64,000 nucleotides of DNA, taken from contig JAQUQR010000004.1 of NCBI GenBank assembly GCA_028715985.1, forward strand, positions 1-64,000, given 5' to 3'. The notes under the pieces were generated by a model that saw only the letters and a list, made by a program, of their open reading frames with translations, was not told where the DNA came from and did not search any database. Both the position numbers and the translations under genes were made by a program. The DNA comes from Methanocellales archaeon. Lineage in GTDB: Archaea > Halobacteriota > UBA148. This document shows, piece by piece, positions 1 to 64,000 of this stretch. Every line of letters begins with the position of its first letter. Positions within the stretch are counted from its first letter, which is position 1.

Positions 1-1
1 A

Positions 2-2347
2 GGCTACACTGTGGCGATTCAGGTGTATGATGGGGTGAGCCCAATAGGCGCACAGATGACTGCTACAGTACAGAACGGCAAGTTCTCAGCCACCACATTT
101 GACACCGACATCACCGAAAAGAGCTACTCAGTCGAGGCAAAGGTCGTACTTGCCAATAAGGATGTTGTAGCAACAAAGTCTTTCACCATTGCATCAAAGA
201 CACTTGCACTGATTGTACCATCAACAGTGGTGGAAGGAAATGAGGTCACAATAACGGGCACTGCGACTGCAAAGCCAACGGTCACGGTTGACCCGGCTAA
301 GGGTACTTTACAAGATGTCTATTATAATCCAACCACCAAAGGCTACAGCGTAAAGTGGAACACGCAGAATGCAACGGTTGGCCTAGAAGCAGCTCCAGGT
401 AACTATGAGATCAAGGCGGTAATAACGGGCACAACCTTAGAGCAAAAGGCAACGATCACGGTTACAGGTGCTACGTTGACCGCATCAGCCCAGGACTCCG
501 TGTTATTGCTGAAGACAGATATCACAGGTGAATCCAATAGGAAAAAGGACACCCCCGTGTTCATAGAAGTCACCTATCCCAATGGTACTGCCAAGTTCAA
601 CAATGCCAATGCAACGCTTGTCGAGGATGACGGATCCTACAAGTGGGAGATTCCCGGGGCTTATCTGACCGAAAAAGGCACTTACAAGGTCAAGGCATGG
701 ACAGATTTAGGCGACAAATGGTATGCAGAAGCTGCAGCGAGCTTTGATGTTTCAGATCAAGAGATAACCATAACCCTGCCAAGTAAAGTGACGGTGCTCA
801 ATGAGTATACGGTTACAGGAACCGCCAATCAAGCGATAGGCACAAACATACTGTTATTCAAAGACACCCCGTCTACAGGTTATGATACTACCCACGCGAC
901 GTATATTAACTCAGCAACACTGGATTCATCTAAAGCATACTCCAAGAAGATAACGGCATCAACTACCACAGGGTCCTATAAGATAACTGCAGTACTGGAC
1001 ACTGACAATGATGGAGTATATGATGCAGATGAGGCAAAAGCAAGTGCCAACATTCTGATAGAGGCACCGACACTAACTCTCACGGCCACTCAAGATGCAG
1101 CCGGAGCAGAAGATGTCAAGATCTCAGGAACGCTGAACCAAGATGACAAGGTTGGAGCAAAAGTCAACATTAAGATCGATGAGTTGGGACTGAACGTTTG
1201 GGCCAATGTGATAGGAAACGAATACACCTACACATGGGATACCTCACGTAATGGGCCTGTCGGAGAAGTTCTCGAAGGAACCTATACCGTGAAAGCGGAA
1301 TATACCTACGGCACCACCACGATTGAGGTCTCAAGCACTGCAGTACTGACAGAGGCAACGATTTTCATAGAGGCACCAGCGAAAGTGGCTCAGAACGACG
1401 CCGTTGATTTCACGGTCAAATCCGGTCTGAAGAATGCCCAAGGGACCGTCAGACTTTCCATAGCTAACATCATTCGTACCGTTCCAGGTGGCTTTGACAC
1501 CGGAACCATGAGAACCACTGATCTGACCTATGAGCTCTCAGCGATGGCTGAATGGGATGACGATAAAGAGCTCATAACGCCAGTTATACCAGGCATTCTG
1601 ACCATCAAGGTAACATCTACCTCGCCTACAACTGCGACAGCAGAAACGACTGTCATCGTTGAGGCAGCAAAACTAACCGTCGACCCAGTATCGGCGACCA
1701 AGGTTGGTAATGACTTAGTCATCACCGGAACATGCAACAGAGAGGACGGCACACAGCTAGAGATCGAGCTGAAGGGCTTGGGCTTAACGCGTACAGTTAC
1801 GGCCGGTACTGCGGATGGAATGTACACAGCCACCTTTAACACGGTTGGACTACTTGCAGGCGACTACACGTTGAAGGTAACTGACAAGATGCTGGAAAAC
1901 GCTGACGCACCAGTTGCAATGCAACCTATCACCACTCGAATGGCAGCCTCTGATGACGTCGTTGCGACCACAACGGTGAAACTCACCTCAGAAGCAGTAG
2001 CAACCCCAACACCTGCGCCAACGCCAACCCCATCACCTACATTCGCACCAACCCCAGCACCAACCCCAGCACCAACACCAGCACCAACACCAGCACCCAC
2101 ACCCGCACCAACCCCAGCACCAACACCTGCACCAACACCAGCACCAACACCCGCACCAACCCCAGCACCAACACTGCCACCCAGACCAGCACCCACACCC
2201 GCACCCACACCGAAACCAACACCCGCACCCGCACCAGCAGCACCAACACCCACACCAACACCAGAACCAGTACCTGGATTTGAGGCAGCCTTCGCAATCG
2301 TTGGACTCCTGGCGGTAGCATATCTGGTTCTAAAGCGAAAAGAGTGA
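2..2347 (+). CDS. S-layer-like surface protein, copy 1 (5' end outside window)
   Basis: Cell-surface protein built of repeated beta-sandwich-like modules, then a Pro-Thr-Ala-rich stalk (about 1990-2270) and a PGF-CTERM tail: PGF, a hydrophobic helix, and the basic end LKRKE. This tail type is recognised by archaeosortases, which cleave it and anchor the protein to lipid. The frame is open to the window edge, and codons GYT precede the first GTG at position 11. Copy 2 has GYN at the matching place followed by homologous sequence, so the GTG is an internal Val and the gene starts upstream. From base 637 the sequence is identical to copy 2. It resembles methanogen S-layer glycoproteins; the exact role is inferred. 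Confidence 0.85.
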
Positions 2348-2658
2348 ACTAAATGAAGGGAGCAATCCCTTCTACCCTTTTTTATTTCTATTAGTGTAGT
2401 GTTAACTTTAATATCCTTAAACTAGGCTACAACCCTTTTTTGTATACCTTAAATGACCAACAAGAGTTATATACCTTAAATGACCAACAAGAGTTATATA
2501 AAAATAAAAAGTAGTACCACTCTAGAACCTTCACTGAATCAAATCGAATTTTTCATGAGTAATTGGGCTGCTAGAGCTTATGCCCCACAATCGCAATTGC
2601 GCTCCCAATATATCTACTTGAGATGCTCCCAATATATCTACTTGAGATTTTATCATGA
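637..2658 (+). repeat. 2-kb direct repeat, copy 1
   Basis: Identical by eye to 3871-5868 at an offset of 3234 bases, through the 3' 1.7 kb of the surface-protein gene, its stop codon and about 290 bases of non-coding DNA. The one difference is an extra tandem copy of a 24-base unit (gctcccaatatatctacttg plus agat) at 2601-2648 here. Upstream of 637 the two genes diverge clearly. This points to recent gene conversion or duplication, or to an assembly effect. Confidence 0.95.
2444..2497 (+). repeat. Tandem 27-bp direct repeat
   Basis: Two head-to-tail copies of a 27-base unit starting ataccttaaatgaccaac lie downstream of the surface-protein gene. The same pair occurs at 5678-5731 after copy 2. 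The T-rich stretch just before it (around 2377-2390, after an agggagcaatccctt hairpin near 2356-2372) is a plausible terminator. Confidence 0.8.
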
Positions 2659-2663
2659 TAAAA

Positions 2664-2676
2664 AGTTATATATACT
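2664..2676 (+). promoter_or_regulatory. TATA-type promoter of S-layer copy 2
   Basis: The AT-rich stretch gttatatatactg follows the end of the 2-kb repeat and lies about 65 bases before the ATG of copy 2. An archaeal TATA box here would start transcription near 2695-2700. A strong ribosome site ggagg follows at 2718-2722. This is a motif-level call only. Confidence 0.5.
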
Positions 2677-2734
2677 GTTTAATACTTTATAAAATTCGGT
2701 ATTTTTGGAATAGAAATGGAGGTTGAAGAGGATA

Positions 2735-5581
2735 ATGCAGAATAAAATTACAGCTATGCTTTTGGTGGCACTGATGGTACTATCGATGTTCGCCGCATTT
2801 GTGACGCCGACAGCAGCAGCTGTAGGGGATAACCCGCCGACAGTTACACGTATAAAATTAGGAAAGGCCGTCTCCCATGGGGGGGCAGTGTTTATCGGAG
2901 AGAACATAAGCATCGTATTTGCTGACGTTGCAGCGACTGTCAGCATGAAGATAGAAGGCTCTTTCACAAACACTAAGTGTGAAGATTACGAACTTTATCC
3001 CTCGGTCTTTTTGACGCCTGCTGGCAACTTTACGGTATGGAAAACAAGAACAGAAAGTAAAGGTTACTACCTCATACAAGATACTAATACGGATGGACTC
3101 ACTGAAGATATGGCAGTATTTCTATCTCCACCAACTCTGACAGTGCAGGTGAACGACAGAACCACTATGGAACAGGACGTCGACACAGTGTTTAGGGGGG
3201 ATACGGTATGCTTCAGCGGGACTTCTAACTTGGAAGGCTACAACGTAACCGTGCAATTGTATGACGGTACAAGCCCGATACAGTCTCCTCTAACTGCAAC
3301 AATTACCGGTGGCACGTTCTCATGTTTAATGTTTAACTCAGATATCGAGGAAAAGAGCTATACAATCGAGGCAAAGGTCGTACTTGATAACGCGGATGTC
3401 AAAGCTACAGATACATTCACCATCACATCAGGATCACTCACGATGAGCGTACCAACCACAGTGGTAGAAGGAAATTACGTCATGGTCACAGGCACTGCGT
3501 CTGCAGCGCCAACGGTCACGGTTAATCCAGCCAAAGGCACTCTCACCGAGCAACAGTATAGTCTCGATACAAAAGGCTACAGCGTAAAGTGGAGCACTCA
3601 GCATGCAACGGTTGGCCAAGAAGCAGCACCAGGTGCCTATGAGGTCAAGGCGGTGATAGCAGGTACAGAATTAGAGCAAAAGGCAACTATTGAGGTTGTA
3701 CAAGCTACGTTGAACGCATCAGCCCAGAACACCGTATTAATGCTGAAGACAGACATAACGGGTGCGTCAAACAGGCAGAAGGACACCCCTGTGTTCATAG
3801 AAGTCACCTATCCAAATGGTACTGCCAAGTTCAACAATACCCATGCCACACTTGTAAAGGCAGATGGATTCTACAAGTGGGAGATTCCCGGGGCTTATCT
3901 GACCGAAAAAGGCACTTACAAGGTCAAGGCATGGACAGATTTAGGCGACAAATGGTATGCAGAAGCTGCAGCGAGCTTTGATGTTTCAGATCAAGAGATA
4001 ACCATAACCCTGCCAAGTAAAGTGACGGTGCTCAATGAGTATACGGTTACAGGAACCGCCAATCAAGCGATAGGCACAAACATACTGTTATTCAAAGACA
4101 CCCCGTCTACAGGTTATGATACTACCCACGCGACGTATATTAACTCAGCAACACTGGATTCATCTAAAGCATACTCCAAGAAGATAACGGCATCAACTAC
4201 CACAGGGTCCTATAAGATAACTGCAGTACTGGACACTGACAATGATGGAGTATATGATGCAGATGAGGCAAAAGCAAGTGCCAACATTCTGATAGAGGCA
4301 CCGACACTAACTCTCACGGCCACTCAAGATGCAGCCGGAGCAGAAGATGTCAAGATCTCAGGAACGCTGAACCAAGATGACAAGGTTGGAGCAAAAGTCA
4401 ACATTAAGATCGATGAGTTGGGACTGAACGTTTGGGCCAATGTGATAGGAAACGAATACACCTACACATGGGATACCTCACGTAATGGGCCTGTCGGAGA
4501 AGTTCTCGAAGGAACCTATACCGTGAAAGCGGAATATACCTACGGCACCACCACGATTGAGGTCTCAAGCACTGCAGTACTGACAGAGGCAACGATTTTC
4601 ATAGAGGCACCAGCGAAAGTGGCTCAGAACGACGCCGTTGATTTCACGGTCAAATCCGGTCTGAAGAATGCCCAAGGGACCGTCAGACTTTCCATAGCTA
4701 ACATCATTCGTACCGTTCCAGGTGGCTTTGACACCGGAACCATGAGAACCACTGATCTGACCTATGAGCTCTCAGCGATGGCTGAATGGGATGACGATAA
4801 AGAGCTCATAACGCCAGTTATACCAGGCATTCTGACCATCAAGGTAACATCTACCTCGCCTACAACTGCGACAGCAGAAACGACTGTCATCGTTGAGGCA
4901 GCAAAACTAACCGTCGACCCAGTATCGGCGACCAAGGTTGGTAATGACTTAGTCATCACCGGAACATGCAACAGAGAGGACGGCACACAGCTAGAGATCG
5001 AGCTGAAGGGCTTGGGCTTAACGCGTACAGTTACGGCCGGTACTGCGGATGGAATGTACACAGCCACCTTTAACACGGTTGGACTACTTGCAGGCGACTA
5101 CACGTTGAAGGTAACTGACAAGATGCTGGAAAACGCTGACGCACCAGTTGCAATGCAACCTATCACCACTCGAATGGCAGCCTCTGATGACGTCGTTGCG
5201 ACCACAACGGTGAAACTCACCTCAGAAGCAGTAGCAACCCCAACACCTGCGCCAACGCCAACCCCATCACCTACATTCGCACCAACCCCAGCACCAACCC
5301 CAGCACCAACACCAGCACCAACACCAGCACCCACACCCGCACCAACCCCAGCACCAACACCTGCACCAACACCAGCACCAACACCCGCACCAACCCCAGC
5401 ACCAACACTGCCACCCAGACCAGCACCCACACCCGCACCCACACCGAAACCAACACCCGCACCCGCACCAGCAGCACCAACACCCACACCAACACCAGAA
5501 CCAGTACCTGGATTTGAGGCAGCCTTCGCAATCGTTGGACTCCTGGCGGTAGCATATCTGGTTCTAAAGCGAAAAGAGTGA
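2735..5581 (+). CDS. S-layer-like surface protein, copy 2, PGF-CTERM
   Basis: Full-length surface protein of about 948 residues. It has an N-terminal Sec signal (hydrophobic core ending near TPTAAA), an N-terminal domain with [12 protein letters not shown] that resembles methanogen S-layer glycoproteins, several beta-sandwich modules, a Pro-Thr-Ala stalk and a PGF-CTERM tail for archaeosortase processing. The ATG at 2735 is preferred: the ggagg at 2718-2722 abuts the alternative TTG at 2723, leaving no spacing, but sits 12 bases before the ATG. The C-terminal 570 residues are identical to copy 1 while the N-terminal third differs, so the conserved stalk side is being homogenised. It is probably glycosylated and forms part of the cell envelope (inference). 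Confidence 0.88.
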
Positions 5582-5868
5582 ACTAAATGAAGGGAGCAAT
5601 CCCTTCTACCCTTTTTTATTTCTATTAGTGTAGTGTTAACTTTAATATCCTTAAACTAGGCTACAACCCTTTTTTGTATACCTTAAATGACCAACAAGAG
5701 TTATATACCTTAAATGACCAACAAGAGTTATATAAAAATAAAAAGTAGTACCACTCTAGAACCTTCACTGAATCAAATCGAATTTTTCATGAGTAATTGG
5801 GCTGCTAGAGCTTATGCCCCACAATCGCAATTGCGCTCCCAATATATCTACTTGAGATTTTATCATGA
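3871..5868 (+). repeat. 2-kb direct repeat, copy 2
   Basis: Partner of 637-2658. It covers the C-terminal coding part and the downstream non-coding region of surface-protein copy 2 and lacks one of the two 24-base units seen in copy 1. Identity stops at 5868, 53 bases before the converging DUF5611-like gene. Confidence 0.95.
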
Positions 5869-5920
5869 AAGTTCAAGACATTGTTACCAATGGGATCATG
5901 TGATGGAAGTGATACTTCAG

Positions 5921-6274
5921 CTATTCTAAACCTTTTTTAGCCATGTCCCTGCGTTGCTTAGCTGTGTACCCGGTCGCTTTTAACAAGAAATCACGAAAAC
6001 GCTTGTTAGTATCCAGGATCGTTGCCTCATCTGCGCCTAAATCAGACTTGGTATCGATGAATAGCTTCTTACTTACCCATACGGTCATCTGTTTCATCGC
6101 ACCGTAACTCAACGTGTATTTGTCGTCTACCTCGGTGATCCTAGTCTGAAAACAATCTTTTAGAACTATGAGTATTCGATCTTTATCTGGCTTGAAGCTT
6201 TTTTTAAAGGTGTATTCTTGGATTATTTCACCCCAAATCTTTTTTATGTATAGATGTCTTTTTACATGACTCAT
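5921..6274 (-). CDS. Small conserved archaeal protein, DUF5611-like
   Basis: A 117-residue protein of unknown function. The body (QEYTFKKSF, then SYGAMKQMTVWVSKK, ending NKRFRDFLLKATGYTAKQR) matches my memory of the DUF5611 family, small soluble proteins of methanogens. The family part begins near residue 19, so the first 18 residues may be an over-extended start, although no closer start codon was identified. It converges on the S-layer copy 2 gene and is divergent from tRNA-Arg. No catalytic motif is visible. Confidence 0.6.
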   Translation of the reverse strand: MSHVKRHLYIKKIWGEIIQEYTFKKSFKPDKDRILIVLKDCFQTRITEVDDKYTLSYGAMKQMTVWVSKKLFIDTKSDLGADEATILDTNKRFRDFLLKATGYTAKQRRDMAKKGLE

Positions 6275-6287
6275 ATATTTTATGTAT

Positions 6288-6362
6288 GGGCCCGTGGCTT
6301 AGTCCGGATATAGCACCGGCCTTCTAAGTCGGTGGTCGGGGGTTCAAATCCCCCCGGGTCCG
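6288..6362 (+). tRNA. tRNA-Arg (anticodon UCU)
   Basis: Complete cloverleaf. The acceptor GGGCCCG (6288-6294) pairs with CGGGTCC (6355-6361), with discriminator G at 6362. The anticodon stem CCGGC/GTCGG encloses loop CTTCTAA, giving anticodon TCT at 6323-6325. The T-loop is TTCAAAT. No intron and no encoded CCA. A TATA-like tcatatattt lies just upstream (6271-6280). Confidence 0.95.
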
Positions 6363-7046
6363 TGAGAGCGACTGAGATTCTGACATAAAATCGGCTATAA
6401 AATAAAAAGGTGTGCTATCCCAAAATATATTGCTGACCATCTTCATGTTCATCGCAGGCGCTTTGTCGAAGAAGTACAATTTCTAATCACAAATTCTGTT
6501 CACCTAGCACTCTAAGATATTCAACCATCAGTGATCTTTATTGTCGGCTTCAAAATAGGGCAAAGACAGCCAGATTTTGATTATTCATTCATATGGTATG
6601 GAGTCGCCGCGCTCATTGCAAAATTAACTCTTGCGACCCTCTCCGTAGTTGGTTTACATAACAATTTATGGTATTTACGACTTTTTGGATGAAAAAAAAA
6701 AAAAAAAACGAAAAATGAGCATATCCCTTGATTGATTGCTGATGCAGTCGCAGGTTTGAGATATTCGAGAATTTCGATGTGAAATATCCTATTTATTGTA
6801 TCTGAATCGTCTTCTCTTTGCTTTCATCCTAACGATACTATTTGAAGGGGTCGATAAACATAAACACGTTCATGGGTTCCAGTGGCACTCAAGAACAGTG
6901 AAATAAGTGAGAAGCATCCACGGTCTCAAACCTTGGAACTTATGCTGGAGCAAATTTTCTCTGGAACTCGAATGTTTCAATGGGATCGACCTTATAGAGC
7001 ATGTGGTACTAATTAACGAAAGGAATTTAAACCATCCGTTGACCCT
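6363..7046. other. Non-coding stretch, no gene recognised
   Basis: 684 bases between tRNA-Arg and the end of the DUF2070 gene. No coding region or stable RNA fold was recognised. It contains a run of 17 A residues at 6692-6708, which is prone to slippage and to sequencing error. Confidence 0.5.
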
Positions 7047-8789
7047 TCATATCCTAAGATTCCGCGCAAACACAAATATCGCCAGTGCAAGAGCAGCAAC
7101 TATGATCGATATCGCTAGTCCTCCTCCCATGGATATGATGGCGTTGACCGTGCTTGCGAGTTGCGCCGTCCGGTATGATCCAAATACTAGGACATCTTCA
7201 GCGAATTCGGTGGTCATTCCTGCTTGCACAGGCTCAAGGTCCTCTATTGCCTCCTCGGTCATTTCTCTGATCGTTTGGATCAACCCAGCGTGATCGATTT
7301 TGGCTCCAATGAAATTGTTTCCACCAAAGTTCACCGAATGCGTGTCAGTGGTCATCACTTCTGCCTCATCGACTGGTAGCACTTTGATGATGGCATCCCT
7401 CAAGCCAGGTACCATGTTATTGCCATCGATTAATATGTAGGCACTTTTTTGACCAAGCACTTCAACGACTGCAACCCTAATTCCGAGGGCACCTACCCCT
7501 TTGTCTGGTGAGTAAATACCACTCCTTTTAGAAACCCCTAACTTAATTCTTCCATTTTTATTTTCCAGTAACCTTTCTGTAGCCTCTGAAGAGGCCTTGA
7601 TGATGTCATAGGAGGTGTGACTTCCAGGCGTTATCACTTTTGCATAAGGTTCAGTGCAGTTGTGTGCGTCTATGAGCGCAGCGTACTTGGCACCTTTGAC
7701 CCTTGTCTCTGCCATAGCTGTCAATCCCACTGCAAACTCTATGTCCTCAGTAGGCGCCGGGCATTGGGAGGATGTGAGCAATATGGAATCTCCGAATCGC
7801 TGACCCAAAATTGTGGTAGTGCCTTTTTTTACCCTGACAGACTTGGATCCCAAGTCAGTATATGCCACATTTTTCAACGCCTTTTTTGCGGCAGACACTA
7901 CCTTAGGTATCTCGTCGGCTGACACCAAATTGAAATCGTGATATGCAGGACCATGGGGTACAAAGACCATGCTATCAAAGTTTTCTGTTATCATGGCTGG
8001 TAAATTACCCCCCCCGATCTCCCCCATCAATCCAGGATGGATATTAGGAATCACAAATGTTGCCTTGTCCTTGTCATCTCTCTTAAAGTTTAGAACCGTG
8101 ACAGGCGCATCCACGTATTCCCCCATTTCCCTGAAAAAGTCTTCTATACCGGAGGATCCATCGGCCGTATGGGTGATAAAACCCCTGATAAAATCAAGAC
8201 CACTCACTCCAAATGCTTTCTTCATCGGTGCATCGATGTATCTTGCAAATAAGTAGAATGCGAGGACAAATATTATGCATCCAAAAATTAAGTTTGTATA
8301 GTGGGCCCCACTATGAGTGTATAATGAAAGAAAGACGCCCCCAAAAAGCGTTTGGAGTGACGCAGGGATCATCATTTTCCATACGCTATTGCTTGATATC
8401 AACAGAAGTATGACCGTTCTAATTGCAAAAACGACGCCCAGTGCCATTATGTACCCTTCAAGTGTTGCTGAAAAAAGTGCTCCTGTTATACAGAAAATTC
8501 CAATGATGATGGTGCCTATGAGGGAGAGCAACGATGATCTGTTAAGCGTCATGTTCCCGCCAAATGTCCTGGTTAGTGGCGAGGAGGTCAATGCAGAGAT
8601 TGTTGCTGGCATGCCTATCAAAAGTAGGCCAGCTCTGATATCAGACCACCCCCCATAGTCGAAGCTTATGCCTATTATGGGGGAGAAGAGCAGCAGAAAA
8701 AGAATGGAATATGTCCATTGCGGCGCTTTAAATAGATATTTGGAAAGTTCAGAAACCCGATTGTCCACTCCCTTTTTCATGGGGATCAC
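7047..8789 (-). CDS. DUF2070 family membrane protein
   Basis: About 580 residues. Six or so membrane helices fill the first 190 residues, followed by a large soluble domain (IPNIHPGLMGEIGGGNLP, VPHGPAYHDFNLV, LIDAHNC, DTHSVNFGGNNFIGAKI) and a final membrane helix. This architecture is typical of the archaeal DUF2070 family, whose function is unknown. The conserved His, Asp and Asn residues in the soluble part suggest a metal site (inference). It starts at GTG 8789 or ATG 8780 directly after the dph6 stop, so it is the last gene of the leftward operon. No clear ribosome site separates the two starts. Confidence 0.85.
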   Translation of the reverse strand: MIPMKKGVDNRVSELSKYLFKAPQWTYSILFLLLFSPIIGISFDYGGWSDIRAGLLLIGMPATISALTSSPLTRTFGGNMTLNRSSLLSLIGTIIIGIFCITGALFSATLEGYIMALGVVFAIRTVILLLISSNSVWKMMIPASLQTLFGGVFLSLYTHSGAHYTNLIFGCIIFVLAFYLFARYIDAPMKKAFGVSGLDFIRGFITHTADGSSGIEDFFREMGEYVDAPVTVLNFKRDDKDKATFVIPNIHPGLMGEIGGGNLPAMITENFDSMVFVPHGPAYHDFNLVSADEIPKVVSAAKKALKNVAYTDLGSKSVRVKKGTTTILGQRFGDSILLTSSQCPAPTEDIEFAVGLTAMAETRVKGAKYAALIDAHNCTEPYAKVITPGSHTSYDIIKASSEATERLLENKNGRIKLGVSKRSGIYSPDKGVGALGIRVAVVEVLGQKSAYILIDGNNMVPGLRDAIIKVLPVDEAEVMTTDTHSVNFGGNNFIGAKIDHAGLIQTIREMTEEAIEDLEPVQAGMTTEFAEDVLVFGSYRTAQLASTVNAIISMGGGLAISIIVAALALAIFVFARNLRI

Positions 8790-8790
8790 A

Positions 8791-9459
8791 TCACTTGTCT
8801 ACCAGCCTTGTCTCTAAAATCTCAAGAGTTCCGTGATCACCATACCACTTTTTTTTGGTTGTGACCAACTCGATTTTTTTGGAGAAGAACGGGGCATCCG
8901 TCACCAATGTCTCATATTCACCGCCCTCTCCACAGATATGTACGCCATACCTCTGGTTTAAAATCTTTAAGTCCTCTATCGTTTTTTCATCCATCTTTCT
9001 ACCCAACCAGCTTTCATTTAAACCTAAGGCAGCCACATGCGTTATAAGGATATCCAAAGATTTTATCATCTCTCTGAGTAGCACCTCTGGATCCTGATGC
9101 CATAGTGGGGCATATACCTCGAGACCCATTCGATTACAGATTCGCTCTACGCGCGATGCCTGATATTCGGACTCTATCGCCCCTAAAACGACGCCCTCCA
9201 CATCTACTTTATATAGCGCTCTTTCCAGATCTCCCAACTCACACTCTTTCTCACCAGGCGATTCTTCGATGAGGAGAGGAATTCCGCTTAATCTGGAGAA
9301 CAACTCTGTCAGATGAATATTTGGCGTGTGGTACATATATGAGCTTGGATTTTTGGATTTTATAGTGATGAGATCGGTTATCTCATGCCCTTCTTGGAGT
9401 GCCTTGTACATGGCAAAGGCAGAATCCTTTCCCCCTGAAATGAGCGCTGCTAGTTTCAT
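8791..9459 (-). CDS. dph6: Diphthine-ammonia ligase (Dph6-type PP-loop ATPase)
   Basis: 222 residues, the usual length of the archaeal single-domain form. The PP-loop SGGKDS is at residues 8-13. The family signature GEGGEYETLVTDAPFF lies in the C-terminal half, and GVVLGAIESEYQ precedes it. Dph6 catalyses the last step of diphthamide synthesis, ATP-dependent amidation of diphthine on the histidine of translation elongation factor 2. DphB, which makes diphthine, is four genes upstream in the same operon, which supports this role over a generic PP-loop ligase. A short direct repeat (atgagacgatatga, twice) spans the 22-base gap from pfkB. Confidence 0.88.
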   Translation of the reverse strand: MKLAALISGGKDSAFAMYKALQEGHEITDLITIKSKNPSSYMYHTPNIHLTELFSRLSGIPLLIEESPGEKECELGDLERALYKVDVEGVVLGAIESEYQASRVERICNRMGLEVYAPLWHQDPEVLLREMIKSLDILITHVAALGLNESWLGRKMDEKTIEDLKILNQRYGVHICGEGGEYETLVTDAPFFSKKIELVTTKKKWYGDHGTLEILETRLVDK

Positions 9460-9481
9460 ATCGTCTCATTTTCATATCATA

Positions 9482-10366
9482 TCATATCGTCTCATGAAAA
9501 AATCGTTCGTATCTCTCTTTCATCCGATCCCAATTTGGCAGGTTGGTCTGGCCTCCCCTCTTTTCCACAACAAAGGATGCAACTGTGGCTCCAATTTTCC
9601 CACAGGCCTCTAGGTCGTGACCTTTCACAAATCCAATTAGAAATCCGGCCCGATACCCATCGCCAGCGCCGGTTGGATCTACCGAACCCACTTGAACGGG
9701 GGGGATTTCGATTTGTTCACTTCCATATATCTGGCTGCCATCCACTCCGTAGGTAACCACCACCGTCCCCACTTCATCCAGGATATCTGGGAATGATCTG
9801 GCGGTCATGGTGCATAGTCGTTGAATCTCATGTCTGTTTGCAAATAATATATCTGTATTACTGAGTATTGAGCCCAAATCCTCCGCAGAGTATTTTATCA
9901 GATCCTGTCCGGGATCAAATGAAACGAATTCCGCAGTCTTAGCCATTTTTACGTTGAATATGGGGTGAGCAGTAGCTATGTGAACGATCTCTGCTTTAGG
10001 GGCCTCCAATTCCGGAAAGCGGTAAGATGCCCCCCAATAAAAATAAGTGATCTGATTTTGCTTTTCGTCATTGAATATATAACACCTCGCCATTTTTTCT
10101 CCTTCAAATTTGACCAGATGGTCCAATCTAACGCCTAAACTTTCCAGATGGCTTTCGTAGCCGGAATGGCTGAAATCCATGCCTACAGGGGATGTGAGCT
10201 CGCATTCCCCGCCCAAACTTACGAGGGCTGCAGCGATATTAGCTGCACCGCCGCCATAACATCTTTCATAGTCACTAATATAAGTGGACGAATTCATTTC
10301 TGGAAAGCCCGGGATGCTGAAGATGTAATCCAGGGCCACATGCCCAACGACTGAAATTTTTTGCAT
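9482..10366 (-). CDS. PfkB-family carbohydrate/nucleoside kinase
   Basis: 294-residue ribokinase-fold kinase. The N-terminal substrate-binding signature CYGGGAANIAAAL is near residue 36, and the C-terminal anion-hole/catalytic motif DPTGAGD is at 230-236, with Asp236 the likely base. It transfers phosphate from ATP to a sugar or nucleoside hydroxyl; the substrate cannot be told from sequence. Archaeal relatives include nucleoside kinases. The start overlaps the UPF0212 stop by one base (TGATG), so the two are translationally coupled. Confidence 0.85.
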   Translation of the reverse strand: MQKISVVGHVALDYIFSIPGFPEMNSSTYISDYERCYGGGAANIAAALVSLGGECELTSPVGMDFSHSGYESHLESLGVRLDHLVKFEGEKMARCYIFNDEKQNQITYFYWGASYRFPELEAPKAEIVHIATAHPIFNVKMAKTAEFVSFDPGQDLIKYSAEDLGSILSNTDILFANRHEIQRLCTMTARSFPDILDEVGTVVVTYGVDGSQIYGSEQIEIPPVQVGSVDPTGAGDGYRAGFLIGFVKGHDLEACGKIGATVASFVVEKRGGQTNLPNWDRMKERYERFFHETI

Positions 10367-10704
10367 CAGACCACTTCGCTGACGTCGATTACCTGTAGTG
10401 GGACATTTTTCAATGCCTTTCCTATCACCGTTTTTGCTATGCGGGATGCGTGTTCATCACTTTCAGCATTAAAAATCTTGATCCCCAATGTTAATCCCAC
10501 CAGGGCCGTATTTGCGGATTGGAACACGCTATCCAGCTCCTCTTCACATGCCGGACACGTCGTCGATCCGACCTCTATGTCCACATAATCCAATTTCGGG
10601 TTCAGTCTTTTTCCAGCTTCCGAAACAGCTATGCTCATCGCATCATTTACACTCTCAACGTCTCGAACCAGCCATGCAGCCTCTAACGTGACATAATAGT
10701 CCAT
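10366..10704 (-). CDS. UPF0212 (DUF555) family protein
   Basis: 112 residues, nearly all matching the archaeal UPF0212 family (start [16 protein letters not shown]). It holds a CPAC motif ([10 protein letters not shown]) that could be half of a metal site. Function is unknown. It overlaps the end of herA by 22 bases and the start of the pfkB gene by one base, so it is in the middle of a tightly packed operon. Confidence 0.9.
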
Positions 10705-12191
10705 CTTTTACCTCTATTGTTATCCTCTTTGGTTACGATTGGGGTCGATTTTCCCCCATGCTTGCTTTTTCGAGTTCGGATATCCACGAGAATAGGGTGC
10801 TCAATGTCATTGCTGACCAACAATGCCACTCCAGGTTGAAGCCTCTTTATATCCTCCTCCATACCGGAATAAAATCCCTCCAGACCTTTGCTGATAGCCT
10901 TTAGATCATTGGGATTAGTCACCTTGAGGATTATCTGTGTATTGCACTGTGATAAAACGCTCTTGTCGATGAGTGCTGGTCGCTGTGATACGACCATGAT
11001 GCCCAAGCCAAATTTTCTTCCTTCTGCTGCTATGGTCCGAAGAATGTTGCTAGACACGCTTTTCTCGAGCCCTTTCTCCGGGCAGAAATTATGTGCTTCC
11101 TCTACTACAAGCATGGCTGGCGGTATCTTCCCCCTTTTTCTTGCTTGGAACAAATCATTACAGAGACGTGCGACGATTATGCCTTGTAGTTCTTGCGTTA
11201 CACCCCCCATGTCTATGATTGATGCCCTCCCCCTTTGAATCAGTTCCTCTATTGTTGTTGGGCTGGAAGATAGTATGCCGGTTTCACGTAGAGACTCCAA
11301 TGCATTGATAACGTTCCATTTAGCCCTGCTCTCCTCCTCTTTACAGAAACTTATGATATCGTCTATCGTGTACAATTCTATTTCTTCTTTTACCCTGTTG
11401 ATGGCTTGGTGTAGAATCCCCATTTGTATGTTAGAACTGATAGTGGTCATTTGGGCCAAGGAATTGGCGCTGAGATTGATCTCATCCAAGCGGAACACCT
11501 TGTCAGCATTTTTATTTAATGTCAAATTCGCGGGCGTATATACGACAATTTGTGATCTATAGTTTTTAGGAGTGACGCCAAATCTTTCCGCGCCTTGCAA
11601 ATCTGTGTTCTCATACTTCAAAGAGACATATTCTCCATGGGGGTCGATTATCAGAAGCGGAACATCCTGCTCCATTAACTCCTCGATTATGACGCCCGCA
11701 GTGTATGATTTCCCGCTGCCAGTTCTTGCCAAAATGGAGCAGTGCTTTTGTACCAGTTTATTCACATCCAAGTGTACTGGCACATCCTGTCCCTGTAGCA
11801 ATCCGAGGTAAATGCCCTCATGAGCGAGACCAAGCGTGCTCTGTATCAACTCCCTATCTGCCTCATATACTCTGTCGCCCGGGGAGAAAGGAGTCTTTGG
11901 TGTCATGAGCATCCCTTGGGCATTCCTAGATCCTATTACGTTTGCCTTTGCGACTATCTTCTCATCTGAGCTTCTCACTCGCGTACCATCTGCGGCACTG
12001 ATGGCTGCATCAAGGGAATAGGTCTCGCTGGATCTGGTGACGGAGATGACTTGCGCCAGCACCCAGCCATTTGATTCATGCCATACCTTCACATAACCTG
12101 TTTGACTGATAACTTGACCCTCTGCAACGGCAAATTTGAAACCAAGCGATCCGGTTTCTCCGAATATGACTCCGATTGGACCTCTAGGCAT
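10683..12191 (-). CDS. herA: HerA-type DNA translocase/helicase ATPase
   Basis: 502 residues. The N-terminal HAS-barrel-like domain is followed by a RecA-type motor with Walker [11 protein letters not shown] (155-164) and Walker [11 protein letters not shown], and by a sensor region [20 protein letters not shown]. HerA forms hexamers that pump DNA and normally works with the nuclease NurA and Mre11-Rad50 in end resection. Here none of those partners is adjacent; herA sits between dphB and UPF0212. The start codon overlaps the dphB stop (TAATG). It could also be a HerA paralogue with another role. Confidence 0.88.
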
Positions 12192-12967
12192 TACGATACC
12201 TCCTCTATTATCTCCGAAGGTGCTCCAGCAAGCTTTATGAGAGCCTCCGCCTCTAAAAAGTGCAACTTTCCTGGAAAGACTATGCTCTGAAGGGATGATC
12301 CAAAGTCATATTTCTGCAGTTGATCTACATAATCCGCTTTCACCACAGGGTCTTCTGAGCCAGCACGTGATATCCCGACCGCTATCCCGTTTATAACCTT
12401 TTCTTTCCTCACCCTCTCGACACTAAATAGGAGTTCGATCGCCTGATTTATCGTCATGTACTTTTCCTTTATGTCCATGAATAGTAATGTATGTAGGTTA
12501 TGTTCCTTGTTGACTTTAATTGTATCGTAGGGGGCTTCTGATATTTGTTTTTTGTAGGGAAAGGCAACCGTGGCCGACTTGCCAAATCTGTAGTTCTGCA
12601 GTCCTGTCAGTCCGCACACAGCAGAGTATATCGAGGGTCCATGAATTATTCGGGTCCTGATGCCTTTATCTATGGCCCTGAGCCTGAGATCCACGTGTGT
12701 TGTTGCAATCATGGAATCGCCGCTCGATAGGAAGACCACATTTTGGTCTTTCGCACAGGCCAGGATTTGATCTGCCTGTTCGACATCCTCTCTGTCGACC
12801 ACAACTATCCTCTTCCCATACAACTGCTCCATGGCTCCGATTGTAGTTCCTGTGAGGGCAGAGGTATAGAATTCAGCAAAAACGATGTCCGCATCTGTTA
12901 TCGCCTCAAGGCCCTTCAGCGTTATGTCCTTTTCGTCGTATAATCCCAAACCTACAAATGTAAGCAT
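12191..12967 (-). CDS. dphB: Diphthine synthase DphB (Dph5)
   Basis: 258 residues, normal length. The start MLTFVGLGLYDEKDITLKG and the segments DREDVE, SSGDSMIATTH and HGPSIYSAVCGLTGLQNYRFG are hallmarks of the tetrapyrrole-methylase-fold diphthine synthase. It uses S-adenosylmethionine to methylate the precursor side chain on the modified histidine of elongation factor 2. It is the first gene of the leftward operon that also carries dph6. The divergent winged-helix gene at 13361 shares its upstream region. Confidence 0.95.
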   Translation of the reverse strand: MLTFVGLGLYDEKDITLKGLEAITDADIVFAEFYTSALTGTTIGAMEQLYGKRIVVVDREDVEQADQILACAKDQNVVFLSSGDSMIATTHVDLRLRAIDKGIRTRIIHGPSIYSAVCGLTGLQNYRFGKSATVAFPYKKQISEAPYDTIKVNKEHNLHTLLFMDIKEKYMTINQAIELLFSVERVRKEKVINGIAVGISRAGSEDPVVKADYVDQLQKYDFGSSLQSIVFPGKLHFLEAEALIKLAGAPSEIIEEVS

Positions 12968-13125
12968 TTCATCCCTTCACCACATTTGTGAATATAGGCG
13001 TCAGATACCTTGGTTTTCGTATGATATTAACTCTATTGGCTTATTAGTAATTAAACTATGTAAATAGGTGTGTTTAGGATAAACAGGGCTACCCCTCTAC
13101 TTCTTATGGAAAAACAATCTATCAG

Positions 13126-13336
13126 TTCACAAAGCTATTCACAACTATTCACAACTTGTGGTCATGTGAATACTAAAATAAGGTATAATATACCTGTTTA
13201 ATGCTTAAAAGGAGTATTTTAAGGCCATAATCGCTTTTTAATTTGTTAGAACCTCTATTTCAGCTGAAAAGTATATATAGATGGCCCATATTACTATTCA
13301 CATGCTGTTCACAAAACAGTTTCACATCTCTAGAGG
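13126..13336. promoter_or_regulatory. TTCACA-box cluster between dphB and winged-helix gene
   Basis: The direct repeats TTCACA(A) occur at 13126-13132, 13138-13144 and 13148-13154 (10-12 base spacing). They recur at 13297-13302, 13308-13314 and 13321-13326, on either side of where transcription from the TATA-like gtatatatag (13271-13280) should begin. An inverted copy, GTGAA, is at 13166-13170. Regular spacing of about one helical turn is what a bound regulator would need; the neighbouring winged-helix protein is the obvious candidate. No other gene lies in this 393-base gap. Confidence 0.55.
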
Positions 13337-13360
13337 GGATGGGTCACCAAAGAGGGGTGC

Positions 13361-13801
13361 ATGAAGAAGATAAATCTTGAAATCGTTGATGGCGATATGA
13401 AAACCACCGTCACCTTTGAGGGAGATCTCGGTAAAAAAAGAGTGCTTCAGCTTATTGAGGCTCTGGATTTCCAACCCACATCCACCGAGACTTCTTCACG
13501 CACCCCCCCTGATTCCTTGGACTTGAAGATAGCTGATGAGAAGTTGACGGTCAAGGAAAGACTGAGGTTCTTTCTAAGGTACGAATATCCAAAGATTTGG
13601 TTCACATCTATAGAGGTGCGAGAGCATTATGGGCGCGTCTTTGGAAAGATACCCTTGAGCACCGTTTCCACCTATTTGGCGAGAATGTACAGAGAAGGCA
13701 TTCTAGAGCGCCGGGGCAACCGAGTTCAACGGGAATACCGATTTATCCATGAGGGGCCAACTGACCAAACAGTGGCCCAAAATATGGCACTGCATCTCTA
13801 G
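13361..13801 (+). CDS. Winged-helix DNA-binding protein
   Basis: 146 residues. A short N-terminal beta region (MKKINLEIVDGDMKTTVTF) and a Pro/Ser/Thr-rich linker precede a C-terminal winged helix: ERLRFFLRYEYPKIWFTSIEVREHYG, then PLSTVSTYLARMYREGILERRGNRVQ, where STVSTYLARM reads as the recognition helix and RRGNRVQREYRF as the wing. Likely a transcription regulator. The promoter contains TTCACA boxes, and a 15-of-16 match to the 13321-13336 element (TTCACATCTATAGAGG) lies inside the coding region at 13601-13616, suggesting autoregulation. The family is not named with confidence. Confidence 0.7.
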   Translation: MKKINLEIVDGDMKTTVTFEGDLGKKRVLQLIEALDFQPTSTETSSRTPPDSLDLKIADEKLTVKERLRFFLRYEYPKIWFTSIEVREHYGRVFGKIPLSTVSTYLARMYREGILERRGNRVQREYRFIHEGPTDQTVAQNMALHL

Positions 13802-13847
13802 CTTTACTTTATTATTCATCAGGGACATCTATTCTTGAGGCCATATC

Positions 13848-14828
13848 GTGAGATCTTCATGTGTTAAGGTTCCAAAGTCAAATAGCGAGACCTTTCGTAA
13901 AAAACTGATCAAAATTGGCGCTGTGGATACTTCTCTGAAGATCAAGTCAGATGACAGATTTTTGTATATTCCCATAGTGAATGAATCACTTGCGCCGGCC
14001 GGAGCGGATGTAACCCTTGAGCAATTTGATGCCGTCCAAAAACCAAAGTCAATCGAGGAAATTCTTGGCTTTTCACCTTCCTATGAGATCATCGGCGATA
14101 TAGCGATTCTCCAGGAAGGAAGCATTGACGTTGGCGAAGCAATTCTGAAGGTACATAAGAACGTGAAAACGGTTCTAGTTGCCCTTTCGCCAGTGGAAGG
14201 TGAATTTCGTGTACGGCGTTACAGGGTGCTCGCGGGTGAAAATCGAACCGAGACTGTTTATAGGGAGTATGGTTGTATATACGCATTGGATCTTCAGCGC
14301 GTGTACTTCAGCCCCCGTCTTGCCACAGAACGCGCCAGGGTCGCTGCTCTGGTTGGACCAAAAGAAACTGTCATAGACATGTTTGCAGGTGTTGGCCCCT
14401 TCTCCGTTTTAATCGCCAAGCGCGCCAAGCACGTAGTTTCGATCGACAAGAATCCAGATGCCATCCTGTTTCTGAGCAAGAACGTGGCTCTTAATTCTAT
14501 AACTAACATTAGGGTCATCAGAGATGATGTGCATGAAGTCTCCTCTCACCTAAAAGGTCAAGGGGATAGGATCATCATGAACCTGCCCCATAATGCACGA
14601 GAGTACCTAGATGATGCGCTGGTCATGGCAAAACCCACGGCTACGGTCCATTATTATGATATCCAACCAGAGAATTCATTTGAGGAAGCCCTTGAAACGA
14701 TCAGGGAAGCTACAACACGTAACGGTCGCAAGATCAACGTATTGGGCATAAAAAAGGTAAGGTCCTATGCCCCTAAAAGTTATAATATCTGCGTTGATTT
14801 TCAGGTGATGCAGGATCAAAATTCTTAA
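13848..14828 (+). CDS. Class I SAM methyltransferase, Trm5-type tRNA (guanine-N1) methyltransferase
   Basis: 326 residues, GTG start. The fold is a Rossmann methyltransferase with the SAM loop VIDMFAGVGPFSVLIAKRA (about 180-198), the acidic SVDK/SIDKNP strand, and the catalytic signature NLPHNAREYLDDA typical of the Trm5/Tyw2 family. An N-terminal domain covers residues 1-160. Trm5 methylates G37 next to the tRNA anticodon to prevent frameshifting. Tyw2-like wyosine synthesis enzymes share these motifs, so the exact member (Trm5b or Taw2) is open. It lies just before a tRNA-Thr gene. No ATG is available nearer than the GTG in this frame. Confidence 0.82.
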   Translation: MRSSCVKVPKSNSETFRKKLIKIGAVDTSLKIKSDDRFLYIPIVNESLAPAGADVTLEQFDAVQKPKSIEEILGFSPSYEIIGDIAILQEGSIDVGEAILKVHKNVKTVLVALSPVEGEFRVRRYRVLAGENRTETVYREYGCIYALDLQRVYFSPRLATERARVAALVGPKETVIDMFAGVGPFSVLIAKRAKHVVSIDKNPDAILFLSKNVALNSITNIRVIRDDVHEVSSHLKGQGDRIIMNLPHNAREYLDDALVMAKPTATVHYYDIQPENSFEEALETIREATTRNGRKINVLGIKKVRSYAPKSYNICVDFQVMQDQNS

Positions 14829-14856
14829 GTTGACGGGATACTTATCTTACAACCCA

Positions 14857-14928
14857 GCCGTCGTGGCTTAGTGGTAGAGCGGCCGCCTCGTAAGCGGCAG
14901 GTCGAGGGTTCAATCCCCTCCGACGGCT
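14857..14928 (+). tRNA. tRNA-Thr (anticodon CGU)
   Basis: Cloverleaf with acceptor GCCGTCG (14857-14863) pairing with CGACGGC (14921-14927), discriminator T at 14928. The anticodon stem GCCGC/GCGGC closes loop CTCGTAA, giving anticodon CGT at 14889-14891. The T-arm is GAGGGTTCAATCCCCTC. No intron. Confidence 0.95.
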
Positions 14929-15102
14929 TATGCAAACAGATTCAAACATCGAAAGAGACCGAGCCCTCACCGATAGAATCAGAGAACGGCTTTTGCGTTT
15001 CAAAACCACTAATGAAAATGAGCCAAGACTAAAGAAGACATTCTGAACATGCTTGACGAATTAGATAGTAGGATTCACACGAACACGACGAAACAGACCC
15101 TA

Positions 15103-15240
15103 ATGCGCCCTCTCACCTCGGTTTGGGATCAAGCGTCGTAGTGCCTATCGAAAATGGCTCTCTATCGCTGGGGACGTGGCAGGGCATCTTTTTGGTAGGA
15201 ATTGGACGGTCCGAGAAAAAGGACCGTTAATATCAATATA
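15103..15240 (+). pseudogene. Remnant of a YjbQ/UPF0047-type gene
   Basis: Frame pieces read LTSV, then GSSVVVPIENGSLSLGTWQG and IFLV, then after a one-base frame change DGPRKRTVNINI. Together they match the conserved C-terminal part of the YjbQ family (thiamine-phosphate-synthase-like small proteins). The frame shifts near 15200 and no intact start exists. A 38-codon open frame at 14930-15046 may be the decayed 5' part or unrelated. The piece lies between two tRNA genes, a common landing zone for mobile DNA. Confidence 0.6.
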
Positions 15241-15321
15241 TGCAGTCAGAATTATGGGGGAAGGCTAACGTTCAAATAAAGAAAAATATTCAAATAAGTA
15301 AAGAATCATCTATATAAACAA

Positions 15322-15444
15322 GCGGGGGTCGCCAAGTCTGGTCAAACGAACTTTTGGCTGAGCTTGACCAAAAGTGGGACCATAGGCGGTAGGCTCAAGA
15401 TCTACTCTCATAGGAGTTCGCGGGTTCAAATCCCTCCCCCCGCA
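15322..15444 (+). tRNA. tRNA-Leu (anticodon CAA) with a D-loop intron
   Basis: The acceptor GCGGGGG (15322-15328) pairs with CCCCCGC (15437-15443), discriminator A. The anticodon stem GTAGG/TCTAC closes loop CTCAAGA, giving anticodon CAA, and a long variable arm marks tRNA-Leu. A 38-base insertion (15346-15383) interrupts the D-loop between ggtcaa and aggcgg. It forms a bulge-helix-bulge: helix GGTC/GACC flanked by 3-base bulges AAA and ATA, with an inner hairpin CTTTTGG/CCAAAAG. Removal after the second base of each bulge yields the standard D-loop ggtcaaaggc and an 85-base tRNA. The T-stem has one C-T mismatch. Confidence 0.85.
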
Positions 15445-15596
15445 TCAAACTTGAGCGTTATAAGAGCAATGCCAAGAGGATTCTAAGATATATGCCTATG
15501 CCGATTAAGACGCCATGCTTGACATGCCCACTTTTGAAATTTGATAAGAAATTGATTTTCAATTCCAAGGTTGTAGTTAATTTCCATCTTGAAAGT

Positions 15597-16067
15597 CTAT
15601 TTCAGCTTATTTAGTCTCTGAAAGTGGTCAAGAATTCTCGGATCGCTTCTAGGGTCTATGCCTTCAAAAAAATTGGGAGTAGGGTAACCTTTTTTCAGCG
15701 TTATTGTATTGTCAGTTATAACAAAAGTTTCTATAACTGTTCCCCCATAGGACATAGATGAAATCGGAGTCCAGAAGGCTCCATTATAAATCTGTTGGTT
15801 ACCTAATTTAATTACAAAAGGCTCCCCATAAGTTACATTTACAACTTTTAATGCCTGTATTTTCTTAACCCCTTCTTCAGTCAGTTTGATTTCGTGGCTA
15901 TTCTTGTCATACCACACAATTTCCTCATCAGATATCACCAACTCATCATTCTTTAAAAGATAAATTCCAAAAGTTGAGCCTCTCAGTTGGCTAGTATAAT
16001 AATAGAATATTCCCACAACTAAAACAACTGCAACTACTAGAAGGACTAATGCGGTTCTTTTTTGCAC
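15597..16067 (-). CDS. Hypothetical membrane-anchored extracytoplasmic protein
   Basis: 156 residues of unknown family. One N-terminal membrane helix (residues 5-26, ALVLLVVAVVLVVGIFYYY) is followed by an exported domain. The domain contains LLKNDELVISDEEIVWYD, LTEEGVKKIQALKV and a C-terminal YPTPNFFEGIDPRSDPRI. The hydrophobic segment has no lipobox cysteine, so it is probably a membrane anchor rather than a cleaved signal. It is divergent from the Fic gene and shares with it a region of GGGCAC/GTGCCC operator-like repeats. No function is assigned. Confidence 0.6.
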   Translation of the reverse strand: MQKRTALVLLVVAVVLVVGIFYYYTSQLRGSTFGIYLLKNDELVISDEEIVWYDKNSHEIKLTEEGVKKIQALKVVNVTYGEPFVIKLGNQQIYNGAFWTPISSMSYGGTVIETFVITDNTITLKKGYPTPNFFEGIDPRSDPRILDHFQRLNKLK

Positions 16068-16170
16068 AATATATCTCTGTTGAATATAATCTTATATTTT
16101 TGCTCTTTTTGAAGCCATTTAGGTACAGAAATTTTAGATGAATGCAAGCTTTTGCTGGGATGCTTGACGA

Positions 16171-16305
16171 ACTTATAAGGGCACAACTTTAAACAAAAAT
16201 AGTGATAATTATGGTACTTTGTGCCCATATACTATACCAAAGAAATTTATACGGGCACTTCTTTTAATAAAATCCGATGACTTTATATATTCTTGTGCCC
16301 ATACA
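16171..16305 (+). promoter_or_regulatory. Duplicated operator/promoter region upstream of Fic gene
   Basis: Four hexamers are arranged as two identical modules: GGGCAC at 16179-16184 with GTGCCC at 16221-16226, and GGGCAC at 16253-16258 with GTGCCC at 16295-16300. Both modules have exactly 42 bases between hexamer starts (four helical turns) and lie 74 bases apart. Each GGGCAC follows a TATA-like stretch (acttataa, atttatac), and each GTGCCC is followed by ATA. This looks like a tandem duplication of a promoter-operator with its inverted half-sites preserved. Confidence 0.6.
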
Positions 16306-16311
16306 ACATGC

Positions 16312-17259
16312 ATGGTCTATCTGGAGAAGATCGAGAGGGGAAGCAAGACCTACTACTATCTCACGAAGAATTTTAGAGTTAGTGGACAAGGGTGGAAGAA
16401 ACTAAGGAAGTATGTGGGTGGCAACCCCCCCTCTAAAGAGCAGACCAAGAAAGCGATTGAAGAGATTGAGGCAGATGCACTGAAAAAAGGGCTCCTGAAA
16501 CCCCTCTCTAAATACGCTTACCTGAGCGATGAGGAAGCAGAGAAATTGCAGGATTTAAAAGAAGTTTTTAACGAATGGCGCGGGAAACTAAGTGCTGTTG
16601 AGAAAAGGAAATACGAAGAAGACTTTGTCGTGAGGTTTACCTATAACTCGAATGCCATTGAAGGCAACCGTTTAAGCCTTCGTGAAACGAGCATGATTTT
16701 AACCGAGAACATGATCCCTGCCGGCGTTGCTCCCAATGATTACAATGAGGCGGTCAACTCAAAACACTGCTATGAATTTATGAAAAGGTATGCTGGTGAA
16801 TTCAATCAGAAGTTTTTGCTGAAGATTCATGAGCTGCTTACGAGGAACACTGACTGCGAAATTGTAGGCAGTTACAGAGATTATGAGGTCAGGATTTCAG
16901 GTTCTGAATGGATCCCTCCCACCCACAAAAAGGTCAGAGAAGAAATGAGGAAAGTTTTCCAGTGGTATTATTCCGCCAGGAAGAAACTGCACCCTGTTGA
17001 ATTAGGCTCGATCCTGCACAACAAACTGGTAAGGGTCCATCCGTTTGCCGATGGGAATGGGAGGACGTCCAGAGTTGTAATGAACTGGATACTGATGAAG
17101 AACGAATTTCCGATGTTTTACATAGAGCTGAGGGACAAGATGAAATATTATGAAGCGGTCGAAGAAGGGGACAAAGGCAATGATGAGGCGATAGTGCATT
17201 ATGTTGCAAGGGTGCTGATGGAGCAGCTGAGTCAAAAGGTATCGGGACCTAATTTATAA
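16312..17259 (+). CDS. Fic-domain AMP-transferase family protein
   Basis: 315 residues from ATG 16312; this start lies after the operator repeats and fits the family better than upstream starts. The Fic core motif HPFADGNGRTSR is at residues 243-254, with catalytic His243. Upstream, SNAIEGN (113-119) is the inhibitory helix motif of class II Fic proteins, which blocks ATP until displaced. Such proteins transfer AMP or another nucleotide to hydroxyls of target proteins, and some act as toxins or stress regulators. The N-terminal 90 residues are extra and unassigned. No antitoxin partner gene is next to it; the inhibition is built in. Confidence 0.88.
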   Translation: MVYLEKIERGSKTYYYLTKNFRVSGQGWKKLRKYVGGNPPSKEQTKKAIEEIEADALKKGLLKPLSKYAYLSDEEAEKLQDLKEVFNEWRGKLSAVEKRKYEEDFVVRFTYNSNAIEGNRLSLRETSMILTENMIPAGVAPNDYNEAVNSKHCYEFMKRYAGEFNQKFLLKIHELLTRNTDCEIVGSYRDYEVRISGSEWIPPTHKKVREEMRKVFQWYYSARKKLHPVELGSILHNKLVRVHPFADGNGRTSRVVMNWILMKNEFPMFYIELRDKMKYYEAVEEGDKGNDEAIVHYVARVLMEQLSQKVSGPNL

Positions 17260-17268
17260 GGGACGTAT

Positions 17269-17463
17269 ATGGATGGAACTAAAAGATCGAATATCAAGCC
17301 CGGGATAAGGGTGGCAATTGTGCTTAAGAAGGATCAGCGCTCAGGAAAGCTAACCGAGGGTATAGTTAAGGACATTCTCACGAATTCCGCAAAACATCCC
17401 CATGGGATCAAAGTCCGCCTTATGTCAGGCGAAGTCGGAAGAGTGAAAGAAGTTCTACGGTAG
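17269..17463 (+). CDS. YwbE family protein (DUF2196)
   Basis: 64 residues matching the whole YwbE family: IKPGIRVAIVLKKDQRSGKL, then EGIVKDILTNSAKHPHGIKV and the end GEVGRVKEVL. This is a small beta-barrel-like protein of unknown function, shared by bacteria and archaea and probably moved by transfer. It starts nine bases after the Fic stop, in the same direction, so co-transcription is likely. Confidence 0.9.
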   Translation: MDGTKRSNIKPGIRVAIVLKKDQRSGKLTEGIVKDILTNSAKHPHGIKVRLMSGEVGRVKEVLR

Positions 17464-17575
17464 GATATCCCGATTTTCATAATATCGATTAAAGGATAAT
17501 CCGGAATTGGTTAATTCGATCTTGGCCATTTTAGCACCTTTAAAATGATAGGCACATTTAAAACTATAGGTTAAA

Positions 17576-17685
17576 TAGTTGATTAATCAACTATATAGTT
17601 GATAAAGCGACATTTGATTAAAATGCTTAACGAAGCTGAATTAAGAATACTCTCTGCCTTCTTCCCAGAGTTTGTAGTTGATTGA
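17576..17685 (+). pseudogene. Palindromic operator and 20-codon remnant of a regulator
   Basis: A perfect 18-base palindrome, tagttgattaatcaacta (17576-17593), is followed by a partial repeat (tatagttgata). A short frame at 17623-17685 then reads MLNEAELRILSAFFPEFVVD and stops. The peptide resembles the first helix of small helix-turn-helix regulators, so this may be a regulator gene cut short after its start together with its operator. The surrounding 290 bases hold nothing else recognisable. Confidence 0.35.
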
Positions 17686-17752
17686 ATGTGATTAATTATT
17701 CACCATTAAAGCGATTTTTCCAACAGCAGGATGCCGTTTCTTTTCGTGCGTT

Positions 17753-19549
17753 TCATAAAGAACAATAGTAATCTCTTATTTTCTTAGCCATTAGCAATCT
17801 TCTTTCCGTTAAAAACTCATCGTAATTATCAACATCCATTGCAACAATAGTTTCAGGTATGCAATTCATCGTTAAATTTTCTTTAAGGGATTGGGAAGTA
17901 CCTATACCGCCATATTTTAGCTCGCCGCCATTGCACTGTTCTCTTAACGTATCAAAATATATCTTCGGTGCTTTATTGCCTATCTGGACATTTATCTCTG
18001 ATTGCATATAAACATAGTTAGCAATCTGGTTGTATTGCCATCTTTTCAATCCACTTTTCTTTAGGTAATCTCTGGGAAATACGTGATGTATGTCTCCCCT
18101 ATGAGAAATTAAATCTTTCACTGTTATGTCTTTTGATAAAAAGCCTTTATCATTTGATTTTACTTGTGCAGCTAAATAGACATTAAAGTTAGGACTACTT
18201 GACACAGAAGTATTGAGATTCTGTACTAAGGCGGCATCCCAAAAAGCATCAGATAAGTCAGCATTTTCAACGCTTTTAAGATGTTCTTCAAAGTCTTTAC
18301 TTGAAATGTTTTTTATATCAAAATCAAACATAGATTCTGGAGAACCAGAGTATCTACCAGTCAGAATTGACAAAACAAACCATTTACGCACATATGTTTC
18401 TATCTCGGCAGGATTATAGTTCTGGGATTTTAGTTTGAGATACAGCATATATGCAAAGTTTAGGGCGTTTTGTGAGCGGATAAGCTTAGGAGAAATGAAC
18501 CCTGCTGATTTAATTATCATTAAGAACCTCTTGAAATTGGTCTCATTAACGAAGTTTAGTATGCCTTTTTCAAGAGTGGCAAATGATTCCTTCGCTATTT
18601 CTTCTTCGTATGTCCTTGTCTCAAAATTCCTACCTGAGAGTAAACTAACCAAATCGGCTAATTTTCCTCTATTAAATTCGGATGTGAAAGCCACTCTCAA
18701 TAAATCGTTATAATCAGGGTCATATAGGTCTTCTTTTTCGTTTCGTAACCATGACATCTTTTGGAAGTAGTTTGTGGTGGTAAACTCCTTGTCTACTTCA
18801 GTAATATGGGAGTAGAATTCAGGAGCAACTGCCAAATGACAGAAGTAGTCAATAAACTTTCTAAGAGTTGGGCCACCGTAACTTTCATTCGCTGCAATTT
18901 TCGACATAGCAAAATCTGCTTGGCTCAACACAACCCCTTGTGAGTTAATTCGTATGAAAATTTCTGTTACAGTTTCGATATCCAAGTCAGAATCCAACTC
19001 GATTAATCCAAGTTGTTTTTGTGTTATTTTCCTTAGATATTCTATCTTGTCAAAAATGAATTTACGGTCAATATTCTCATTTTTGGAGCAATATGTTTCG
19101 ACTAAATTAAATACGTCCACATCTCCAGAAATTATTTTAGATATATCTGGCAGCCAGCTACTATCTCGCTCAATGGCTGTGTTAAGCACCTCAAATTTTT
19201 CTTTTAAAGGGTTAAAAGCTATTTTTATTTTCACTCTTTTATACTCTTTATCAATTACATGGTCTCCCAAAATCGCAGCAGTGAGTGCCGTTACACGTTG
19301 TTGTCCGTCAATAAGGATTTTCTTACCCTCTGCGGTAGTACCATCTTTTAGTTTTACATTTGGGTTACGCCAGGCAATTAAATAACCTATTGGATATCCC
19401 TGGTATAAAGAATCCATTAAATCTCTCACCTTTGTTGCATCCCAAACAAAAGGTCTTTGAATTTCGGGTATTGCTATCTCGCCTGCTTTTACCCACGAGA
19501 GAATCGTTTCTACCAAATGTTGATTGACTGAATACTTCTGCGTTTTCAT
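17753..19549 (-). CDS. DUF262/DUF1524-type nuclease (GmrSD-like)
   Basis: 598 residues. The N-terminal DUF262 (ParB/Srx-like) domain is shown by [28 protein letters not shown] and [11 protein letters not shown]. The C-terminal DUF1524 HNH-like nuclease part is shown by [14 protein letters not shown] and [14 protein letters not shown]. Fused proteins of this layout include the modification-dependent restriction enzyme GmrSD, which cuts DNA with glucosylated or otherwise modified bases, so an anti-virus role is plausible. No methylase is adjacent, as expected for this type. A tandem cttttaatcactt repeat lies just upstream (19551-19580). Confidence 0.82.
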
Positions 19550-19647
19550 CTTTTAATCACTTTTCTTTTAATCACTTTATTAGAATCAGTTCATTAAAAC
19601 TTTTCTGGTATAGGTTCTTCAACCCCACCACCTTATTATTTCGACAT

Positions 19648-19683
19648 CGAACGGTTCGAACACGAAATATTTAAATAGTTGTT
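19648..19683 (+). promoter_or_regulatory. PadR-gene promoter with palindrome
   Basis: The palindrome tcgaacggttcga (19648-19660) is followed by gaaatatttaaatagttgtt (19664-19683), a TATA element about 30 bases before the ATG at 19702. The same 20-base promoter string occurs at 29126-29145 before another regulator gene. The palindrome is a candidate PadR operator. Confidence 0.45.
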
Positions 19684-19701
19684 CTGATACTACATAGCAT
19701 C

Positions 19702-20193
19702 ATGTTGGGTCCCTGGAGATTTTCGTCCCATAATGGAAAAGGAAGAGGTTTGCTTACCCTGTTTGTTCTTCACTCTCTGAACAAAGAGCCCAAGTCAGGC
19801 TATGGCTTGCTCAAGGAGATGGAGCAAAAGACCAAAGGATTATGGGTGCCGAGCAAGGGCACTCTTTATCCTATTTTGAGACAGTTGGAGGATGAAAAGC
19901 TGATACAGGTGGTTGAAAAAGGAAAGCGCTCCAAAAATATCTTTGAACTAACCCCCAAAGGAAAAGAAACGCTGATCGGCATAAGGGAGCACAGGAGGGA
20001 ATCGAGAGAAAAACTTTTCCAGTTTAAAAATCTGTTTGTTGACATCTTCGGGGAAGAAGGGGAAGACGAAATAACAACGAAGGGCTTGATTTTTGATATG
20101 AGGAATATCATAGCTCACCTGCCTCCGGACAAAAAGAATCAAGCTGTTGCAATCCTCGAAAAATGTCTTGAGGATTTAAAGGGGATTCAGTGA
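19702..20193 (+). CDS. PadR-family transcription regulator
   Basis: 163 residues. The PadR winged helix covers about 17-100: LLTLFVLHSLNKEPKSGYGLLKEM, VPSKGTLYPILRQLEDEKLI and FELTPKGKETL. A C-terminal helical part for dimerisation follows. PadR proteins often repress adjacent drug-efflux transporters until a ligand binds. The stop is followed directly by the ATG of the ABC ATPase gene, so regulator and transporter form one operon. Confidence 0.92.
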   Translation: MLGPWRFSSHNGKGRGLLTLFVLHSLNKEPKSGYGLLKEMEQKTKGLWVPSKGTLYPILRQLEDEKLIQVVEKGKRSKNIFELTPKGKETLIGIREHRRESREKLFQFKNLFVDIFGEEGEDEITTKGLIFDMRNIIAHLPPDKKNQAVAILEKCLEDLKGIQ

Positions 20194-21180
20194 ATGTTTG
20201 CCATAAAGGTTGAAAACCTGACTAAAGAATTTGATGGGCTCATCGCAGTCGATAACGTATCCTTTGACATAGGAGCAGGGGAAATTTTCGGCTTGCTCGG
20301 TCCCAACGGGGCGGGCAAAACCACCATACTCTCCATGCTTTCGACGATATTGAAGCCGACCTCTGGCACCGCCGTCGTGAATGGCATGGATATACTGAAA
20401 GACGAGGACGGCGTGAGAAAATCCATCGGGATCGTTTTTCAGGACCCTAGCTTGGATGAGGAGCTGACCGCCTACGAGAACATGGATTTTCACGGTCGCC
20501 TTTACCGCATCCCCAAAAACCTACGCCAAGAAAGGATAGAGGAGCTTTTGAAACTTGTCGAATTGGAAGATAGAAAGGACGGGCTGGTGAAAACGTTTTC
20601 CGGCGGAATGAGACGCCGCTTGGAAATAGCGAGGGGCTTGCTGCACCATCCGAAAGTGCTGTTTCTGGATGAGCCCACCCTTGGCCTGGACCCGCAAACA
20701 AGAAATCGCCTCTGGCAGTATATCGAGGACCTGAACAAAGAGAAGGGCATAACCATCATAATAACGACCCATTACATGGATGAAGCCGACAGGCTTTGCG
20801 ATAGGGTTGCAATAATAGATATGGGAAAGATCATCGCCCTGGACACTCCGCACAAATTAAAAGAAGATCTGGGCGGGGATGTTATTACCATAAAATCCCC
20901 TGATGCGGATAAAATTTATTCTAAGATTAAAGTCTCTTGGGTTAAACATATTGAGAGCAATGATGGCTTTGTCACAATTAACCTGGAAAATGCAGAAAAA
21001 CATATTACTGAAATCGTTAATCTCTCGTCTCGTAATGATATTGATATTGAGTCCCTTTCCATTCACAAGCCCACCCTTGAAGACGTCTTTTTGAACTTTA
21101 CAGGCAAAACCATAAGGGACCAAGAAGTCAACGGCAGAGAACACATGCTAATGCGTCGGAGGTTATGGAGGAGGAGATAA
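20194..21180 (+). CDS. ABC transporter ATP-binding protein (DrrA-type)
   Basis: 328 residues. Walker A GPNGAGKT, ABC signature FSGGMRRRLEIARGL and Walker B VLFLDEPTLGLDP followed by an H-loop TTHYMDEADRLCDRV show a complete nucleotide-binding domain. The length with the C-terminal extension (about 90 residues, LEDVFLNFTG) is that of DrrA/daunorubicin-resistance ATPases. It powers export through the permease encoded next. The last 15 residues, rich in Arg, overlap the ribosome site of the permease gene. Confidence 0.93.
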   Translation: MFAIKVENLTKEFDGLIAVDNVSFDIGAGEIFGLLGPNGAGKTTILSMLSTILKPTSGTAVVNGMDILKDEDGVRKSIGIVFQDPSLDEELTAYENMDFHGRLYRIPKNLRQERIEELLKLVELEDRKDGLVKTFSGGMRRRLEIARGLLHHPKVLFLDEPTLGLDPQTRNRLWQYIEDLNKEKGITIIITTHYMDEADRLCDRVAIIDMGKIIALDTPHKLKEDLGGDVITIKSPDADKIYSKIKVSWVKHIESNDGFVTINLENAEKHITEIVNLSSRNDIDIESLSIHKPTLEDVFLNFTGKTIRDQEVNGREHMLMRRRLWRRR

Positions 21181-21182
21181 CA

Positions 21183-21932
21183 GTGGATGTAGTGTACACC
21201 ATCTGGCTAAGGCACATCAAACGTTATATTCGCTCCAGAAGCAGGATCGTTGGTAGTCTGGGAATGCCCCTCTTCTTTTTGCTGGTACTGGGTTTCGGGC
21301 TTAACTCAGTTGTCAACCTTCCAGGTATGGGGCAGGATTATATGGGATTTCTCATTCCAGGAATAATCTCTATGAGCGTCCTATTCACCTCGGTGTTCTC
21401 AGGCATTCAAATAATCTGGGACAAGCAGTTTGGGTTCCTGAAAGAAACGTTGGTTGCGCCCGTCTCAAGAATGGAGATCATGCTGGGTCAGACGCTGGGC
21501 GGTGCAACAACCTCACTTATTCAGGGGCTTATCATACTTGTTTTCTCATTGTTTTTGGGATTGAGCATATCAAACCTATATGGATTTTTCGTTGCATGTG
21601 CATTTATGGTGCTTATAGGACTTTCTTTTACTGCTTTTGGCATAGCGATAGCCTCAAGAATGGAGGATATGCATGGCTTTCAGCTCATTATGAATTTCGT
21701 GATCTTTCCCCTCTTCGGGCTTTCAGGGGCACTATTTCCTCTGAATAGCCTACCATCTTGGATTAAGCCCCTTACATTGATGGACCCATTGGCCTATGGC
21801 GTTGAAGGCATAAGATACGGCCTGTTGGGAACTTCTCAGATAAACCCCTATTTTTGTTGGATCGTGCTGGCCGGATTCACCATTTTTATGATGACCTTCG
21901 GCTCTTATCTGTTTAGAAAAATTCAGATATGA
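21183..21932 (+). CDS. ABC-2 type permease (DrrB-like)
   Basis: About 249 residues with six membrane helices and the ABC-2 signature near GLSGALFPLNSLPSWIKPLTLMDPLAYGVEGIR. The GTG at 21183 is preferred because a strong site, ggaggagg (21167-21174), lies 8 bases before it; an ATG at 21165 overlaps that site. With the ATPase it forms an exporter of lipophilic compounds or possibly of a polysaccharide; the substrate is unknown. Confidence 0.9.
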   Translation: MDVVYTIWLRHIKRYIRSRSRIVGSLGMPLFFLLVLGFGLNSVVNLPGMGQDYMGFLIPGIISMSVLFTSVFSGIQIIWDKQFGFLKETLVAPVSRMEIMLGQTLGGATTSLIQGLIILVFSLFLGLSISNLYGFFVACAFMVLIGLSFTAFGIAIASRMEDMHGFQLIMNFVIFPLFGLSGALFPLNSLPSWIKPLTLMDPLAYGVEGIRYGLLGTSQINPYFCWIVLAGFTIFMMTFGSYLFRKIQI

Positions 21933-22031
21933 GGTTTTTGGAGAGCCCGCTCTACATTAAAAGGCTTCAAATGTTAGAAAGCTAGCAGAGCTATCTTTAA
22001 ATATCGGCATCAAGAATATTTATCGTTCATC

Positions 22032-22244
22032 ATGTCAGTCGTCGGGTATGTGGATTACAAGCAGAGAGAATTTTGTAACGATGTGATGTGTCCTGTCCAG
22101 TTGGCTTTGAACGCCCAAAAACGGGACTCCGAAGAATATCAAAAAATGAGGCAAACCTGTCAAACCGATTGCAAATTTACCACCTGGCAATTTCATCATT
22201 GGCTTATTGAAAAGGGTTATTTAATCGTTAGACCTGAAGACTAA
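22032..22244 (+). CDS. Small four-cysteine protein
   Basis: 70 residues, no named family. Four cysteines come in two pairs (FCNDVMC and TCQTDC), which could bind zinc or an iron-sulfur centre. The end TTWQFHHWLIEKGYLIVRPE is compact and hydrophobic. A TATA-like element and short leader precede the ATG, and coding quality is good. It lies ahead of the LsrF-like gene in the same direction, with a 40-base gap. Confidence 0.6.
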   Translation: MSVVGYVDYKQREFCNDVMCPVQLALNAQKRDSEEYQKMRQTCQTDCKFTTWQFHHWLIEKGYLIVRPED

Positions 22245-22284
22245 AATACCATAAAATAAAACATGTGAAGGAGATGTGGATAAT

Positions 22285-23082
22285 ATGGATTGGGGTATGG
22301 AAAACAGGCTTTCAAGGCTAATTCAACCTGATGGTAGGGCTCTTTTTTTGCCCATAGATCACGGATATTTTCAAGGACCGACACGTAAATTAGAGGAGCC
22401 AGGCAAAACGGTTGAACCCCTGCTACCTTATGCAGATGCCATCATGCTTACAAGGGGAATACTGCGTACGTGTGTGGATCCCATGAACTCCAAACCGATT
22501 ATTCTCAGGGTATCCGGTGGCACGAGCATGGTCGGAGAGGACTTGGCTAATGAGGGAATTATCACTTCCGTGAGAGATGTCATCAGGCTCAATGCGAGCG
22601 CAGTGTCTCTTTCCATCTTCGTTGGCAGCAAATACGAGCATGAATCGCTGCTAAATCTTTCCAACCTGGTTAACGAGTGCGAGGAGTACGGCATTCCAGT
22701 GATGGCGGTCACAGCCGTGGGTAAAGAGCTGGAAAAGCGTGAGGCACGATATCTTGCTTTATGTTGCAGGATTGCTGCCGAGTTGGGCGCAAGGGTGGTA
22801 AAAACGTACTATTGTAAAGAAGGTTTTGAAAAGGTGGTCCATGGCTGCCCCGTACCGGTGGTTATCGCTGGTGGGCCTAAGGTGGAGTCCGAGCTGGAGG
22901 TCTTCGAGTTTATTCATGACGGCATCCAGAAAGGCGCCATAGGCGTAAATTTGGGAAGAAACGTATGGCAAAATGAACACCCGGTAGCAATGATCAGGGC
23001 TATTCGATCCATAATTCATGAAGATTGCACCCCGAAAGAGGCGCATGATTTGTTCAACAGCCTTAAGAAGGGCAAGCAGTAG
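22285..23082 (+). CDS. LsrF-like class I aldolase/thiolase (DhnA/FbaB family)
   Basis: 265 residues from ATG 22285; the site aaggag (22268-22273) is too close to GTG 22276 but fits the ATG. It is similar throughout to bacterial LsrF (3-hydroxy-5-phosphonooxypentane-2,4-dione thiolase): DWGMENRLSRL, LPIDHGYFQGPT, the Schiff-base strand VVKTYYCKEGFE with Lys and CPVPVVIAGG. Related archaeal enzymes include fructose-bisphosphate aldolase and the AroA'-type ADH synthase, so the substrate is uncertain. No Lsr transport genes accompany it, which argues against autoinducer-2 uptake. It is the last chromosomal gene before the cassette array. Confidence 0.82.
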   Translation: MDWGMENRLSRLIQPDGRALFLPIDHGYFQGPTRKLEEPGKTVEPLLPYADAIMLTRGILRTCVDPMNSKPIILRVSGGTSMVGEDLANEGIITSVRDVIRLNASAVSLSIFVGSKYEHESLLNLSNLVNECEEYGIPVMAVTAVGKELEKREARYLALCCRIAAELGARVVKTYYCKEGFEKVVHGCPVPVVIAGGPKVESELEVFEFIHDGIQKGAIGVNLGRNVWQNEHPVAMIRAIRSIIHEDCTPKEAHDLFNSLKKGKQ

Positions 23083-23166
23083 TTAATAATGCGCACGGAA
23101 CGACTGAAGGCCACGTGCCCGACCATAAATACTCCATCAAAGGTGTTTGGGTGAAGGAGTAATAAA

Positions 23167-23259
23167 ATGTTGTGGCGATACAGGCGAATAAAGCATGGCA
23201 GAGATAAAGACCTAAGCAAGATAAAGAGTCCTTTAGATAGTTTAGGTGTGAAGAGGTGA
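23167..23259 (+). CDS. Possible 30-residue basic peptide
   Basis: The frame MLWRYRRIKHGRDKDL... ends GVKR and has a good ribosome site (aaggag) before the ATG. It is rich in Arg and Lys and has no known family. It is too short to separate from chance with certainty. It lies between the LsrF-like gene and the left end of the cassette array. Confidence 0.3.
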   Translation: MLWRYRRIKHGRDKDLSKIKSPLDSLGVKR

Positions 23260-23278
23260 AAACGAAGAAATAGTTCAG

Positions 23279-23334
23279 ATATAACACCAAAATGGAATGA
23301 TATACGAACCAAGTTCTGATATAAGGAGTTATAC
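23279..23334 (+). other. Left boundary site of the cassette array (attI- or attC-like)
   Basis: The 56-base segment starts with ATATAAC (23279-23285) and ends with the core site GTTATAC (23328-23334), cut expected between G23328 and T23329. Its left 7-mer is the exact complement of the GTTATAT found at the right end of the array (26431-26437), as if the three cassettes had been inserted between G and TTATAT of one ancestral site. The interior pairs poorly, so it may be a degenerate attC, an attI or a secondary site. Confidence 0.6.
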
Positions 23335-23370
23335 GCAATGTTCTCATCAATATAAATGGAGGGTAATACA

Positions 23371-23778
23371 ATGTGGCATCTGGATGACGAAACTAAATAC
23401 GTGAAAGTGCACTCGTTTACTTTGCCTGAAGCATTTACCTATGCGGATACAAGAGAGGGCCAGACTGACAAGGATAAAAGAGAACGTATCCGAGCCAAAG
23501 CTGCTGAAGATTTTCCTAATAACATTCCTCCTGTTAAATGGTGGGCATTTCGTATCTCTGTCAAAAAATCGGGCAATAGGCCTTTCGATATTGAAAACGT
23601 TCCCAAGCTTATTGTAGATGCGTTCTGCGAATGGCAAATTCAGAAAGATGCGTCAGAGTATATAAAACTAGGTCTCTTTGAAGATGATACTATTGATTTC
23701 GTGAGGGTAATTGAAGTTGGTGGAATGCGGAGTCAAGAGGAGAACACCACCCAAGTGGAGATCTTCGGATGCAAGTAA
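23371..23778 (+). CDS. Cassette 1: RusA-like protein
   Basis: 135 residues from ATG 23371, which has an ideal ribosome site ggaggg (23358-23363) 7 bases upstream. The segment RPFDIENVPKLIVDAF (70-85) followed by GLFEDDTIDFVRVIEVG (101-117) matches the RusA layout: an Asp-x-x-Asn...Lys...Asp-Ala helix, then an acidic Asp-Asp pair that binds metal. RusA enzymes cut Holliday junctions and are usually phage-borne. Here the gene is alone in a cassette with its own ribosome site but no obvious promoter. The overall similarity is modest, so the function is a fold-level inference. Confidence 0.6.
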   Translation: MWHLDDETKYVKVHSFTLPEAFTYADTREGQTDKDKRERIRAKAAEDFPNNIPPVKWWAFRISVKKSGNRPFDIENVPKLIVDAFCEWQIQKDASEYIKLGLFEDDTIDFVRVIEVGGMRSQEENTTQVEIFGCK

Positions 23779-23790
23779 GAAGAACACAGC

Positions 23791-23882
23791 GTATAACACA
23801 GCATAAAAGGTTCGTGCCTTACGGCACTCACCCAAATCCTTCACTCATACTCAGGACTTCCTTTATGCTGAAACCGTTAGGC
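23791..23882 (+). repeat. attC-like site A (end of cassette 1)
   Basis: 92 bases. Outer cores are GTATAAC (23791-23797) and GTTAGGC (23876-23882). The inner arms CAGCATAAAAGG and CCTTTATGCTG pair along their length with one unpaired A, the extrahelical base typical of attC. The central part has hairpin GTGCC/GGCAC and the string ttcgtgccttacggcact, shared with site B. Confidence 0.85.
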
Positions 23883-23915
23883 GAAAGTATCTCCAATTAA
23901 TGGAAGGGAACTAAC

Positions 23916-24929
23916 ATGACCAATTTAAGGACGCTCAAATACCTGCTAAATTACAATGATTTGACAGATGATTGGAACCTTTCCTATGGTATCACAAAAA
24001 ACCGAAGCGATGCACTACTCACCAGTCCTAAACATTCCTTTTTTAATCCACTTTCAGAAACAGCGCTAACACTATTCTTACTTGGGAATATAGACGGATG
24101 GAAGCAAATTGGAACACTAAATATTTTCCCAAGAGATAAGGATTCTAAATGGAATAAAACTTTTTTTGATAATATTCGTTCATCCATAAATATTTTCAAT
24201 AATATCCCCTCAAGAGATAATTTATGGCTTTATAACAGAGAATTTAAAGAGAAAATTTTCGGGAGTGATGAAATAGACATCCACAGATCAATTCTTTTGT
24301 TTGAATTCGAAATGATGAATAGTGCCTTTCATCCCGTGCAACGTAAGGCATTTAAAGATCTTTCTTTCGTTGCTATTAGAAATATGAGAAAATGGTCTAA
24401 GTTTGATGCTGTGCTTATAGTACCCAACGAGAAATTATTTATTTTCTTTGAATCAAAATTAACCAGCGATATCTCTCAAAATACAAAGAAATATCCATAT
24501 ATCAATCAAATTATGCGAAATCTTGAATCTGCTTTTCTTTTAACTAATCATCGAAACAGTCTCTACAAAGATTGGAAATTTAGATATGTTTTCATATGTC
24601 CAAGAAAAATTGATCAATATAGGTTGACGCGTTATTCTTGGGTATTAAATTCTATTGAGAAAAGTATATCTATTTTTAGGGAAATTATAAACAATGAGTA
24701 TGAATCTTCAATCAATAAAGAATGCTACTCGGAATTTGAATTATTCGCAAGGCAAATTCCTAGCTGTATTATCAAAGTTTATTGGGATGATATCGGCAAC
24801 ATATTAGAAAGTAAAGACCGAAAATTTTTCAACAATTATCTTGACCGTTTAGAAGGTGCAGGTTTAGAAGAAGAAAAAATCGAAAACATAAAGGAAAGAT
24901 TTAGAAAGGTAGGAATGAACGTCAGTTAA
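23916..24929 (+). CDS. Cassette 2: PD-(D/E)XK-like nuclease family protein
   Basis: 337 residues, strongly AT-rich compared with flanking chromosomal genes. A nuclease-like core is visible: KFDAVLIVP with Asp164, then LFIFFESKLTSDIS with Glu179-x-Lys181, followed by a helix containing NQIMRNLESAF. This D...E-x-K spacing fits the PD-(D/E)XK fold found in restriction and repair nucleases. The N-terminal 140 residues are unassigned. As cargo of a mobile cassette, a defence role is plausible but not shown. The AT-rich composition suggests a source different from the host. Confidence 0.65.
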   Translation: MTNLRTLKYLLNYNDLTDDWNLSYGITKNRSDALLTSPKHSFFNPLSETALTLFLLGNIDGWKQIGTLNIFPRDKDSKWNKTFFDNIRSSINIFNNIPSRDNLWLYNREFKEKIFGSDEIDIHRSILLFEFEMMNSAFHPVQRKAFKDLSFVAIRNMRKWSKFDAVLIVPNEKLFIFFESKLTSDISQNTKKYPYINQIMRNLESAFLLTNHRNSLYKDWKFRYVFICPRKIDQYRLTRYSWVLNSIEKSISIFREIINNEYESSINKECYSEFELFARQIPSCIIKVYWDDIGNILESKDRKFFNNYLDRLEGAGLEEEKIENIKERFRKVGMNVS

Positions 24930-24960
24930 TATGCACCAATATAAAATAACGATACCTTCG

Positions 24961-25051
24961 CCTAACAGATCGTATCTGGCTTCGTGCTTTCGGCACTCCG
25001 CCCCAATTCCTCGCTACGCTCGGAACTTCAGATACGCTCAGCCGTTATCTG
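24961..25051 (+). repeat. attC-like site B (end of cassette 2)
   Basis: 91 bases. The left core GCCTAAC (24961-24967) is complementary to the core GTTAGGC that begins cassette 2; the right core is GTTATCT (25045-25051). Inner arms GATCGTATCTG and CAGATACGCTC pair with one mismatch. The centre (cttcgtgctttcggcactcc) closely resembles site A. Confidence 0.88.
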
Positions 25052-25138
25052 CAATTGCGGGCAAAATAAGGGAAGAATACGGAGGGTAACTGTACGCACA
25101 TAAGATGAGGGTCATAACTTGTTACAGGAGGCTGTTAT

Positions 25139-26278
25139 ATGCCTTGGGATGTTTTTATATGCTATGCGAGTGAGGACAAAGAATCTCTCGTACGACCGCT
25201 TGCTGACGAGCTACGTCGTAGAGGTCTATCGGTTTGGTATGATGAGCTTTCACTCACAGTCGGCGATAGTCTACGAAGATCGATAGATCGTGGTTTAGCG
25301 CAATCTCAATTTGGCATCGTTGTGCTTAGTACGCACTTTTTTAAGAAGGAATGGCCACAAAAAGAAGTGGATGGTTTAGTCACTCGTGAAACAGGTGGAG
25401 TCAAAGTTATACTACCAGTTTGGCACAATATTGGGAAGGAAGAGGTTGCCCGCTACTCACCCATGCTTGCTGATCGTGTTGCTGTATCCACTTCTAAAGG
25501 CTTGGAATATGTTGTTACTGAGCTGTTTCGGGCTATCCAACAAAGTAAGAAAGGGAAATCCGATACCCCCGAAGTGCAAAACTCAGCCCATCTAGAAGCT
25601 TCTTTCCACGTAGGAAATGAAGCCAATTTGATCGGAACCATAGAGGATATAGAAGCAACTGTAGATGAAGCCTTATATAGGATTGAACAAGGTTATGATC
25701 CACCATTTACAATAGAGATTGCTGCGGTAGACAATGTTAGTCGCGAGTTTGCTGAGATAAGTCAGAAAGTCTCCCCGTCACCTGAAGATCGGAGAGAAAG
25801 GATCCATCTAAAAAAAGAATTAGATCGGCTTCTTGATGCCAGAGATCGCGTTAAGCGCGGGGTATTATACATCCTTTGTGAACAGTCTCTGAAGCCTTAC
25901 ACATCTTCGAGTAGGAGAATCACTAGATGTATTATGGGATACTTTTGGTTGTTTTCTAGGGAGGCGCATACTCCTTTTAACCCTTGGAAGCTTGGCTTTA
26001 CAGGGTATGACCTATATCGATTCCGTTCACCCAAGTTGTCTACTACCATCTGGCTGAATCAAGAAGAGGATGCCTTGGTAAGCAAACTAGATCCAACAGG
26101 CATAACTTTTCAAATGGAAGCGCGATGGACTGTCCTTGAATTGCCAGACGATGTGTTACTATATAAAGCAATCCCGCAAATTGTCTGTGAGGTAATAAAA
26201 GCTAAGGATAGACAAATTGAAAATCCTCATGGAGACAATCTGTTGGATTTATCCAAATGGTATTTCGGGTTGCACTGA
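25139..26278 (+). CDS. Cassette 3: TIR-domain protein
   Basis: 379 residues, with ribosome site aggagg 7 bases before the ATG. The TIR domain spans about 1-135: DVFICYASEDKESLVRPLADEL, GLSVWYDELSLTVGDSLRRSID, FGIVVLSTHFFKKEWPQKEVDGL. The Glu in WPQKE (residue 76) is at the position of the catalytic Glu of NAD-cleaving TIR enzymes. A helical linker (200-245) leads to an unassigned C-terminal domain of about 130 residues that may sense or bind ligand. Prokaryotic TIR proteins commonly act in abortive anti-phage defence by depleting NAD. It is carried alone in its cassette. Confidence 0.85.
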   Translation: MPWDVFICYASEDKESLVRPLADELRRRGLSVWYDELSLTVGDSLRRSIDRGLAQSQFGIVVLSTHFFKKEWPQKEVDGLVTRETGGVKVILPVWHNIGKEEVARYSPMLADRVAVSTSKGLEYVVTELFRAIQQSKKGKSDTPEVQNSAHLEASFHVGNEANLIGTIEDIEATVDEALYRIEQGYDPPFTIEIAAVDNVSREFAEISQKVSPSPEDRRERIHLKKELDRLLDARDRVKRGVLYILCEQSLKPYTSSSRRITRCIMGYFWLFSREAHTPFNPWKLGFTGYDLYRFRSPKLSTTIWLNQEEDALVSKLDPTGITFQMEARWTVLELPDDVLLYKAIPQIVCEVIKAKDRQIENPHGDNLLDLSKWYFGLH

Positions 26279-26343
26279 CACGTGGGAGTGGAGTGATAGT
26301 CAAACTCTCAAATATCATTTTGAAAGGATATGCCCGCAACAGC

Positions 26344-26437
26344 AGATAACACAGCATATACGCTGCTGGCTTCGCCCTTGCCCTTCGGGACATTGCTCCC
26401 TTCGGTCGCAACATCGTATATGCTAGGAGCGTTATAT
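26344..26437 (+). repeat. attC-like site C (end of cassette 3)
   Basis: 94 bases. The left core AGATAAC (26344-26350) is complementary to GTTATCT that begins cassette 3; the right core is GTTATAT (26431-26437). Inner arms AGCATATACG and CGTATATGCT are perfect complements over 10 bases. No further cassette follows; the next 270 bases hold no gene. Confidence 0.88.
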
Positions 26438-26710
26438 ACAATCGGCTTCGGGACGCAAGAATTATAAATTAGTTTAATTTAAATAAATATACGGTGGGTG
26501 TAAAAATATAGGTTTTGGAACATAGGTAGATTTAAAAATGCCAGGTATATGAAGTCAATAATGCTGTTTTTCTTTTATTTTAATGATCCAACTTTTGTTT
26601 TAGCAGCAATCAAATAAAAAATAATTCTGTTGTATCTTTCTCTCTGGTTACGATACATTTAAATAAAAAACGATATTACCCCTCATTAAAAATAACGGGG
26701 GCAATTAGAT

Positions 26711-27274
26711 ATGAATTGGTTATTGACAATAGCAGTAATAATAGTGCTGATATTTGTCGGCATATTACTTTGGTTATGGAGCTTTTACAACAGAATGATT
26801 AGATCTGAGAATCGCATAGATAATGCATGGGCACAAATCGACGTACAACTTAAACGAAGAGCGGACCTCATCCCAAATCTGATGGAAACCGTCAAAGGCT
26901 ACATGAATCATGAGCGTGGAACCCTTGAGGCTGTTACAAAAGCGCGGGCTTCTATAATGAGTGCGAAGACGCCACAGGAAAGCATGGATGCAAACAATAT
27001 GTTAACCGGAGCATTGAAAACACTTTTTGCTGTTGCAGAAAGTTATCCTGATCTTAAAGCAAGTCAGAACTTCCTGAGTCTTCAAGACGAATTGACACAT
27101 ACCGAAGAGAAAATAGCCTATTCAAGACAACACTTCAACGATTCAGTATTAGTATTTAACAATACCATAGAGACGTTCCCCGGAGTGGTATTTGCTAAAA
27201 GAATGGGCAAAAAAGAAAAGCAGATGTTACAAATCCCGGAAGCATCCAGAGAAGTACCGAAAGTGGCATTCTAA
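26711..27274 (+). CDS. lemA: LemA family protein
   Basis: 187 residues. One N-terminal membrane helix (4-24) is followed by the LemA helical bundle: SENRIDNAWAQIDVQLKRRADLIPNL, MNHERGTLEAVTKARA, FNDSVLVFNNTIETFPGVVFA. LemA proteins are membrane-anchored with the bundle outside or in the periplasm-like space and are often encoded with HtpX-type proteases, as here. Role in envelope maintenance is inferred. The promoter region is AT-rich upstream of 26701. Confidence 0.93.
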   Translation: MNWLLTIAVIIVLIFVGILLWLWSFYNRMIRSENRIDNAWAQIDVQLKRRADLIPNLMETVKGYMNHERGTLEAVTKARASIMSAKTPQESMDANNMLTGALKTLFAVAESYPDLKASQNFLSLQDELTHTEEKIAYSRQHFNDSVLVFNNTIETFPGVVFAKRMGKKEKQMLQIPEASREVPKVAF

Positions 27275-27291
27275 ATTTTTTCTTTGATACC

Positions 27292-28197
27292 ATGGAAAAA
27301 CAAATGCTGTTAGAGGACCACATAAGGAAAAACAAGCGGGACACTGTACTTATCTGTATGTTCATGGTCCTTCTTCTTTTTAGCGTGATATTTGCCATAG
27401 GTTTGGCACTAGGCTCCCCTCCTTATTTTACCATAGCAATCGCTTTACCCATAGCCTTGTTTTACATTATGATCACCTATTCTTTTTCCGTTCAGACTGT
27501 CATTTCTGCTGCCGGTGCTAGACCCGCAAATCCACAAGTTCGTGAAGAGAAACTGCTGATTTATAAAGCTGAAGAAATGGCTATCGCTGCGGGTTTGCCG
27601 CCGCCTAAGGTTTATGTTCAGGATTCAAAGGACATCAATGCCTTTGCGACAGGTAAGAAGCCGGAAGAATCCATTATCTGTGCTACTACCGGTGCTATTC
27701 GGCAATTGAACAATGAGGAGCTTGAAGGCGTTATTGGTCATGAGATGAGCCATATAAAGAATCGGGATATTCTTGTGATGACTGTTACCGTGGCAGTGGT
27801 TGGAACCATTGCTATTCTCGCCGAAATAGCCTTGAGGTCTCTATTCTGGAGCGGTGGTGGACGAGGAAGCAAAAAAGGCAGCGGTGGAATAGTCCTCATT
27901 ATAGCCGCTGTTATTTTCATTGTTTTAGCGCCGCTGTTCTCGAGGCTCACTTATCTTGCCATTTCGCGGAGAAGAGAATACCTTGCTGATGCAGATGGGG
28001 CATATCTTACCCGTAATCCCGAGGGTCTTGCGGCGGCTTTGGAGAAAATAAAGAATGATTTGCCTGATGATCCAAAAGGCTCTAAAACGGTTGCTCCGCT
28101 TTACATTGCAAATCCATTTAAGAGGGCTTTACGTAACTCAATTTGGTCAACCCATCCACCCTTGGATGAAAGAATAAGAAGATTAAGATCGATGTAA
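27292..28197 (+). CDS. htpX: HtpX-like membrane zinc metalloprotease (M48)
   Basis: 301 residues, length typical of HtpX. Two N-terminal helices (18-65), the zinc motif HEMSH (150-154), two more helices with a glycine/serine-rich loop between them, and the downstream RREYLADADGAYLT segment that supplies the third zinc ligand (Glu). HtpX degrades misfolded membrane proteins, with the active site in the cytosol. It starts 17 bases after lemA, forming the common lemA-htpX pair. Confidence 0.93.
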   Translation: MEKQMLLEDHIRKNKRDTVLICMFMVLLLFSVIFAIGLALGSPPYFTIAIALPIALFYIMITYSFSVQTVISAAGARPANPQVREEKLLIYKAEEMAIAAGLPPPKVYVQDSKDINAFATGKKPEESIICATTGAIRQLNNEELEGVIGHEMSHIKNRDILVMTVTVAVVGTIAILAEIALRSLFWSGGGRGSKKGSGGIVLIIAAVIFIVLAPLFSRLTYLAISRRREYLADADGAYLTRNPEGLAAALEKIKNDLPDDPKGSKTVAPLYIANPFKRALRNSIWSTHPPLDERIRRLRSM

Positions 28198-28471
28198 AAT
28201 TACTATTTTAGTTGATCTTCCATAAGCAACTAACAAGTTGTAATTCCAAGCCCGATAATACCTAAAAAATATGCAAATTTTTGAAATCCATTGGCATTTT
28301 CAAAAAAGATAAATTTTTGGATACAACGTAAAGTAAAACAAACCAAAAATTATGCCTGTAACACGATTAGAACCTTTTGCAGTTAAAAAAGGTGTTTTAT
28401 GTTTTCCTTAATTTAGAAATCAAAAATGATATAAGCCATAAAAAAATAAAAAGGTGGGAGGGGGGCTGTAT

Positions 28472-29011
28472 CTACTTAATCTCAACCTTCTTGGTCTTGA
28501 TCTCTGGCTTCGGCTCAAGCTTGGGCAGCATCACTTTCAGCACACCATCGGTCATCTCCGCTTCAACATCCTCTGATTTGATTTCCTCAGGCAATTCAAG
28601 GCTACGGAAGAAGCTCATGCTGCTGCGTTCGCGTCTTAGCCAGTTCTTCCCTTTATCTTCTTTGCCTTCCTCATGCTTTGCTGATATCTCTATTCCAGTT
28701 GGGGTCACCTCTATGTTGATATTCTCCTTGGGCATTCCAGGCATTTCCGCGCGCAATTCGAATCTGTCCCCCAGGTCAGCGACATCCGTTAGTGGCATTC
28801 TGGTCTCTGAAAGGGCACTGATAGCTCTCCGGCTACCAAAACCCAATGGCACAAAGAGATCATAAAAGCCTGATCTGAAATCGTCGAACATTCTGTCCAT
28901 CTCGGTCCAGAGGTCAAAGGGCCTCACTGAAGTAATCTCTCCCTCTTTTTCTTTTGGCCTCACGGCCAATTTGTCTTCTTTATCTTTTTCTTTATCTTTT
29001 CTTAGAACCAT
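28472..29011 (-). CDS. Small heat-shock protein (Hsp20/alpha-crystallin)
   Basis: 179 residues. The charged N-terminus (KDKEKDKEDK) is unusual. The alpha-crystallin domain runs from about 73 to 165: MPLTDVADLGDRFELRAEMPGM, ENINIEVTPTGIEISAKHEE, SFFRSLELPEEI and DGVLKVMLPKLEP. The C-terminal IxI-type motif is not obvious (ends KTKKVEIK). ATP-independent chaperone that holds unfolded proteins. A ribosome site ggaggtg lies upstream of the ATG. It is divergent from a winged-helix gene 150 bases away, which may regulate it. Confidence 0.93.
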   Translation of the reverse strand: MVLRKDKEKDKEDKLAVRPKEKEGEITSVRPFDLWTEMDRMFDDFRSGFYDLFVPLGFGSRRAISALSETRMPLTDVADLGDRFELRAEMPGMPKENINIEVTPTGIEISAKHEEGKEDKGKNWLRRERSSMSFFRSLELPEEIKSEDVEAEMTDGVLKVMLPKLEPKPEIKTKKVEIK

Positions 29012-29125
29012 ATGGCTTCACCTCCTTTTTGCATTTATTAGAGGCGTCGTATGTATTATAATACAAACTTCCTTAAATACTTTTCGTTTTTGTTGATTTA
29101 AAATAAACTAAATAGCAAACATTTA

Positions 29126-29145
29126 GAAATATTTAAATAGTTGTT
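29126..29145 (+). promoter_or_regulatory. TATA promoter of the winged-helix gene
   Basis: The string gaaatatttaaatagttgtt lies 17-36 bases before the ATG at 29163. It is identical over 20 bases to the promoter of the PadR gene at 19664-19683. The short distance suggests an almost leaderless transcript. Confidence 0.5.
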
Positions 29146-29162
29146 ATTATCTATGTTATTAC

Positions 29163-29573
29163 ATGGCAGGGAGAATAATATTAAAAAAATTTGATTATCC
29201 TGTAACTGGAGACCTAAACGACGATATAGACTTCATATGCAGGTCTTTCGGCTATTTTACCCAACGAGATAAACAGGACACTGCTGGAAAAATCTTCAGA
29301 TTACTCGTCAAAGAAGTTGCGGAGGAATCTAACGGTTTGAGCAGCGATGATATCGCCGATAAACTACATCTAACGAGAGGGACCATTGTTTACCATTTGA
29401 ATAGTTTCATCTCATCGGGTTTGGTGATCAGAGAGAATAATACGTATCGTTTGAGATCCCAAAGTCTGCAAAAATGCATCGATGAAGTCCAAGAGGATAT
29501 ATACAGGATGCTTAATCAAATGCGAAAAATCTCTAAAGATATCGACAATAAGTTAGGTCATTATTACCGATGA
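29163..29573 (+). CDS. Winged-helix regulator, candidate heat-shock regulator
   Basis: 136 residues. The winged helix at about 45-100 reads IFRLLVKEVAEESNGLSSDDIADKL, then LTRGTIVYHLNSFISSGLVIREN, with GTIVYHLNSF as recognition helix. A C-terminal coiled coil (KCIDEVQEDIYRMLNQMRKISKDID) probably mediates dimerisation. It is divergent from hsp20, as regulators of archaeal stress genes often are; the pairing is inference from position only. Confidence 0.8.
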   Translation: MAGRIILKKFDYPVTGDLNDDIDFICRSFGYFTQRDKQDTAGKIFRLLVKEVAEESNGLSSDDIADKLHLTRGTIVYHLNSFISSGLVIRENNTYRLRSQSLQKCIDEVQEDIYRMLNQMRKISKDIDNKLGHYYR

Positions 29574-29831
29574 GTACCAGTAATTAAGGGTTAAGTGGGT
29601 TGTAAGATCGTCTTTCTTAATAAAATGCTTGAAATTTGAAGGTTGTTATTTATTTTATTGATTGCGACTAGAAGACTAACATAGCATATTAACATCACAT
29701 CAGCTAGCAGCGTAGCCTTTAGCGCTCTGCCGAAAACCCTCCACGAACTTCTGTTTTTATCCGCAAGATTTTGTGCGCCATCTTGTAAAGCGCCGAAAAA
29801 TCCTTTAATCCAGAAACCATTAAAGCTGTTG

Positions 29832-30845
29832 ATGCGCATCGCAATGTATTATAGTAACGATGATGTTCGCTTAGAGGAGATGCCTATCCCACAAATCGGC
29901 TCCAGCGAGATATTGGTAAAGGTGATTGCAAGTGGCATATGTGGCAGTGACGTAATGGAATGGTACCGCATTAGAAAAGCCCCTCTGGTGCTCGGTCATG
30001 AGATTACGGGGGAGATCGTTGAGATGGGAAAGGATGTAAAAAAATACAAAAAAGGTGATAGGGTCTTCGTTTCTCATCATGTTCCTTGCAACACATGTCG
30101 TTATTGTCTCAGCGACCATCAAACTGCTTGTGAAACTCTGCACCAGACGAACTATGATCCCGGTGGTTTTGCAGAGTTTATCCGGGTGCCGCAAATAAAT
30201 GTTGACAGGGGTGTATTTTTGCTTCCTGAAGGGATGTCCTTTGATGAAGGGACTTTCATCGAGCCGTTGGCTTGTGTTGCGCGAGGATTGAGACTGGCAA
30301 ATATGAAAGCAGGATTGAGCGTGTTGGTCATGGGCAGCGGTGTTTCTGGATTGCTGCACATACAGTTGGCTAAAGCACTTGGTGCAGCTCGAGTCATCGC
30401 TACGGATGTGATTGACTATCGTCTCAGGGCGGCAAAAAAATTCGGAGCAGATGCGACCCTACACGCCAAGGAAAATGTGCCGGTTGAAGTGCGTAAGATG
30501 AATGAAGGAAGGCCGGTAGATCGTGTTATAATATGCACCGGGGCACTTCCAGCTGCTTTGCAGGCAATTCGGTCAGTAGACAAGGGCGGCACTGTATTGT
30601 TTTTTGCAGTGCCTGGTGTTGACGTCCCCATTCCCATGAACGAGCTTTGGCGCGATGAAATAACCCTGATGACATCCTATGGCGCAGGACCTAAAGACCT
30701 TCAAACAGCTCTCGAATTGATAGGCTCCGTCAATGTTAAGGATATGATAACGCATAAATTCGGCTTGAAAGACACATCGAAGGGCTTTAAGCTTGTGGCA
30801 GAGGCTAAGGAATCCCTTAAGGTGATTATTGAGCCCCAGAGATAA
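29832..30845 (+). CDS. Zinc-dependent medium-chain alcohol/polyol dehydrogenase
   Basis: About 337 residues from ATG 29832. GICGSDVMEW holds the catalytic zinc Cys, GHEITGEI the catalytic His-Glu, and CNTCRYCLSDHQTAC the four structural-zinc cysteines. The NAD(P) loop VMGSGVSGLLHIQLAKALGA follows. Resembles sorbitol/threonine dehydrogenases that oxidise a secondary alcohol next to a sugar carbon. The stop abuts the start of a class II aldolase gene, and deoC follows, so the three probably act on one sugar or sugar phosphate. The substrate is not known. Confidence 0.9.
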   Translation: MRIAMYYSNDDVRLEEMPIPQIGSSEILVKVIASGICGSDVMEWYRIRKAPLVLGHEITGEIVEMGKDVKKYKKGDRVFVSHHVPCNTCRYCLSDHQTACETLHQTNYDPGGFAEFIRVPQINVDRGVFLLPEGMSFDEGTFIEPLACVARGLRLANMKAGLSVLVMGSGVSGLLHIQLAKALGAARVIATDVIDYRLRAAKKFGADATLHAKENVPVEVRKMNEGRPVDRVIICTGALPAALQAIRSVDKGGTVLFFAVPGVDVPIPMNELWRDEITLMTSYGAGPKDLQTALELIGSVNVKDMITHKFGLKDTSKGFKLVAEAKESLKVIIEPQR

Positions 30846-31394
30846 ATGTTAAAAGAGATGGTGAAGTTCGGAAAGAAGCTTGCAGAAGACGGTTTAGTGA
30901 GATCTCACTTTGGCAACATCAGTGTTAGGATCGACAACAAGATGCTCATAACCAAAAGAGGTGCAATGCTGGATGGGCTCTCTAAGAACAGTGTTGTCGA
31001 GGTCGATCTTGAAGAATCAAAAAGTAGGGTAGCTTCGATGGAAGCGAAGGTTCACAGGGAGATATACAGAGGAACATCCGCACTTGCCGTAATCCATGCA
31101 CATCCCGTATATGCGGTGGTCGAGTCGTTGATTTTGAGCCAAGATAAGATAATACCCGTGGACTGTGAAGGTTTGTACCACCTCCGTGAGATACCTATAG
31201 TCGAGGGCAAGGCAGGTTCAAAAAAACTTGCCGATAACGTATCCAGTGTGCTTCGGGATTACAAGGGCGTTATAGTAAGGGGGCATGGCACTTTCACAGC
31301 AGGGAAATCCTTAGAAGAAGCATACGTTCTAACATCCATGATCGAGCACAGCTGTAAGGTAAAATATCTTCTTTCAATGGCGACTCAATGGTGA
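30846..31394 (+). CDS. Class II aldolase/epimerase (FucA/AraD family)
   Basis: 182 residues. The zinc-binding HAHP motif ([12 protein letters not shown]), the downstream [15 protein letters not shown] and the N-terminal SHFGNISVR are diagnostic. Such enzymes split fuculose-1-phosphate into dihydroxyacetone phosphate and lactaldehyde, or act on related sugar phosphates; one archaeal member supplies lactaldehyde for coenzyme F420 synthesis. No gap to the dehydrogenase gene upstream; four bases to deoC downstream. Confidence 0.9.
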
Positions 31395-31398
31395 TGAG

Positions 31399-32046
31399 AT
31401 GAAGATCACGAGAGAGCAGCTGGCAAGTATGATCGACCACACCCTTCTAAAGCCAGATGCGACCGCTAAGGACATAAAGAGAATTTGCGCTGAGGCCATC
31501 GAGCACAATTTTGCATCTGTTTGTGTCAATCCCATTCATGTCTCCTTGGCTGCGAAAATGCTGGAGAGGATGAACATCAAGGTGTGCACCGTCATAGGGT
31601 TTCCGCTTGGGGCGAGTACCACTGAGACCAAGGTATTCGAAGTGAAAAACGCTATCAAAAACGGAGCGCAAGAGGTGGACGTGGTGATGAACATCGGCGC
31701 ATTGAAATCCGGCGATTATGAGGTAGTTAAAAAGGATATAAGGGCAGTCGTGAACTCTGCCGGAGGCTCTGTCGTCAAAGTGATCATCGAGGCAGGGCTT
31801 TTGACAGATGAGGAGAAGGTGCATGCATGTAAGCTTGCAAAAGAGGCAGGTGCAGATTTCGTGAAAACTTCCACTGGTTTTTCTGGCAAAGCGACCGTCA
31901 GCGATGTCAAGCTAATGCGAGATGCATTCGGAAAGGGTGTTAAGGCATCTGGTGGAATCCGCACATACGAGGATGCCATTGCTCTTGTCAAAGCCGGTGC
32001 TACACGAATAGGCACGAGTGATGCACTTTCGATTGTCAAGGGTTAG
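31399..32046 (+). CDS. deoC: Deoxyribose-phosphate aldolase
   Basis: 215 residues, usual length. [14 protein letters not shown] at the start, the conserved SVCVNP segment, [14 protein letters not shown], and the Schiff-base strand [22 protein letters not shown] with its catalytic Lys. It splits deoxyribose-5-phosphate into glyceraldehyde-3-phosphate and acetaldehyde. Third gene of a probable operon with the dehydrogenase and class II aldolase. The TAG stop is followed directly by the ATG of a cysteine-rich frame. Confidence 0.95.
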
Positions 32047-32793
32047 ATGCCTTTGTGTAGGGTGTGGTTAGCGCTATTTTCAGCGTGTTCACGTGTAGGA
32101 GAAGAGCAATGCACCTATAGTTATATTCATTGGTATCGCAAATGGAATCTTGTTTGTGACTATACTATACAAACCCAGGAATGCGCTCCGTTAGGATGCA
32201 ATATGAGCGTATGCTCTGGCTGCTCTGAAGTAGGAGAAAAATGCAGTACTCCTAAATGCGAGCAGACATGTGAATCATGGACAAATATCGATCCTGCTCT
32301 GATTGGCACAGATGCCGAGATGCCATTCTGGCCAGTAAATCACGCTGACCCGGAATGCGATGAAATAAAGCCAGAAGAATGCTCCACAGCATCTAACTAC
32401 AGGTGCAATTCCAACTGCAAGATAACATATGATACAAGCTGCGGAGGATGCACTAGTAACGCAGACTGCAACAGCCCAACCAAGCCAATATGCAACACTA
32501 ATACAAAACAGTGCGTGGAGTGTTTGACAAATACACATTGTATTGATGCTGGTATAACTTGTGGACCTCCACTAGGAATTTACCCTAATAGATATGCTAG
32601 ATGTAATAATCCAACTAATAAGCCAGAGGGACCCAATACCTATACCTGTTCTATTTGTGGTCCATGTTATACTAACTCAGATTGTGAAAATAACTTCTGT
32701 TGTGACCAAGATACTACTTTGCCTGTAAGTAATAGAGGCACCGGGCAATGCACTAACCAGATATATAATAAAAAATATCTTTGCACTAGTTAG
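32047..32793 (+). CDS. Cysteine-rich protein, possibly a truncated surface protein
   Basis: 248 residues with 32 cysteines (13 percent). Short Cys spacings such as CGGCTSNADC, CNTNTKQCVEC and CSICGPCYTNSDC recall disulfide-rich extracellular repeats. The first 15 residues (MPLCRVWLALFSACS) are only weakly signal-like, so this could be the 3' part of a larger secreted protein joined to the end of deoC. Its ATG directly follows the deoC TAG in the same frame. The 3' end overlaps the converging Tat-signal gene by 8 bases. Function unknown. Confidence 0.55.
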   Translation: MPLCRVWLALFSACSRVGEEQCTYSYIHWYRKWNLVCDYTIQTQECAPLGCNMSVCSGCSEVGEKCSTPKCEQTCESWTNIDPALIGTDAEMPFWPVNHADPECDEIKPEECSTASNYRCNSNCKITYDTSCGGCTSNADCNSPTKPICNTNTKQCVECLTNTHCIDAGITCGPPLGIYPNRYARCNNPTNKPEGPNTYTCSICGPCYTNSDCENNFCCDQDTTLPVSNRGTGQCTNQIYNKKYLCTS

Positions 32794-33877
32794 GATTAAT
32801 TGGCTTAAAGGTAAAAGAATTGTAAAATCCATCTGGTGTTGAAAGAGTAAGAAGATCGTAAAGTCCGTATGGTGTTGATAAAGTTATATTCGGTTCGTTT
32901 AATCCACCTATATAATCCGCTAAAAATGGTTCTTTAAACATCCAAACACCAGTTAATCTCTTTTTATAAGATACCAAAGGTTCGCTATGAGTCAATGGGT
33001 TGCCGTGAATGGTCCTTCCTGAGGGATAATCTGCACTACTATAATAAGATGCTAGGGGCACTTCCATTGACCTGCTAACAAGTGAAGAAAATTGAGAAGA
33101 GTTTTGTTCGCCAACTATGTATCCAGACCACCCAATGACAAACAATGGTGCATCTTCTCCATTATCAAACATACTATCTCTTACCTCTAAAAAAGCAGCA
33201 GTGCTATTTTTCCAACCTGGAGCTGCACCCTTGGAAAAGTATTTAGCTTCTTCATAATCTTTGGACTCTTTATCGCTATAAAAATTCCTTACTCTTTCTC
33301 CCAACACTTCCTGAGGCGACTTTTTATCGGGAGATTCAGACGTAACGTTCTTTAATCCATAACCCAATCCCTCGAGATTATACTCTATTTTACGATTGCC
33401 ATCCAAAATGCTTTTTATGTCAATTGTTCTGAGGTTTGCAGGCAGTAAAATCTGCCTCAAATCCATATCGCTGTAGTATTTTAATTTGTCATTTAACTCC
33501 ACATTCTCCAGCCCGGGAAGAACAAAACCAATAGCTCCTTTAATGTAATCCCATGCATTGTATGTAGTCTCTCCTATCTTCACTTCAATTGTATCCAGAT
33601 TATTAAGGTATATGTCATCCCTTATCTGCAATACAGCCGCATTTATTACTCTCTCATCATGGTTTTTGATTTCAGGAACATAGGATAACAGGTCTCTATT
33701 TATCTTTGATTCTAATGTTTCTGCTGGCGTAGGAGCAGGAGTTGAAGTAGGAACAGGCGTAGGAGCAGGAGTTGGAACAGGTGGTTCTTTAAAATATTTC
33801 AGAAATGCCACATATCCCGTAGTAACTAATGCTCCAGCAGCAAATGCGCTTTTAATAAAACTCCTTCTACTGTACAC
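32786..33877 (-). CDS. Tat-exported protein of unknown function
   Basis: 363 residues, GTG start. The N-terminus SRRSFIKSAFAAGALVTTGY is a twin-arginine signal, so the protein is exported folded. A Pro-Thr-Ala linker (PVPTPAPTPVPTSTPAPTP, residues 32-52) spaces it from the membrane. The rest is a globular domain containing KINRDLLSYVPEIKNHDERV, a segment on daily-length sequence not recognised, and FVIGWSGYIVGEQNSSQFSS. No family is recognised. Tail-to-tail with the cysteine-rich gene. Confidence 0.65.
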   Translation of the reverse strand: MYSRRSFIKSAFAAGALVTTGYVAFLKYFKEPPVPTPAPTPVPTSTPAPTPAETLESKINRDLLSYVPEIKNHDERVINAAVLQIRDDIYLNNLDTIEVKIGETTYNAWDYIKGAIGFVLPGLENVELNDKLKYYSDMDLRQILLPANLRTIDIKSILDGNRKIEYNLEGLGYGLKNVTSESPDKKSPQEVLGERVRNFYSDKESKDYEEAKYFSKGAAPGWKNSTAAFLEVRDSMFDNGEDAPLFVIGWSGYIVGEQNSSQFSSLVSRSMEVPLASYYSSADYPSGRTIHGNPLTHSEPLVSYKKRLTGVWMFKEPFLADYIGGLNEPNITLSTPYGLYDLLTLSTPDGFYNSFTFKPINPN

Positions 33878-34099
33878 GTTATCCCTTTATTATGGGTGAT
33901 TACCCTGACACTCTGCAGAATCTTTATAGGATCGATTATACGGTACAGATTTATTTATCTATATTGTATTGATAAGATTAGATAAGATAACTTAATTTAT
34001 AAACCATAACGACATACATAATTTGAGGGAGGGAGGTAAATCCGGACTGATAAACTCGGCGGTACACTGCTGAAGCAAATTCGGGACAACTATTTTGTC

Positions 34100-34477
34100 G
34101 TGACACTGGCAATATCCGTTGCCATGGCACTGGTCATGCTTGGAATCGCATTTGGAATCATATATATGTTTGAGTCTGAAAAGAGTCCCATTCACCCAGC
34201 CTTTGTGTTGATGATCGGAGCGATCTCCTTCATTATGGGCTCCGCGTTTTTCAATAGCAGAGGCGCACATCAACTTAAGTCCCTAATTGGCGGGGGTGTT
34301 ATTGGATTCTCATCCACATTTGTCATCGTATCGATAGTGGGTAGCATCCGATATGCGTATGCCATATATGGTACAACCGGTGGACCTAGTTGGGAAATGC
34401 TGGTTTCCATGTTAGCGGTTTGTATGGTTGCCTCAATGATCATCCTAGAATTCGTGTTGTATAGGCTCCGCGATTAA
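34100..34477 (+). CDS. Four-helix membrane protein, start unclear
   Basis: At least 125 residues with four membrane helices and no recognised family. The GTG at 34100 lies inside the first hydrophobic segment. A strong ribosome site gggaggt lies at 34031-34037, and the frame is open from 34040 on, reading TDKLGGTLLKQIRDNYFVV before the GTG, a normal cytoplasmic lead-in. No ATG, GTG or TTG exists there. Either a rare start codon is used, or a base error hides the start near 34040. The 3' end overlaps the converging DUF371 gene by 33 bases. Confidence 0.6.
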   Translation: MTLAISVAMALVMLGIAFGIIYMFESEKSPIHPAFVLMIGAISFIMGSAFFNSRGAHQLKSLIGGGVIGFSSTFVIVSIVGSIRYAYAIYGTTGGPSWEMLVSMLAVCMVASMIILEFVLYRLRD

Positions 34478-34882
34478 CTTGATAATGATCTCAACGTCTC
34501 TCGCTTTTATCTTTTTTACAAAACCTTGGCCAAGGTGAAGTGCAGCCTTATCTGCATGAATCATCAGCGTTCTACCGCAGGTGTATGACCCTATTCTTCC
34601 GACTAGGTCCTTTTCGTGCGAAAACGTCAAATTCGGATGTCCACGCCCAATTATCCGCTCATGCAACCCTTCCGAACTGAGGTCCGCTATTATCCGTGTA
34701 TCTGGCAGCCTCGCGAGCCGTTTAAATTGAGCTGAAAGATCCATTGCGCCCTTATCTGCTGATACGGCTATGATGCAATCCGCACGCTCAGATATCTCAT
34801 CATCCTTGGTGATCTCAAAAGTGGTTTTATGTCTTGCTAGGATATTCGGATGCCCACGTGCGTGAATGATCTCTGTAGCCAC
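34445..34882 (-). CDS. DUF371 family protein
   Basis: 145 residues covering the whole archaeal DUF371 family: ARGHPNILARHKTTFEITKD, DCIIAVSADKGAMDL, GRGHPNLTF, and DKAALHLGQGFVKK. The two GHPN motifs mark an internal repeat. Function unknown. The 3' end runs into the membrane-protein gene on the other strand. Confidence 0.9.
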   Translation of the reverse strand: MATEIIHARGHPNILARHKTTFEITKDDEISERADCIIAVSADKGAMDLSAQFKRLARLPDTRIIADLSSEGLHERIIGRGHPNLTFSHEKDLVGRIGSYTCGRTLMIHADKAALHLGQGFVKKIKARDVEIIIKLIAEPIQHEF

Positions 34883-34925
34883 AACTAACTATTTGTATTC
34901 TCCGCTCTTATTTATTATCATATCA

Positions 34926-35567
34926 ATGTCAACGGGATTCGAGACTGAAAGGACAAGGCTAGTGGAAGGGCTTAGGTTTTATGGGATAAGCGAAAGGGTG
35001 TTGGATGCGATGAAAAAAGTCCCACGCCACCTGTTCGTCCCCTCAATCTACAGGGAAAAAGCCTATGCTGACCACCCCCTTCCAATAGGTGAAAACCAGA
35101 CCATCTCAGCGCCGCACATGGTCGCAATGATGTGCGATCTATTGGATATACAAAGTGGGATGAGCATACTGGAAATAGGTGCTGGTTGTGGTTACCATGC
35201 CGCTGTTATGGCTGAGTTGGTTGGAGAAGGACATATTTATACTGTTGATCGACTATCTTCGCTGGTTAATTCTGCGATTGAAAACCTCCAGATTGCAGGC
35301 TATTCAAACGTTACTGTTTTTGTAGGAGATGGCACTTTAGGTCTCCCGGACCATGCGCCCTATGACCGAATCAGCGTGGCATGTGCGGCTCCGGACATAC
35401 CTCCCCCTCTGATAGGCCAGCTAAAATCCGGTGGAAAGATGGTGATCCCCATTGGAAGACATATTCAAAATCTCTACTTGGTTGAGAAAAGAAACGGAAT
35501 TATCAAAAAGGATAGCGGAGGAGTGGTATTTGTTCCACTCATCGGAAAATATGGGTTTAAGGTCTAG
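34926..35567 (+). CDS. pcm: Protein-L-isoaspartate O-methyltransferase
   Basis: 213 residues from ATG 34926 (MSTGFETERTRLVEGL); an upstream in-frame start at 34866 would add an AT-rich unconserved stretch. Motifs: VPRHLFVPSIYREKAYADHPLPIG, QTISAPHMVAMM, and SAM loop VLEIG-type ILEIGAGCGYHAAVMAEL. It repairs isoaspartyl residues in aged proteins. Its end overlaps the converging RuvC-fold gene by four bases. Confidence 0.93.
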   Translation: MSTGFETERTRLVEGLRFYGISERVLDAMKKVPRHLFVPSIYREKAYADHPLPIGENQTISAPHMVAMMCDLLDIQSGMSILEIGAGCGYHAAVMAELVGEGHIYTVDRLSSLVNSAIENLQIAGYSNVTVFVGDGTLGLPDHAPYDRISVACAAPDIPPPLIGQLKSGGKMVIPIGRHIQNLYLVEKRNGIIKKDSGGVVFVPLIGKYGFKV

Positions 35568-36319
35568 TTCAGTGCTATCGCTTCATCCAGGGTTAGCTCT
35601 CCCTTGGCGACCTGCCGGGCCAATCTCCGGGAAATAGTGGACCTGCCATTGGATCGCTCCCGACTCCACTCTTGGACAAGCTGGATTTCCTTTCTGGAAG
35701 GTTCAATTTGTTTTTTGTCTATTGGAATGCCCTCCAGGTGGGCTATGTTGATTGCTGCCACTATATCAGAAATCTGATTTCTAACTCCCTTTCCCAAAAT
35801 GGGGGTGGTAAAACTTTCGTCTACAAGTTCTATGGACACTCCTAACGTAAGAAGCGTATTTATTATCTGCGTGCTCAAAAGGCGAACCCCATGTCCGATC
35901 CTTATAACTGCATCTTGGGTTGATTTTTCATTTAAAATTTCACGTACTATCTTTTCGACTCTACCAAATGATACTTGATGCACAGATATGACCATGCCAT
36001 CCCCGATTACAGCGATGCCGGAATATTTGCCCGGATCGATGCCGATTATGATTTTTTCGTATTTATGTCTCTCCAGTAACAGTTGGGCCCTATCTATGGT
36101 CGCAGAGGGTTTTTTGGCAATTACGATCTTATCAACATCAAAATCTATCTCATCGCGCTCATCTTCTGTTGTGATGACCGCTCTGACGCTAAAGGGTATC
36201 GGGTCCTTGGGGGAGAGTGTTATAAAGTTCAAGTTACGTGCTTTCAGCTCTGCCACGATGGATCGATGAACCAGAAAATCTTCGGTTATTAATGCAATCT
36301 GCCTACGCCTCGTGGTCAT
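35564..36319 (-). CDS. RNase H/RuvC-fold protein of unknown role
   Basis: 251 residues. The N-terminal 80 residues form a small alpha/beta domain (ALITEDFLVHRSIVAELKAR). A RuvC-like core begins with IIIGIDPGKYSGIAVIGDG, where the Asp is the first metal ligand, and continues with VIRIGHG and IELVDESFTTP (Glu/Asp ligands), then DIVAAINIAHLEG. The C-terminal 40 residues are helical and basic (RRLARQVAKGELTLDEAI). Conserved in archaea; a structure-specific nuclease is possible but unproven. Confidence 0.65.
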   Translation of the reverse strand: MTTRRRQIALITEDFLVHRSIVAELKARNLNFITLSPKDPIPFSVRAVITTEDERDEIDFDVDKIVIAKKPSATIDRAQLLLERHKYEKIIIGIDPGKYSGIAVIGDGMVISVHQVSFGRVEKIVREILNEKSTQDAVIRIGHGVRLLSTQIINTLLTLGVSIELVDESFTTPILGKGVRNQISDIVAAINIAHLEGIPIDKKQIEPSRKEIQLVQEWSRERSNGRSTISRRLARQVAKGELTLDEAIALN

Positions 36320-36424
36320 CCCCAGATATATAAATGCACGGGCTGTACTTAAAATTTGTTACCAAAATACATACCAGAATGTGTACCAAAAAATTTTTAA
36401 TATCAGCAAACTATGATGATTATT

Positions 36425-36618
36425 GGCGGGATGAAGCCTACGATGAAACCAAAATCATCGCTTACGGGCGACGAGGGTCGTTTATAACCTGAGTTGATAA
36501 TCAGGGAAGGACTCGAATAAATACCTTAGCGGTAAGGTATGACGGGAGATACGTAGGAAAGAGACCCAAAGAATGAAAAACGATTCATCGAAAAGTACTT
36601 CGAGGGTCAATTCCCGCC
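36425..36618 (+). ncRNA. Candidate structured non-coding RNA
   Basis: About 194 bases between two leftward genes, with no open frame. Closing stem GGCGGGA (36425-36431)/TCCCGCC (36612-36618). Inside: CCTACG (36437-36442)/CGTAGG (36552-36557), CCTGA (36488-36492)/TCAGG (36501-36505), ATACCTTA (36521-36528)/TAAGGTAT (36533-36540), GACCC (36563-36567)/GGGTC (36604-36608) and ATGAA/TTCAT within it. A TATA-like tttaatat (36396-36403) places the start at G36425. It does not match RNase P, SRP or C/D-box RNA motifs known to me. A T-rich stretch follows. Confidence 0.55.
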
Positions 36619-36631
36619 GTTTACTTTACAT

Positions 36632-37651
36632 TTATTTACGGCTCCACTGGTCCAATGTCTTCTGCTTTTGAGCGGACGCTTCAATCAAGCGCTCTAATAC
36701 TTTTTCAACTCGCTCTTCAGAGAAATCATGTTGATCGCAGAGGAATTTTATGATAAGCGCTTCTTTGGGTTTTTCCCAATCTATTTCGTATGTAGCGGTT
36801 ATCTCTGGATAGAGAAAAGATTCCCGAATAGTGTCAAAACTCTCAACGCTCTCATTTAACTCTGCAAGCGCTCCTTCGATCGCTCCATGTTTTTGAATCA
36901 ATCTTAATGCCGTCTTCGGTCCTATGCCTTTGATCCCATCGTTGTAATCTGTGCCTATGAGTATGGCGATATCTATCAACTGCTTGGATGTAATATTCAG
37001 CGTATCCAATATTGAGTTTAACTCGAGCATTTCTGGCTTTACATCGATGTATATGTTTTTTCCCGGTAATTTCCTGCGCCCGGTGATCGTCAAATTTCTG
37101 ACCAGCTTTGGTGCACCAAACAACAACGCATCATAATCCTGAGAACTGACTGCATCTGCATCACCGTTGATTGCCATGAATGCGGCTTGTGCCTCTCCCT
37201 CGGATGGGGCTTGGACACATGGAATTCCCATATAACCCAGAATAGTTTTGGCATCTCCGACTATTTGAGAATCCAATTTTGAAGATGCTTGGGCATATTT
37301 GAACGCATCCTCCTCGCCGAGAGTCCTTGCCGTGATCCACCGTCTTTCAGCCACGTCTCTTATTTCTGCCCTTTCCCTGATCGTTTGAGCTTTGAATTCT
37401 GGTGGTTTTCCATCAAAAACAAAGACGGGTTTGATGCCAGACTCGATCAAGTTTGTGGTTCTATACAGGAGTCCAGAGAGATGCGAGGTAATGTTCCCCT
37501 GCGAGTCCATCAGCGGAGTCCCATCTGGTTGGCGGATGATGCTAAGAAATTGGTACAAGGTGTTGTAGGCATCTATGGCTATGGTTTTCCCGAACAACTC
37601 CTTTAGTTCGATTTCCTTTTTTTCGATGATATCCCTGAGATCTGCTCCCAT
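36632..37651 (-). CDS. fen: Flap endonuclease 1
   Basis: 339 residues, normal length. N-terminal MGADLRDII and TIAIDAYNTLYQFLS (metal Asp27), the internal block PSEGEAQAAFMAINGDADAVSSQDYDALLFG with four acidic metal ligands, and the helix-hairpin-helix IAILIGTDYNDGIKGIGPKTAL. The C-terminal QKTLDQWSRK is the PCNA-binding motif (QxxLxxW). It removes 5' flaps in Okazaki-fragment maturation and repair. Confidence 0.97.
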   Translation of the reverse strand: MGADLRDIIEKKEIELKELFGKTIAIDAYNTLYQFLSIIRQPDGTPLMDSQGNITSHLSGLLYRTTNLIESGIKPVFVFDGKPPEFKAQTIRERAEIRDVAERRWITARTLGEEDAFKYAQASSKLDSQIVGDAKTILGYMGIPCVQAPSEGEAQAAFMAINGDADAVSSQDYDALLFGAPKLVRNLTITGRRKLPGKNIYIDVKPEMLELNSILDTLNITSKQLIDIAILIGTDYNDGIKGIGPKTALRLIQKHGAIEGALAELNESVESFDTIRESFLYPEITATYEIDWEKPKEALIIKFLCDQHDFSEERVEKVLERLIEASAQKQKTLDQWSRK

Positions 37652-37831
37652 ATTTCTCTCTCGACCTATTGGTAGACTTACTTAGGCATGCATAATTAAT
37701 AGGAGATACAGTTGTTAGTAGCTATGGGTTTGATATTAAATTAATCAACTATGCTATGTGCAAGCTAACACTATCTTTGACAGGTAAATTAATTGACACT
37801 TCAGATAAAAATAATTGGAAAAAGGGGACAA

Positions 37832-38158
37832 TTACCGGTATGCTCGCCTTGAGAGCTCTTCCATTGTCTCATTGACTCTGTTGACTATCATGTTTAACCG
37901 GCGCTCTACCCCCTCCTCAACGCTTTGGACGTTAACTCGTAGTGATCTTTCTTTGGAATTTATCTGGTCTTCTATCGATTTCAGCCTGACGTTCACACTC
38001 AGTATCATCGCAGCTAACGCTCCGACCAAGACCATTGCAGATAATATAACTACTGCATCGCCCATGCCATACTGAGCTATCCATCTAAAAGTGAGCACGA
38101 ATGCAGACGCCACCATCACAATTGAAAATATTAGGTCTCTTGACTCCATCTTTTCCAC
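37832..38158 (-). CDS. Small membrane protein with coiled coil
   Basis: 108 residues. Two membrane helices (about 9-27 and 33-55) are followed by a cytoplasmic coiled coil (IEDQINSKERSLRVNVQSVEEGVERRLNMIVNRVNETMEEL in outline). No named family. Divergent from the presenilin-like protease gene. Confidence 0.65.
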   Translation of the reverse strand: MEKMESRDLIFSIVMVASAFVLTFRWIAQYGMGDAVVILSAMVLVGALAAMILSVNVRLKSIEDQINSKERSLRVNVQSVEEGVERRLNMIVNRVNETMEELSRRAYR

Positions 38159-38231
38159 CCCATTCGGTAAAGTTTAACTTTGACCATGCTATCATATTCT
38201 CCAAGGTATTTAATAATAATGGGGTAACAGC

Positions 38232-39095
38232 TTGAAAAGAATCAAGGACCATTTACTGCTGGGCAGCATGTGTGTTTTCCTTTTAGCCGTGCAGGTCATT
38301 GCACTGTTGCTGGTTGATCCGCTGAACGCCCAACATATGCAAGCTTTTGAAGATCCACAATCTGTTTTGAATCCGATATGGTACATGGGCATGATCCTAG
38401 CCTTCACGCTTTTTATGCTCTTGATAATAAGACTAGACCTAAAATGGGTTATTCATCTCATCATCTTGGTAGTTGTGGCATTCACATTATATCTTGTATT
38501 TTTTGTGATGCTGTCTATGATCGCACCGCCAACCACCTCTTTTATCGGCTCAATTATGCTGACGACAGCGCTCACCCTCCTGCTATATAAATATCCGGAG
38601 TGGTACATCATCGACATCACTGGTGTATTGATAGGGGCTGGGGCTGCAGCTCTGTTTGGCATCTCGCTTGCGATCCTACCTACGTTGATCTTGTTGATCG
38701 CGCTGGCTGTATATGATGCCATCGCAGTATATCAGACAAAACATATGGTCCTGCTTGCTGAGGGCATATTAGATCTTCGGACTCCAATTTTATTCATCAT
38801 TCCCAAGAGATGGGATTATTCGTTTTTAGATCAAACCCCGAAAGATGAAAAAAACGCCTATTTCATGGGGTTGGGCGACGTCGTAGTGCCTACGATCTTG
38901 GTGGTATCTGCTAAGGCTTTCATTATCTCCACACGGTTCGTTAATCTTCCGGCACTAGGCGCCATTATCGGATCGCTGGTGGGCTTTGCAGCTTTGATAG
39001 GTCTCTCATGGGGGGAGAAACCACAAGCTGGCTTGCCTTTCTTAAATACTGGCACCATAATGGGGTTTATGATCGGATATTTTTTGCAAATATAG
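38232..39095 (+). CDS. Presenilin/signal-peptide-peptidase-like aspartyl protease (A22)
   Basis: 287 residues, TTG start, eight or nine membrane helices. The two catalytic motifs of intramembrane aspartyl proteases are present: YD in LAVYDAIAVYQTKHM and GLGD in FMGLGDVVVPTILV. The PAL-like third motif is seen as GLPFLN near the C-terminus. Archaeal homologues cut substrates within the membrane; the native substrate is unknown. It stands alone, divergent from a small membrane protein. Confidence 0.87.
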   Translation: MKRIKDHLLLGSMCVFLLAVQVIALLLVDPLNAQHMQAFEDPQSVLNPIWYMGMILAFTLFMLLIIRLDLKWVIHLIILVVVAFTLYLVFFVMLSMIAPPTTSFIGSIMLTTALTLLLYKYPEWYIIDITGVLIGAGAAALFGISLAILPTLILLIALAVYDAIAVYQTKHMVLLAEGILDLRTPILFIIPKRWDYSFLDQTPKDEKNAYFMGLGDVVVPTILVVSAKAFIISTRFVNLPALGAIIGSLVGFAALIGLSWGEKPQAGLPFLNTGTIMGFMIGYFLQI

Positions 39096-39226
39096 GATGA
39101 AGGCAGGATTCGCCAGAGGTTCATTCCTTGGCCCGAGCATTGACTCTATCCTCAAACCCGATCAATTAAATATATCCATCGATTAAGTATATATGCCTCT
39201 ATTAATCATTATAATTTGGCATCACC

Positions 39227-40102
39227 ATGGAACTTACGCCAGTTCAAAAACAAATTATTACTGCTTTGATAAACCTATCCAGAAAGAAAAATGAAGTGAT
39301 TAAAGGCGAGGATATAGCTAAAGTTATCGGTCGCAGTCCTGGTACAGTTCGAAATCAGATGCAATCAATGAAAGCACTTGAATTGGTGGAGGGTATTCCG
39401 GGACCGAAGGGTGGATACAAGCCGACTGGAAATGCTTACGAAGCCATTAATCTTGATAAATTGGATAAGGAGGCGATAGTTTGCATCTATCGAAACGGCA
39501 TCTTGATCGAAGGTGCAACGGTCTCAAATATTGATTTTATTTCCCTAAGACATCCTATTTTATGTCGTGCCGCTGTAAAGGTTCTTGGGGATACACATGA
39601 TTTCCACATGGGGGATAAACTCCAGGTAGGACCAACGCCAGTGAATAATTTGATCATCAGGGGTGAGGTGTATGGGCGGGATGATACCGATAACGTGGTA
39701 TTGTGCAATATAAACGAGATGGTCTCACTGCCAAAAAAGCCTATCAAAGAGTACATGTCCAAAGAAATTCTCTATGTTGAGGCCAATGCAACTTTGCAGG
39801 AAGCAGCGCTTATATTGACTGAACGAAACATCCATGGCGCTCCGGTGAAGGAGAATGAGAAAGCTATTGGAGTCGTTACGTTCAGGGATATCGGAAGGGC
39901 CTTAGCAGAAGGAAAGATAAAGTCTAAAGTCAGGGATGTAATGGCCACGTCCCCCATCTCGATCGATGGTAACCGACCACTCTATGAAGCGATCAAGGTC
40001 TTAGATAAGCATAAGGTAGGGCTTCTGATGGTAACTGAGGGGGAAGAGGCGATAGGAATCATTTCAAAAACGGACATTCTTAATGAGTTAGCAGTGTATT
40101 AG
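39227..40102 (+). CDS. Winged-helix regulator with paired CBS domains
   Basis: 291 residues. The N-terminal helix-turn-helix (1-75: VIKGEDIAKVIGRSPGTVRNQMQSM, GIPGPKGGYKPTGNAYE) precedes a central ligand domain of about 80 residues and two CBS motifs (about 170-220, EYMSKEILYVEANATLQEAA; and 235-291, VRDVMATSPISIDGNRPLYEA). CBS pairs bind adenine nucleotides or SAM, so this regulator likely senses energy or methyl status. Common in methanogens. TATA-like elements lie in the 39.17-39.21 kb gap. Confidence 0.88.
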   Translation: MELTPVQKQIITALINLSRKKNEVIKGEDIAKVIGRSPGTVRNQMQSMKALELVEGIPGPKGGYKPTGNAYEAINLDKLDKEAIVCIYRNGILIEGATVSNIDFISLRHPILCRAAVKVLGDTHDFHMGDKLQVGPTPVNNLIIRGEVYGRDDTDNVVLCNINEMVSLPKKPIKEYMSKEILYVEANATLQEAALILTERNIHGAPVKENEKAIGVVTFRDIGRALAEGKIKSKVRDVMATSPISIDGNRPLYEAIKVLDKHKVGLLMVTEGEEAIGIISKTDILNELAVY

Positions 40103-40225
40103 TGGGCGTAAAGAAAGAGAGCATAACGAAGCCATCGGCGTCTCATTTATCATTGGCGCCGTTTATTACACCACTCTATTGAGATCAGGAATTTCAAAAA
40201 TTAATTGATTAAGTAAAGTAAGCAT

Positions 40226-41716
40226 CTAAAGCAGCTTCGATCGCTGAAGCAAAAGCAGGTCTTCTGTATTTAATTTTTCACCTTTTTTGAATTGATCATA
40301 TATCTCTTCGGCTTTTTTCTGGGTATCACGCCTCTTTTTATCCTCTTTATCTTTTTGACTCTTTCTCTTTAAGCTGCCTATTAGCTTATCAAAGTCACGA
40401 ATCTCCTTTTGTGTCTTTATGAATCCATTATGCATCTCATCGGCATTTTCTTGCGCATTTACGAAATCCTTATGGATGGCATCTGCATCAGTCCTCATTT
40501 GGTCAGCCTCTCTGAATGCAGCAATCATTTTTTCGTGCCTATCTTGCGCCAAATTTGCGTACTCAGTGACCTTCTCATGATATTCTGAGGCTTGGTTCCA
40601 GAGATTTTGTGCCTCCTCCAAAAGTGCTTTGAGCTCTATATCCTGCTCCAACTGAGCCTTTCTCTTCAGATATTTTTCCTGTAGGGAGGAAATCCGCTCA
40701 ACCAATTGACGCTCTTTGCTGATGCTCAGTACTTCCGTCTGTTGTTTAAATTCCAACTTATCGATTTCTCGCTTGAGTTCCTCGATAGATGACCCCTTTG
40801 CATTACTCTTTTTGCGCAGTTTATCCAATCGAGCATAGACTTTGTTCGCTTTTTCGTTTAGCTCGTCTCGCTTTGCTTTATGCTCACTCACCTTCTCGTT
40901 ATATTCATCCCTTTCTTTTTTGTAGGCTTGGGCAGCGATCACGAGCTCTCTTGCTTTCTGGTTAAGCTCATCCCTTTTCATCGATAGCTCAGATGCAGTC
41001 TGGTTAAGTTTGTTTCGCTTTTCTTTGAGTCTTTCTGATTCGCTTTTCAGTTTTTCCATCTTTTCTTGTAGTTCTTCTAGCATGTCCTGTCTTGGCTTAG
41101 TTAGCAAGGGGATTATCATTTCTTGGTCCTTCTGAGTTATCACCACATCTGCAATATCGCGTAATACTGGATTATGGCCAAATGCTATCGAGAGCCCGGC
41201 ATTCTTAAACATGTGTATGTCATTTGCTCCGTCTCCCACGACCACGCAATCCTTAAACTCTAATCCCTCTGATTTTACGATTTCTGCGAGCACAGATTCT
41301 TTGGACTCTTGTTTCATCAAGGGCCCTGTTACCTCCCCGGTTACAATGCCATCTTTTATTACCAGCTCATTAGCAACGACATGATCTATGCCGAGTTTTT
41401 CTCCGACCTTTTGCGCAAAAATCGTAAAACTTCCAGATATCATCGCTGTCTTGTATCCCATGGATTTTGCTTCTTTGATTAACCGCTCGGCACCTTTCAT
41501 GATAGGTATGCTATCTGCTATTTTTATGACGTCTTTTTCAGGTAAATTCTTGAGAAGTTGCACTCTCTCTATAAGGGCTGTTCCAAAATCAACTTCGCCC
41601 TGCATAGCCTTTCTGGTGATTTCGGCAACCTTTTCACCCACACCAGCAGCTTTAGCAAGCTCATCGATTATTTCAACATCGACGAGGGTGTTATCCATGT
41701 CAAATACTATTAGCAA
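40226..41716 (-). CDS. serB: Phosphoserine phosphatase fused to a long coiled-coil domain
   Basis: 496 residues. Residues 1-210 form a complete HAD-type phosphoserine phosphatase: FDMDNTLVD (Asp6, Asp8), ISGSFTIFAQ, VGDGANDIHM. It makes serine from phosphoserine. From about 215 to 496 the protein is almost all charged coiled coil (KEKRNKLNQTASELSMKRDE and similar heptads), ending KGEKLNTEDLLLLQRSKLL, which matches the archaeal coiled-coil family COG1340, normally a separate protein. No stop or shift lies between the parts. The coiled coil may tether the enzyme or bind RNA or ribosomes; this is speculation. Confidence 0.87.
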   Translation of the reverse strand: MLIVFDMDNTLVDVEIIDELAKAAGVGEKVAEITRKAMQGEVDFGTALIERVQLLKNLPEKDVIKIADSIPIMKGAERLIKEAKSMGYKTAMISGSFTIFAQKVGEKLGIDHVVANELVIKDGIVTGEVTGPLMKQESKESVLAEIVKSEGLEFKDCVVVGDGANDIHMFKNAGLSIAFGHNPVLRDIADVVITQKDQEMIIPLLTKPRQDMLEELQEKMEKLKSESERLKEKRNKLNQTASELSMKRDELNQKARELVIAAQAYKKERDEYNEKVSEHKAKRDELNEKANKVYARLDKLRKKSNAKGSSIEELKREIDKLEFKQQTEVLSISKERQLVERISSLQEKYLKRKAQLEQDIELKALLEEAQNLWNQASEYHEKVTEYANLAQDRHEKMIAAFREADQMRTDADAIHKDFVNAQENADEMHNGFIKTQKEIRDFDKLIGSLKRKSQKDKEDKKRRDTQKKAEEIYDQFKKGEKLNTEDLLLLQRSKLL

Positions 41717-42007
41717 ACCACCACCATCAAAGCAGTAATAGGTATGATGCTTTCTTTTACATATATCACATCCTTTTTAACCTTTTCCGTCTTTTTAACC
41801 TTTTCCGTCATAAAATATTTTTTCCATCACAAGATATATTATATTGATTTGAACTCTAATTAATTAAGAAATGATGAAGCCAAAGATCGATCTATTGATT
41901 TCAAAGTGATCCTATCCAGTGGGGCTGCTTTGATGTTAATTGGATTGGGACTTTGGATCGGATCAAAATATATTCAAAAGTTTAAAAGTTTATTCCGAGG
42001 GATAAGA

Positions 42008-42574
42008 ATGGGAAAACTGGTTGCAATAACAGGAGTGCCCGGCGTAGGAAAATCCACTGTGGTGCAATTTGCGCTCGAAGGCATCAAAGAAAAATACGAG
42101 ATAATAAACTTCGGAGACTACATGTTTGATGCTGCTAAGGAGGCCGGGCTGGTAGAACATAGGGATGCGATGAGGACGCAAATGCCTCTTGAGCGTTATA
42201 AAGTTATACAGGAGTTGGCTGCCGAGAAGATATCCTCCAAGTCAAAGGATATGAACATCATATTGGATACTCATTGCAGTGTTCTCAAGCCCCAAGGCTA
42301 TTATCCTGGTTTGCCACATCATGTGCTCAAAAAACTGCCTTTGGACCTACTCGTCGTGGTGGAATCCAGTGAGGAAGGCATAACCGCTAGAAGAATAAAG
42401 GACGAGTGCATCAGAAAAAGGGAGGAGCCCATCACTGAGCAGCAGCGCCTCAATCGAATGTATGCAGCTGCATGCTCTGTCATCACGGGCGTGCCCTTAT
42501 TCATCTTTCAAAACGAGCAGGGTAAAGCCAAGGAAGCCGGAGATAAACTCAGAAAGGTGCTGGAAGGTATATGA
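42008..42574 (+). CDS. adkA: Archaeal adenylate kinase
   Basis: 188 residues from ATG 42008, with ribosome site gaggga six bases upstream. P-loop GVPGVGKST at residues 9-17 and the AdkA-type pattern VITGVPLFIFQNEQGKAKEAGDKL; it converts ATP plus AMP to two ADP. The frame is open upstream to GTG 41906, and the added 34 residues would form a membrane helix (ALMLIGLGLWIGSKY), so a membrane-anchored form is conceivable. Stop overlaps the nadE start (ATGA). Confidence 0.9.
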   Translation: MGKLVAITGVPGVGKSTVVQFALEGIKEKYEIINFGDYMFDAAKEAGLVEHRDAMRTQMPLERYKVIQELAAEKISSKSKDMNIILDTHCSVLKPQGYYPGLPHHVLKKLPLDLLVVVESSEEGITARRIKDECIRKREEPITEQQRLNRMYAAACSVITGVPLFIFQNEQGKAKEAGDKLRKVLEGI

Positions 42575-43365
42575 CAACAATGGGTATCGATCTTAAGGAG
42601 ATAGTGGAGAAGATTACCGAGTTTATCCGAACCAGCGTAGAAAATGCAAATGCCAAAGGTGCAATATTAGGGCTCAGTGGAGGCATAGATTCCAGCGTCA
42701 CAGCCTTTCTTTCTGCCCAAGCGCTTGGCAATGAAAACGTTTTAGGCATCCTGCTCCCGGAAAAGGGCATAACCAGGGAAGAGGATGTCGAAGACGCTCT
42801 GCGAATAGCAAAAAAGCTCGGCATAGAGCATAAGGTCATTGAAATTTCCGAGATAATGGACATCCTTGAATCCGCTCTCCCAAATTACGATCCTAATGAA
42901 AGGGTGTGTCATGGCAACCTTAAAGCGCGCATAAGGATGTGCATCCTCTATTATTATGCCAATCTGCTAAATCGCCTCGTGATTGGGACTGGCAACAGGA
43001 CTGAAATCCTTTTAGGCTATACCACCAAGTACGGTGATGCAGGTGTGGACATACTTCCCCTTGGAGAGCTGTACAAAATGCAGGTCCGAGCACTTGCTAT
43101 GTATCTAGGGGTTCCCGAGCAAATTATCCGTAAAGCACCGTCAGCAGGCCTTTGGGTCGGTCAGACGGACGAGGAAGAGTTTGGGTGTTCATACGAGTTG
43201 GTCGATGCCATTTTGAAAAAATGGATCGATGAAGGGAAGAGCTATGTAGAAATCGAAGAGGAGCTGAATATTTCGAGGGAGGCTATAGAAAAATTCATCC
43301 AACGCGTCGAAGAGAACAAGCACAAAAGAGAGACGGCGCCGACGACCAAGATTTGGGTTGATTGA
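42571..43365 (+). CDS. nadE: NAD synthetase (ammonia-dependent)
   Basis: 264 residues, usual length for the ammonia-only form. ATP PP-loop LSGGIDSSV (35-43), GTGNRTEILLGYTTKYGDAG and PSAGLWVGQTDEEEFG are diagnostic. It amidates nicotinate adenine dinucleotide to NAD in the cytosol. Translationally coupled to adkA, which supplies an adenylate-related partner. A dispersed repeat follows the gene. Confidence 0.96.
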   Translation: MTTMGIDLKEIVEKITEFIRTSVENANAKGAILGLSGGIDSSVTAFLSAQALGNENVLGILLPEKGITREEDVEDALRIAKKLGIEHKVIEISEIMDILESALPNYDPNERVCHGNLKARIRMCILYYYANLLNRLVIGTGNRTEILLGYTTKYGDAGVDILPLGELYKMQVRALAMYLGVPEQIIRKAPSAGLWVGQTDEEEFGCSYELVDAILKKWIDEGKSYVEIEEELNISREAIEKFIQRVEENKHKRETAPTTKIWVD

Positions 43366-43387
43366 ATTGGTAGAAAATTGTAGCGAG

Positions 43388-43430
43388 CCATAACGGGGCG
43401 GAAAGCGCTGGAGATAGGTGGGCGTGAAAA
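43388..43430 (+). repeat. Dispersed repeat, copy 1
   Basis: Holds the 16-mer gaaagcgctggagata (43401-43416), preceded by ataacgggg and followed by ggcgtgaaaa. Copies lie at 45113-45150 and, inverted, at 61092-61132. It lies between nadE and the converging DUF4145 gene. Confidence 0.75.
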
Positions 43431-43438
43431 CATTTTAC

Positions 43439-44104
43439 TTAATTCCCTTTTTTACCAGCATCCTCTAATTTTTTATCTAATGCCACCCTCTTTTGCTTCA
43501 TAATTTCTGGTTGAACGAAATAAAAGTCGAATAGACCTTCTAGCACATCTAAATTCCATTCTGCCTCTTGGGGCTCAACAGGAATAATTTCCCCGCTTTG
43601 CTTGCTTTTGGTTGGGTGGGCTGAGAAATTGCCGATTAATCGGACTCTATCTAAATCCTCGGTTAGGTACGATGGAAGACTTTTACTATCTATTACTTCT
43701 TGTATTTCATCCGCAAGATTTCCGGGTTTAACATTAGCTACTTCTCTTAATAAGTTTTGAAGACAACGGCGACTTAAGGCTGCGCTTGCTTTAGGGCTAT
43801 CAGATAATACTATGCATGCTTCCACGTAGTCCTCTGCTATTTTTTCGGGGACTTGAGGAGGAACTGGAGGACGATTTGACCCTTTAGGATAAACTAAAAA
43901 ACTCTTATGTATTTCATTGAATCTTAAAAAACGATCCGAAGAATCTAATCTTGCGCTACCTATCACCAAATAAAATATTCCCTTCTTACAATCAGGGTTT
44001 GGACACAAATAGTGTTTAATACCCCAATGACCTTCACTATCTTTTCCAAGATATGTCCAATGTTCATCTGCATGAATTTCTACTAAACAATGAGGGCATT
44101 TCAT
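43439..44104 (-). CDS. DUF4145 domain protein with zinc ribbon
   Basis: 221 residues. The N-terminal zinc ribbon CPHC...CPNPDC (residues 3-39) is followed by the helical DUF4145 domain (SPKASAALSRRCLQNLL, RVRLIGNFSAHP, EAEWNLDVLEGLFDFYF). DUF4145 proteins occur often near restriction and other defence genes; no such partner is next to it here. AT-rich relative to the flanking housekeeping genes, so probably acquired. Confidence 0.82.
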   Translation of the reverse strand: MKCPHCLVEIHADEHWTYLGKDSEGHWGIKHYLCPNPDCKKGIFYLVIGSARLDSSDRFLRFNEIHKSFLVYPKGSNRPPVPPQVPEKIAEDYVEACIVLSDSPKASAALSRRCLQNLLREVANVKPGNLADEIQEVIDSKSLPSYLTEDLDRVRLIGNFSAHPTKSKQSGEIIPVEPQEAEWNLDVLEGLFDFYFVQPEIMKQKRVALDKKLEDAGKKGN

Positions 44105-44250
44105 TTTATTCTCTCCTTTGTAATGCCACTTTGCTTCTCCACTGTTTTATATAATAAGATATTCGTGCTTAAAATGCTTTTTCATACCCTATAGTTTCAG
44201 CCTTATCTTTAAAAAAGATTATAATCTATTGAAGTACAAATATAATCAGA

Positions 44251-45041
44251 ATGTATAATCTGGATGAAGTAAAAACATTTAAGTGTCTCCGTTGCGGTGA
44301 GTGTTGTCAGAATTTTCTTTCGATGCATCTATGGATAAAAAAATTGGAAAATCTGCTGAACGGAATCCGTTTATTATGAATTCGTTTATTATTAACCTAA
44401 GTGATATATATCTTCCTTTTTTTGATTGGGAAATTGATGATTTTTTACAGGAGTTAAAAAAAATAAATTCAACGAGAAAAATAGTTCCTGTTCAGGTTTC
44501 CTTCGATTTGAAGAGCGAAAGAACAATTGTACACAAGTACACATTAGATGGACAAGATTGTCCTTTTCTTTCCAATAATAAATGCAATATTTATGAAAAA
44601 AGACCAATAGCATGCAAGCAATTTCCTTGCATGTACGATTTAAGTGGGCTTATATCGGGTCAAGAGATAAAACTTTACGAAAATACAGGATGCAAATTTG
44701 AAAGAGAGAATGAATTGAAACCTGATCTTAATAATCGTGATGAGGGGAAGCTATCAAGAAGTGACATTGTTATTTTTTTAAAAAAAAGATATGGGGATTC
44801 TTTATTCTATAATTTAGAGGGTGCTGCATATAGCAGACGTTCAAACATATTTCTGATCAATTTAGAGAAGGAGGGCAAGATTAAACTAGCCAGAAAAGGG
44901 TATGACTTAAAATATTTACTAAAAAGAATAAATAATTCAGACGCTATCGGCTTCTCAAAGTTATATGAGGAAATTACAGGAAATCCACGAAAATCAATTT
45001 ATGATATGGATTCTATAAAATCCCATTTTAGCAAATACTGA
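44251..45041 (+). CDS. YkgJ-family cysteine-cluster protein, frame interrupted at an A7 run
   Basis: The N-terminal frame (ATG 44251) reads MYNLDEVKTFKCLRCGECCQNF, which has the CxxCGxCC motif, and stops after 44 codons or so. The rest of the family (DCPFLSNNKCNIYEKRPIACKQFPC) is in the -1 frame up to 45041. The change happens at ataaaaaaattgg (44335-44347 region), where A AAA AAA sits in exactly the slippery register. One extra A would restore a continuous protein of about 260 residues that would bind a metal or iron-sulfur centre. Either a real frameshift, a programmed one, or a sequencing error. Confidence 0.72.
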
Positions 45042-45112
45042 TCTCATCAAACCTAATAATCAAACCTAACCCCTATTTTGAGAGGTTTTTGGTGGGGTGA
45101 GGAGGGTAAGGA

Positions 45113-45150
45113 TAACGGGAGAAAGCGCTGGAGATAGGAGCGGCTTGAAA
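45113..45150 (+). repeat. Dispersed repeat, copy 2
   Basis: ggataacgggagaaagcg begins the copy; the shared 16-mer gaaagcgctggagata is at 45121-45136, followed by a ggcttgaaaa end. It lies between the YkgJ gene and a small membrane-protein gene. Confidence 0.75.
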
Positions 45151-45254
45151 AATCGTGTTGTAACGACCTATGGGACTAAAGTCCCTCAACAAACATATTT
45201 TCAATAGAACACCATCACTTAAATAAAGTTAAAGTCTATATTTTATGCAATAAA

Positions 45255-45695
45255 ATGATCATTGAATTCTTATCGCCTTTCATAATAACAATTGGAGTAG
45301 CTTTTTTGGCTGGTGTAGTTGATTCCATAACCAAATACGGTCCAGTACTAAGTGATGTATTTTTACCTTTTAAAGGATGGAAAAAGACTCTATCTCACTG
45401 GAGTTTGTTCTTGCATCACGTTTATTTGGGTTGTTTCGCATTCGACTTAGCAGCATTAATTTCGCTAAGTGATATAAATGGCTCATTTTTATTTCAAATT
45501 AGCTTTTTTAATATGAGTCCTACTTGGACTACTTTTTGGATAGTGAGTGGAGTTATTTTTCACATTATGGCATATATCCATACAGTAGTGATAGGCACGT
45601 TATTTGAACAAAAGAAAGCACCTAAGCCAATAAAATTATTACATCTGGTATATCTTCCAGTTTCTATCTTTATATTGCTAATGATCAGACTATAA
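45255..45695 (+). CDS. Small four-helix membrane protein
   Basis: 146 residues, four membrane helices, AT-rich. The second loop SHWSLFLHHVYLGC and the helix FHIMAYIHTVVIGTLFEQ hold several His residues facing a common side, which could be metal or haem ligands, but no family is recognised. Typical of an acquired gene. Confidence 0.6.
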   Translation: MIIEFLSPFIITIGVAFLAGVVDSITKYGPVLSDVFLPFKGWKKTLSHWSLFLHHVYLGCFAFDLAALISLSDINGSFLFQISFFNMSPTWTTFWIVSGVIFHIMAYIHTVVIGTLFEQKKAPKPIKLLHLVYLPVSIFILLMIRL

Positions 45696-45872
45696 GATAT
45701 TAGCCAGTCTATTCTAGACATACATTAACTAAATTTCTTAAATACAATCAAACTTTAGAATTTATTTTATATCTTAGCATAGCAAGAAATGCCTTATATC
45801 GCCTCCTGCGAGGTCTTTTTTCTGTGATGAATACAAAAATATTTAAAGCATCTATTCAAACAAAGATTAGTT

Positions 45873-46091
45873 ATGAACACCATAATATGTGATTTATTGA
45901 TTATGTTAGGAACTCTTTTCTTAGGTGCACCTACTTTATTAGGTTCTTGCTATCCAAGATTGGTATGTCTATTAGCGAATAAATTTACTTTTCTATTCAA
46001 GGCATGCGATCCCTTTTCAAAAGTTAAAAGATGGTTTACTTTTGGGGGTTTATTTTTAATTGCTATTGGTTTTTTCTGTCGTTTTCTGTGA
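45873..46091 (+). CDS. Small membrane protein
   Basis: 72 residues with two hydrophobic segments (about 5-25 and 52-70). A TATA-like aaatatttaaagc (45839-45850) and short leader precede it, which supports expression. No family is recognised. Confidence 0.45.
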   Translation: MNTIICDLLIMLGTLFLGAPTLLGSCYPRLVCLLANKFTFLFKACDPFSKVKRWFTFGGLFLIAIGFFCRFL

Positions 46092-46212
46092 AATGGATGA
46101 TCTGTCATTTTTTGCTTACAAAAAAGATTATTGAATCCGAACTTTGTATCAGACTCACCAATCATTCCTTTATAACTTTTGTAAACAAAACCCTATACAA
46201 AAGAAAAATCTT

Positions 46213-46947
46213 TCACTCATCCCCCAGAACTCTCTCAAACAACCACCCATAATCCTGCGGCTTGGTCAGAAACTCCAGCAGCGCCGGATCCTCCCTTATC
46301 AATCCGTACATTTCCCTGTTTTTCCTCAGCCCGACCTCTGAGAAGTTTGTAGGCTCCAGAAACCGTAGCTCTGGCACATTTCCGTAATTTTCATTTTTTA
46401 CGAATCCGATAACCAACTCAAAGTAGGCAGCCCCGCCCTTTTCTTTTATTGGCTCATAGATGGATGAAAAATCGCGGGCAACCCAGTTGCACATTCGAAG
46501 CTCTTTGTTGGAGGGATTTATGGTCACATGGCCATAATCGGGCGGTATGATCACCTTATCCCCTCTTTCAGCCTTTATCAGCACGACGTCCCTGACATCA
46601 TCATTTTGGCACTTTTGCAACAGATAATGCGCCTCACCATTAAGCACTTCATAGACCTCTACATAGGACAGTTTTGCATCTGGCAAAGGGGGATGATAAT
46701 GTCCGATTGTTTTCACATACTCCACGCCTAAAACACGTGGTGGGATTATAGTGATATCATATCTCAGGTGATTTTTTTTTATGATCTCCCCATCCCTTCT
46801 GCTCAGGGACAGGTCTCTATACATATAATACAGGTCAAGATTTCCAGCGCTCTTCAACCATCTTTTATCGTAGATGACTTCTTTCATGTCATCTACTCGC
46901 CTTACGCTTGGCTCTGCTATCCTGCCTCCAAACTCTAAGCTTACCAT
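46213..46947 (-). CDS. pgiA: Glucose-6-phosphate isomerase, archaeal cupin type
   Basis: 244 residues. Cupin metal motif GHYHPP (with Glu further on in VEVYEVLNGEAHYLLQ) and the conserved LEFGGRIAEPSVRRVDDM start and GHVTINPSN segment fit the archaeal PGI family, unrelated to bacterial PGI. It interconverts glucose-6-phosphate and fructose-6-phosphate with a bound metal ion. Stands alone. Confidence 0.93.
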   Translation of the reverse strand: MVSLEFGGRIAEPSVRRVDDMKEVIYDKRWLKSAGNLDLYYMYRDLSLSRRDGEIIKKNHLRYDITIIPPRVLGVEYVKTIGHYHPPLPDAKLSYVEVYEVLNGEAHYLLQKCQNDDVRDVVLIKAERGDKVIIPPDYGHVTINPSNKELRMCNWVARDFSSIYEPIKEKGGAAYFELVIGFVKNENYGNVPELRFLEPTNFSEVGLRKNREMYGLIREDPALLEFLTKPQDYGWLFERVLGDE

Positions 46948-47093
46948 GTTATATAAACTGAAATGGCACTGTAGAAAAATCTTTCCTCTTAAGTATCTGA
47001 TGGGGATAAAACATTGCTTAACTCACAGATAATTAATATTATGTATGGTGTTGTAAGATGATATAAACAAATCAAGACCTGTGGACTTGGTAC

Positions 47094-47693
47094 ATGGACC
47101 TGATAAAACTATCTAAACGGAAAGAGTATTTTGTCGAGAAGTCAGAGTATGCTTGGTTAACTCTCGCTAAGTTCTTCGCTCCATTCGGCATAGCAGGCAT
47201 TGTTGCCCTGTTGATCATCTGGACTGATTCTTTTGAATTTGGTGGTGTAGTTCTAAGCTATTTCTTTCCGCCTACATCCCTGTTGGGTAGGCTATGGGCG
47301 ATACCCTTCGGTTTGAGATTGGGCCTAAGCCTATGGGAAGCCATGATTGCAGTCGTATTCGTAGATTTAATTACTAGCCTTTTTATGGTGTTGAACTTTG
47401 ATATAGCCCTAAAAATTCCCTTTCTGGGCAAGCTGATCTCGAAAGCAGAGAGACAAGGGCGAGAGTATTTGAAAAAATATCCTTTTATCAGTAGATTAGC
47501 CTTTTTAGGTATCGCACTTTTCATAGCGCTTCCCTTCAATGGAACCAATGCCGTGATAGGGTCTATTATCGGCAGGATCATTGGTATGAAGCCATGGTAT
47601 GCGTGGTCAGCAGTAGCGATGGGCTCGGTTTTAGGATGTTTACTTGTCGCAATTCCTGTTTATGGCGCATACCTTGCCATCCCCGGCTCATAG
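47094..47693 (+). CDS. Small multidrug-export family membrane protein (COG2426)
   Basis: 199 residues with five to six membrane helices; [22 protein letters not shown] and the preceding [11 protein letters not shown] are typical of the small multi-drug export protein family. Function in transport is assigned by family only. The stop overlaps the end of the tfb gene on the other strand by six bases. Confidence 0.8.
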
Positions 47694-48683
47694 GATGATC
47701 TCAATGCCAAGCTCCTCTGCTAACTCCTTGTATCTGTTTCTTATCGTGACTTCAGTAACGCCTGCCACATCTGCTACTTCTCTTTGCGTCCTTCTTTCTC
47801 CGCTAAGAAGGGATGCGATGTAGATAGCTGCTGCTGCAACACCTGTCGGCCCTCTTCCTGAGGTCAGCTCTTTCTCTCCTGCCTGTCTTAGGATCTCGAC
47901 TGCCTTGGATTGTACCTCCCCCTTCAGATTTAGACCTGATGCGAATCTTGGAACATAATCTATGGGGGAGGTCGGCATGAGAGTAAGTCCAAGCTCCCTT
48001 GATATGAATCTGTAAGTGCGCCCGATCTCCTTTCTTCCAACTCGTGAGAACTCTGATATTTCGTCCAATGTTCTGGGCACGTTGCATTGTCTACAGGCTG
48101 CATATAATGAGGCTGCTGAAACTCCCTCAATGCTGCGACCTCTGATCAGATTTTGGTCTACTGCCCTCCTGTAAACAACTGCAGCAGCCTCTCGAACATC
48201 TCTGGAAAGTCCCAAGGCTGATGCGAGCCTATCCAATTCTGATAACGCAAAAGCTAAGTTACGCTCTGTTGCGTTGCTCACTCTTATTCTGCGTTGCCAC
48301 TTTCTCAGTCTATACAACTGGGCTCTACTCCTCGATGATAACGACTTACCGTATGAATCTCTGTTTCTCCAGTCGATCATCGTGCTCAGCCCTTTGTCAT
48401 GTATGGTGTAGGTCATCGGTGCTCCTACTCTGGAACGCTTCATTCGTTGATCGTAATCGAAGGCTCGCCATTCAGGTCCCATATCTATGAAGTCCTCTTC
48501 GATGACGAGACCACATTCTTCACAGATTAGCTCGGCTCTCTCATAATCATGCACAAGTTGAGTGCTTCCGCATTCCGGGCATTCCGTCTTGGTTTCCTCG
48601 TATTCGCCCAGACCCTTGCGTCCTTTTTTTATTTCATTCGACCTTTTGGTCTCTTCCATTTGTTCATCTTGTAAAGCGTACAT
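47688..48683 (-). CDS. tfb: Transcription initiation factor B
   Basis: 331 residues. N-terminal zinc ribbon [22 protein letters not shown]-reader/linker [21 protein letters not shown], then two cyclin-like repeats, the second ending [16 protein letters not shown]. It recruits RNA polymerase to TBP-bound promoters. The upstream gap holds two TATA-like elements, one a perfect 18-base palindrome atctttatatataaagat (48746-48763). Confidence 0.97.
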
Positions 48684-48775
48684 AGCTTCATCTCTCAGTG
48701 AATACCTACCAAAAATCTTTTCGGAATCATTATATATGAGGTATGATCTTTATATATAAAGATTTCGTAATAGAT

Positions 48776-49429
48776 TTAACCTATAATCCTTTCTAATAAT
48801 TTTCTGGAGTTGGCGCTGACCACTCTATCGGCATCTTCTTTATCTAGGCCTGCACCTCTGGCGACATCTATTGCCCTCTCCTTTGTTACAAGGTCTTCTG
48901 GACCATGCGCATCTGTGGAAACTATTAATGTTGCAGACGTTTCCTTAGCAATCTTTGCAACATGGCCATTGGTTAGGGCATGTACATTACGAGAAGTTAT
49001 CTCCAGATAGACGCCATTATTACTGGCTGTTTCCGCATCCTCGATTGAGATGAATCCAGGGTGAGCTAAAATATCCACGCCTTCTAGGCGTACAGTGGCA
49101 CTGTTGGTTCCCAGAATGACAGGCTCCGCAATCGTTTCTCCGTGAACTACTATCACTTCTGAGCCAAGTTGTTTCGCCTTGTTGACCAGCTTTTCTATCT
49201 TATTTGGAGGTATATGTGTCAGCTCAACTCCCACTAGCACATGAACATTCAGCTCTTTTTCGAGATATTTCGCTTGCTTCAAATTTTTTAATACGAACTC
49301 TATGTTCGTGAAATCCACATGGTCAGTCAGTCCGATGGCGGTATATCCGCGAACTGTTGCTCTCCGAACTAACTCGCTGGGTATCAGCTCTCCGTCACTA
49401 AAAAGGGTATGTGTATGCAAATCTATCAT
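48776..49429 (-). CDS. PHP-family phosphoesterase (histidinol-phosphatase-like)
   Basis: About 217 residues from ATG 49429 (MIDLHTHTLFSDGEL); a start 57 bases upstream would add unconserved sequence. PHP metal ligands are seen in DLHTHTLFSDGE, GLTDHVDF, GVELTHIP, VVHGET, ILAHPGFI and STDAHGPED. It likely hydrolyses a phosphate ester; histidinol phosphate is one known substrate in the family. The window's hisG is 13 kb away, so the pathway is not proven. Confidence 0.85.
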   Translation of the reverse strand: MIDLHTHTLFSDGELIPSELVRRATVRGYTAIGLTDHVDFTNIEFVLKNLKQAKYLEKELNVHVLVGVELTHIPPNKIEKLVNKAKQLGSEVIVVHGETIAEPVILGTNSATVRLEGVDILAHPGFISIEDAETASNNGVYLEITSRNVHALTNGHVAKIAKETSATLIVSTDAHGPEDLVTKERAIDVARGAGLDKEDADRVVSANSRKLLERIIG

Positions 49430-49657
49430 GATATCACATAAGCCAAATGGGATGGGCAGGCGATGGGATTCCTGGCGCAATGCCAATCAGATTTCCCAAT
49501 TTGTCACACTTTGATAGTGTAGCAGGTGATGTGGACTTACATGCTACCCATCCCAATCCATACTTGAACTTCATATGATTTTAATCTTTTGCATCTCTCC
49601 TGCACCGCACCGAAAGTTTGTATTATTAAAAGGGATATGTATTCGTGTCGTGATGTG

Positions 49658-49996
49658 ATGACCCAAGCAAAAATCATTTGCCATCGTTTTCTGAGCTTGG
49701 AGAGCCTGTATGGAAAAGGCCTCAGAAATATCAGAAAAACTCTTGGATTAACCCAAAAGGAGCTTGCAGCCCTTACAGGGATCTGTTGCTCAAGCATCTC
49801 CAACATAGAAAACGATAGACAAGATCCTACTGTGAAGACCATGATACGGGTGAGAGATGCACTGCTAGGTTACATTGATAGCAATGCTGTTCCCTGCGTA
49901 GCATCCGATGACATGGTGGTTATGACCATCGGATTGCTGCGTAGTGAAAGTGTTGCATCAAGGGGAGCGAGGAATAAAAAGTTATCTGAGTTTTAA
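49658..49996 (+). CDS. XRE-family helix-turn-helix regulator
   Basis: 112 residues from ATG 49658. The helix-turn-helix reads LRNIRKTLGLTQKELAALTGI, CSSISNIENDRQDPTVKTMIRV, a standard XRE/Cro fold. A C-terminal 40 residues has CVASDDMVVMTIGLL. TATA-like attattaaaag (49620-49630) lies about 30 bases before this start; earlier in-frame starts would fall in front of it. Target unknown. Converges on srp19. Confidence 0.82.
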   Translation: MTQAKIICHRFLSLESLYGKGLRNIRKTLGLTQKELAALTGICCSSISNIENDRQDPTVKTMIRVRDALLGYIDSNAVPCVASDDMVVMTIGLLRSESVASRGARNKKLSEF

Positions 49997-50000
49997 TTTA

Positions 50001-50288
50001 TTAGTTCACTCTCCATTTTTTAATGTTATCCGCTATCTTCCTCGCGATTGAGGATTTTGACCCTTTATCGTCGACGAGCACTCTTCCTCTGAATTCCCAC
50101 CAAGATCTTGGATATGCTTTATCCGGCTCCATTTCTGGATTGAGACCTAACATTTCGGCAGACCTTTTAATTTCATCTAGTTCCGGCGATTGGACGGAGT
50201 CTTTTTTTGAAATAATTCTACCTTGGCCTTTGGACTTGGTCCCATCGATGTTAGCGGGCCAGATGATCCGTTTTCCCTTATTTTTCAT
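50001..50288 (-). CDS. srp19: Signal recognition particle 19-kDa protein
   Basis: 95 residues. IIWPANIDGTKSKGQGRIISK and YPRSWWEFRGRVLVDD are family hallmarks. SRP19 binds 7S RNA and helps load SRP54 for membrane targeting. The length is normal for archaea. No 7S RNA gene was recognised nearby. Confidence 0.95.
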   Translation of the reverse strand: MKNKGKRIIWPANIDGTKSKGQGRIISKKDSVQSPELDEIKRSAEMLGLNPEMEPDKAYPRSWWEFRGRVLVDDKGSKSSIARKIADNIKKWRVN

Positions 50289-50961
50289 ACATAACTATGG
50301 CGTTTATCCACCATAATAAGCGTTTGGTCAAGATAAAGATCGTTTTGATGGCTATTCGATGCAAGCCATTTTAAAGTACCATGACATAAGAAAATGAGAT
50401 CTGAGGATAAATTTTAGTTACCACTTCTATCAACATACGTAGATATATTGATTGCGAGCTAGACGGGAGTTGAATTTGGTGATTTTGATCAAGAGCCTCC
50501 AATGATGAATGGAATGCTGGTAAAAGGGCATACCTAAAAATGTCATCTTCTGTTCTGACTGGTCACAAAAGGCTTTATCCTGGGTTTGACAACACCCTAC
50601 AGCATTTTTCGAACACTTCGATGAAAAATATGAATAAAGTCCAGAGTTGATGTCGATAATGCTGGGTAGAATTGCAGGCTTTGGTCTATAAGCGTGTTGT
50701 GTGGGTATTTGTTAACATTTATATGTTAGATATGGTGAAAGCTCTTATGTTGAAAAGCTCCATCAGAGCAGACTTAGAACCGAACACGGTCATAATCCCC
50801 TATGCTCGGACTTCTGGACAGAAGAGGCACACTAATATATAGTTAGTGACTTCGCCTCCTCAGTGAGTCTCAGATTTCCGGCGATCTGATATCACGTTAA
50901 GTAGAACTATTTGGACCAAGTATGCAGGGGAGAAATAAAAAGAGAGAAGTAAAAGTAATAA
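50289..50961. other. Intergenic stretch with possible structured RNA
   Basis: 673 bases without a gene. From about 50741 several short stems can be drawn: GCTCT/AGAGC (50741-50745/50765-50769), CTTCT/AGAAG (50811-50824), GAGGC/GCCTC (50824-50828/50854-50858) and CAGAT/ATCTG (50870-50888). A TATA-like atttatatg (50717-50725) precedes them. This could be a small RNA, but the stems are short. The rest shows nothing. Confidence 0.3.
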
Positions 50962-51684
50962 ATGGGATACAAATTGTCAGAAATTAAGGTGTTCATCGAT
51001 CATAGGGAAGGCAATAGGGTGATTGATTTTGTAAAGCAGATATGCGAGTTAGAGATAGTGCAGCTTCCAATCGGAGACATCTTGATAGTTGGCGTTGACG
51101 GTGCCGTTGTAATCGAGCGGAAAACTTCCGCAGACTTCGTGAACTCTGTCAGATCGAACAGGCTTTGGGAGCAGCTTCTCAGATTCCTGAAAATCGATGA
51201 AATCTGGGGGTATGAGATCAAACGTCGCATACTTGTGATACAGGGAGATTTCGAAAACTATCTGGATTTTATCCCGCCGATGTATCCCAAGAGGGCATTA
51301 CAGGCATTTTGGTCGAGCATGATGGGTGCTCAGCTTGAGACACTATTCGTCTATGACACCCCTTTATTGGTTGTGGAGAATGATGAGGCTTTTTATGCCT
51401 TTTTGAAGACGGTGGTGGAAAGGGAGGAGGATGGTAAGAACGTTAAAATACCAGAATCAAGATGGTATCGGAAGAGAAAGAGAATTGATCTGCCTGTAAA
51501 GGATAGTAGGTGCTTTCTGTTGGCTGGATTACCCTTGATCGGGGACTCTCTGGCTAAGCGTCTCTTGGATCATTTCCACTCGATTGTGAATATCGTAAAT
51601 GCATCTCAAGAGGAGTTGCAAGAGGTACATGGAATTGGGAAGAAAAAGGCAGCTCAGATATACGAAATATTTCACTCACAGTGA
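50962..51684 (+). CDS. ERCC4/XPF-family nuclease with helix-hairpin-helix
   Basis: 240 residues. The nuclease core reads VFIDHREGNRVIDFVKQ, QLPIGDILI and VVIERKTSADFVNSVRSNRLWEQL, giving the GDx(n)ERKxxxD active site. The C-terminal tandem helix-hairpin-helix (LLAGLPLIGDSLAKRLLDHF, VHGIGKKKAAQIYEIF) binds branched DNA. It lacks the helicase part of Hef, so it is the short archaeal XPF form that cuts flaps and forks. The PCNA-binding motif is not evident. Confidence 0.92.
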   Translation: MGYKLSEIKVFIDHREGNRVIDFVKQICELEIVQLPIGDILIVGVDGAVVIERKTSADFVNSVRSNRLWEQLLRFLKIDEIWGYEIKRRILVIQGDFENYLDFIPPMYPKRALQAFWSSMMGAQLETLFVYDTPLLVVENDEAFYAFLKTVVEREEDGKNVKIPESRWYRKRKRIDLPVKDSRCFLLAGLPLIGDSLAKRLLDHFHSIVNIVNASQEELQEVHGIGKKKAAQIYEIFHSQ

Positions 51685-51885
51685 TTTTATTATATCCTGA
51701 TCGTTTTTATGATGGGATGGAAGGGAGTTTATAACGATAAGATAAAAAAGTAAGATTTTGCATCCTTTTGATGCTTGCGGACAGAAAATGTTGGCTGAGA
51801 GTTAGAGAGAACGTCAAGATTAAGAGCGGGCCCTTTGAAAGGAACTTGGAATGGACAGATAGGGGCTGGTTATGCGGTGGCTTAT

Positions 51886-52413
51886 ATGGGGAAAAAAAGA
51901 GAGTTTAAATACCTTAGAGGGCAGTCAGAGGCAAAAAAAGAAATATTGAAAACGATCTTATTATTCCTGATTCTCTGTTTCATCCTAAACTTCGCTTATT
52001 TCTTCTTTTTCGAAGAGCAAATACCCCAAAGGTCTTTTACTGCTTCCTTGGTTGCTTTTTTACTGAACTTATTTGGGTTACCTGCCAAATCAAATGGAAC
52101 TTTTGTTCTGATGAATGATGTTTCAATCGACGTAATTGGTGAGTGCACTGGGATTTTTTCCATCATCGTTTATTGTTCGGTCATATTTGCATATCCAACG
52201 GATTTAAGGAAAAAAGCAATAGGAATGGTTGGCATCCCAATATTATATGGAATTACGTTGGTCAGGTTAGTCTCCACTGCGTTGGTTGGTATTTTTATGC
52301 CTTCTTTGCTTGATTTCTTTCATGCTTATCTCTGGCAGGTTTTCCTAATAGTCTTCGTTGTTCTTCTCTTTCTAATCTGGCGAGATAGGGTGGTAGAGGT
52401 GCCAAAGGAGTGA
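51886..52413 (+). CDS. Archaeosortase/exosortase family transpeptidase
   Basis: 175 residues from ATG 51886. Five or six membrane helices and the family triad: Cys in GECTGIFSIIVY (Cys87), Arg in GITLVRLVST (Arg127), His in FFHAYLWQVF (His146). Archaeosortases cut C-terminal sorting tails such as PGF-CTERM and attach the protein to lipid. It is shorter than classical ArtA and paired with a second membrane protein, so it may belong to an XrtH-like subtype; whether it processes the S-layer proteins of this window is inference. Confidence 0.85.
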   Translation: MGKKREFKYLRGQSEAKKEILKTILLFLILCFILNFAYFFFFEEQIPQRSFTASLVAFLLNLFGLPAKSNGTFVLMNDVSIDVIGECTGIFSIIVYCSVIFAYPTDLRKKAIGMVGIPILYGITLVRLVSTALVGIFMPSLLDFFHAYLWQVFLIVFVVLLFLIWRDRVVEVPKE

Positions 52414-53168
52414 ATTCACAAATGTTCTTTAAAATAATTCGGCGGAGCATATCCTCAGTCACCTCTTTTTGTAAAAGTTTTAAGCAGGGCAGATTTCCGC
52501 TTCATAAACCAAAGAAAAGTGGCAGTGGTAAATATCTCCCTTTCCTGATTAAATTCCTCGTTTTGTCCACTGTTCTTTATATCCTATGGATGCCATTTGC
52601 TTCAGCTTATTTCTCGTTGATATTAAGGATAACAGCCGCATATTTTGAAATTGTTGGAATTGAGATATCTTCAAACCCCTCTCAGGATTTCATCTATTCT
52701 CAAGGAATCAGAAGTTGCATTCCCCCTTTTGTCGCTTTGATGTTGGCAACTAATCTTTGTTTGGAAAAGAAGGCTTTACCAAGGACCAATACGCCAAAGA
52801 TTTTTAGTAGAGCTTACCGCTTATATCTTCCATCAAAGATTTTTCTAAAAGGGGTGATTATTGGCATTCTCATACTTTTTATATTTCATGTGATATTGCA
52901 AATCTCTTATGTTTATCTCTTGCTCCCGCCCAAGGGTGAGCTTTACTCCATATTCGTTATTTTCCTATCAGGGACCTTCAGGGTTGCATTACCCTTTTTG
53001 CTCTGGCTCGCTCTCATGTACAAGCAGTTGTTCCCTGGAAAAGGGGCAGATAAAAATGTTTATCTTTGTCCTTTCTGCGGTGTAGAGAAGATTGGCATCC
53101 TTGACCATATCAAAGATGCCCACGGAGAAGAAGCACTTAAAAGCGAGGAAGTCAGGAAATTAATTTAG
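52410..53168 (+). CDS. Archaeosortase-associated membrane protein with C2H2-like zinc finger
   Basis: 252 residues; GTG 52410 overlaps the archaeosortase stop (GTGA), ATG 52422 is the alternative. Four membrane helices, then a cytosolic tail with CPFCGVEKIGILDHIKDAH, a C2H2-type zinc finger. Coupled genes of this kind accompany exosortase H-type enzymes. The finger is unusual for such a partner and could link the enzyme to nucleic acid or protein. No other family is recognised. Confidence 0.7.
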   Translation: MNSQMFFKIIRRSISSVTSFCKSFKQGRFPLHKPKKSGSGKYLPFLIKFLVLSTVLYILWMPFASAYFSLILRITAAYFEIVGIEISSNPSQDFIYSQGIRSCIPPFVALMLATNLCLEKKALPRTNTPKIFSRAYRLYLPSKIFLKGVIIGILILFIFHVILQISYVYLLLPPKGELYSIFVIFLSGTFRVALPFLLWLALMYKQLFPGKGADKNVYLCPFCGVEKIGILDHIKDAHGEEALKSEEVRKLI

Positions 53169-53355
53169 AAAAATTATCGGGTCAACTCAAAGTATCTATT
53201 TATCTATTCTGCTCATCATTGCTATGCTATTTATTCTGCTTATGCAACTCTCAAAAACGGCGCAGGTATTCCTGTTTTTTTATAGACATAGGGGGCGATC
53301 TACTGAAACTTACTGAAACATTCACAGGAAATGTTGGTGAAAAAGCCTCTCTTTT

Positions 53356-54918
53356 TCAACCTTTTTGATGGAAATCGTCCTGCTTGTACCCTGTGATGTC
53401 TTTGGAAATCACTGTTACTGCAATTATGTTGCCTGTTTTTGGATCTTTAACAGGACTAAAAGTTTGGAGGAAGCATTTACCGTTTCGGTGGCTCCTGTGT
53501 TCATGATTGATGGACTTGCCTGTTTTGAATACTTCTTCCACGGCCTTAACCGTCGTTGATGCTGCAGGATGGATTTCGCCATAACTCTTACCAATGACTT
53601 GATCTCTTGGCACGCCAAGCCTTGACAGATACCTATTGTTCGCGAGGATAAACCTGCAATTTCTATCTAACAAATATATATTATCGTCGGTAGACTCCAC
53701 TAAGTAGCGATACTTCTCCTCACTTTCTTTAAGTGTCTTCTCCGCCTGTTTGCGCTCGGTGATGTCCCGGACTATCGCCAAAATTTGGGCAGGATGCCCA
53801 TCAGGTTCACGTAGGAAACTAAAATTACCCTCAACTGTAACTATAGACCCATCCTTACGACATAAATCCAGCTCCAGCTTACGCGACCTGTTCGGGTCCT
53901 TTTGATCCCTATTTTCTATTTCAAGTTCTTCTGCAAGAGCATTCACGGCACGCTCATACGAGGCAGGTGTAAATACTTCTTCCATAGTGTTGGCCATAGC
54001 TTCCTCAACACTGTAGCCCAGCAGGCGGGTAACAGAAGGACTGACATAGGTGAGACGCATGTCCAAATCCACGGTCCAAATAACGTCTGAAGCGTTCTCG
54101 GCTAGCAGACGGTAGCTCCTCTCACTCTCGCTTAACGCCTCTTCCGCATGCTTGCGATCGGTGATATCTCGAACTACACTTATAGCCTCTGTAACGACTC
54201 CCGATTGGTCTCTGATGGGTGAGATTTTTGCGTCGTACCATGACCTCCTACCTTTTATTTCTAAGGCATAACTAAATTGCTGGGTCTCGCCCGAGATCTC
54301 AATTTGCTTCATAGCGGATTGCAGTAATTGAGAGACCTCTGGTGGAAGCAAATCTTTGAAATTTTTTCCAAGAAATTCGCTTGGAGGGACATATAAATCC
54401 CGTTCACGTGAAGGTTGGTAATAGTTCCTAAAAGTGCCATCCATACCAATGACGAAAACCAAATCATCCATTGAGCTAACCAAGGAGCGAATGTATTGCT
54501 CGCTCTTTTGAAGTGCCTTCATCGATTCCTTTACCTTATCGCTTAGCCCTTTAATAAGCTCACAGTAGATCAGGTCATAAGTTGCAAGTCTTTTCACTAA
54601 ATCTGGAATCTTTTTCTTTCTCTCCTCCATGAATTCGCTTACGACAGAAAAATGCAAATCAAGCAGTCTCTCAGGACCAAAGCTCTGTTCCATGCACATT
54701 CGGACCAACTTTGAAAGCTCATATAGAGAATACCCATCTCCATTTTCAATGTAAGCGGAGAATATGTCCTTGTACTGCTGGATGAGCTTGTCATCTATTG
54801 TGGGCCCATCACTTTGATTTATGATAGTGCCGTCAGTTTGATTCTTTGTCATTTCATACCCATCCTTTTGTCTTTCTAGCCTTTTAATTTTGGTCGTGTT
54901 TTTGGTCTTATCACTCAA
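53356..54918 (-). CDS. Multi-PAS protein without kinase domain
   Basis: 520 residues. The N-terminal part (residues 40-110, LIQQYKDIFSAYIENGDGYSLYELSKL) resembles the RsbU-N helical domain, followed by three PAS domains (about 145-255, 270-385, 400-510), each ending in an RDITDRK-type linker. No histidine-kinase or output domain follows: the frame stops soon after the third PAS. It could be a sensor acting through protein contacts, or a kinase gene that lost its 3' part. No partner gene is next to it. Confidence 0.8.
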   Translation of the reverse strand: MSDKTKNTTKIKRLERQKDGYEMTKNQTDGTIINQSDGPTIDDKLIQQYKDIFSAYIENGDGYSLYELSKLVRMCMEQSFGPERLLDLHFSVVSEFMEERKKKIPDLVKRLATYDLIYCELIKGLSDKVKESMKALQKSEQYIRSLVSSMDDLVFVIGMDGTFRNYYQPSRERDLYVPPSEFLGKNFKDLLPPEVSQLLQSAMKQIEISGETQQFSYALEIKGRRSWYDAKISPIRDQSGVVTEAISVVRDITDRKHAEEALSESERSYRLLAENASDVIWTVDLDMRLTYVSPSVTRLLGYSVEEAMANTMEEVFTPASYERAVNALAEELEIENRDQKDPNRSRKLELDLCRKDGSIVTVEGNFSFLREPDGHPAQILAIVRDITERKQAEKTLKESEEKYRYLVESTDDNIYLLDRNCRFILANNRYLSRLGVPRDQVIGKSYGEIHPAASTTVKAVEEVFKTGKSINHEHRSHRNGKCFLQTFSPVKDPKTGNIIAVTVISKDITGYKQDDFHQKG

Positions 54919-55155
54919 TTACTACCATCAAATATCATCATCAGACTGGCTATATATTAGACTATTTGTCATTATTGTTTTAACTATTTGTCATTATTAT
55001 TTTACATTTACTTATTCTTTGGAACAACAAACTATGGGTGATTTTTTGACATCGATTTTCGCAGAACTTCTTCTTACATAATTGTGGCAGCATAGTTATC
55101 GGCTTGATCGCCATTTACATAGCATTTAATACCTCTTTCTTGATTTTAGAAAATG

Positions 55156-55233
55156 TGTGTAAAGAGTATATTGTGTAAAGAGTATATGATTATTTAAACC
55201 TTATGTGAAGAGTATGTGATTATTTAAACCTTA
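55156..55233 (+). repeat. Tandem 30-32-bp repeat, two and a half copies
   Basis: Units: partial 55156-55170, full 55172-55203 and 55204-55233, each reading tgtg(ta)aagagtatatgat and then tatttaaacctta. The AT-rich core tatttaaacc is a possible TATA element. Located between the PAS gene and tRNA-Arg(GCG). Confidence 0.75.
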
Positions 55234-55312
55234 AAATGTAAGGGTTAAGCAGAAGGAATCTTTTGAACACTGCTAAATAGTGTTATCCATACCATAACAT
55301 AACTTTCCAATA

Positions 55313-55396
55313 TGCCCCAGCTGGGATTTGAACCCAGGTCTTAGGCTCTCTGCAGATTACCGCAGGCCCAAAGGATATCCCCTACCCTACTGGGGC
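55313..55396 (-). tRNA. tRNA-Arg (anticodon GCG) with 12-base intron
   Basis: Reading the minus strand: acceptor GCCCCAG pairs with CTGGGGC, discriminator A; T-arm CTGGGTTCAAATCCCAG. The anticodon stem TGGGC/GCCTA carries an enlarged loop. It forms a textbook bulge-helix-bulge: CTGC pairs with GCAG, bulges GGT and AGA. Cutting after the second base of each removes taatctgcagag (plus-strand 55348-55359) at position 37/38 and leaves anticodon GCG. The 5' 15 bases overlap the end of leuB, whose TAG stop lies inside the tRNA D-arm. Confidence 0.85.
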
Positions 55397-56515
55397 TTCT
55401 AGGACTATCCTTGCAATTTCATCTCCCACGTCAGACGTTTTGGATGAGCCTCCCATGTCATAGGTCTTGACGTTGCCCTTGCTTATGCTCTGCTCTATTG
55501 CCCTTACTATTGTATTCGACGCCTCTTTTTCTCCCAGGCAATCCAAAAGCATTGCTCCAGCCCATATCGTAGCGATGGGATTTGCTTTGCTCTTTCCAGC
55601 GTATTTTGGAGCAGAGCCATGAATCGGCTCAAACATGCTCGTTCCTTGGGGGTTGATGTTACCTCCGGGAGCTAGCCCCATGCCTCCTTGGATCATCGCC
55701 CCGAGGTCAGTTAGAATATCGCCGAACATGTTTGGCGTCACCACGACATCAAACCACTCTGGATTCTTAACGAACCACATTGCCATGGCATCCACATAGT
55801 TGAAATCGACCTTGACGTCAGGATAATCAACTGCTATCCTCTCCAAGATCTCTCTCCAGAACCCATACATCGGTATCACGTTTGCTTTATCTACGCTAGA
55901 GAGGTGTTTTTTGCTATTCTGAGCCAGCACAAACGAATAGCGAGCAACTCTTTCTGTGCCTTCCTTGCTGATCATTCCGACTTGATACGCTATCTCGTCG
56001 CTGTCGGAATCGATATCAAGTCCGAATTTAACGCTGTACAACTCTCTTATGATATCCAACTCATACTTATTGAGCCCTTTTCTCGCCCTGCCCCCGACTC
56101 CAATATAGAAGTCCTCGGTGTTCTCCCTTACGACTTTGAAATTAATTTCTTTAGGTCCCTTGTTCTTCAAGGGTGTCCAGACGCCCTCCAATAACCTTAC
56201 AGGGCGGAGATTGATGTATTGGTCCAAGTAGAATCTTATGGTGAGCAGGATGCCCTTTTCCAAAATGCTTGGCTTGATTCTTTCATCGCCTACTGCGCCA
56301 AGGTATATCGCCTTATATTTTTTTAGCTCTCTTAAGGTATCCTCTGATATTAGCTCGCCCGTTTCTAAATAGTAATTGGCTCCATGGGGGTAATCGACCC
56401 ACTCTACCTCAAAGTCGTGAACTTCTGCTGCGGCGCTGAGCACCTTCTTGCCTTCTGCGATGACTTCTGGACCAACGCCGTCTCCGCTTATGACTGGTAC
56501 TTTATACGTGGTCAT
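55382..56515 (-). CDS. leuB: 3-isopropylmalate dehydrogenase-type enzyme
   Basis: 377 residues. [74 protein letters not shown] and [28 protein letters not shown] are all typical of beta-decarboxylating dehydrogenases. With leuD upstream it probably serves leucine synthesis; homoisocitrate dehydrogenase (coenzyme B synthesis in methanogens) is the alternative. The last five codons and stop are shared with the 5' end of tRNA-Arg on the same strand. Overlaps leuD by 14 bases. Confidence 0.88.
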
Positions 56516-57005
56516 GTGATTTTCCTAATATGTTTTTCGTATATCCTATCAATCCGCCATGCTCAATTATTTTTCTTATGAACTCTGGTAGTGGCGTGGC
56601 AGGATATTTTTCATCTTTCGTCTGGTTCCATATCATGCCTTTTTCGAGGTCCACCTTGAGATGATCTCCCGTTTCAATCTGATCGACTTCATCGCACTCA
56701 AGCACTGGCAGTCCAATGTTGATTGCGTTACGAAAAAAGATTCTGGCAAATGACTTTGCAATAATGCAGCTTATGCCAGCACCCTTCAGTGCTAGTGGTG
56801 CATGCTCTCTGGAGGACCCGCATCCGAAATTTCTTCCAGCAACGATTATGTCTCCCGATCTCACTTGTTGTGCAAATTCTGGAAGTATTCCTTCAAATGC
56901 ATACTTTGCTAACTCATTGGGATCATTGATGGTGAGATATCTACCTGGAATGATAGCATCTGTATCAACGTCATCTCCAAATTTCCAAACGTTCCCTCTT
57001 TTCAT
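56502..57005 (-). CDS. leuD: 3-isopropylmalate dehydratase small subunit
   Basis: 167 residues. [35 protein letters not shown] and [19 protein letters not shown] are hallmarks of the swivel domain of the aconitase-like small subunit. It works with an iron-sulfur large subunit (not in this window) to isomerise isopropylmalate; methanogen homoaconitase small subunits look the same. Its end overlaps leuB, so the pair is co-expressed. Confidence 0.92.
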
Positions 57006-57174
57006 AATGATTTAGATTATTGTGTTTAAACCCTATTAAATTCATCTTAAGAATTTCATGAAATAACGCGCTCTGCCATAGAGAAGTTTTGAGTTATCCG
57101 CGATAATTAGCAGAGCCTTAAAGCAATCTTGGAGTTCAAATGGTCAGCGTAAAAACAGGACCTGTTATGGTGCT

Positions 57175-58044
57175 CTAATGGAAAAGCAGCTGACTTGTAA
57201 CTTCAATCTCACGCTCCTCCTCTTCGTCGCGCATGATGGACACCCCTCTTAACGCTCTCATAGCCCCATCGATTTTGGCCTCTTCATGGACTATTATGGC
57301 ATCAGCATTGATCTCGCCCATAACTCTGCTACCTTTGTCAACATACACCTCCCCTCTTGTGATCAAGTCGCCATATATCTCGGTGTTTTGTCCTATCCTT
57401 ATTTCACCCCTCGCTCTGATGCTGCCGAAGAGCGTTGTATTATCTTTGACATTGATCGAATGGGCTCTGATATTGCCTACCATTCGACAGCTGTCTCCAA
57501 TGATCGCCTTTTCTGGGATTCGAATCATGTCGAGAGTGATCTTGGTTCCATTCGGCACGATCAGTGCCTGTTCGTTAAATACGTCGCTTTCCTCAGAAAA
57601 TAACTCGCTCAGCATCTTATCGACCTCTTCTCCTTCTCCAAGTCGGAGAAGTTCGGCCAGATATAAGATGATGTAAACGATTACTGGTACTGGGTTTCTG
57701 ATCACGATCCAGCCCTTCGCCTCAAAATCATCCTTGATATGCACGTCGTTTCCGATATCCAGGTCGCCTTTCACGACCAATTTGCCGTTTATATTGGTAC
57801 GCTCACCTATGTATGCGTCCTTCTTCGTCCTTACGTCCCCGTTTATGTTTGACCAGAGGTCCAGTCTTACGTCTTCCTCGGCTACGATGTCCCCATCTAT
57901 TTTCACTCGTTCGCCGATGATGACGGAGCGCGCAAAAAGTCCATAGCTGATCTCAGAATGGTTGCCTATTAGAACATCTCCCTCTACTATTATCGATCTA
58001 TCTCCCATCTGCGTGTTGTCTGGCATGACAAAAGAACGAAGCAA
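57175..58044 (-). CDS. Polymer-forming (bactofilin-like) beta-helix protein
   Basis: 289 residues. The sequence is made of hexapeptide-like repeats with G/N-D/G-V/I alternation (IIVEGDVLIGNHSEISYG, VKIDGDIVAEEDVRL, INGDVRTKKDAYIGE, NTEIYGDLITRGEVYVDKG), which form a left- or right-handed beta helix. A helical insertion at about 120-160 (PVIVYIILYLAELLRLGEGEE) interrupts two helix blocks. The pattern fits polymer-forming cytoskeletal proteins; gamma-class carbonic anhydrase or acyltransferase are less likely because no active-site motif is seen. Confidence 0.75.
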   Translation of the reverse strand: MLRSFVMPDNTQMGDRSIIVEGDVLIGNHSEISYGLFARSVIIGERVKIDGDIVAEEDVRLDLWSNINGDVRTKKDAYIGERTNINGKLVVKGDLDIGNDVHIKDDFEAKGWIVIRNPVPVIVYIILYLAELLRLGEGEEVDKMLSELFSEESDVFNEQALIVPNGTKITLDMIRIPEKAIIGDSCRMVGNIRAHSINVKDNTTLFGSIRARGEIRIGQNTEIYGDLITRGEVYVDKGSRVMGEINADAIIVHEEAKIDGAMRALRGVSIMRDEEEEREIEVTSQLLFH

Positions 58045-58130
58045 TTCTGCTATTTCACCACTCCCCTCTAGATGTTATATGGTATGATATGATTATGTAC
58101 CTACCACTATTTATTTATTATATTATATGA

Positions 58131-59342
58131 TTATGCCCCAAATTTTTCCGTACGATCGATTAAGTCCATGAGTATTGGCATCAGGTCCATGCTGCGAATG
58201 CGGTTCAGTCCCCCAGTGGCAGCACTTATCTCATCGTAAGTCCTGACATCGTCCGCTCTAACCCCCTGTCCTTTGATCATTACTGGAACTGGATCAGCTG
58301 AATGGTTTCTTACCGCTATGGGTGTTGAATGATCTGCTGTCACAACCACTAGCGCGTCTTTCAGGCGAGTTATTGGCTCCAAAGCCTTATCAACCTTACC
58401 GATGAACTGTGTTTTTTCCTCCATCAGGCCATCGTGTCCAGCTTCATCCGCGCCTTTGATGTTCAACAGCACGAAGTCATGGTCATTTAGTGCATTTATG
58501 GCATTTTTGACTTTGGCACTGACATCAGAGTCCACGCCTCCTGTAGCGCCTTTCGTCTCGATATAATCCAATCCATACATCCTTCCTATCCCGATGATCA
58601 ATCCAGTAGCGGCGACCACAGCCCCCTTTAGCCCATATTTCTCTGAAAACGTCTCAATTTTTTGTACAGTGCCAGCGCCCCTGATAAGTATTGTATTCGC
58701 CGGGAGCTTACCAGACCTTTTACGCTCCCTATTGGTCGGATGACCCTCCAGAACCTTCTCTGCCTGCTCAATAAATTCATTCAAGAGGTTAGCAGTTCTC
58801 TCTGCCTCTGGTCCAAGAGCGTCAACTCTTCTAACAGGTTCCCCATCATGTTTTGGATCAGATGCCGTTACATGTGAGCTAAGCCCATCTCCTCTGAGCG
58901 CCATTGCAGCCCTATGCCCAGTTGATCTCTTGAATATGAACTCTGTATCCAAATGCACCCCTTCTTGGATCGCTTTTGAAAGTTCAGTAGTATCGCTTAT
59001 CCTTCCTGCTCGTCTATCTATTACCATGCCCTCTTTAATCGTCGCAAAATTACATCTAAAAGCAATATCACCTTTTTTGAGGTGAATGCCTACACCGGCT
59101 GCCTCAAGAGGTCCCCTACCAGTGTAAACCTTATAGGGGTCATATCCCAGCAAGGCCAAATGCGCTACATCCGAGCCTGGTCTGATTCCTGGCGCGATGG
59201 GGTCCATGATACCGTTGACGCCTAAACTTGCCATCAAATCTAAATTCGGCTTTTTAGCCATCAGGAGTGGCGTTTTCCCATTTATCGGACGGTCTGAGAC
59301 ACCATCTAAAACAACCAATAGTATCTTCCTGGCGATACCCAT
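58131..59342 (-). CDS. apgM: Archaeal cofactor-independent phosphoglycerate mutase
   Basis: 403 residues. LLVVLDGVSDRPINGKTPL, PGIRPGSDVAHLALLGYDP, GRGPLEAAGVG, and the metal block VVTADHSTPIAVRNHSADPVPV match the ApgM family of the alkaline-phosphatase superfamily. It interconverts 3- and 2-phosphoglycerate in glycolysis and gluconeogenesis. Stands 33 bases from the end of the S3Ae gene, same direction. Confidence 0.95.
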   Translation of the reverse strand: MGIARKILLVVLDGVSDRPINGKTPLLMAKKPNLDLMASLGVNGIMDPIAPGIRPGSDVAHLALLGYDPYKVYTGRGPLEAAGVGIHLKKGDIAFRCNFATIKEGMVIDRRAGRISDTTELSKAIQEGVHLDTEFIFKRSTGHRAAMALRGDGLSSHVTASDPKHDGEPVRRVDALGPEAERTANLLNEFIEQAEKVLEGHPTNRERKRSGKLPANTILIRGAGTVQKIETFSEKYGLKGAVVAATGLIIGIGRMYGLDYIETKGATGGVDSDVSAKVKNAINALNDHDFVLLNIKGADEAGHDGLMEEKTQFIGKVDKALEPITRLKDALVVVTADHSTPIAVRNHSADPVPVMIKGQGVRADDVRTYDEISAATGGLNRIRSMDLMPILMDLIDRTEKFGA

Positions 59343-59375
59343 AAATAGCTATTCTTTCTGCTTGATATTTAAAAA

Positions 59376-59990
59376 CTACCCAGTTGCTTGGGTCTCTTCT
59401 ATTTTTACGACTTCTTTTGGCCTATAGATAACCTCTGTCTTTCTGAGTTCCACTCTACGCAACGGATAAATATCCTTTGCCACTTTATAGATATCAGATG
59501 CAATCTTACCGAGCACGATTTCTTGGATGAATGCAGCGAAATCAAGTTCTTTTGCCCTAGAAGTCACGATATCATGCATCATTTGCCTGATCGTTTTTAT
59601 CTGAGGGTGGCTTGCCCGTCTGACCGTAAAACAAGATGGCTTGATCCTTACTTTGTATCCATCTGGCGTGGTTGCAATTATGTTTGCATCGATCTTGGAT
59701 GTTCTCCTCTTAACCAAGGACCTCATATAGTCACGAGCCATTTCGTGACCAATAAATCTAGTTTGAGCCCCATTCGCATCTACTTCATAAATCTTAAACA
59801 GCATATTGATATTCTTTTTGGACCAGTCGTCTGTCATGTCACCTAAGGTGGTCGTCATAATCTTACCTATCAGCTTCTTGGGTTCATCGGTAGGCGTTTC
59901 CCCAATGATCGCATGACCAAACATCTCTGGAGCAAGCACATTATACCATTTTTTAGCTTTCCATCCCTCTTTCTTTGATCTTTTAGCCAT
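59376..59990 (-). CDS. rps3ae: 30S ribosomal protein S3Ae
   Basis: 204 residues. KWYNVLAPEMFGHAIIGETPT, GRVIETT-type KIMTTTLGDMTDD, and RFIGHEMARDYMRSLVKRRTSKID are diagnostic of S3Ae (archaeal/eukaryotic-specific). Leads a small leftward unit with apgM. Confidence 0.97.
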   Translation of the reverse strand: MAKRSKKEGWKAKKWYNVLAPEMFGHAIIGETPTDEPKKLIGKIMTTTLGDMTDDWSKKNINMLFKIYEVDANGAQTRFIGHEMARDYMRSLVKRRTSKIDANIIATTPDGYKVRIKPSCFTVRRASHPQIKTIRQMMHDIVTSRAKELDFAAFIQEIVLGKIASDIYKVAKDIYPLRRVELRKTEVIYRPKEVVKIEETQATG

Positions 59991-60068
59991 ATTAAAATCG
60001 AATGTGTATGGGATGGAGGATATATAAAGATGATGTCGATTCGCAAGGATTTGAAAATTTTTATTTAC

Positions 60069-60945
60069 TTATAACGCCTCTTTGTATCGGATAATAAGAG
60101 ATTTGATCAATCCATCGCATCTCTCTTCAGCATAGGAGACTTCTTCCATTTTTACATAAGCCCAAATGATGTATTCATCATGTCCAACCATTATAATTTT
60201 GTAGGTTCCATCCCAGCCTCCATAACCGATAACTTTCCATGTATATTTTTCTCCTGACCAATCATCAAAAGAGAAATTAGTCCTAGTAGTAATATTTTTA
60301 CTTTTGGCGTGTAGATTTATATTATAAGACATTGCGATTTTAGCATCACTCAAACTTTCAAATCTATCCCCATACAAGCGAACACAATAGTTACTATATG
60401 AGCGAACATATTCTGGGTAGTAATCAATACCTGCTTCCTTGTAGGACCCAGAACCTATTATTTCACCATTAATTTCAAAGCCATTAAATGTCTCTCCTTC
60501 CCTTGGGAAGAAATCTACAATTTTTGGATTCTTAGATACCTCTTGGGGCGTTGGAGCTGGTGTTGGTGTTGGAGTAGGTGCTGGTGTGGGAGTAGCTGTA
60601 ATTTGAGATACAGGTATATCGGCATCTAAAGGATTTGGATCCTGTGGATCCCAGTAATCATCCCCATCTGTATCTTTTTTATATGGGTCGGTTCCTGCAA
60701 GTCTCTCTTGTTCATCGCTCCATCCATCACCATCTGAATCAGGTTTCGGTGTAGGAGCTGGAGTTGGAGTAGGAGTAGGAGTTGGAGTAGGAGTTGGTGT
60801 GGGTGTTGGAGTAGGAGTTGGTGTGGGTGTTGGAGTAGGAGTTGGTGTGGGTGTTGGAGTAGGCTTAAACAGCCTCTCTTCGATACACCCTGAAAAAGCA
60901 CATGTAATTAAAGCAAAAAAACAAAATAGCCACTACTTTTTTCAT
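60069..60945 (-). CDS. Lipoprotein with calcium-binding repeats, frame broken in the signal peptide
   Basis: The main frame, about 285 codons, reads from a lipobox region (LITCAFSGC) through a Pro-Thr stalk, a thrombospondin-type-3-like block [27 protein letters not shown], a second Pro-Thr stretch, and a C-terminal domain of about 140 residues. The ATG at 60945 starts [10 protein letters not shown] but is one base out of frame with the rest at a run of seven T (gtttttttgc, minus strand). Removing one T gives a perfect lipoprotein signal. The C-terminal domain has no named family. Confidence 0.72.
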
Positions 60946-61091
60946 TTTAATTAACCTTCTGTATCTTCTCCAATGATCCCTATTTATTCTAATCTTCTTA
61001 ATATATCTATTGCCAAAATGTTGCCTCATTAGGGTATTATTAAAAATGAAGTGGTTGAGAGACTTTAATCCTCTCGATCACAACACCACCC

Positions 61092-61132
61092 TTTTCACGC
61101 CTCTGTTATCTCCAGCGCTTTCTGACCAGTTA
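61092..61132 (-). repeat. Dispersed repeat, copy 3 (inverted)
   Basis: On the minus strand it reads ggataactgg, then gaaagcgctggagata (plus-strand 61107-61122), then ggcgtgaaaa. Matches copies 1 and 2. It lies in the 480-base gap between the lipoprotein gene and dapL, which otherwise holds only the dapL promoter. Confidence 0.75.
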
Positions 61133-61427
61133 TCCTTACCTTAGTGTTCTCGTCCCATCCAAAAACGACCGATGTCCATGGGCAAAGTAACCATATAACT
61201 CGATCCCATTTTCAGGATTTTTCTATCTTTCATGTTTTAATATTGGTTTAAATATTTATTAAAGGTTTGGTTGGTTAGGAAGCTAAAAAAGGTAATTAAT
61301 ATTTGTAGTTTCCATGGTTAAGTCAAGAATTGAGATTTTTAGGTTAGTAAATATACTATCTAAATTTAATTTTCCTTTACTGAGCATTACAAAAGTATTT
61401 TTATACAGCGCTCTTAGGAGAATAGAG

Positions 61428-62585
61428 ATGTATGCCCATAGAATGAGTACCCTGCCTTCTTATCTCTTTGCAAAACTTGACCAACTGAAATCTGAAAAAA
61501 TAAAACAGGGTATAAAAGTCATCGATCTTGGGATTGGGGATCCAGATCAGCCGACGCCAGAACACATCATTCGGGCATTATGTGCTGCTGTTGAAGACCC
61601 TATTACGCATAGGTACCCCCCCTACGAAGGCATTATTTCCTTCAGAGAAGCAGTATCCCAGTGGTATGGCAAAACCTTCGGCGTTAGGCCTGATCCAGAG
61701 GATCAGGTGCTCGCCCTTATAGGCTCAAAAGAGGGTCTGGCTCATATTCCTCTTGCATTCGTGAATCCCGGGGATGTCACACTCGTTCCGGATCCAGCTT
61801 ATCCGGTCTATCGCATGGGAACTCTAATCGCGGGTGGCACTCCGTATCTCATGCCATTGTTGGCTGAAAAAGGCTTCCTGCCGGATCTGGATGTGATTCC
61901 CAGAAGTGTAGCTAGGTCGGCAAAGATGCTCTTCATAAATTATCCAAACAATCCCACTAGTGCTATCGCTGAAAAAAAATTCTTCAAAAAGGTGGTTGAC
62001 TTCGCATCCGATAACGGGCTGATCGTTTGCCATGATAATGCTTATTCTGAGATGACCTATGACGGATATAAAGCGCCGTCTTTCCTAGAGACTAAGGGTG
62101 CGATGGAAGTCGGAGTTGAGTTCCACTCTCTTTCTAAGACCTACAATATGACCGGATGGCGGCTTGGCTTTGCTGTTGGCAACTCTGAGGTCCTTGCTGG
62201 CTTGGGAAAAGTGAAGACCAACATAGATTCGGGTGTGTTCAGGGCAGTACAAACGGCGGGTATAACCGCCCTGACAGGGCCTCAAGATTGCGTTACAAGA
62301 ATGCGGGCAATCTACCAAGAGAGGCGGGACTTCTTGCTTGCTGGATTGCGGGAAATGGGCATATCCGTGGAACCTCCAAAAGCGACGTTCTATGTCTGGG
62401 CACCTGTACCTAGCGGATTTACTTCTATGCAATTCTCAAATCTGTTGTTGGACAAAGCCGGAGTTGTAGTGACACCTGGCATTGGCTTCGGTGAGCATGG
62501 TGAAGGATATATACGTCTTTCGCTAACTACTTCTATGGAAAAAATCAAAGAGGCAGTAGAACGAATGAGAAATGTGGGGATATGA
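61428..62585 (+). CDS. dapL: LL-diaminopimelate aminotransferase
   Basis: 385 residues from ATG 61428 (ribosome site aggaga upstream); a longer frame from 61314 would add an unconserved hydrophobic stretch. Fold-type I aminotransferase: IDLGIGDPDQPTPEHI, INYPNNPTSAI, and the PLP lysine in SLSKTYNMTGWRLGF. DapL converts tetrahydrodipicolinate to LL-diaminopimelate in one step. Followed by hisG and lysA with 6-base and overlapping junctions. Confidence 0.93.
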   Translation: MYAHRMSTLPSYLFAKLDQLKSEKIKQGIKVIDLGIGDPDQPTPEHIIRALCAAVEDPITHRYPPYEGIISFREAVSQWYGKTFGVRPDPEDQVLALIGSKEGLAHIPLAFVNPGDVTLVPDPAYPVYRMGTLIAGGTPYLMPLLAEKGFLPDLDVIPRSVARSAKMLFINYPNNPTSAIAEKKFFKKVVDFASDNGLIVCHDNAYSEMTYDGYKAPSFLETKGAMEVGVEFHSLSKTYNMTGWRLGFAVGNSEVLAGLGKVKTNIDSGVFRAVQTAGITALTGPQDCVTRMRAIYQERRDFLLAGLREMGISVEPPKATFYVWAPVPSGFTSMQFSNLLLDKAGVVVTPGIGFGEHGEGYIRLSLTTSMEKIKEAVERMRNVGI

Positions 62586-62591
62586 TTGATC

Positions 62592-63464
62592 ATGCTTAAT
62601 ATTGCGCTTCCAAAGGGCAGTTTGGAGGAACAGACACTGTCGCTTTTTAGGGCAGCAGACCTTGACGTAAAAGCCACATACAGGGGGTATAATCCACACA
62701 TAGATGACCCCAGAATCGATAAGGTAAAAATACTGAGACCTCAGGAAATTCCGAAATACGTTGAGGAAGGCTATTTTGATCTCGGCATCTCAGGTTATGA
62801 CTGGGTTCTTGAATCGGGTGCGGATTTGATCGAGATTGCGGATTTGCCCTATAGCAAACAGGGCGCAGGAGTTGTTAGAATCGTGGTCGCTGTACCCATC
62901 GAATCCGAGATCAACGATGTGAGGGGAATAAGACCAAACAGCAGGGTATCCACAGAATTTCCGAACCTAACCAAGGAGTATTTTAAGAAATTGGGCATTC
63001 CTGTCAGGATATTTTATTCCTATGGTGCGACAGAGGCAAAAGTACCTGAGCTGATGGACGTCATCGTCGACTTGACGGAGACAGGTGAGACGCTGAGGAG
63101 AAATGGGCTGAAGATAATCGGAACGATCCTTGAGTCCTCCACTAGACTAATAGCGAACAAGAAGTCATGGAATAATCCAGAGAAAAGAAAGGCAATGGAA
63201 GAGATTAAAATCCTGCTTCTGGGAGTCATAGCAGCCCGTGGCAAGGTGCTCCTAAGCATGAATGTGCCAAAAGAAAAGCTAGATGCTGTTGTGGGGTTGT
63301 TACCTGCCATGAAAAATCCGACCATCTCCCAATTGTATGGTTCGACATACTATGCGGTGGAAACGGTGGTGGATAAAAAGGACGTCAACATTCTCCTCCC
63401 TCAACTGAAAGACGAAGGGGCAGAGGACATTCTTGAGATGAACATCACAAAGATCGTGGAATGA
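62592..63464 (+). CDS. hisG: ATP phosphoribosyltransferase (long form)
   Basis: 290 residues from ATG 62592; a TTG six bases upstream is less likely. MLNIALPKGSLEEQTLSLF, DLGISGYDWVLESGADL, and ATEAKVPELMDVIVDLTETG are HisG motifs; the C-terminal regulatory ACT-like domain (about 215-290) marks the long, histidine-inhibited form. First step of histidine synthesis. Unusual placement between two lysine genes. Confidence 0.95.
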   Translation: MLNIALPKGSLEEQTLSLFRAADLDVKATYRGYNPHIDDPRIDKVKILRPQEIPKYVEEGYFDLGISGYDWVLESGADLIEIADLPYSKQGAGVVRIVVAVPIESEINDVRGIRPNSRVSTEFPNLTKEYFKKLGIPVRIFYSYGATEAKVPELMDVIVDLTETGETLRRNGLKIIGTILESSTRLIANKKSWNNPEKRKAMEEIKILLLGVIAARGKVLLSMNVPKEKLDAVVGLLPAMKNPTISQLYGSTYYAVETVVDKKDVNILLPQLKDEGAEDILEMNITKIVE

Positions 63465-64000
63465 TGTCGACTAGAGGTCATCTGGAAGTTAAGAGCTCTC
63501 ATCTGGTCCTAGGTGGCGTCGATACTGTTACCTTGGTAGAGCAGTTCGGCACTCCTCTATATGTAACCAATGAGGCAAGAATCAGGGCTAATTATCAGAG
63601 GTTCAAAGACGCCTTCCCAAATGCAGACATATATTATGCCGCCAAGTCGAACTATAATCTGACAGTTCTCAGGATACTTGCAGAGGAAGGGGCTGGAGCG
63701 GACGTGTTCTCGGGCGGAGAGTTGCACTGTGCTCTCAAGGCGGGAATTCCTTCTGATAAGATATTGTTCAACGGAAATTCCAAGACCGATGCTGAACTGG
63801 AAATGGCTGTTAAGAACAACATAAGAGTTTCAGTTGACTCCTTGGACGAGTTAAGAGCTCTCTCGGGGATCGCGCATGAGCACGATCATCAGGCAGAAGT
63901 TGCCTTCCGAGTGAACCCAGACGTATCGCCACACACTCATCCGAAGATAGCAACTGGATTGAGAGAGACTAAGTTTGGCATTCCCTCCAGTGATGTCATT
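63461..64000 (+). CDS. lysA: Diaminopimelate decarboxylase (3' end outside window)
   Basis: The first 180 residues are present: EQFGTPLYVTNEARIRANYQ, the PLP lysine in IYYAAKSNYN, GADVFSGGELHCALKAGI, and KILFNGNSKTDAEL. LysA makes lysine from meso-diaminopimelate, the step after DapL and epimerisation. The ATG overlaps the hisG stop by four bases. Confidence 0.95.
   Translation, partial: MMSTRGHLEVKSSHLVLGGVDTVTLVEQFGTPLYVTNEARIRANYQRFKDAFPNADIYYAAKSNYNLTVLRILAEEGAGADVFSGGELHCALKAGIPSDKILFNGNSKTDAELEMAVKNNIRVSVDSLDELRALSGIAHEHDHQAEVAFRVNPDVSPHTHPKIATGLRETKFGIPSSDVI

Follow-up and report, generated by a model that had tools for sequence, protein, structure and literature searches.

Probable remnant of a chromosomal integron with a XerA-like integrase in a Halobacteriota archaeon

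Integrons count among the main routes by which genes are captured. An extra domain, held essential for acting on folded single-stranded sites, identifies their enzyme. Archaeal integrons and CALINs have been published from metagenome-assembled genomes by Ghaly et al. 2022 (PMC9668308), who required an IntI-specific domain profile and recovered six IntIs in 6718 genomes; IntegronFinder calls integrases in the same way, by the IntI-specific domain. The sections of Smyshlyaev et al. 2021 (PMC8138268) on an integron-like subgroup of tyrosine recombinases describe the insertion as not fully conserved. We analysed a 64,000-nucleotide stretch of contig JAQUQR010000004.1 from a Methanocellales archaeon (the window). 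A sequence-only reading of it had proposed that an archaeal chromosome captured integron cassettes, and had mentioned reports of integrons from archaeal metagenome-assembled genomes; such reports date from 2022 and include integrase-less arrays (PMC9668308).

Three cassettes span 23329-26431 on the plus strand, in tandem and in one orientation, each with a single plus-strand ORF (3/3) and each ending in an attC-like site. The sites measure 92, 91 and 94 nt, in agreement with the earlier description of three single-gene cassettes, all facing the same way, with closing sites of 91-94 bases. Cassette 1 (23329-23876) carries an ORF of 140 aa (23356-23778) and cassette 2 (23877-25044) one of 337 aa (23916-24929); neither has a family match in Pfam, and a search for a plasmid homologue of the cassette 2 ORF found none. 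Cassette 3 (25045-26431) encodes a 379-aa TIR domain protein (ORF 25139-26278; PF13676, 3.8e-21; PADLOC PDC-S66, 4.2e-60; ThsB, 4e-39 over the TIR domain), likely a defence effector. Behind it, 26432-26612 on the plus strand holds the right border and a decayed fourth cassette, a remnant of the small-ORF cassette found at this locus in two relatives (G004 and G010); positions 26476-26537 retain 81% identity to the G004 copy (3.7e-11). The array is flanked on the left by a DeoC/LacD-type aldolase gene (22276-23082, plus strand; PF01791, 5.9e-28), which is the left flank in relatives too, and on the right by LemA and M48 peptidase genes (26711-28197, plus strand). An Rfam scan of the window returned only tRNAs. 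At 55313-55396 on the minus strand lies a tRNA gene to which ARAGORN cannot assign an anticodon (gcgg).

The three attC sites lie on the plus strand at 23791-23882 (GTATAAC ... GTTAGGC), 24960-25050 (GCCTAAC ... GTTATCT) and 26344-26437 (AGATAAC ... GTTATAT). Each bottom strand folds into a single long arm that contains unpaired bases. Compared with shuffled sequences, the folding is clearly better at sites 1 and 3 (z -4.5 and -3.6) and weakly so at site 2 (z -1.6; 16 of 200 shuffles equal it), so the arms with unpaired bases noted by the sequence-only reading stand firmly at two sites and weakly at the third. A scan of the window for core boxes plus a stem gave eight plus-strand matches where 2.6 were expected, without significance for any site by itself, and therefore no single attC site counts as proof. 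This leaves a very slim chance that the repeats are other palindromic elements, such as MITE-like ones, that merely resemble attC. Whereas a single attC-like site is not rare, an ordered set of this kind is. The opening core of each cassette complements the inverse core that closes the same cassette in all three cases (G^TTATAC, at 23328, with GTATAAC; GTTAGGC with GCCTAAC; GTTATCT with AGATAAC), and the final core is GTTATAT. Across the window and its relatives, the matching is perfect in 19 of 29 consecutive attC pairs against 2.9 expected and a maximum of 11 in 20,000 permutations, so the core bookkeeping on which the first reading had relied does exceed chance. Site ends match the previous core rather than their own end (19 versus 3 perfect of 29), a pattern that insertion elements would not produce. 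Compensatory changes affect 11 of 12 pairs of the L stem over 80 sites, in an alignment that was itself fitted to the model.

We built two attC models: R1, trained on six sites of this locus, the window's three among them, and R2, trained on 11 class-1-type sites only. On the covariance-model check that the sequence-only reading had put forward, R1 recognised related sites beside integrases elsewhere, and the narrow R2 matched none of the three window sites, which are thus not class-1-like in sequence. Run against class-1 plasmids (E<=10), the archaeal model gave eight matches, four of which coincided exactly with attC, all of them weak (E 0.24-8.8).

The left border of the array bears the trace of an integrase gene. 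A deletion scar at 23194-23273 (plus strand) joins the first codons of such a gene (MAEIK) to its last ~25 codons, KDLSKIKSPLDSL, with the frame broken. In blastn, window positions 23065-23210 correspond to the start of the recombinase gene of a relative, G006, with its upstream DNA (78%, 1.6e-29), and positions 23194-23284 to the 3' end of that gene with the site behind it (86%, 4e-24). The stretch shared by both alignments is a 17-bp imperfect repeat (CATGGCAGAGATAAAGA / CATGTCAGTAATAAAGA); this indicates that recombination between short repeats removed the integrase gene and left a stub ending in KDLSKIKSPLDSL. Directly behind the scar is an attI-like site (23273-23334, plus strand; TTCAGATATAA..CCAAAATGG..GATATACGAA..TTCTGATATAAGGAG^TTATAC), in the same register as the attI-like sites that follow intact recombinases in other genomes. 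An integrase gene thus adjoins attI both here, as a scar, and in G006, at full length. The sequence-only reading had started the array at 23279 (ATATAAC), a position that falls inside the attI-like site and is not an attC; it had also found no integrase, which holds for a working gene but overlooked the scar and attI at this border, as well as the intact copy of the locus in a relative. The evidence supports reading 23329-26431 as an array of integron cassettes in the chromosome of an archaeon, with no working integrase in the window.

The same locus recurs in relatives. Aldolase orthologues with 86-94% identity adjoin it in G003, G004, G006 and G010. G006 (JASEEY010000013.1, 'Methanocellales archaeon', of the same order as the window genome) shares the left border and attI and has, in order, aldolase, recombinase, attI, three cassettes and a dehydrogenase; its recombinase gene is full-length but has an apparent single-base frameshift near the N-terminus, and its cassettes encode an unknown ORF, an acetate-CoA ligase with a downstream ORF, and a PEMT-like methyltransferase. 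G003, a sister species, carries a DUF3800 cassette between the left motif of the window and its right flank, the latter with 86% identity (3.9e-99). In G034, from another family, aldolase stands directly next to dehydrogenase with no array. G002 was considered as a clean empty site and rejected, its aldolase being a 57% identical replacement; in that genome (L036, 4900-5740) the replacement copy runs from codon ~15 and the whole array is gone. The locus is chromosomal, and its cassette content changes between relatives.

These comparisons bear on two other accounts of the array. One, an assembly chimera that joined a bacterial cassette contig to an archaeal bin, is hardly credible. It could draw on the similarity of the cassette 3 TIR domain to bacterial plasmid proteins, but the 142,665-base contig that bears the array also bears a TFIIB gene (47691-48683), its borders recur in independently assembled relatives, and attC and recombinase occur together in the single-contig archaeal genomes G005 and G389. 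The different cassette between the same borders in G003 marks a chromosomal locus rather than a mis-binned contig; it contradicts the mis-binning that the sequence-only reading had named as its possible undoing, and capture by an archaeal chromosome is upheld by TFIIB, by both borders in G003 and by the left border with attI in G006. The other account, insertion of cassettes at secondary sites off target with no resident integron, fits the single attC matches scattered elsewhere in the window genome, but is made very improbable, and is indeed contradicted at this locus, by the scar and attI-like site immediately left of the array, by the syntenic intact copy, and by cassettes at the same locus in G003, G004, G006 and G010. 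With three attC, where a CALIN requires two or more within 4 kb, and an integrase present only as a scar, this is a genuine archaeal array and a CALIN that descends from a complete integron. Our main reading, to which we give a probability of roughly 0.8, is that a sedentary chromosomal integron of a Halobacteriota archaeon survives here in part: an attI-like site and three cassettes remain, and a deletion between two short repeats has removed the adjoining integrase gene, the mechanism being that of a XerA-like integrase.

Other remnants and loci were seen. The rest of the genome, where the earlier reading had proposed a search for intI and more attC, has further attC and a second recombinase stub; an intact recombinase homologue elsewhere in the window's genome was not found at 1e-35. 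This second remnant (G000:C5, 32953-33686; L177:4954-5687) has an attI-like site, one strong attC and a C-terminal recombinase stub of 28 aa with 75% identity. The only other tyrosine recombinase found there with TIGR02249, C7 (340 aa), is only distantly related and has no LRHSFAT motif, and is therefore not a likely enzyme for the cassettes. In a relative (L189, G004:C22, 2312-7166), a recombinase stub and an attI-like site accompany an array of five attC; the integrase has been lost repeatedly, with attI and cassettes left behind. In the single-contig genome G005 (L186, 5387-7275), a frameshifted recombinase precedes attI and attC, close to the end of the contig, and an older C-terminal recombinase remnant lies in tandem ahead of the frameshifted one. 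A Falkowbacteria locus (L147, 7104-10885) has an array of five attC on the opposite strand, beside the 5' end of a recombinase gene that lacks the insertion, which is the classical integron orientation.

What looks new is the integrase of this locus, a tyrosine recombinase of XerA-like type in which the IntI-specific insertion of ~41 residues is missing. The protein scores above the cut-off of NCBIfam NF040815 (recomb_XerA_Arch) and below that of TIGR02249 (integron integrase). Its family has 59-61 residues between the KGRKDR and HxLRHSFAT motifs; IntI1 has 100 between KGSKDR and HTLRHSF, and IntI4 could be aligned only with a 42-residue excess there. A helix at 248-264 is absent from the AlphaFold2 model (mean pLDDT 83.7, pTM 0.52), which in Foldseek matches IntI4 and XerA equally well. 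By sequence the best PDB match is IntI4 (2a3v), and in our tree the branch of IntI1 is long and has no firm placement. Given the XerA cut-off, the short spacing, the missing helix and the Foldseek tie, the enzyme is built like a Xer recombinase and placed like an IntI.

Scanning GTDB genomes for the recombinase yielded 80 archaeal and bacterial loci, 34 of which contained attC (69 sites at E<=0.01); 57 of the 69, in 28 loci, lay downstream of the recombinase and co-oriented with it. R1 matches also appeared directly downstream, on the same strand, of recombinases chosen solely by TIGR02249 score. Among 394 Halobacteriota genomes, attC matches occurred in 90: 25 of 26 with the recombinase, many of the counted copies being broken or at contig ends, versus 65 of 368 without it (p 1e-16 in a Fisher test that ignores relatedness). 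The close subfamily was set at 55% identity or more, a line drawn after the list of matches had been seen, and in a distant subfamily of the same phylum (<=46% identity) 1 of 9 genomes had attC. In the 65 genomes with attC and no recombinase, the sites may be old or mobilised in trans, or the gene may be missing from fragmented assemblies.

Position, conservation and association point to the XerA-like recombinase as the probable enzyme that recombines attC. A canonical IntI, supplied in trans by bacteria or another replicon, could do so instead, with the XerA-like enzyme a bystander or limited to its own inverted-repeat site. IntI1 does recombine archaeal attC in E. coli (PMC9668308), a passage of PMC8138268 describes the insertion as essential for integron function, and attC without an integrase is common in Halobacteriota genomes. 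We nevertheless find supply in trans doubtful: not one of the 394 Halobacteriota genomes reaches the TIGR02249 cut-off for canonical IntI, and in many phyla arrays begin directly behind a XerA-like recombinase and its attI, where the first cassette core holds a fixed place. In relatives, the intact unit comprises integrase, attI and cassettes, in this order, on one strand between the aldolase and dehydrogenase genes. Under our reading of a XerA-like integrase, the enzyme would bind attI at its inverted repeats and attC as a folded bottom strand, and would cut between G and TT of GTTRRRY, so that single-gene cassettes are inserted or excised. The array in the window genome would probably stay fixed unless an integrase is supplied in trans.

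We put at even odds a broader reading, in which XerA-like recombinases without the IntI-specific insertion run a widespread integron class in archaea and many bacterial phyla, recombining folded attC with an attI of dif-like inverted repeats. Domain-based searches would miss such integrases, and many supposedly integrase-less archaeal arrays would then be unrecognised integrons or their remnants. Our literature search, thin in subscription journals and preprints, found no paper that connects attC arrays with XerA-like enzymes. A large family of integrases lacking the extra domain would show how IntI could evolve from Xer recombinases, would explain the orphaned look of archaeal arrays, and would extend integrons through the Halobacteriota, including methane-oxidising archaea.

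Like the archaeal systems of Ghaly et al., those described here have attC arrays mostly without a recognised integrase, and attI comes immediately after the integrase gene; that study required the IntI-specific domain profile, whereas the recombinases here lack the insertion. In the parts of Smyshlyaev et al. 2021 (PMC8138268) that treat the integron-like subgroup, insertion-less members are not linked to attC arrays, as they are here. With XerA, the enzyme of archaeal chromosome dimer resolution, the recombinase shares NF040815 membership, motif spacing and a site of inverted repeats, but it lies beside attI with attC arrays and has the IntI-like KSPLD at its end. With bacterial chromosomal and class 1 integrons (IntI4, IntI1), the locus has in common attI, the G^TT core, single-gene cassettes and the R and L boxes of attC, whereas the motif spacing is 59 here against 100 in IntI1, and the integrase gene here is co-oriented with its cassettes.

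Follow-up and report, generated by a model that had tools for sequence, protein, structure and literature searches.

A TIR-protein gene carried as an integron cassette in a Methanocellales archaeon, and a clade of archaeal recombinases beside related cassette arrays

Positions 25045-26431 of the window (the whole stretch of 64,000 nucleotides analysed, from a Methanocellales archaeon) are a true integron cassette residing in an archaeon, and the gene in this cassette encodes a TIR-domain protein. The preferred reading, to which we assign a probability of roughly 0.78, is a stand-alone TIR effector cassette of a native archaeal integron platform, the integrase of which was lost here and is represented in related archaea by a clade of recombinases that do not contain the patch III insertion of IntI. 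The elements of the locus are as follows.

22276-23082, plus strand: left flank, DeoC/LacD-family aldolase gene (Pfam DeoC, 98.5 bits)
23195-23273, plus strand: integrase gene remnant, in which the start codon and the bases just after it adjoin the final codons, the middle being gone
23274-23328, plus strand: attI-like site with repeated GATATA/GATATACG half-sites and the insertion point at 23328|23329; the same architecture is present behind the clade integrases
23329-23876, plus strand: cassette 1, from the attI side to attC1, with matching ends GTTATACGC / GCGTATAAC
23356-23778: cassette 1 ORF, 140 amino acids, RusA-like by eye only
23788-23886: attC1
23877-25044, plus strand: cassette 2, with matching ends GTTAGGCGA / TCGCCTAAC
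23916-24929: cassette 2 ORF, 337 amino acids, without a family match and with a PD-(D/E)XK-like motif by eye only
24959-25054: attC2
25045-26431, plus strand: cassette 3 with the TIR gene, with matching ends (a 9-mer) GTTATCTGC / GCAGATAAC
25139-26278, plus strand: TIR protein ORF, 379 amino acids, GGAGG upstream; TIR domain at residues 2-133, predicted catalytic E76 with W72 near it
25556-26275, plus strand: C-terminal region of the TIR protein, residues 140-379 (about 240), for which no family assignment was found
26341-26441, minus strand (folded bottom strand): attC3 of the TIR cassette
26711-28197, plus strand: right flank, with lemA and an htpX-like gene for an M48 peptidase; conserved among sister species

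The three attC sites were first spotted by eye, and the limits of cassette 3 were set by the G|TT rule, which places its start at 25045, one base away from the 25046 proposed in the earlier note. In a cassette, the bases that follow G|TT and those of the R'' core in the attC it carries both derive from the single attC of the circular form; the two ends must therefore match, and they do so in all three window cassettes. In ten arrays taken together, 19 same-cassette pairs agreed at 87% of variable positions and 881 other pairs at 58%; none of 5000 random draws attained the value of the same-cassette pairs. The bottom strands of attC1 (z -3.3) and attC3 (z -3.6) fold better than all 200 shuffles, the fold of attC2 being weaker (z -2.0), and among 33 attC sites the stem showed two-sided changes in 103 cells, where shuffles gave 37, in an alignment that was itself fitted to the structure. 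The covariance model was built from the three window attCs and one site of the sister species G003, so that recovering these four is no proof; the attC model R2 misses the class 1 attC sites of R751 and is thus specific to the archaeal attC type found here. A fourth attC at 23268-23340 was considered and rejected, as its fold is poor (z -0.5) and it resembles the attI-like sites of relatives. With three attCs within 2.7 kb (at least two, less than 4 kb apart, define a CALIN), with cassette ends that match and sit at G|TTRRRY, and with no integrase gene found in the genome, the array in its present state is a CALIN.

The flanks of the array are shared by the sister species G003, where the cassette between them is another one, composed of a DUF3800 ORF and an attC, and homology with the window restarts at base 26430, one base off the cleavage point 26431|26432. 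These different cassettes point to cassette recombination at the window site, and the exchange boundary, together with the matching ends, bears out the claim that the TIR gene forms the third, attC-bounded cassette. In another sister species, G002, the site is devoid of cassettes; there, the aldolase gene beside the platform (L027 2928-3719) is mostly a strongly diverged version. Bacterial contamination or a chimeric contig could be suspected because the genome is a draft of 19 contigs and this type of TIR domain is mainly bacterial, but the chance of it is close to negligible: the contig is 142 kb long, genes for FEN1, TFIIB, S3ae, Dph5 and Dph6 of archaeal type lie in the window itself and each score above a curated cut-off, and the flanks are syntenic in the sister species and in G006, a genome of another family of the same order. 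Outside the array, 3.8 kb upstream of the aldolase gene, a GmrSD-type (DUF262) protein of 598 amino acids (17753-19549, minus strand) is a likely defence gene.

The comparison with G006 reveals what the window platform probably contained. The same aldolase gene, which in G003 precedes a cassette, is followed in G006 by a tyrosine recombinase and then by a cassette array containing three attCs; downstream of this array come ADH, class II aldolase and DeoC genes, which the window has at 29829-32046. Window positions 23083-23273 match the G006 recombinase region to just past the start codon and then jump to the last codons, with local alignment scores of 131 on the start side and 112 on the end side (shuffle maxima, 34 and 33, respectively). 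The deletion junction lies inside an imperfect repeat, CATGgCAGagATAAAGA / CATGtCAGtaATAAAGA, found at both ends of the gene, which would explain an internal deletion. A second decayed platform is present on contig C5 of the same genome (L067 4909-5090), where an integrase C-terminus (52% identity over residues 299-342, with one stop) is followed by the attI-like ATATAAGTTCGGATATACTAAGTTACACGCAAT and then by cassettes with attC; the two remnants indicate that the genome formerly possessed two or more platforms, of which only the cassettes were kept.

A search with the G033 protein, an intact recombinase of 351 amino acids, found relatives with about 50-78% identity to it in several families of the phylum. 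The recombinase, an attI-like site and attC arrays co-occur in G006 at the locus that corresponds to the one in the window, and elsewhere in the genomes G033, G005, G034, G183, G198, G169, G272 and G311. Behind most clade members lie repeated GTATATACG / CGGATATA half-sites followed by GTTRNRCG, after which the sequences diverge; 46 half-sites were counted in 19 loci where 3.8 were expected, whereas nine more distant recombinases taken as controls had two (1.7 expected). An attC is present within about 1.5 kb of nine clade loci, many of the others stopping at a contig edge. At E<=1e-6, attCs were detected in 68 of 288 genomes; they occur in 23 of 27 clade-bearing genomes against 0 of 45 with a distant Xer-type match only, although these genomes are related and the counts therefore not independent, and the two genome samples overlap only approximately. 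The G006 and G005 integrase copies are frameshifted, and only that of G033 and a few at contig edges look intact.

The clade proteins have the core of a tyrosine recombinase, with 150 bits to Pfam Phage_integrase and core motifs that align with IntI1, and among solved structures they are similarly close to VchIntIA (2a3v, 160 bits) and to Pyrococcus XerA (4a8e, 155 bits). They exceed the cut-off of the NCBIfam model recomb_XerA_Arch (NF040815; 253 bits, cut-off 220) and fall below that of the integron integrase model TIGR02249 (237 bits, cut-off 265), the match to which skips the insertion positions. Unlike in IntI, the specific insertion around patch III (31 residues in IntI1) is absent from all eight clade members aligned; the clade nevertheless resembles IntI in adjoining an attI-like site and a cassette array, a position in which, to our knowledge, chromosomal XerA does not occur. 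Searches relying on the IntI domain would miss such a recombinase. Relatives are also found on bacterial plasmids (L107 1543-2208 and L106 2959-4002, with 52% and 42% identity), and an Acinetobacter relative directly precedes tet(X3).

The array could alternatively be an ordinary archaeal CALIN like those already published, filled by a canonical IntI that worked in trans or came in from bacteria, with the XerA-like neighbour unrelated to attC. The model scores of the clade agree with this, PMC9668308 regards patch III as a requirement of integron recombination, and the window genome was found to have no integrase of its own; but canonical IntI did not exceed the cut-off in any of the 41 related genomes searched, nor in the window genome, the association of recombinase, attI-like site and attC arrays recurs at unrelated loci, and in the window the integrase remnant stands directly before attI. 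The ordinary CALIN is thus an unlikely explanation, and a native platform with its own integrase accounts for the locus better. Full-length clade members carry an extra N-terminal domain of about 65 residues; among five members examined, four gave HARP matches that stayed below the threshold (14.9-18.2 bits against a cut-off of 25). HARP domains in SMARCAL1-type proteins act on forked DNA, and a role for the HARP-like domain in reading attC hairpins is offered as a lead only. The broader proposal, that this archaeal lineage runs complete integrons whose integrase arose or works without patch III of IntI, reads attC hairpins otherwise, perhaps via this domain, and lets these archaea swap immune genes with their own machinery, has in our estimation an even chance of being correct.

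As for the cargo, the TIR domain is recognized by Pfam TIR_2 in a profile search (76 bits, E 3.8e-21), and its closest solved structure among PDB sequences is PdTIR (3h16, E 1.8e-44), further relatives being AbTIR (7uwg, E 2.1e-42; 8g83, E 4.5e-42) and TcpB (4lqc). It can be aligned end to end, free of large gaps, with PdTIR and with the NAD hydrolase AbTIR, and W72 and E76 in KKEWPQKEVDGL fall on PdTIR KKEWPQKELDGL and AbTIR KKDWTNYELDGL. A glutamate is the catalytic residue of NAD-cleaving TIR domains; the one anticipated in the earlier note can be identified as E76, within the motif EWPQKEVDGL shared with PdTIR and AbTIR. The TIR fold and the catalytic Glu are thus both present at the sequence level, and the high similarity to the PdTIR/AbTIR/TcpB group of bacterial TIR NADases, with Glu and Trp kept in both, supports membership of this NADase-type bacterial group. 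NAD hydrolysis by the protein is likely on these grounds, and it is probably an NAD-destroying antiviral enzyme. The domain order differs from that of its relatives: the cassette protein has an N-terminal TIR followed by the C-terminal part, whereas PdTIR (L011) and the G035 protein (L018) have a C-terminal TIR. The PdTIR gene of Paracoccus denitrificans (L011 7509-10507) adjoins a 478-amino-acid ORF that is nucleotidyltransferase-like by eye. In PADLOC, the TIR part of the cassette protein is matched by PDC-S66 and by ThsB models (ThsB, 133 bits); the latter cover the TIR domain alone, and neither of the other cassette ORFs has a PADLOC match that would mark it as an adjacent ThsA effector gene, and hence the gene is not assigned to Thoeris.

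The C-terminal domain had been described as unassigned and 130 residues long; the former holds, but the region spans about 240 residues. The profile search proposed for it recovered no family: no convincing match to residues ~140-379 was obtained in Pfam, NCBIfam, PADLOC or PDB sequences, or by tblastn in plasmids, phages, viral contigs and 294 genomes of the phylum, and four genome matches, at 27-38% identity and with E values from 4e-4 to 8e-3, we attribute to chance. AlphaFold2 on the single TIR protein sequence gave a mean pLDDT of 43.7, unusable as a model. A sensor function may be guessed for this region from the analogy of other TIR effectors that consist of one gene.

The TIR cassette has parallels in other arrays. 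A second TIR cassette (L105 275-1129, in G311 of another archaeal family, f8) encodes 284 amino acids with a different C-terminal part; an attC bounds it precisely on either side, and its ends match. A third TIR protein (L100, 52% identical) is flanked by two attC-like sites but is in inverted orientation. The arrays of G004, a genome of the same archaeal family as the window, contain genes for a stand-alone NucC-like nuclease (L062 9112-9876, minus strand; 116 bits to the NucC effector model) and a stand-alone GmrSD/HEC-05-type protein (L063 662-2362, minus strand), and other arrays carry acetate-CoA ligase, methyltransferase and SBF transporter genes, so that defence genes are part of the array cargo and not the whole of it. 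The TIR, NucC-like, GmrSD-type and DUF3800 cassettes of related archaea give good support in kind to the suggestion that integron recombination moves immune effectors about; their antiviral activity we infer. The TIR protein might instead be inactive, a toxin stabilizing the array, or a signalling protein with no part in defence, in agreement with this mixed cargo, which includes metabolic genes, with the absence of a partner gene and of a recognizable sensor, and with the lack of any PADLOC match for the other two window cassette ORFs. We regard this as rather improbable, since the ORF and its catalytic motif are intact, the two PADLOC models match the TIR part, and further defence-type cassettes are present in related arrays.

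Under the preferred reading of a TIR effector cassette in a native platform, the platform would have consisted of the aldolase gene, the integrase, attI and the cassettes, all in a single direction, as may still be the case in relatives with intact platforms, whose archaeal-clade integrase, XerA/IntI-like by score, would operate without the patch III insertion. The cassette would have entered at attI (23328|23329) or at a neighbouring attC, through a tyrosine recombinase acting on the folded bottom strand of attC. The integrase would then have been deleted in the window genome, leaving the array as a CALIN whose mobility now depends on an enzyme that works in trans or is supplied by another cell. 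Upon infection, the C-terminal region would most likely sense a cue or drive assembly, the TIR domain would then cleave NAD+ via E76 (an enzyme class assigned by homology), and virus growth would be stopped by NAD depletion or by a cyclic ADP-ribose signal.

If a recombinase lacking patch III does run archaeal integrons, integron finders mislabel complete integrons as integrase-less arrays, and such mislabelling may account for part of the CALIN excess in archaea. Integron function would then have been gained by a second structural route, the reading of folded single-stranded DNA without the added domain of IntI would become testable, and these archaea would swap TIR and other immune genes among themselves using their own machinery.

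Archaeal integrons and bacterial defence cassettes are already known, whereas TIR cassettes in archaea and an integron integrase without patch III appear new within the literature searched. In Ghaly et al. (2022; PMC9668308), integrons found with IntegronFinder are described in 75 archaeal MAGs, mostly as CALINs, and restriction and methylation genes are listed among the cassettes; TIR is not mentioned in the main text. Those elements are likewise same-direction attC arrays mostly devoid of intI, but the six archaeal IntIs reported all carry the IntI-specific domain, which is treated as defining, whereas the platform integrase described here is without it and the cargo includes TIR proteins. 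In bacteria, integrons were shown to act as phage-defence libraries (Darracq 2025, Kieffer 2025 and Getz 2025, as cited in PMC12409362), and these also carry small single-gene defence systems as cassettes; their hosts are bacterial and their integrase is a canonical IntI, whereas the present array is archaeal and its defence role is predicted from the genes. The TIR, NucC-like and GmrSD-type cargo suggests that archaea, as bacteria, hold immune genes in exchangeable cassettes.
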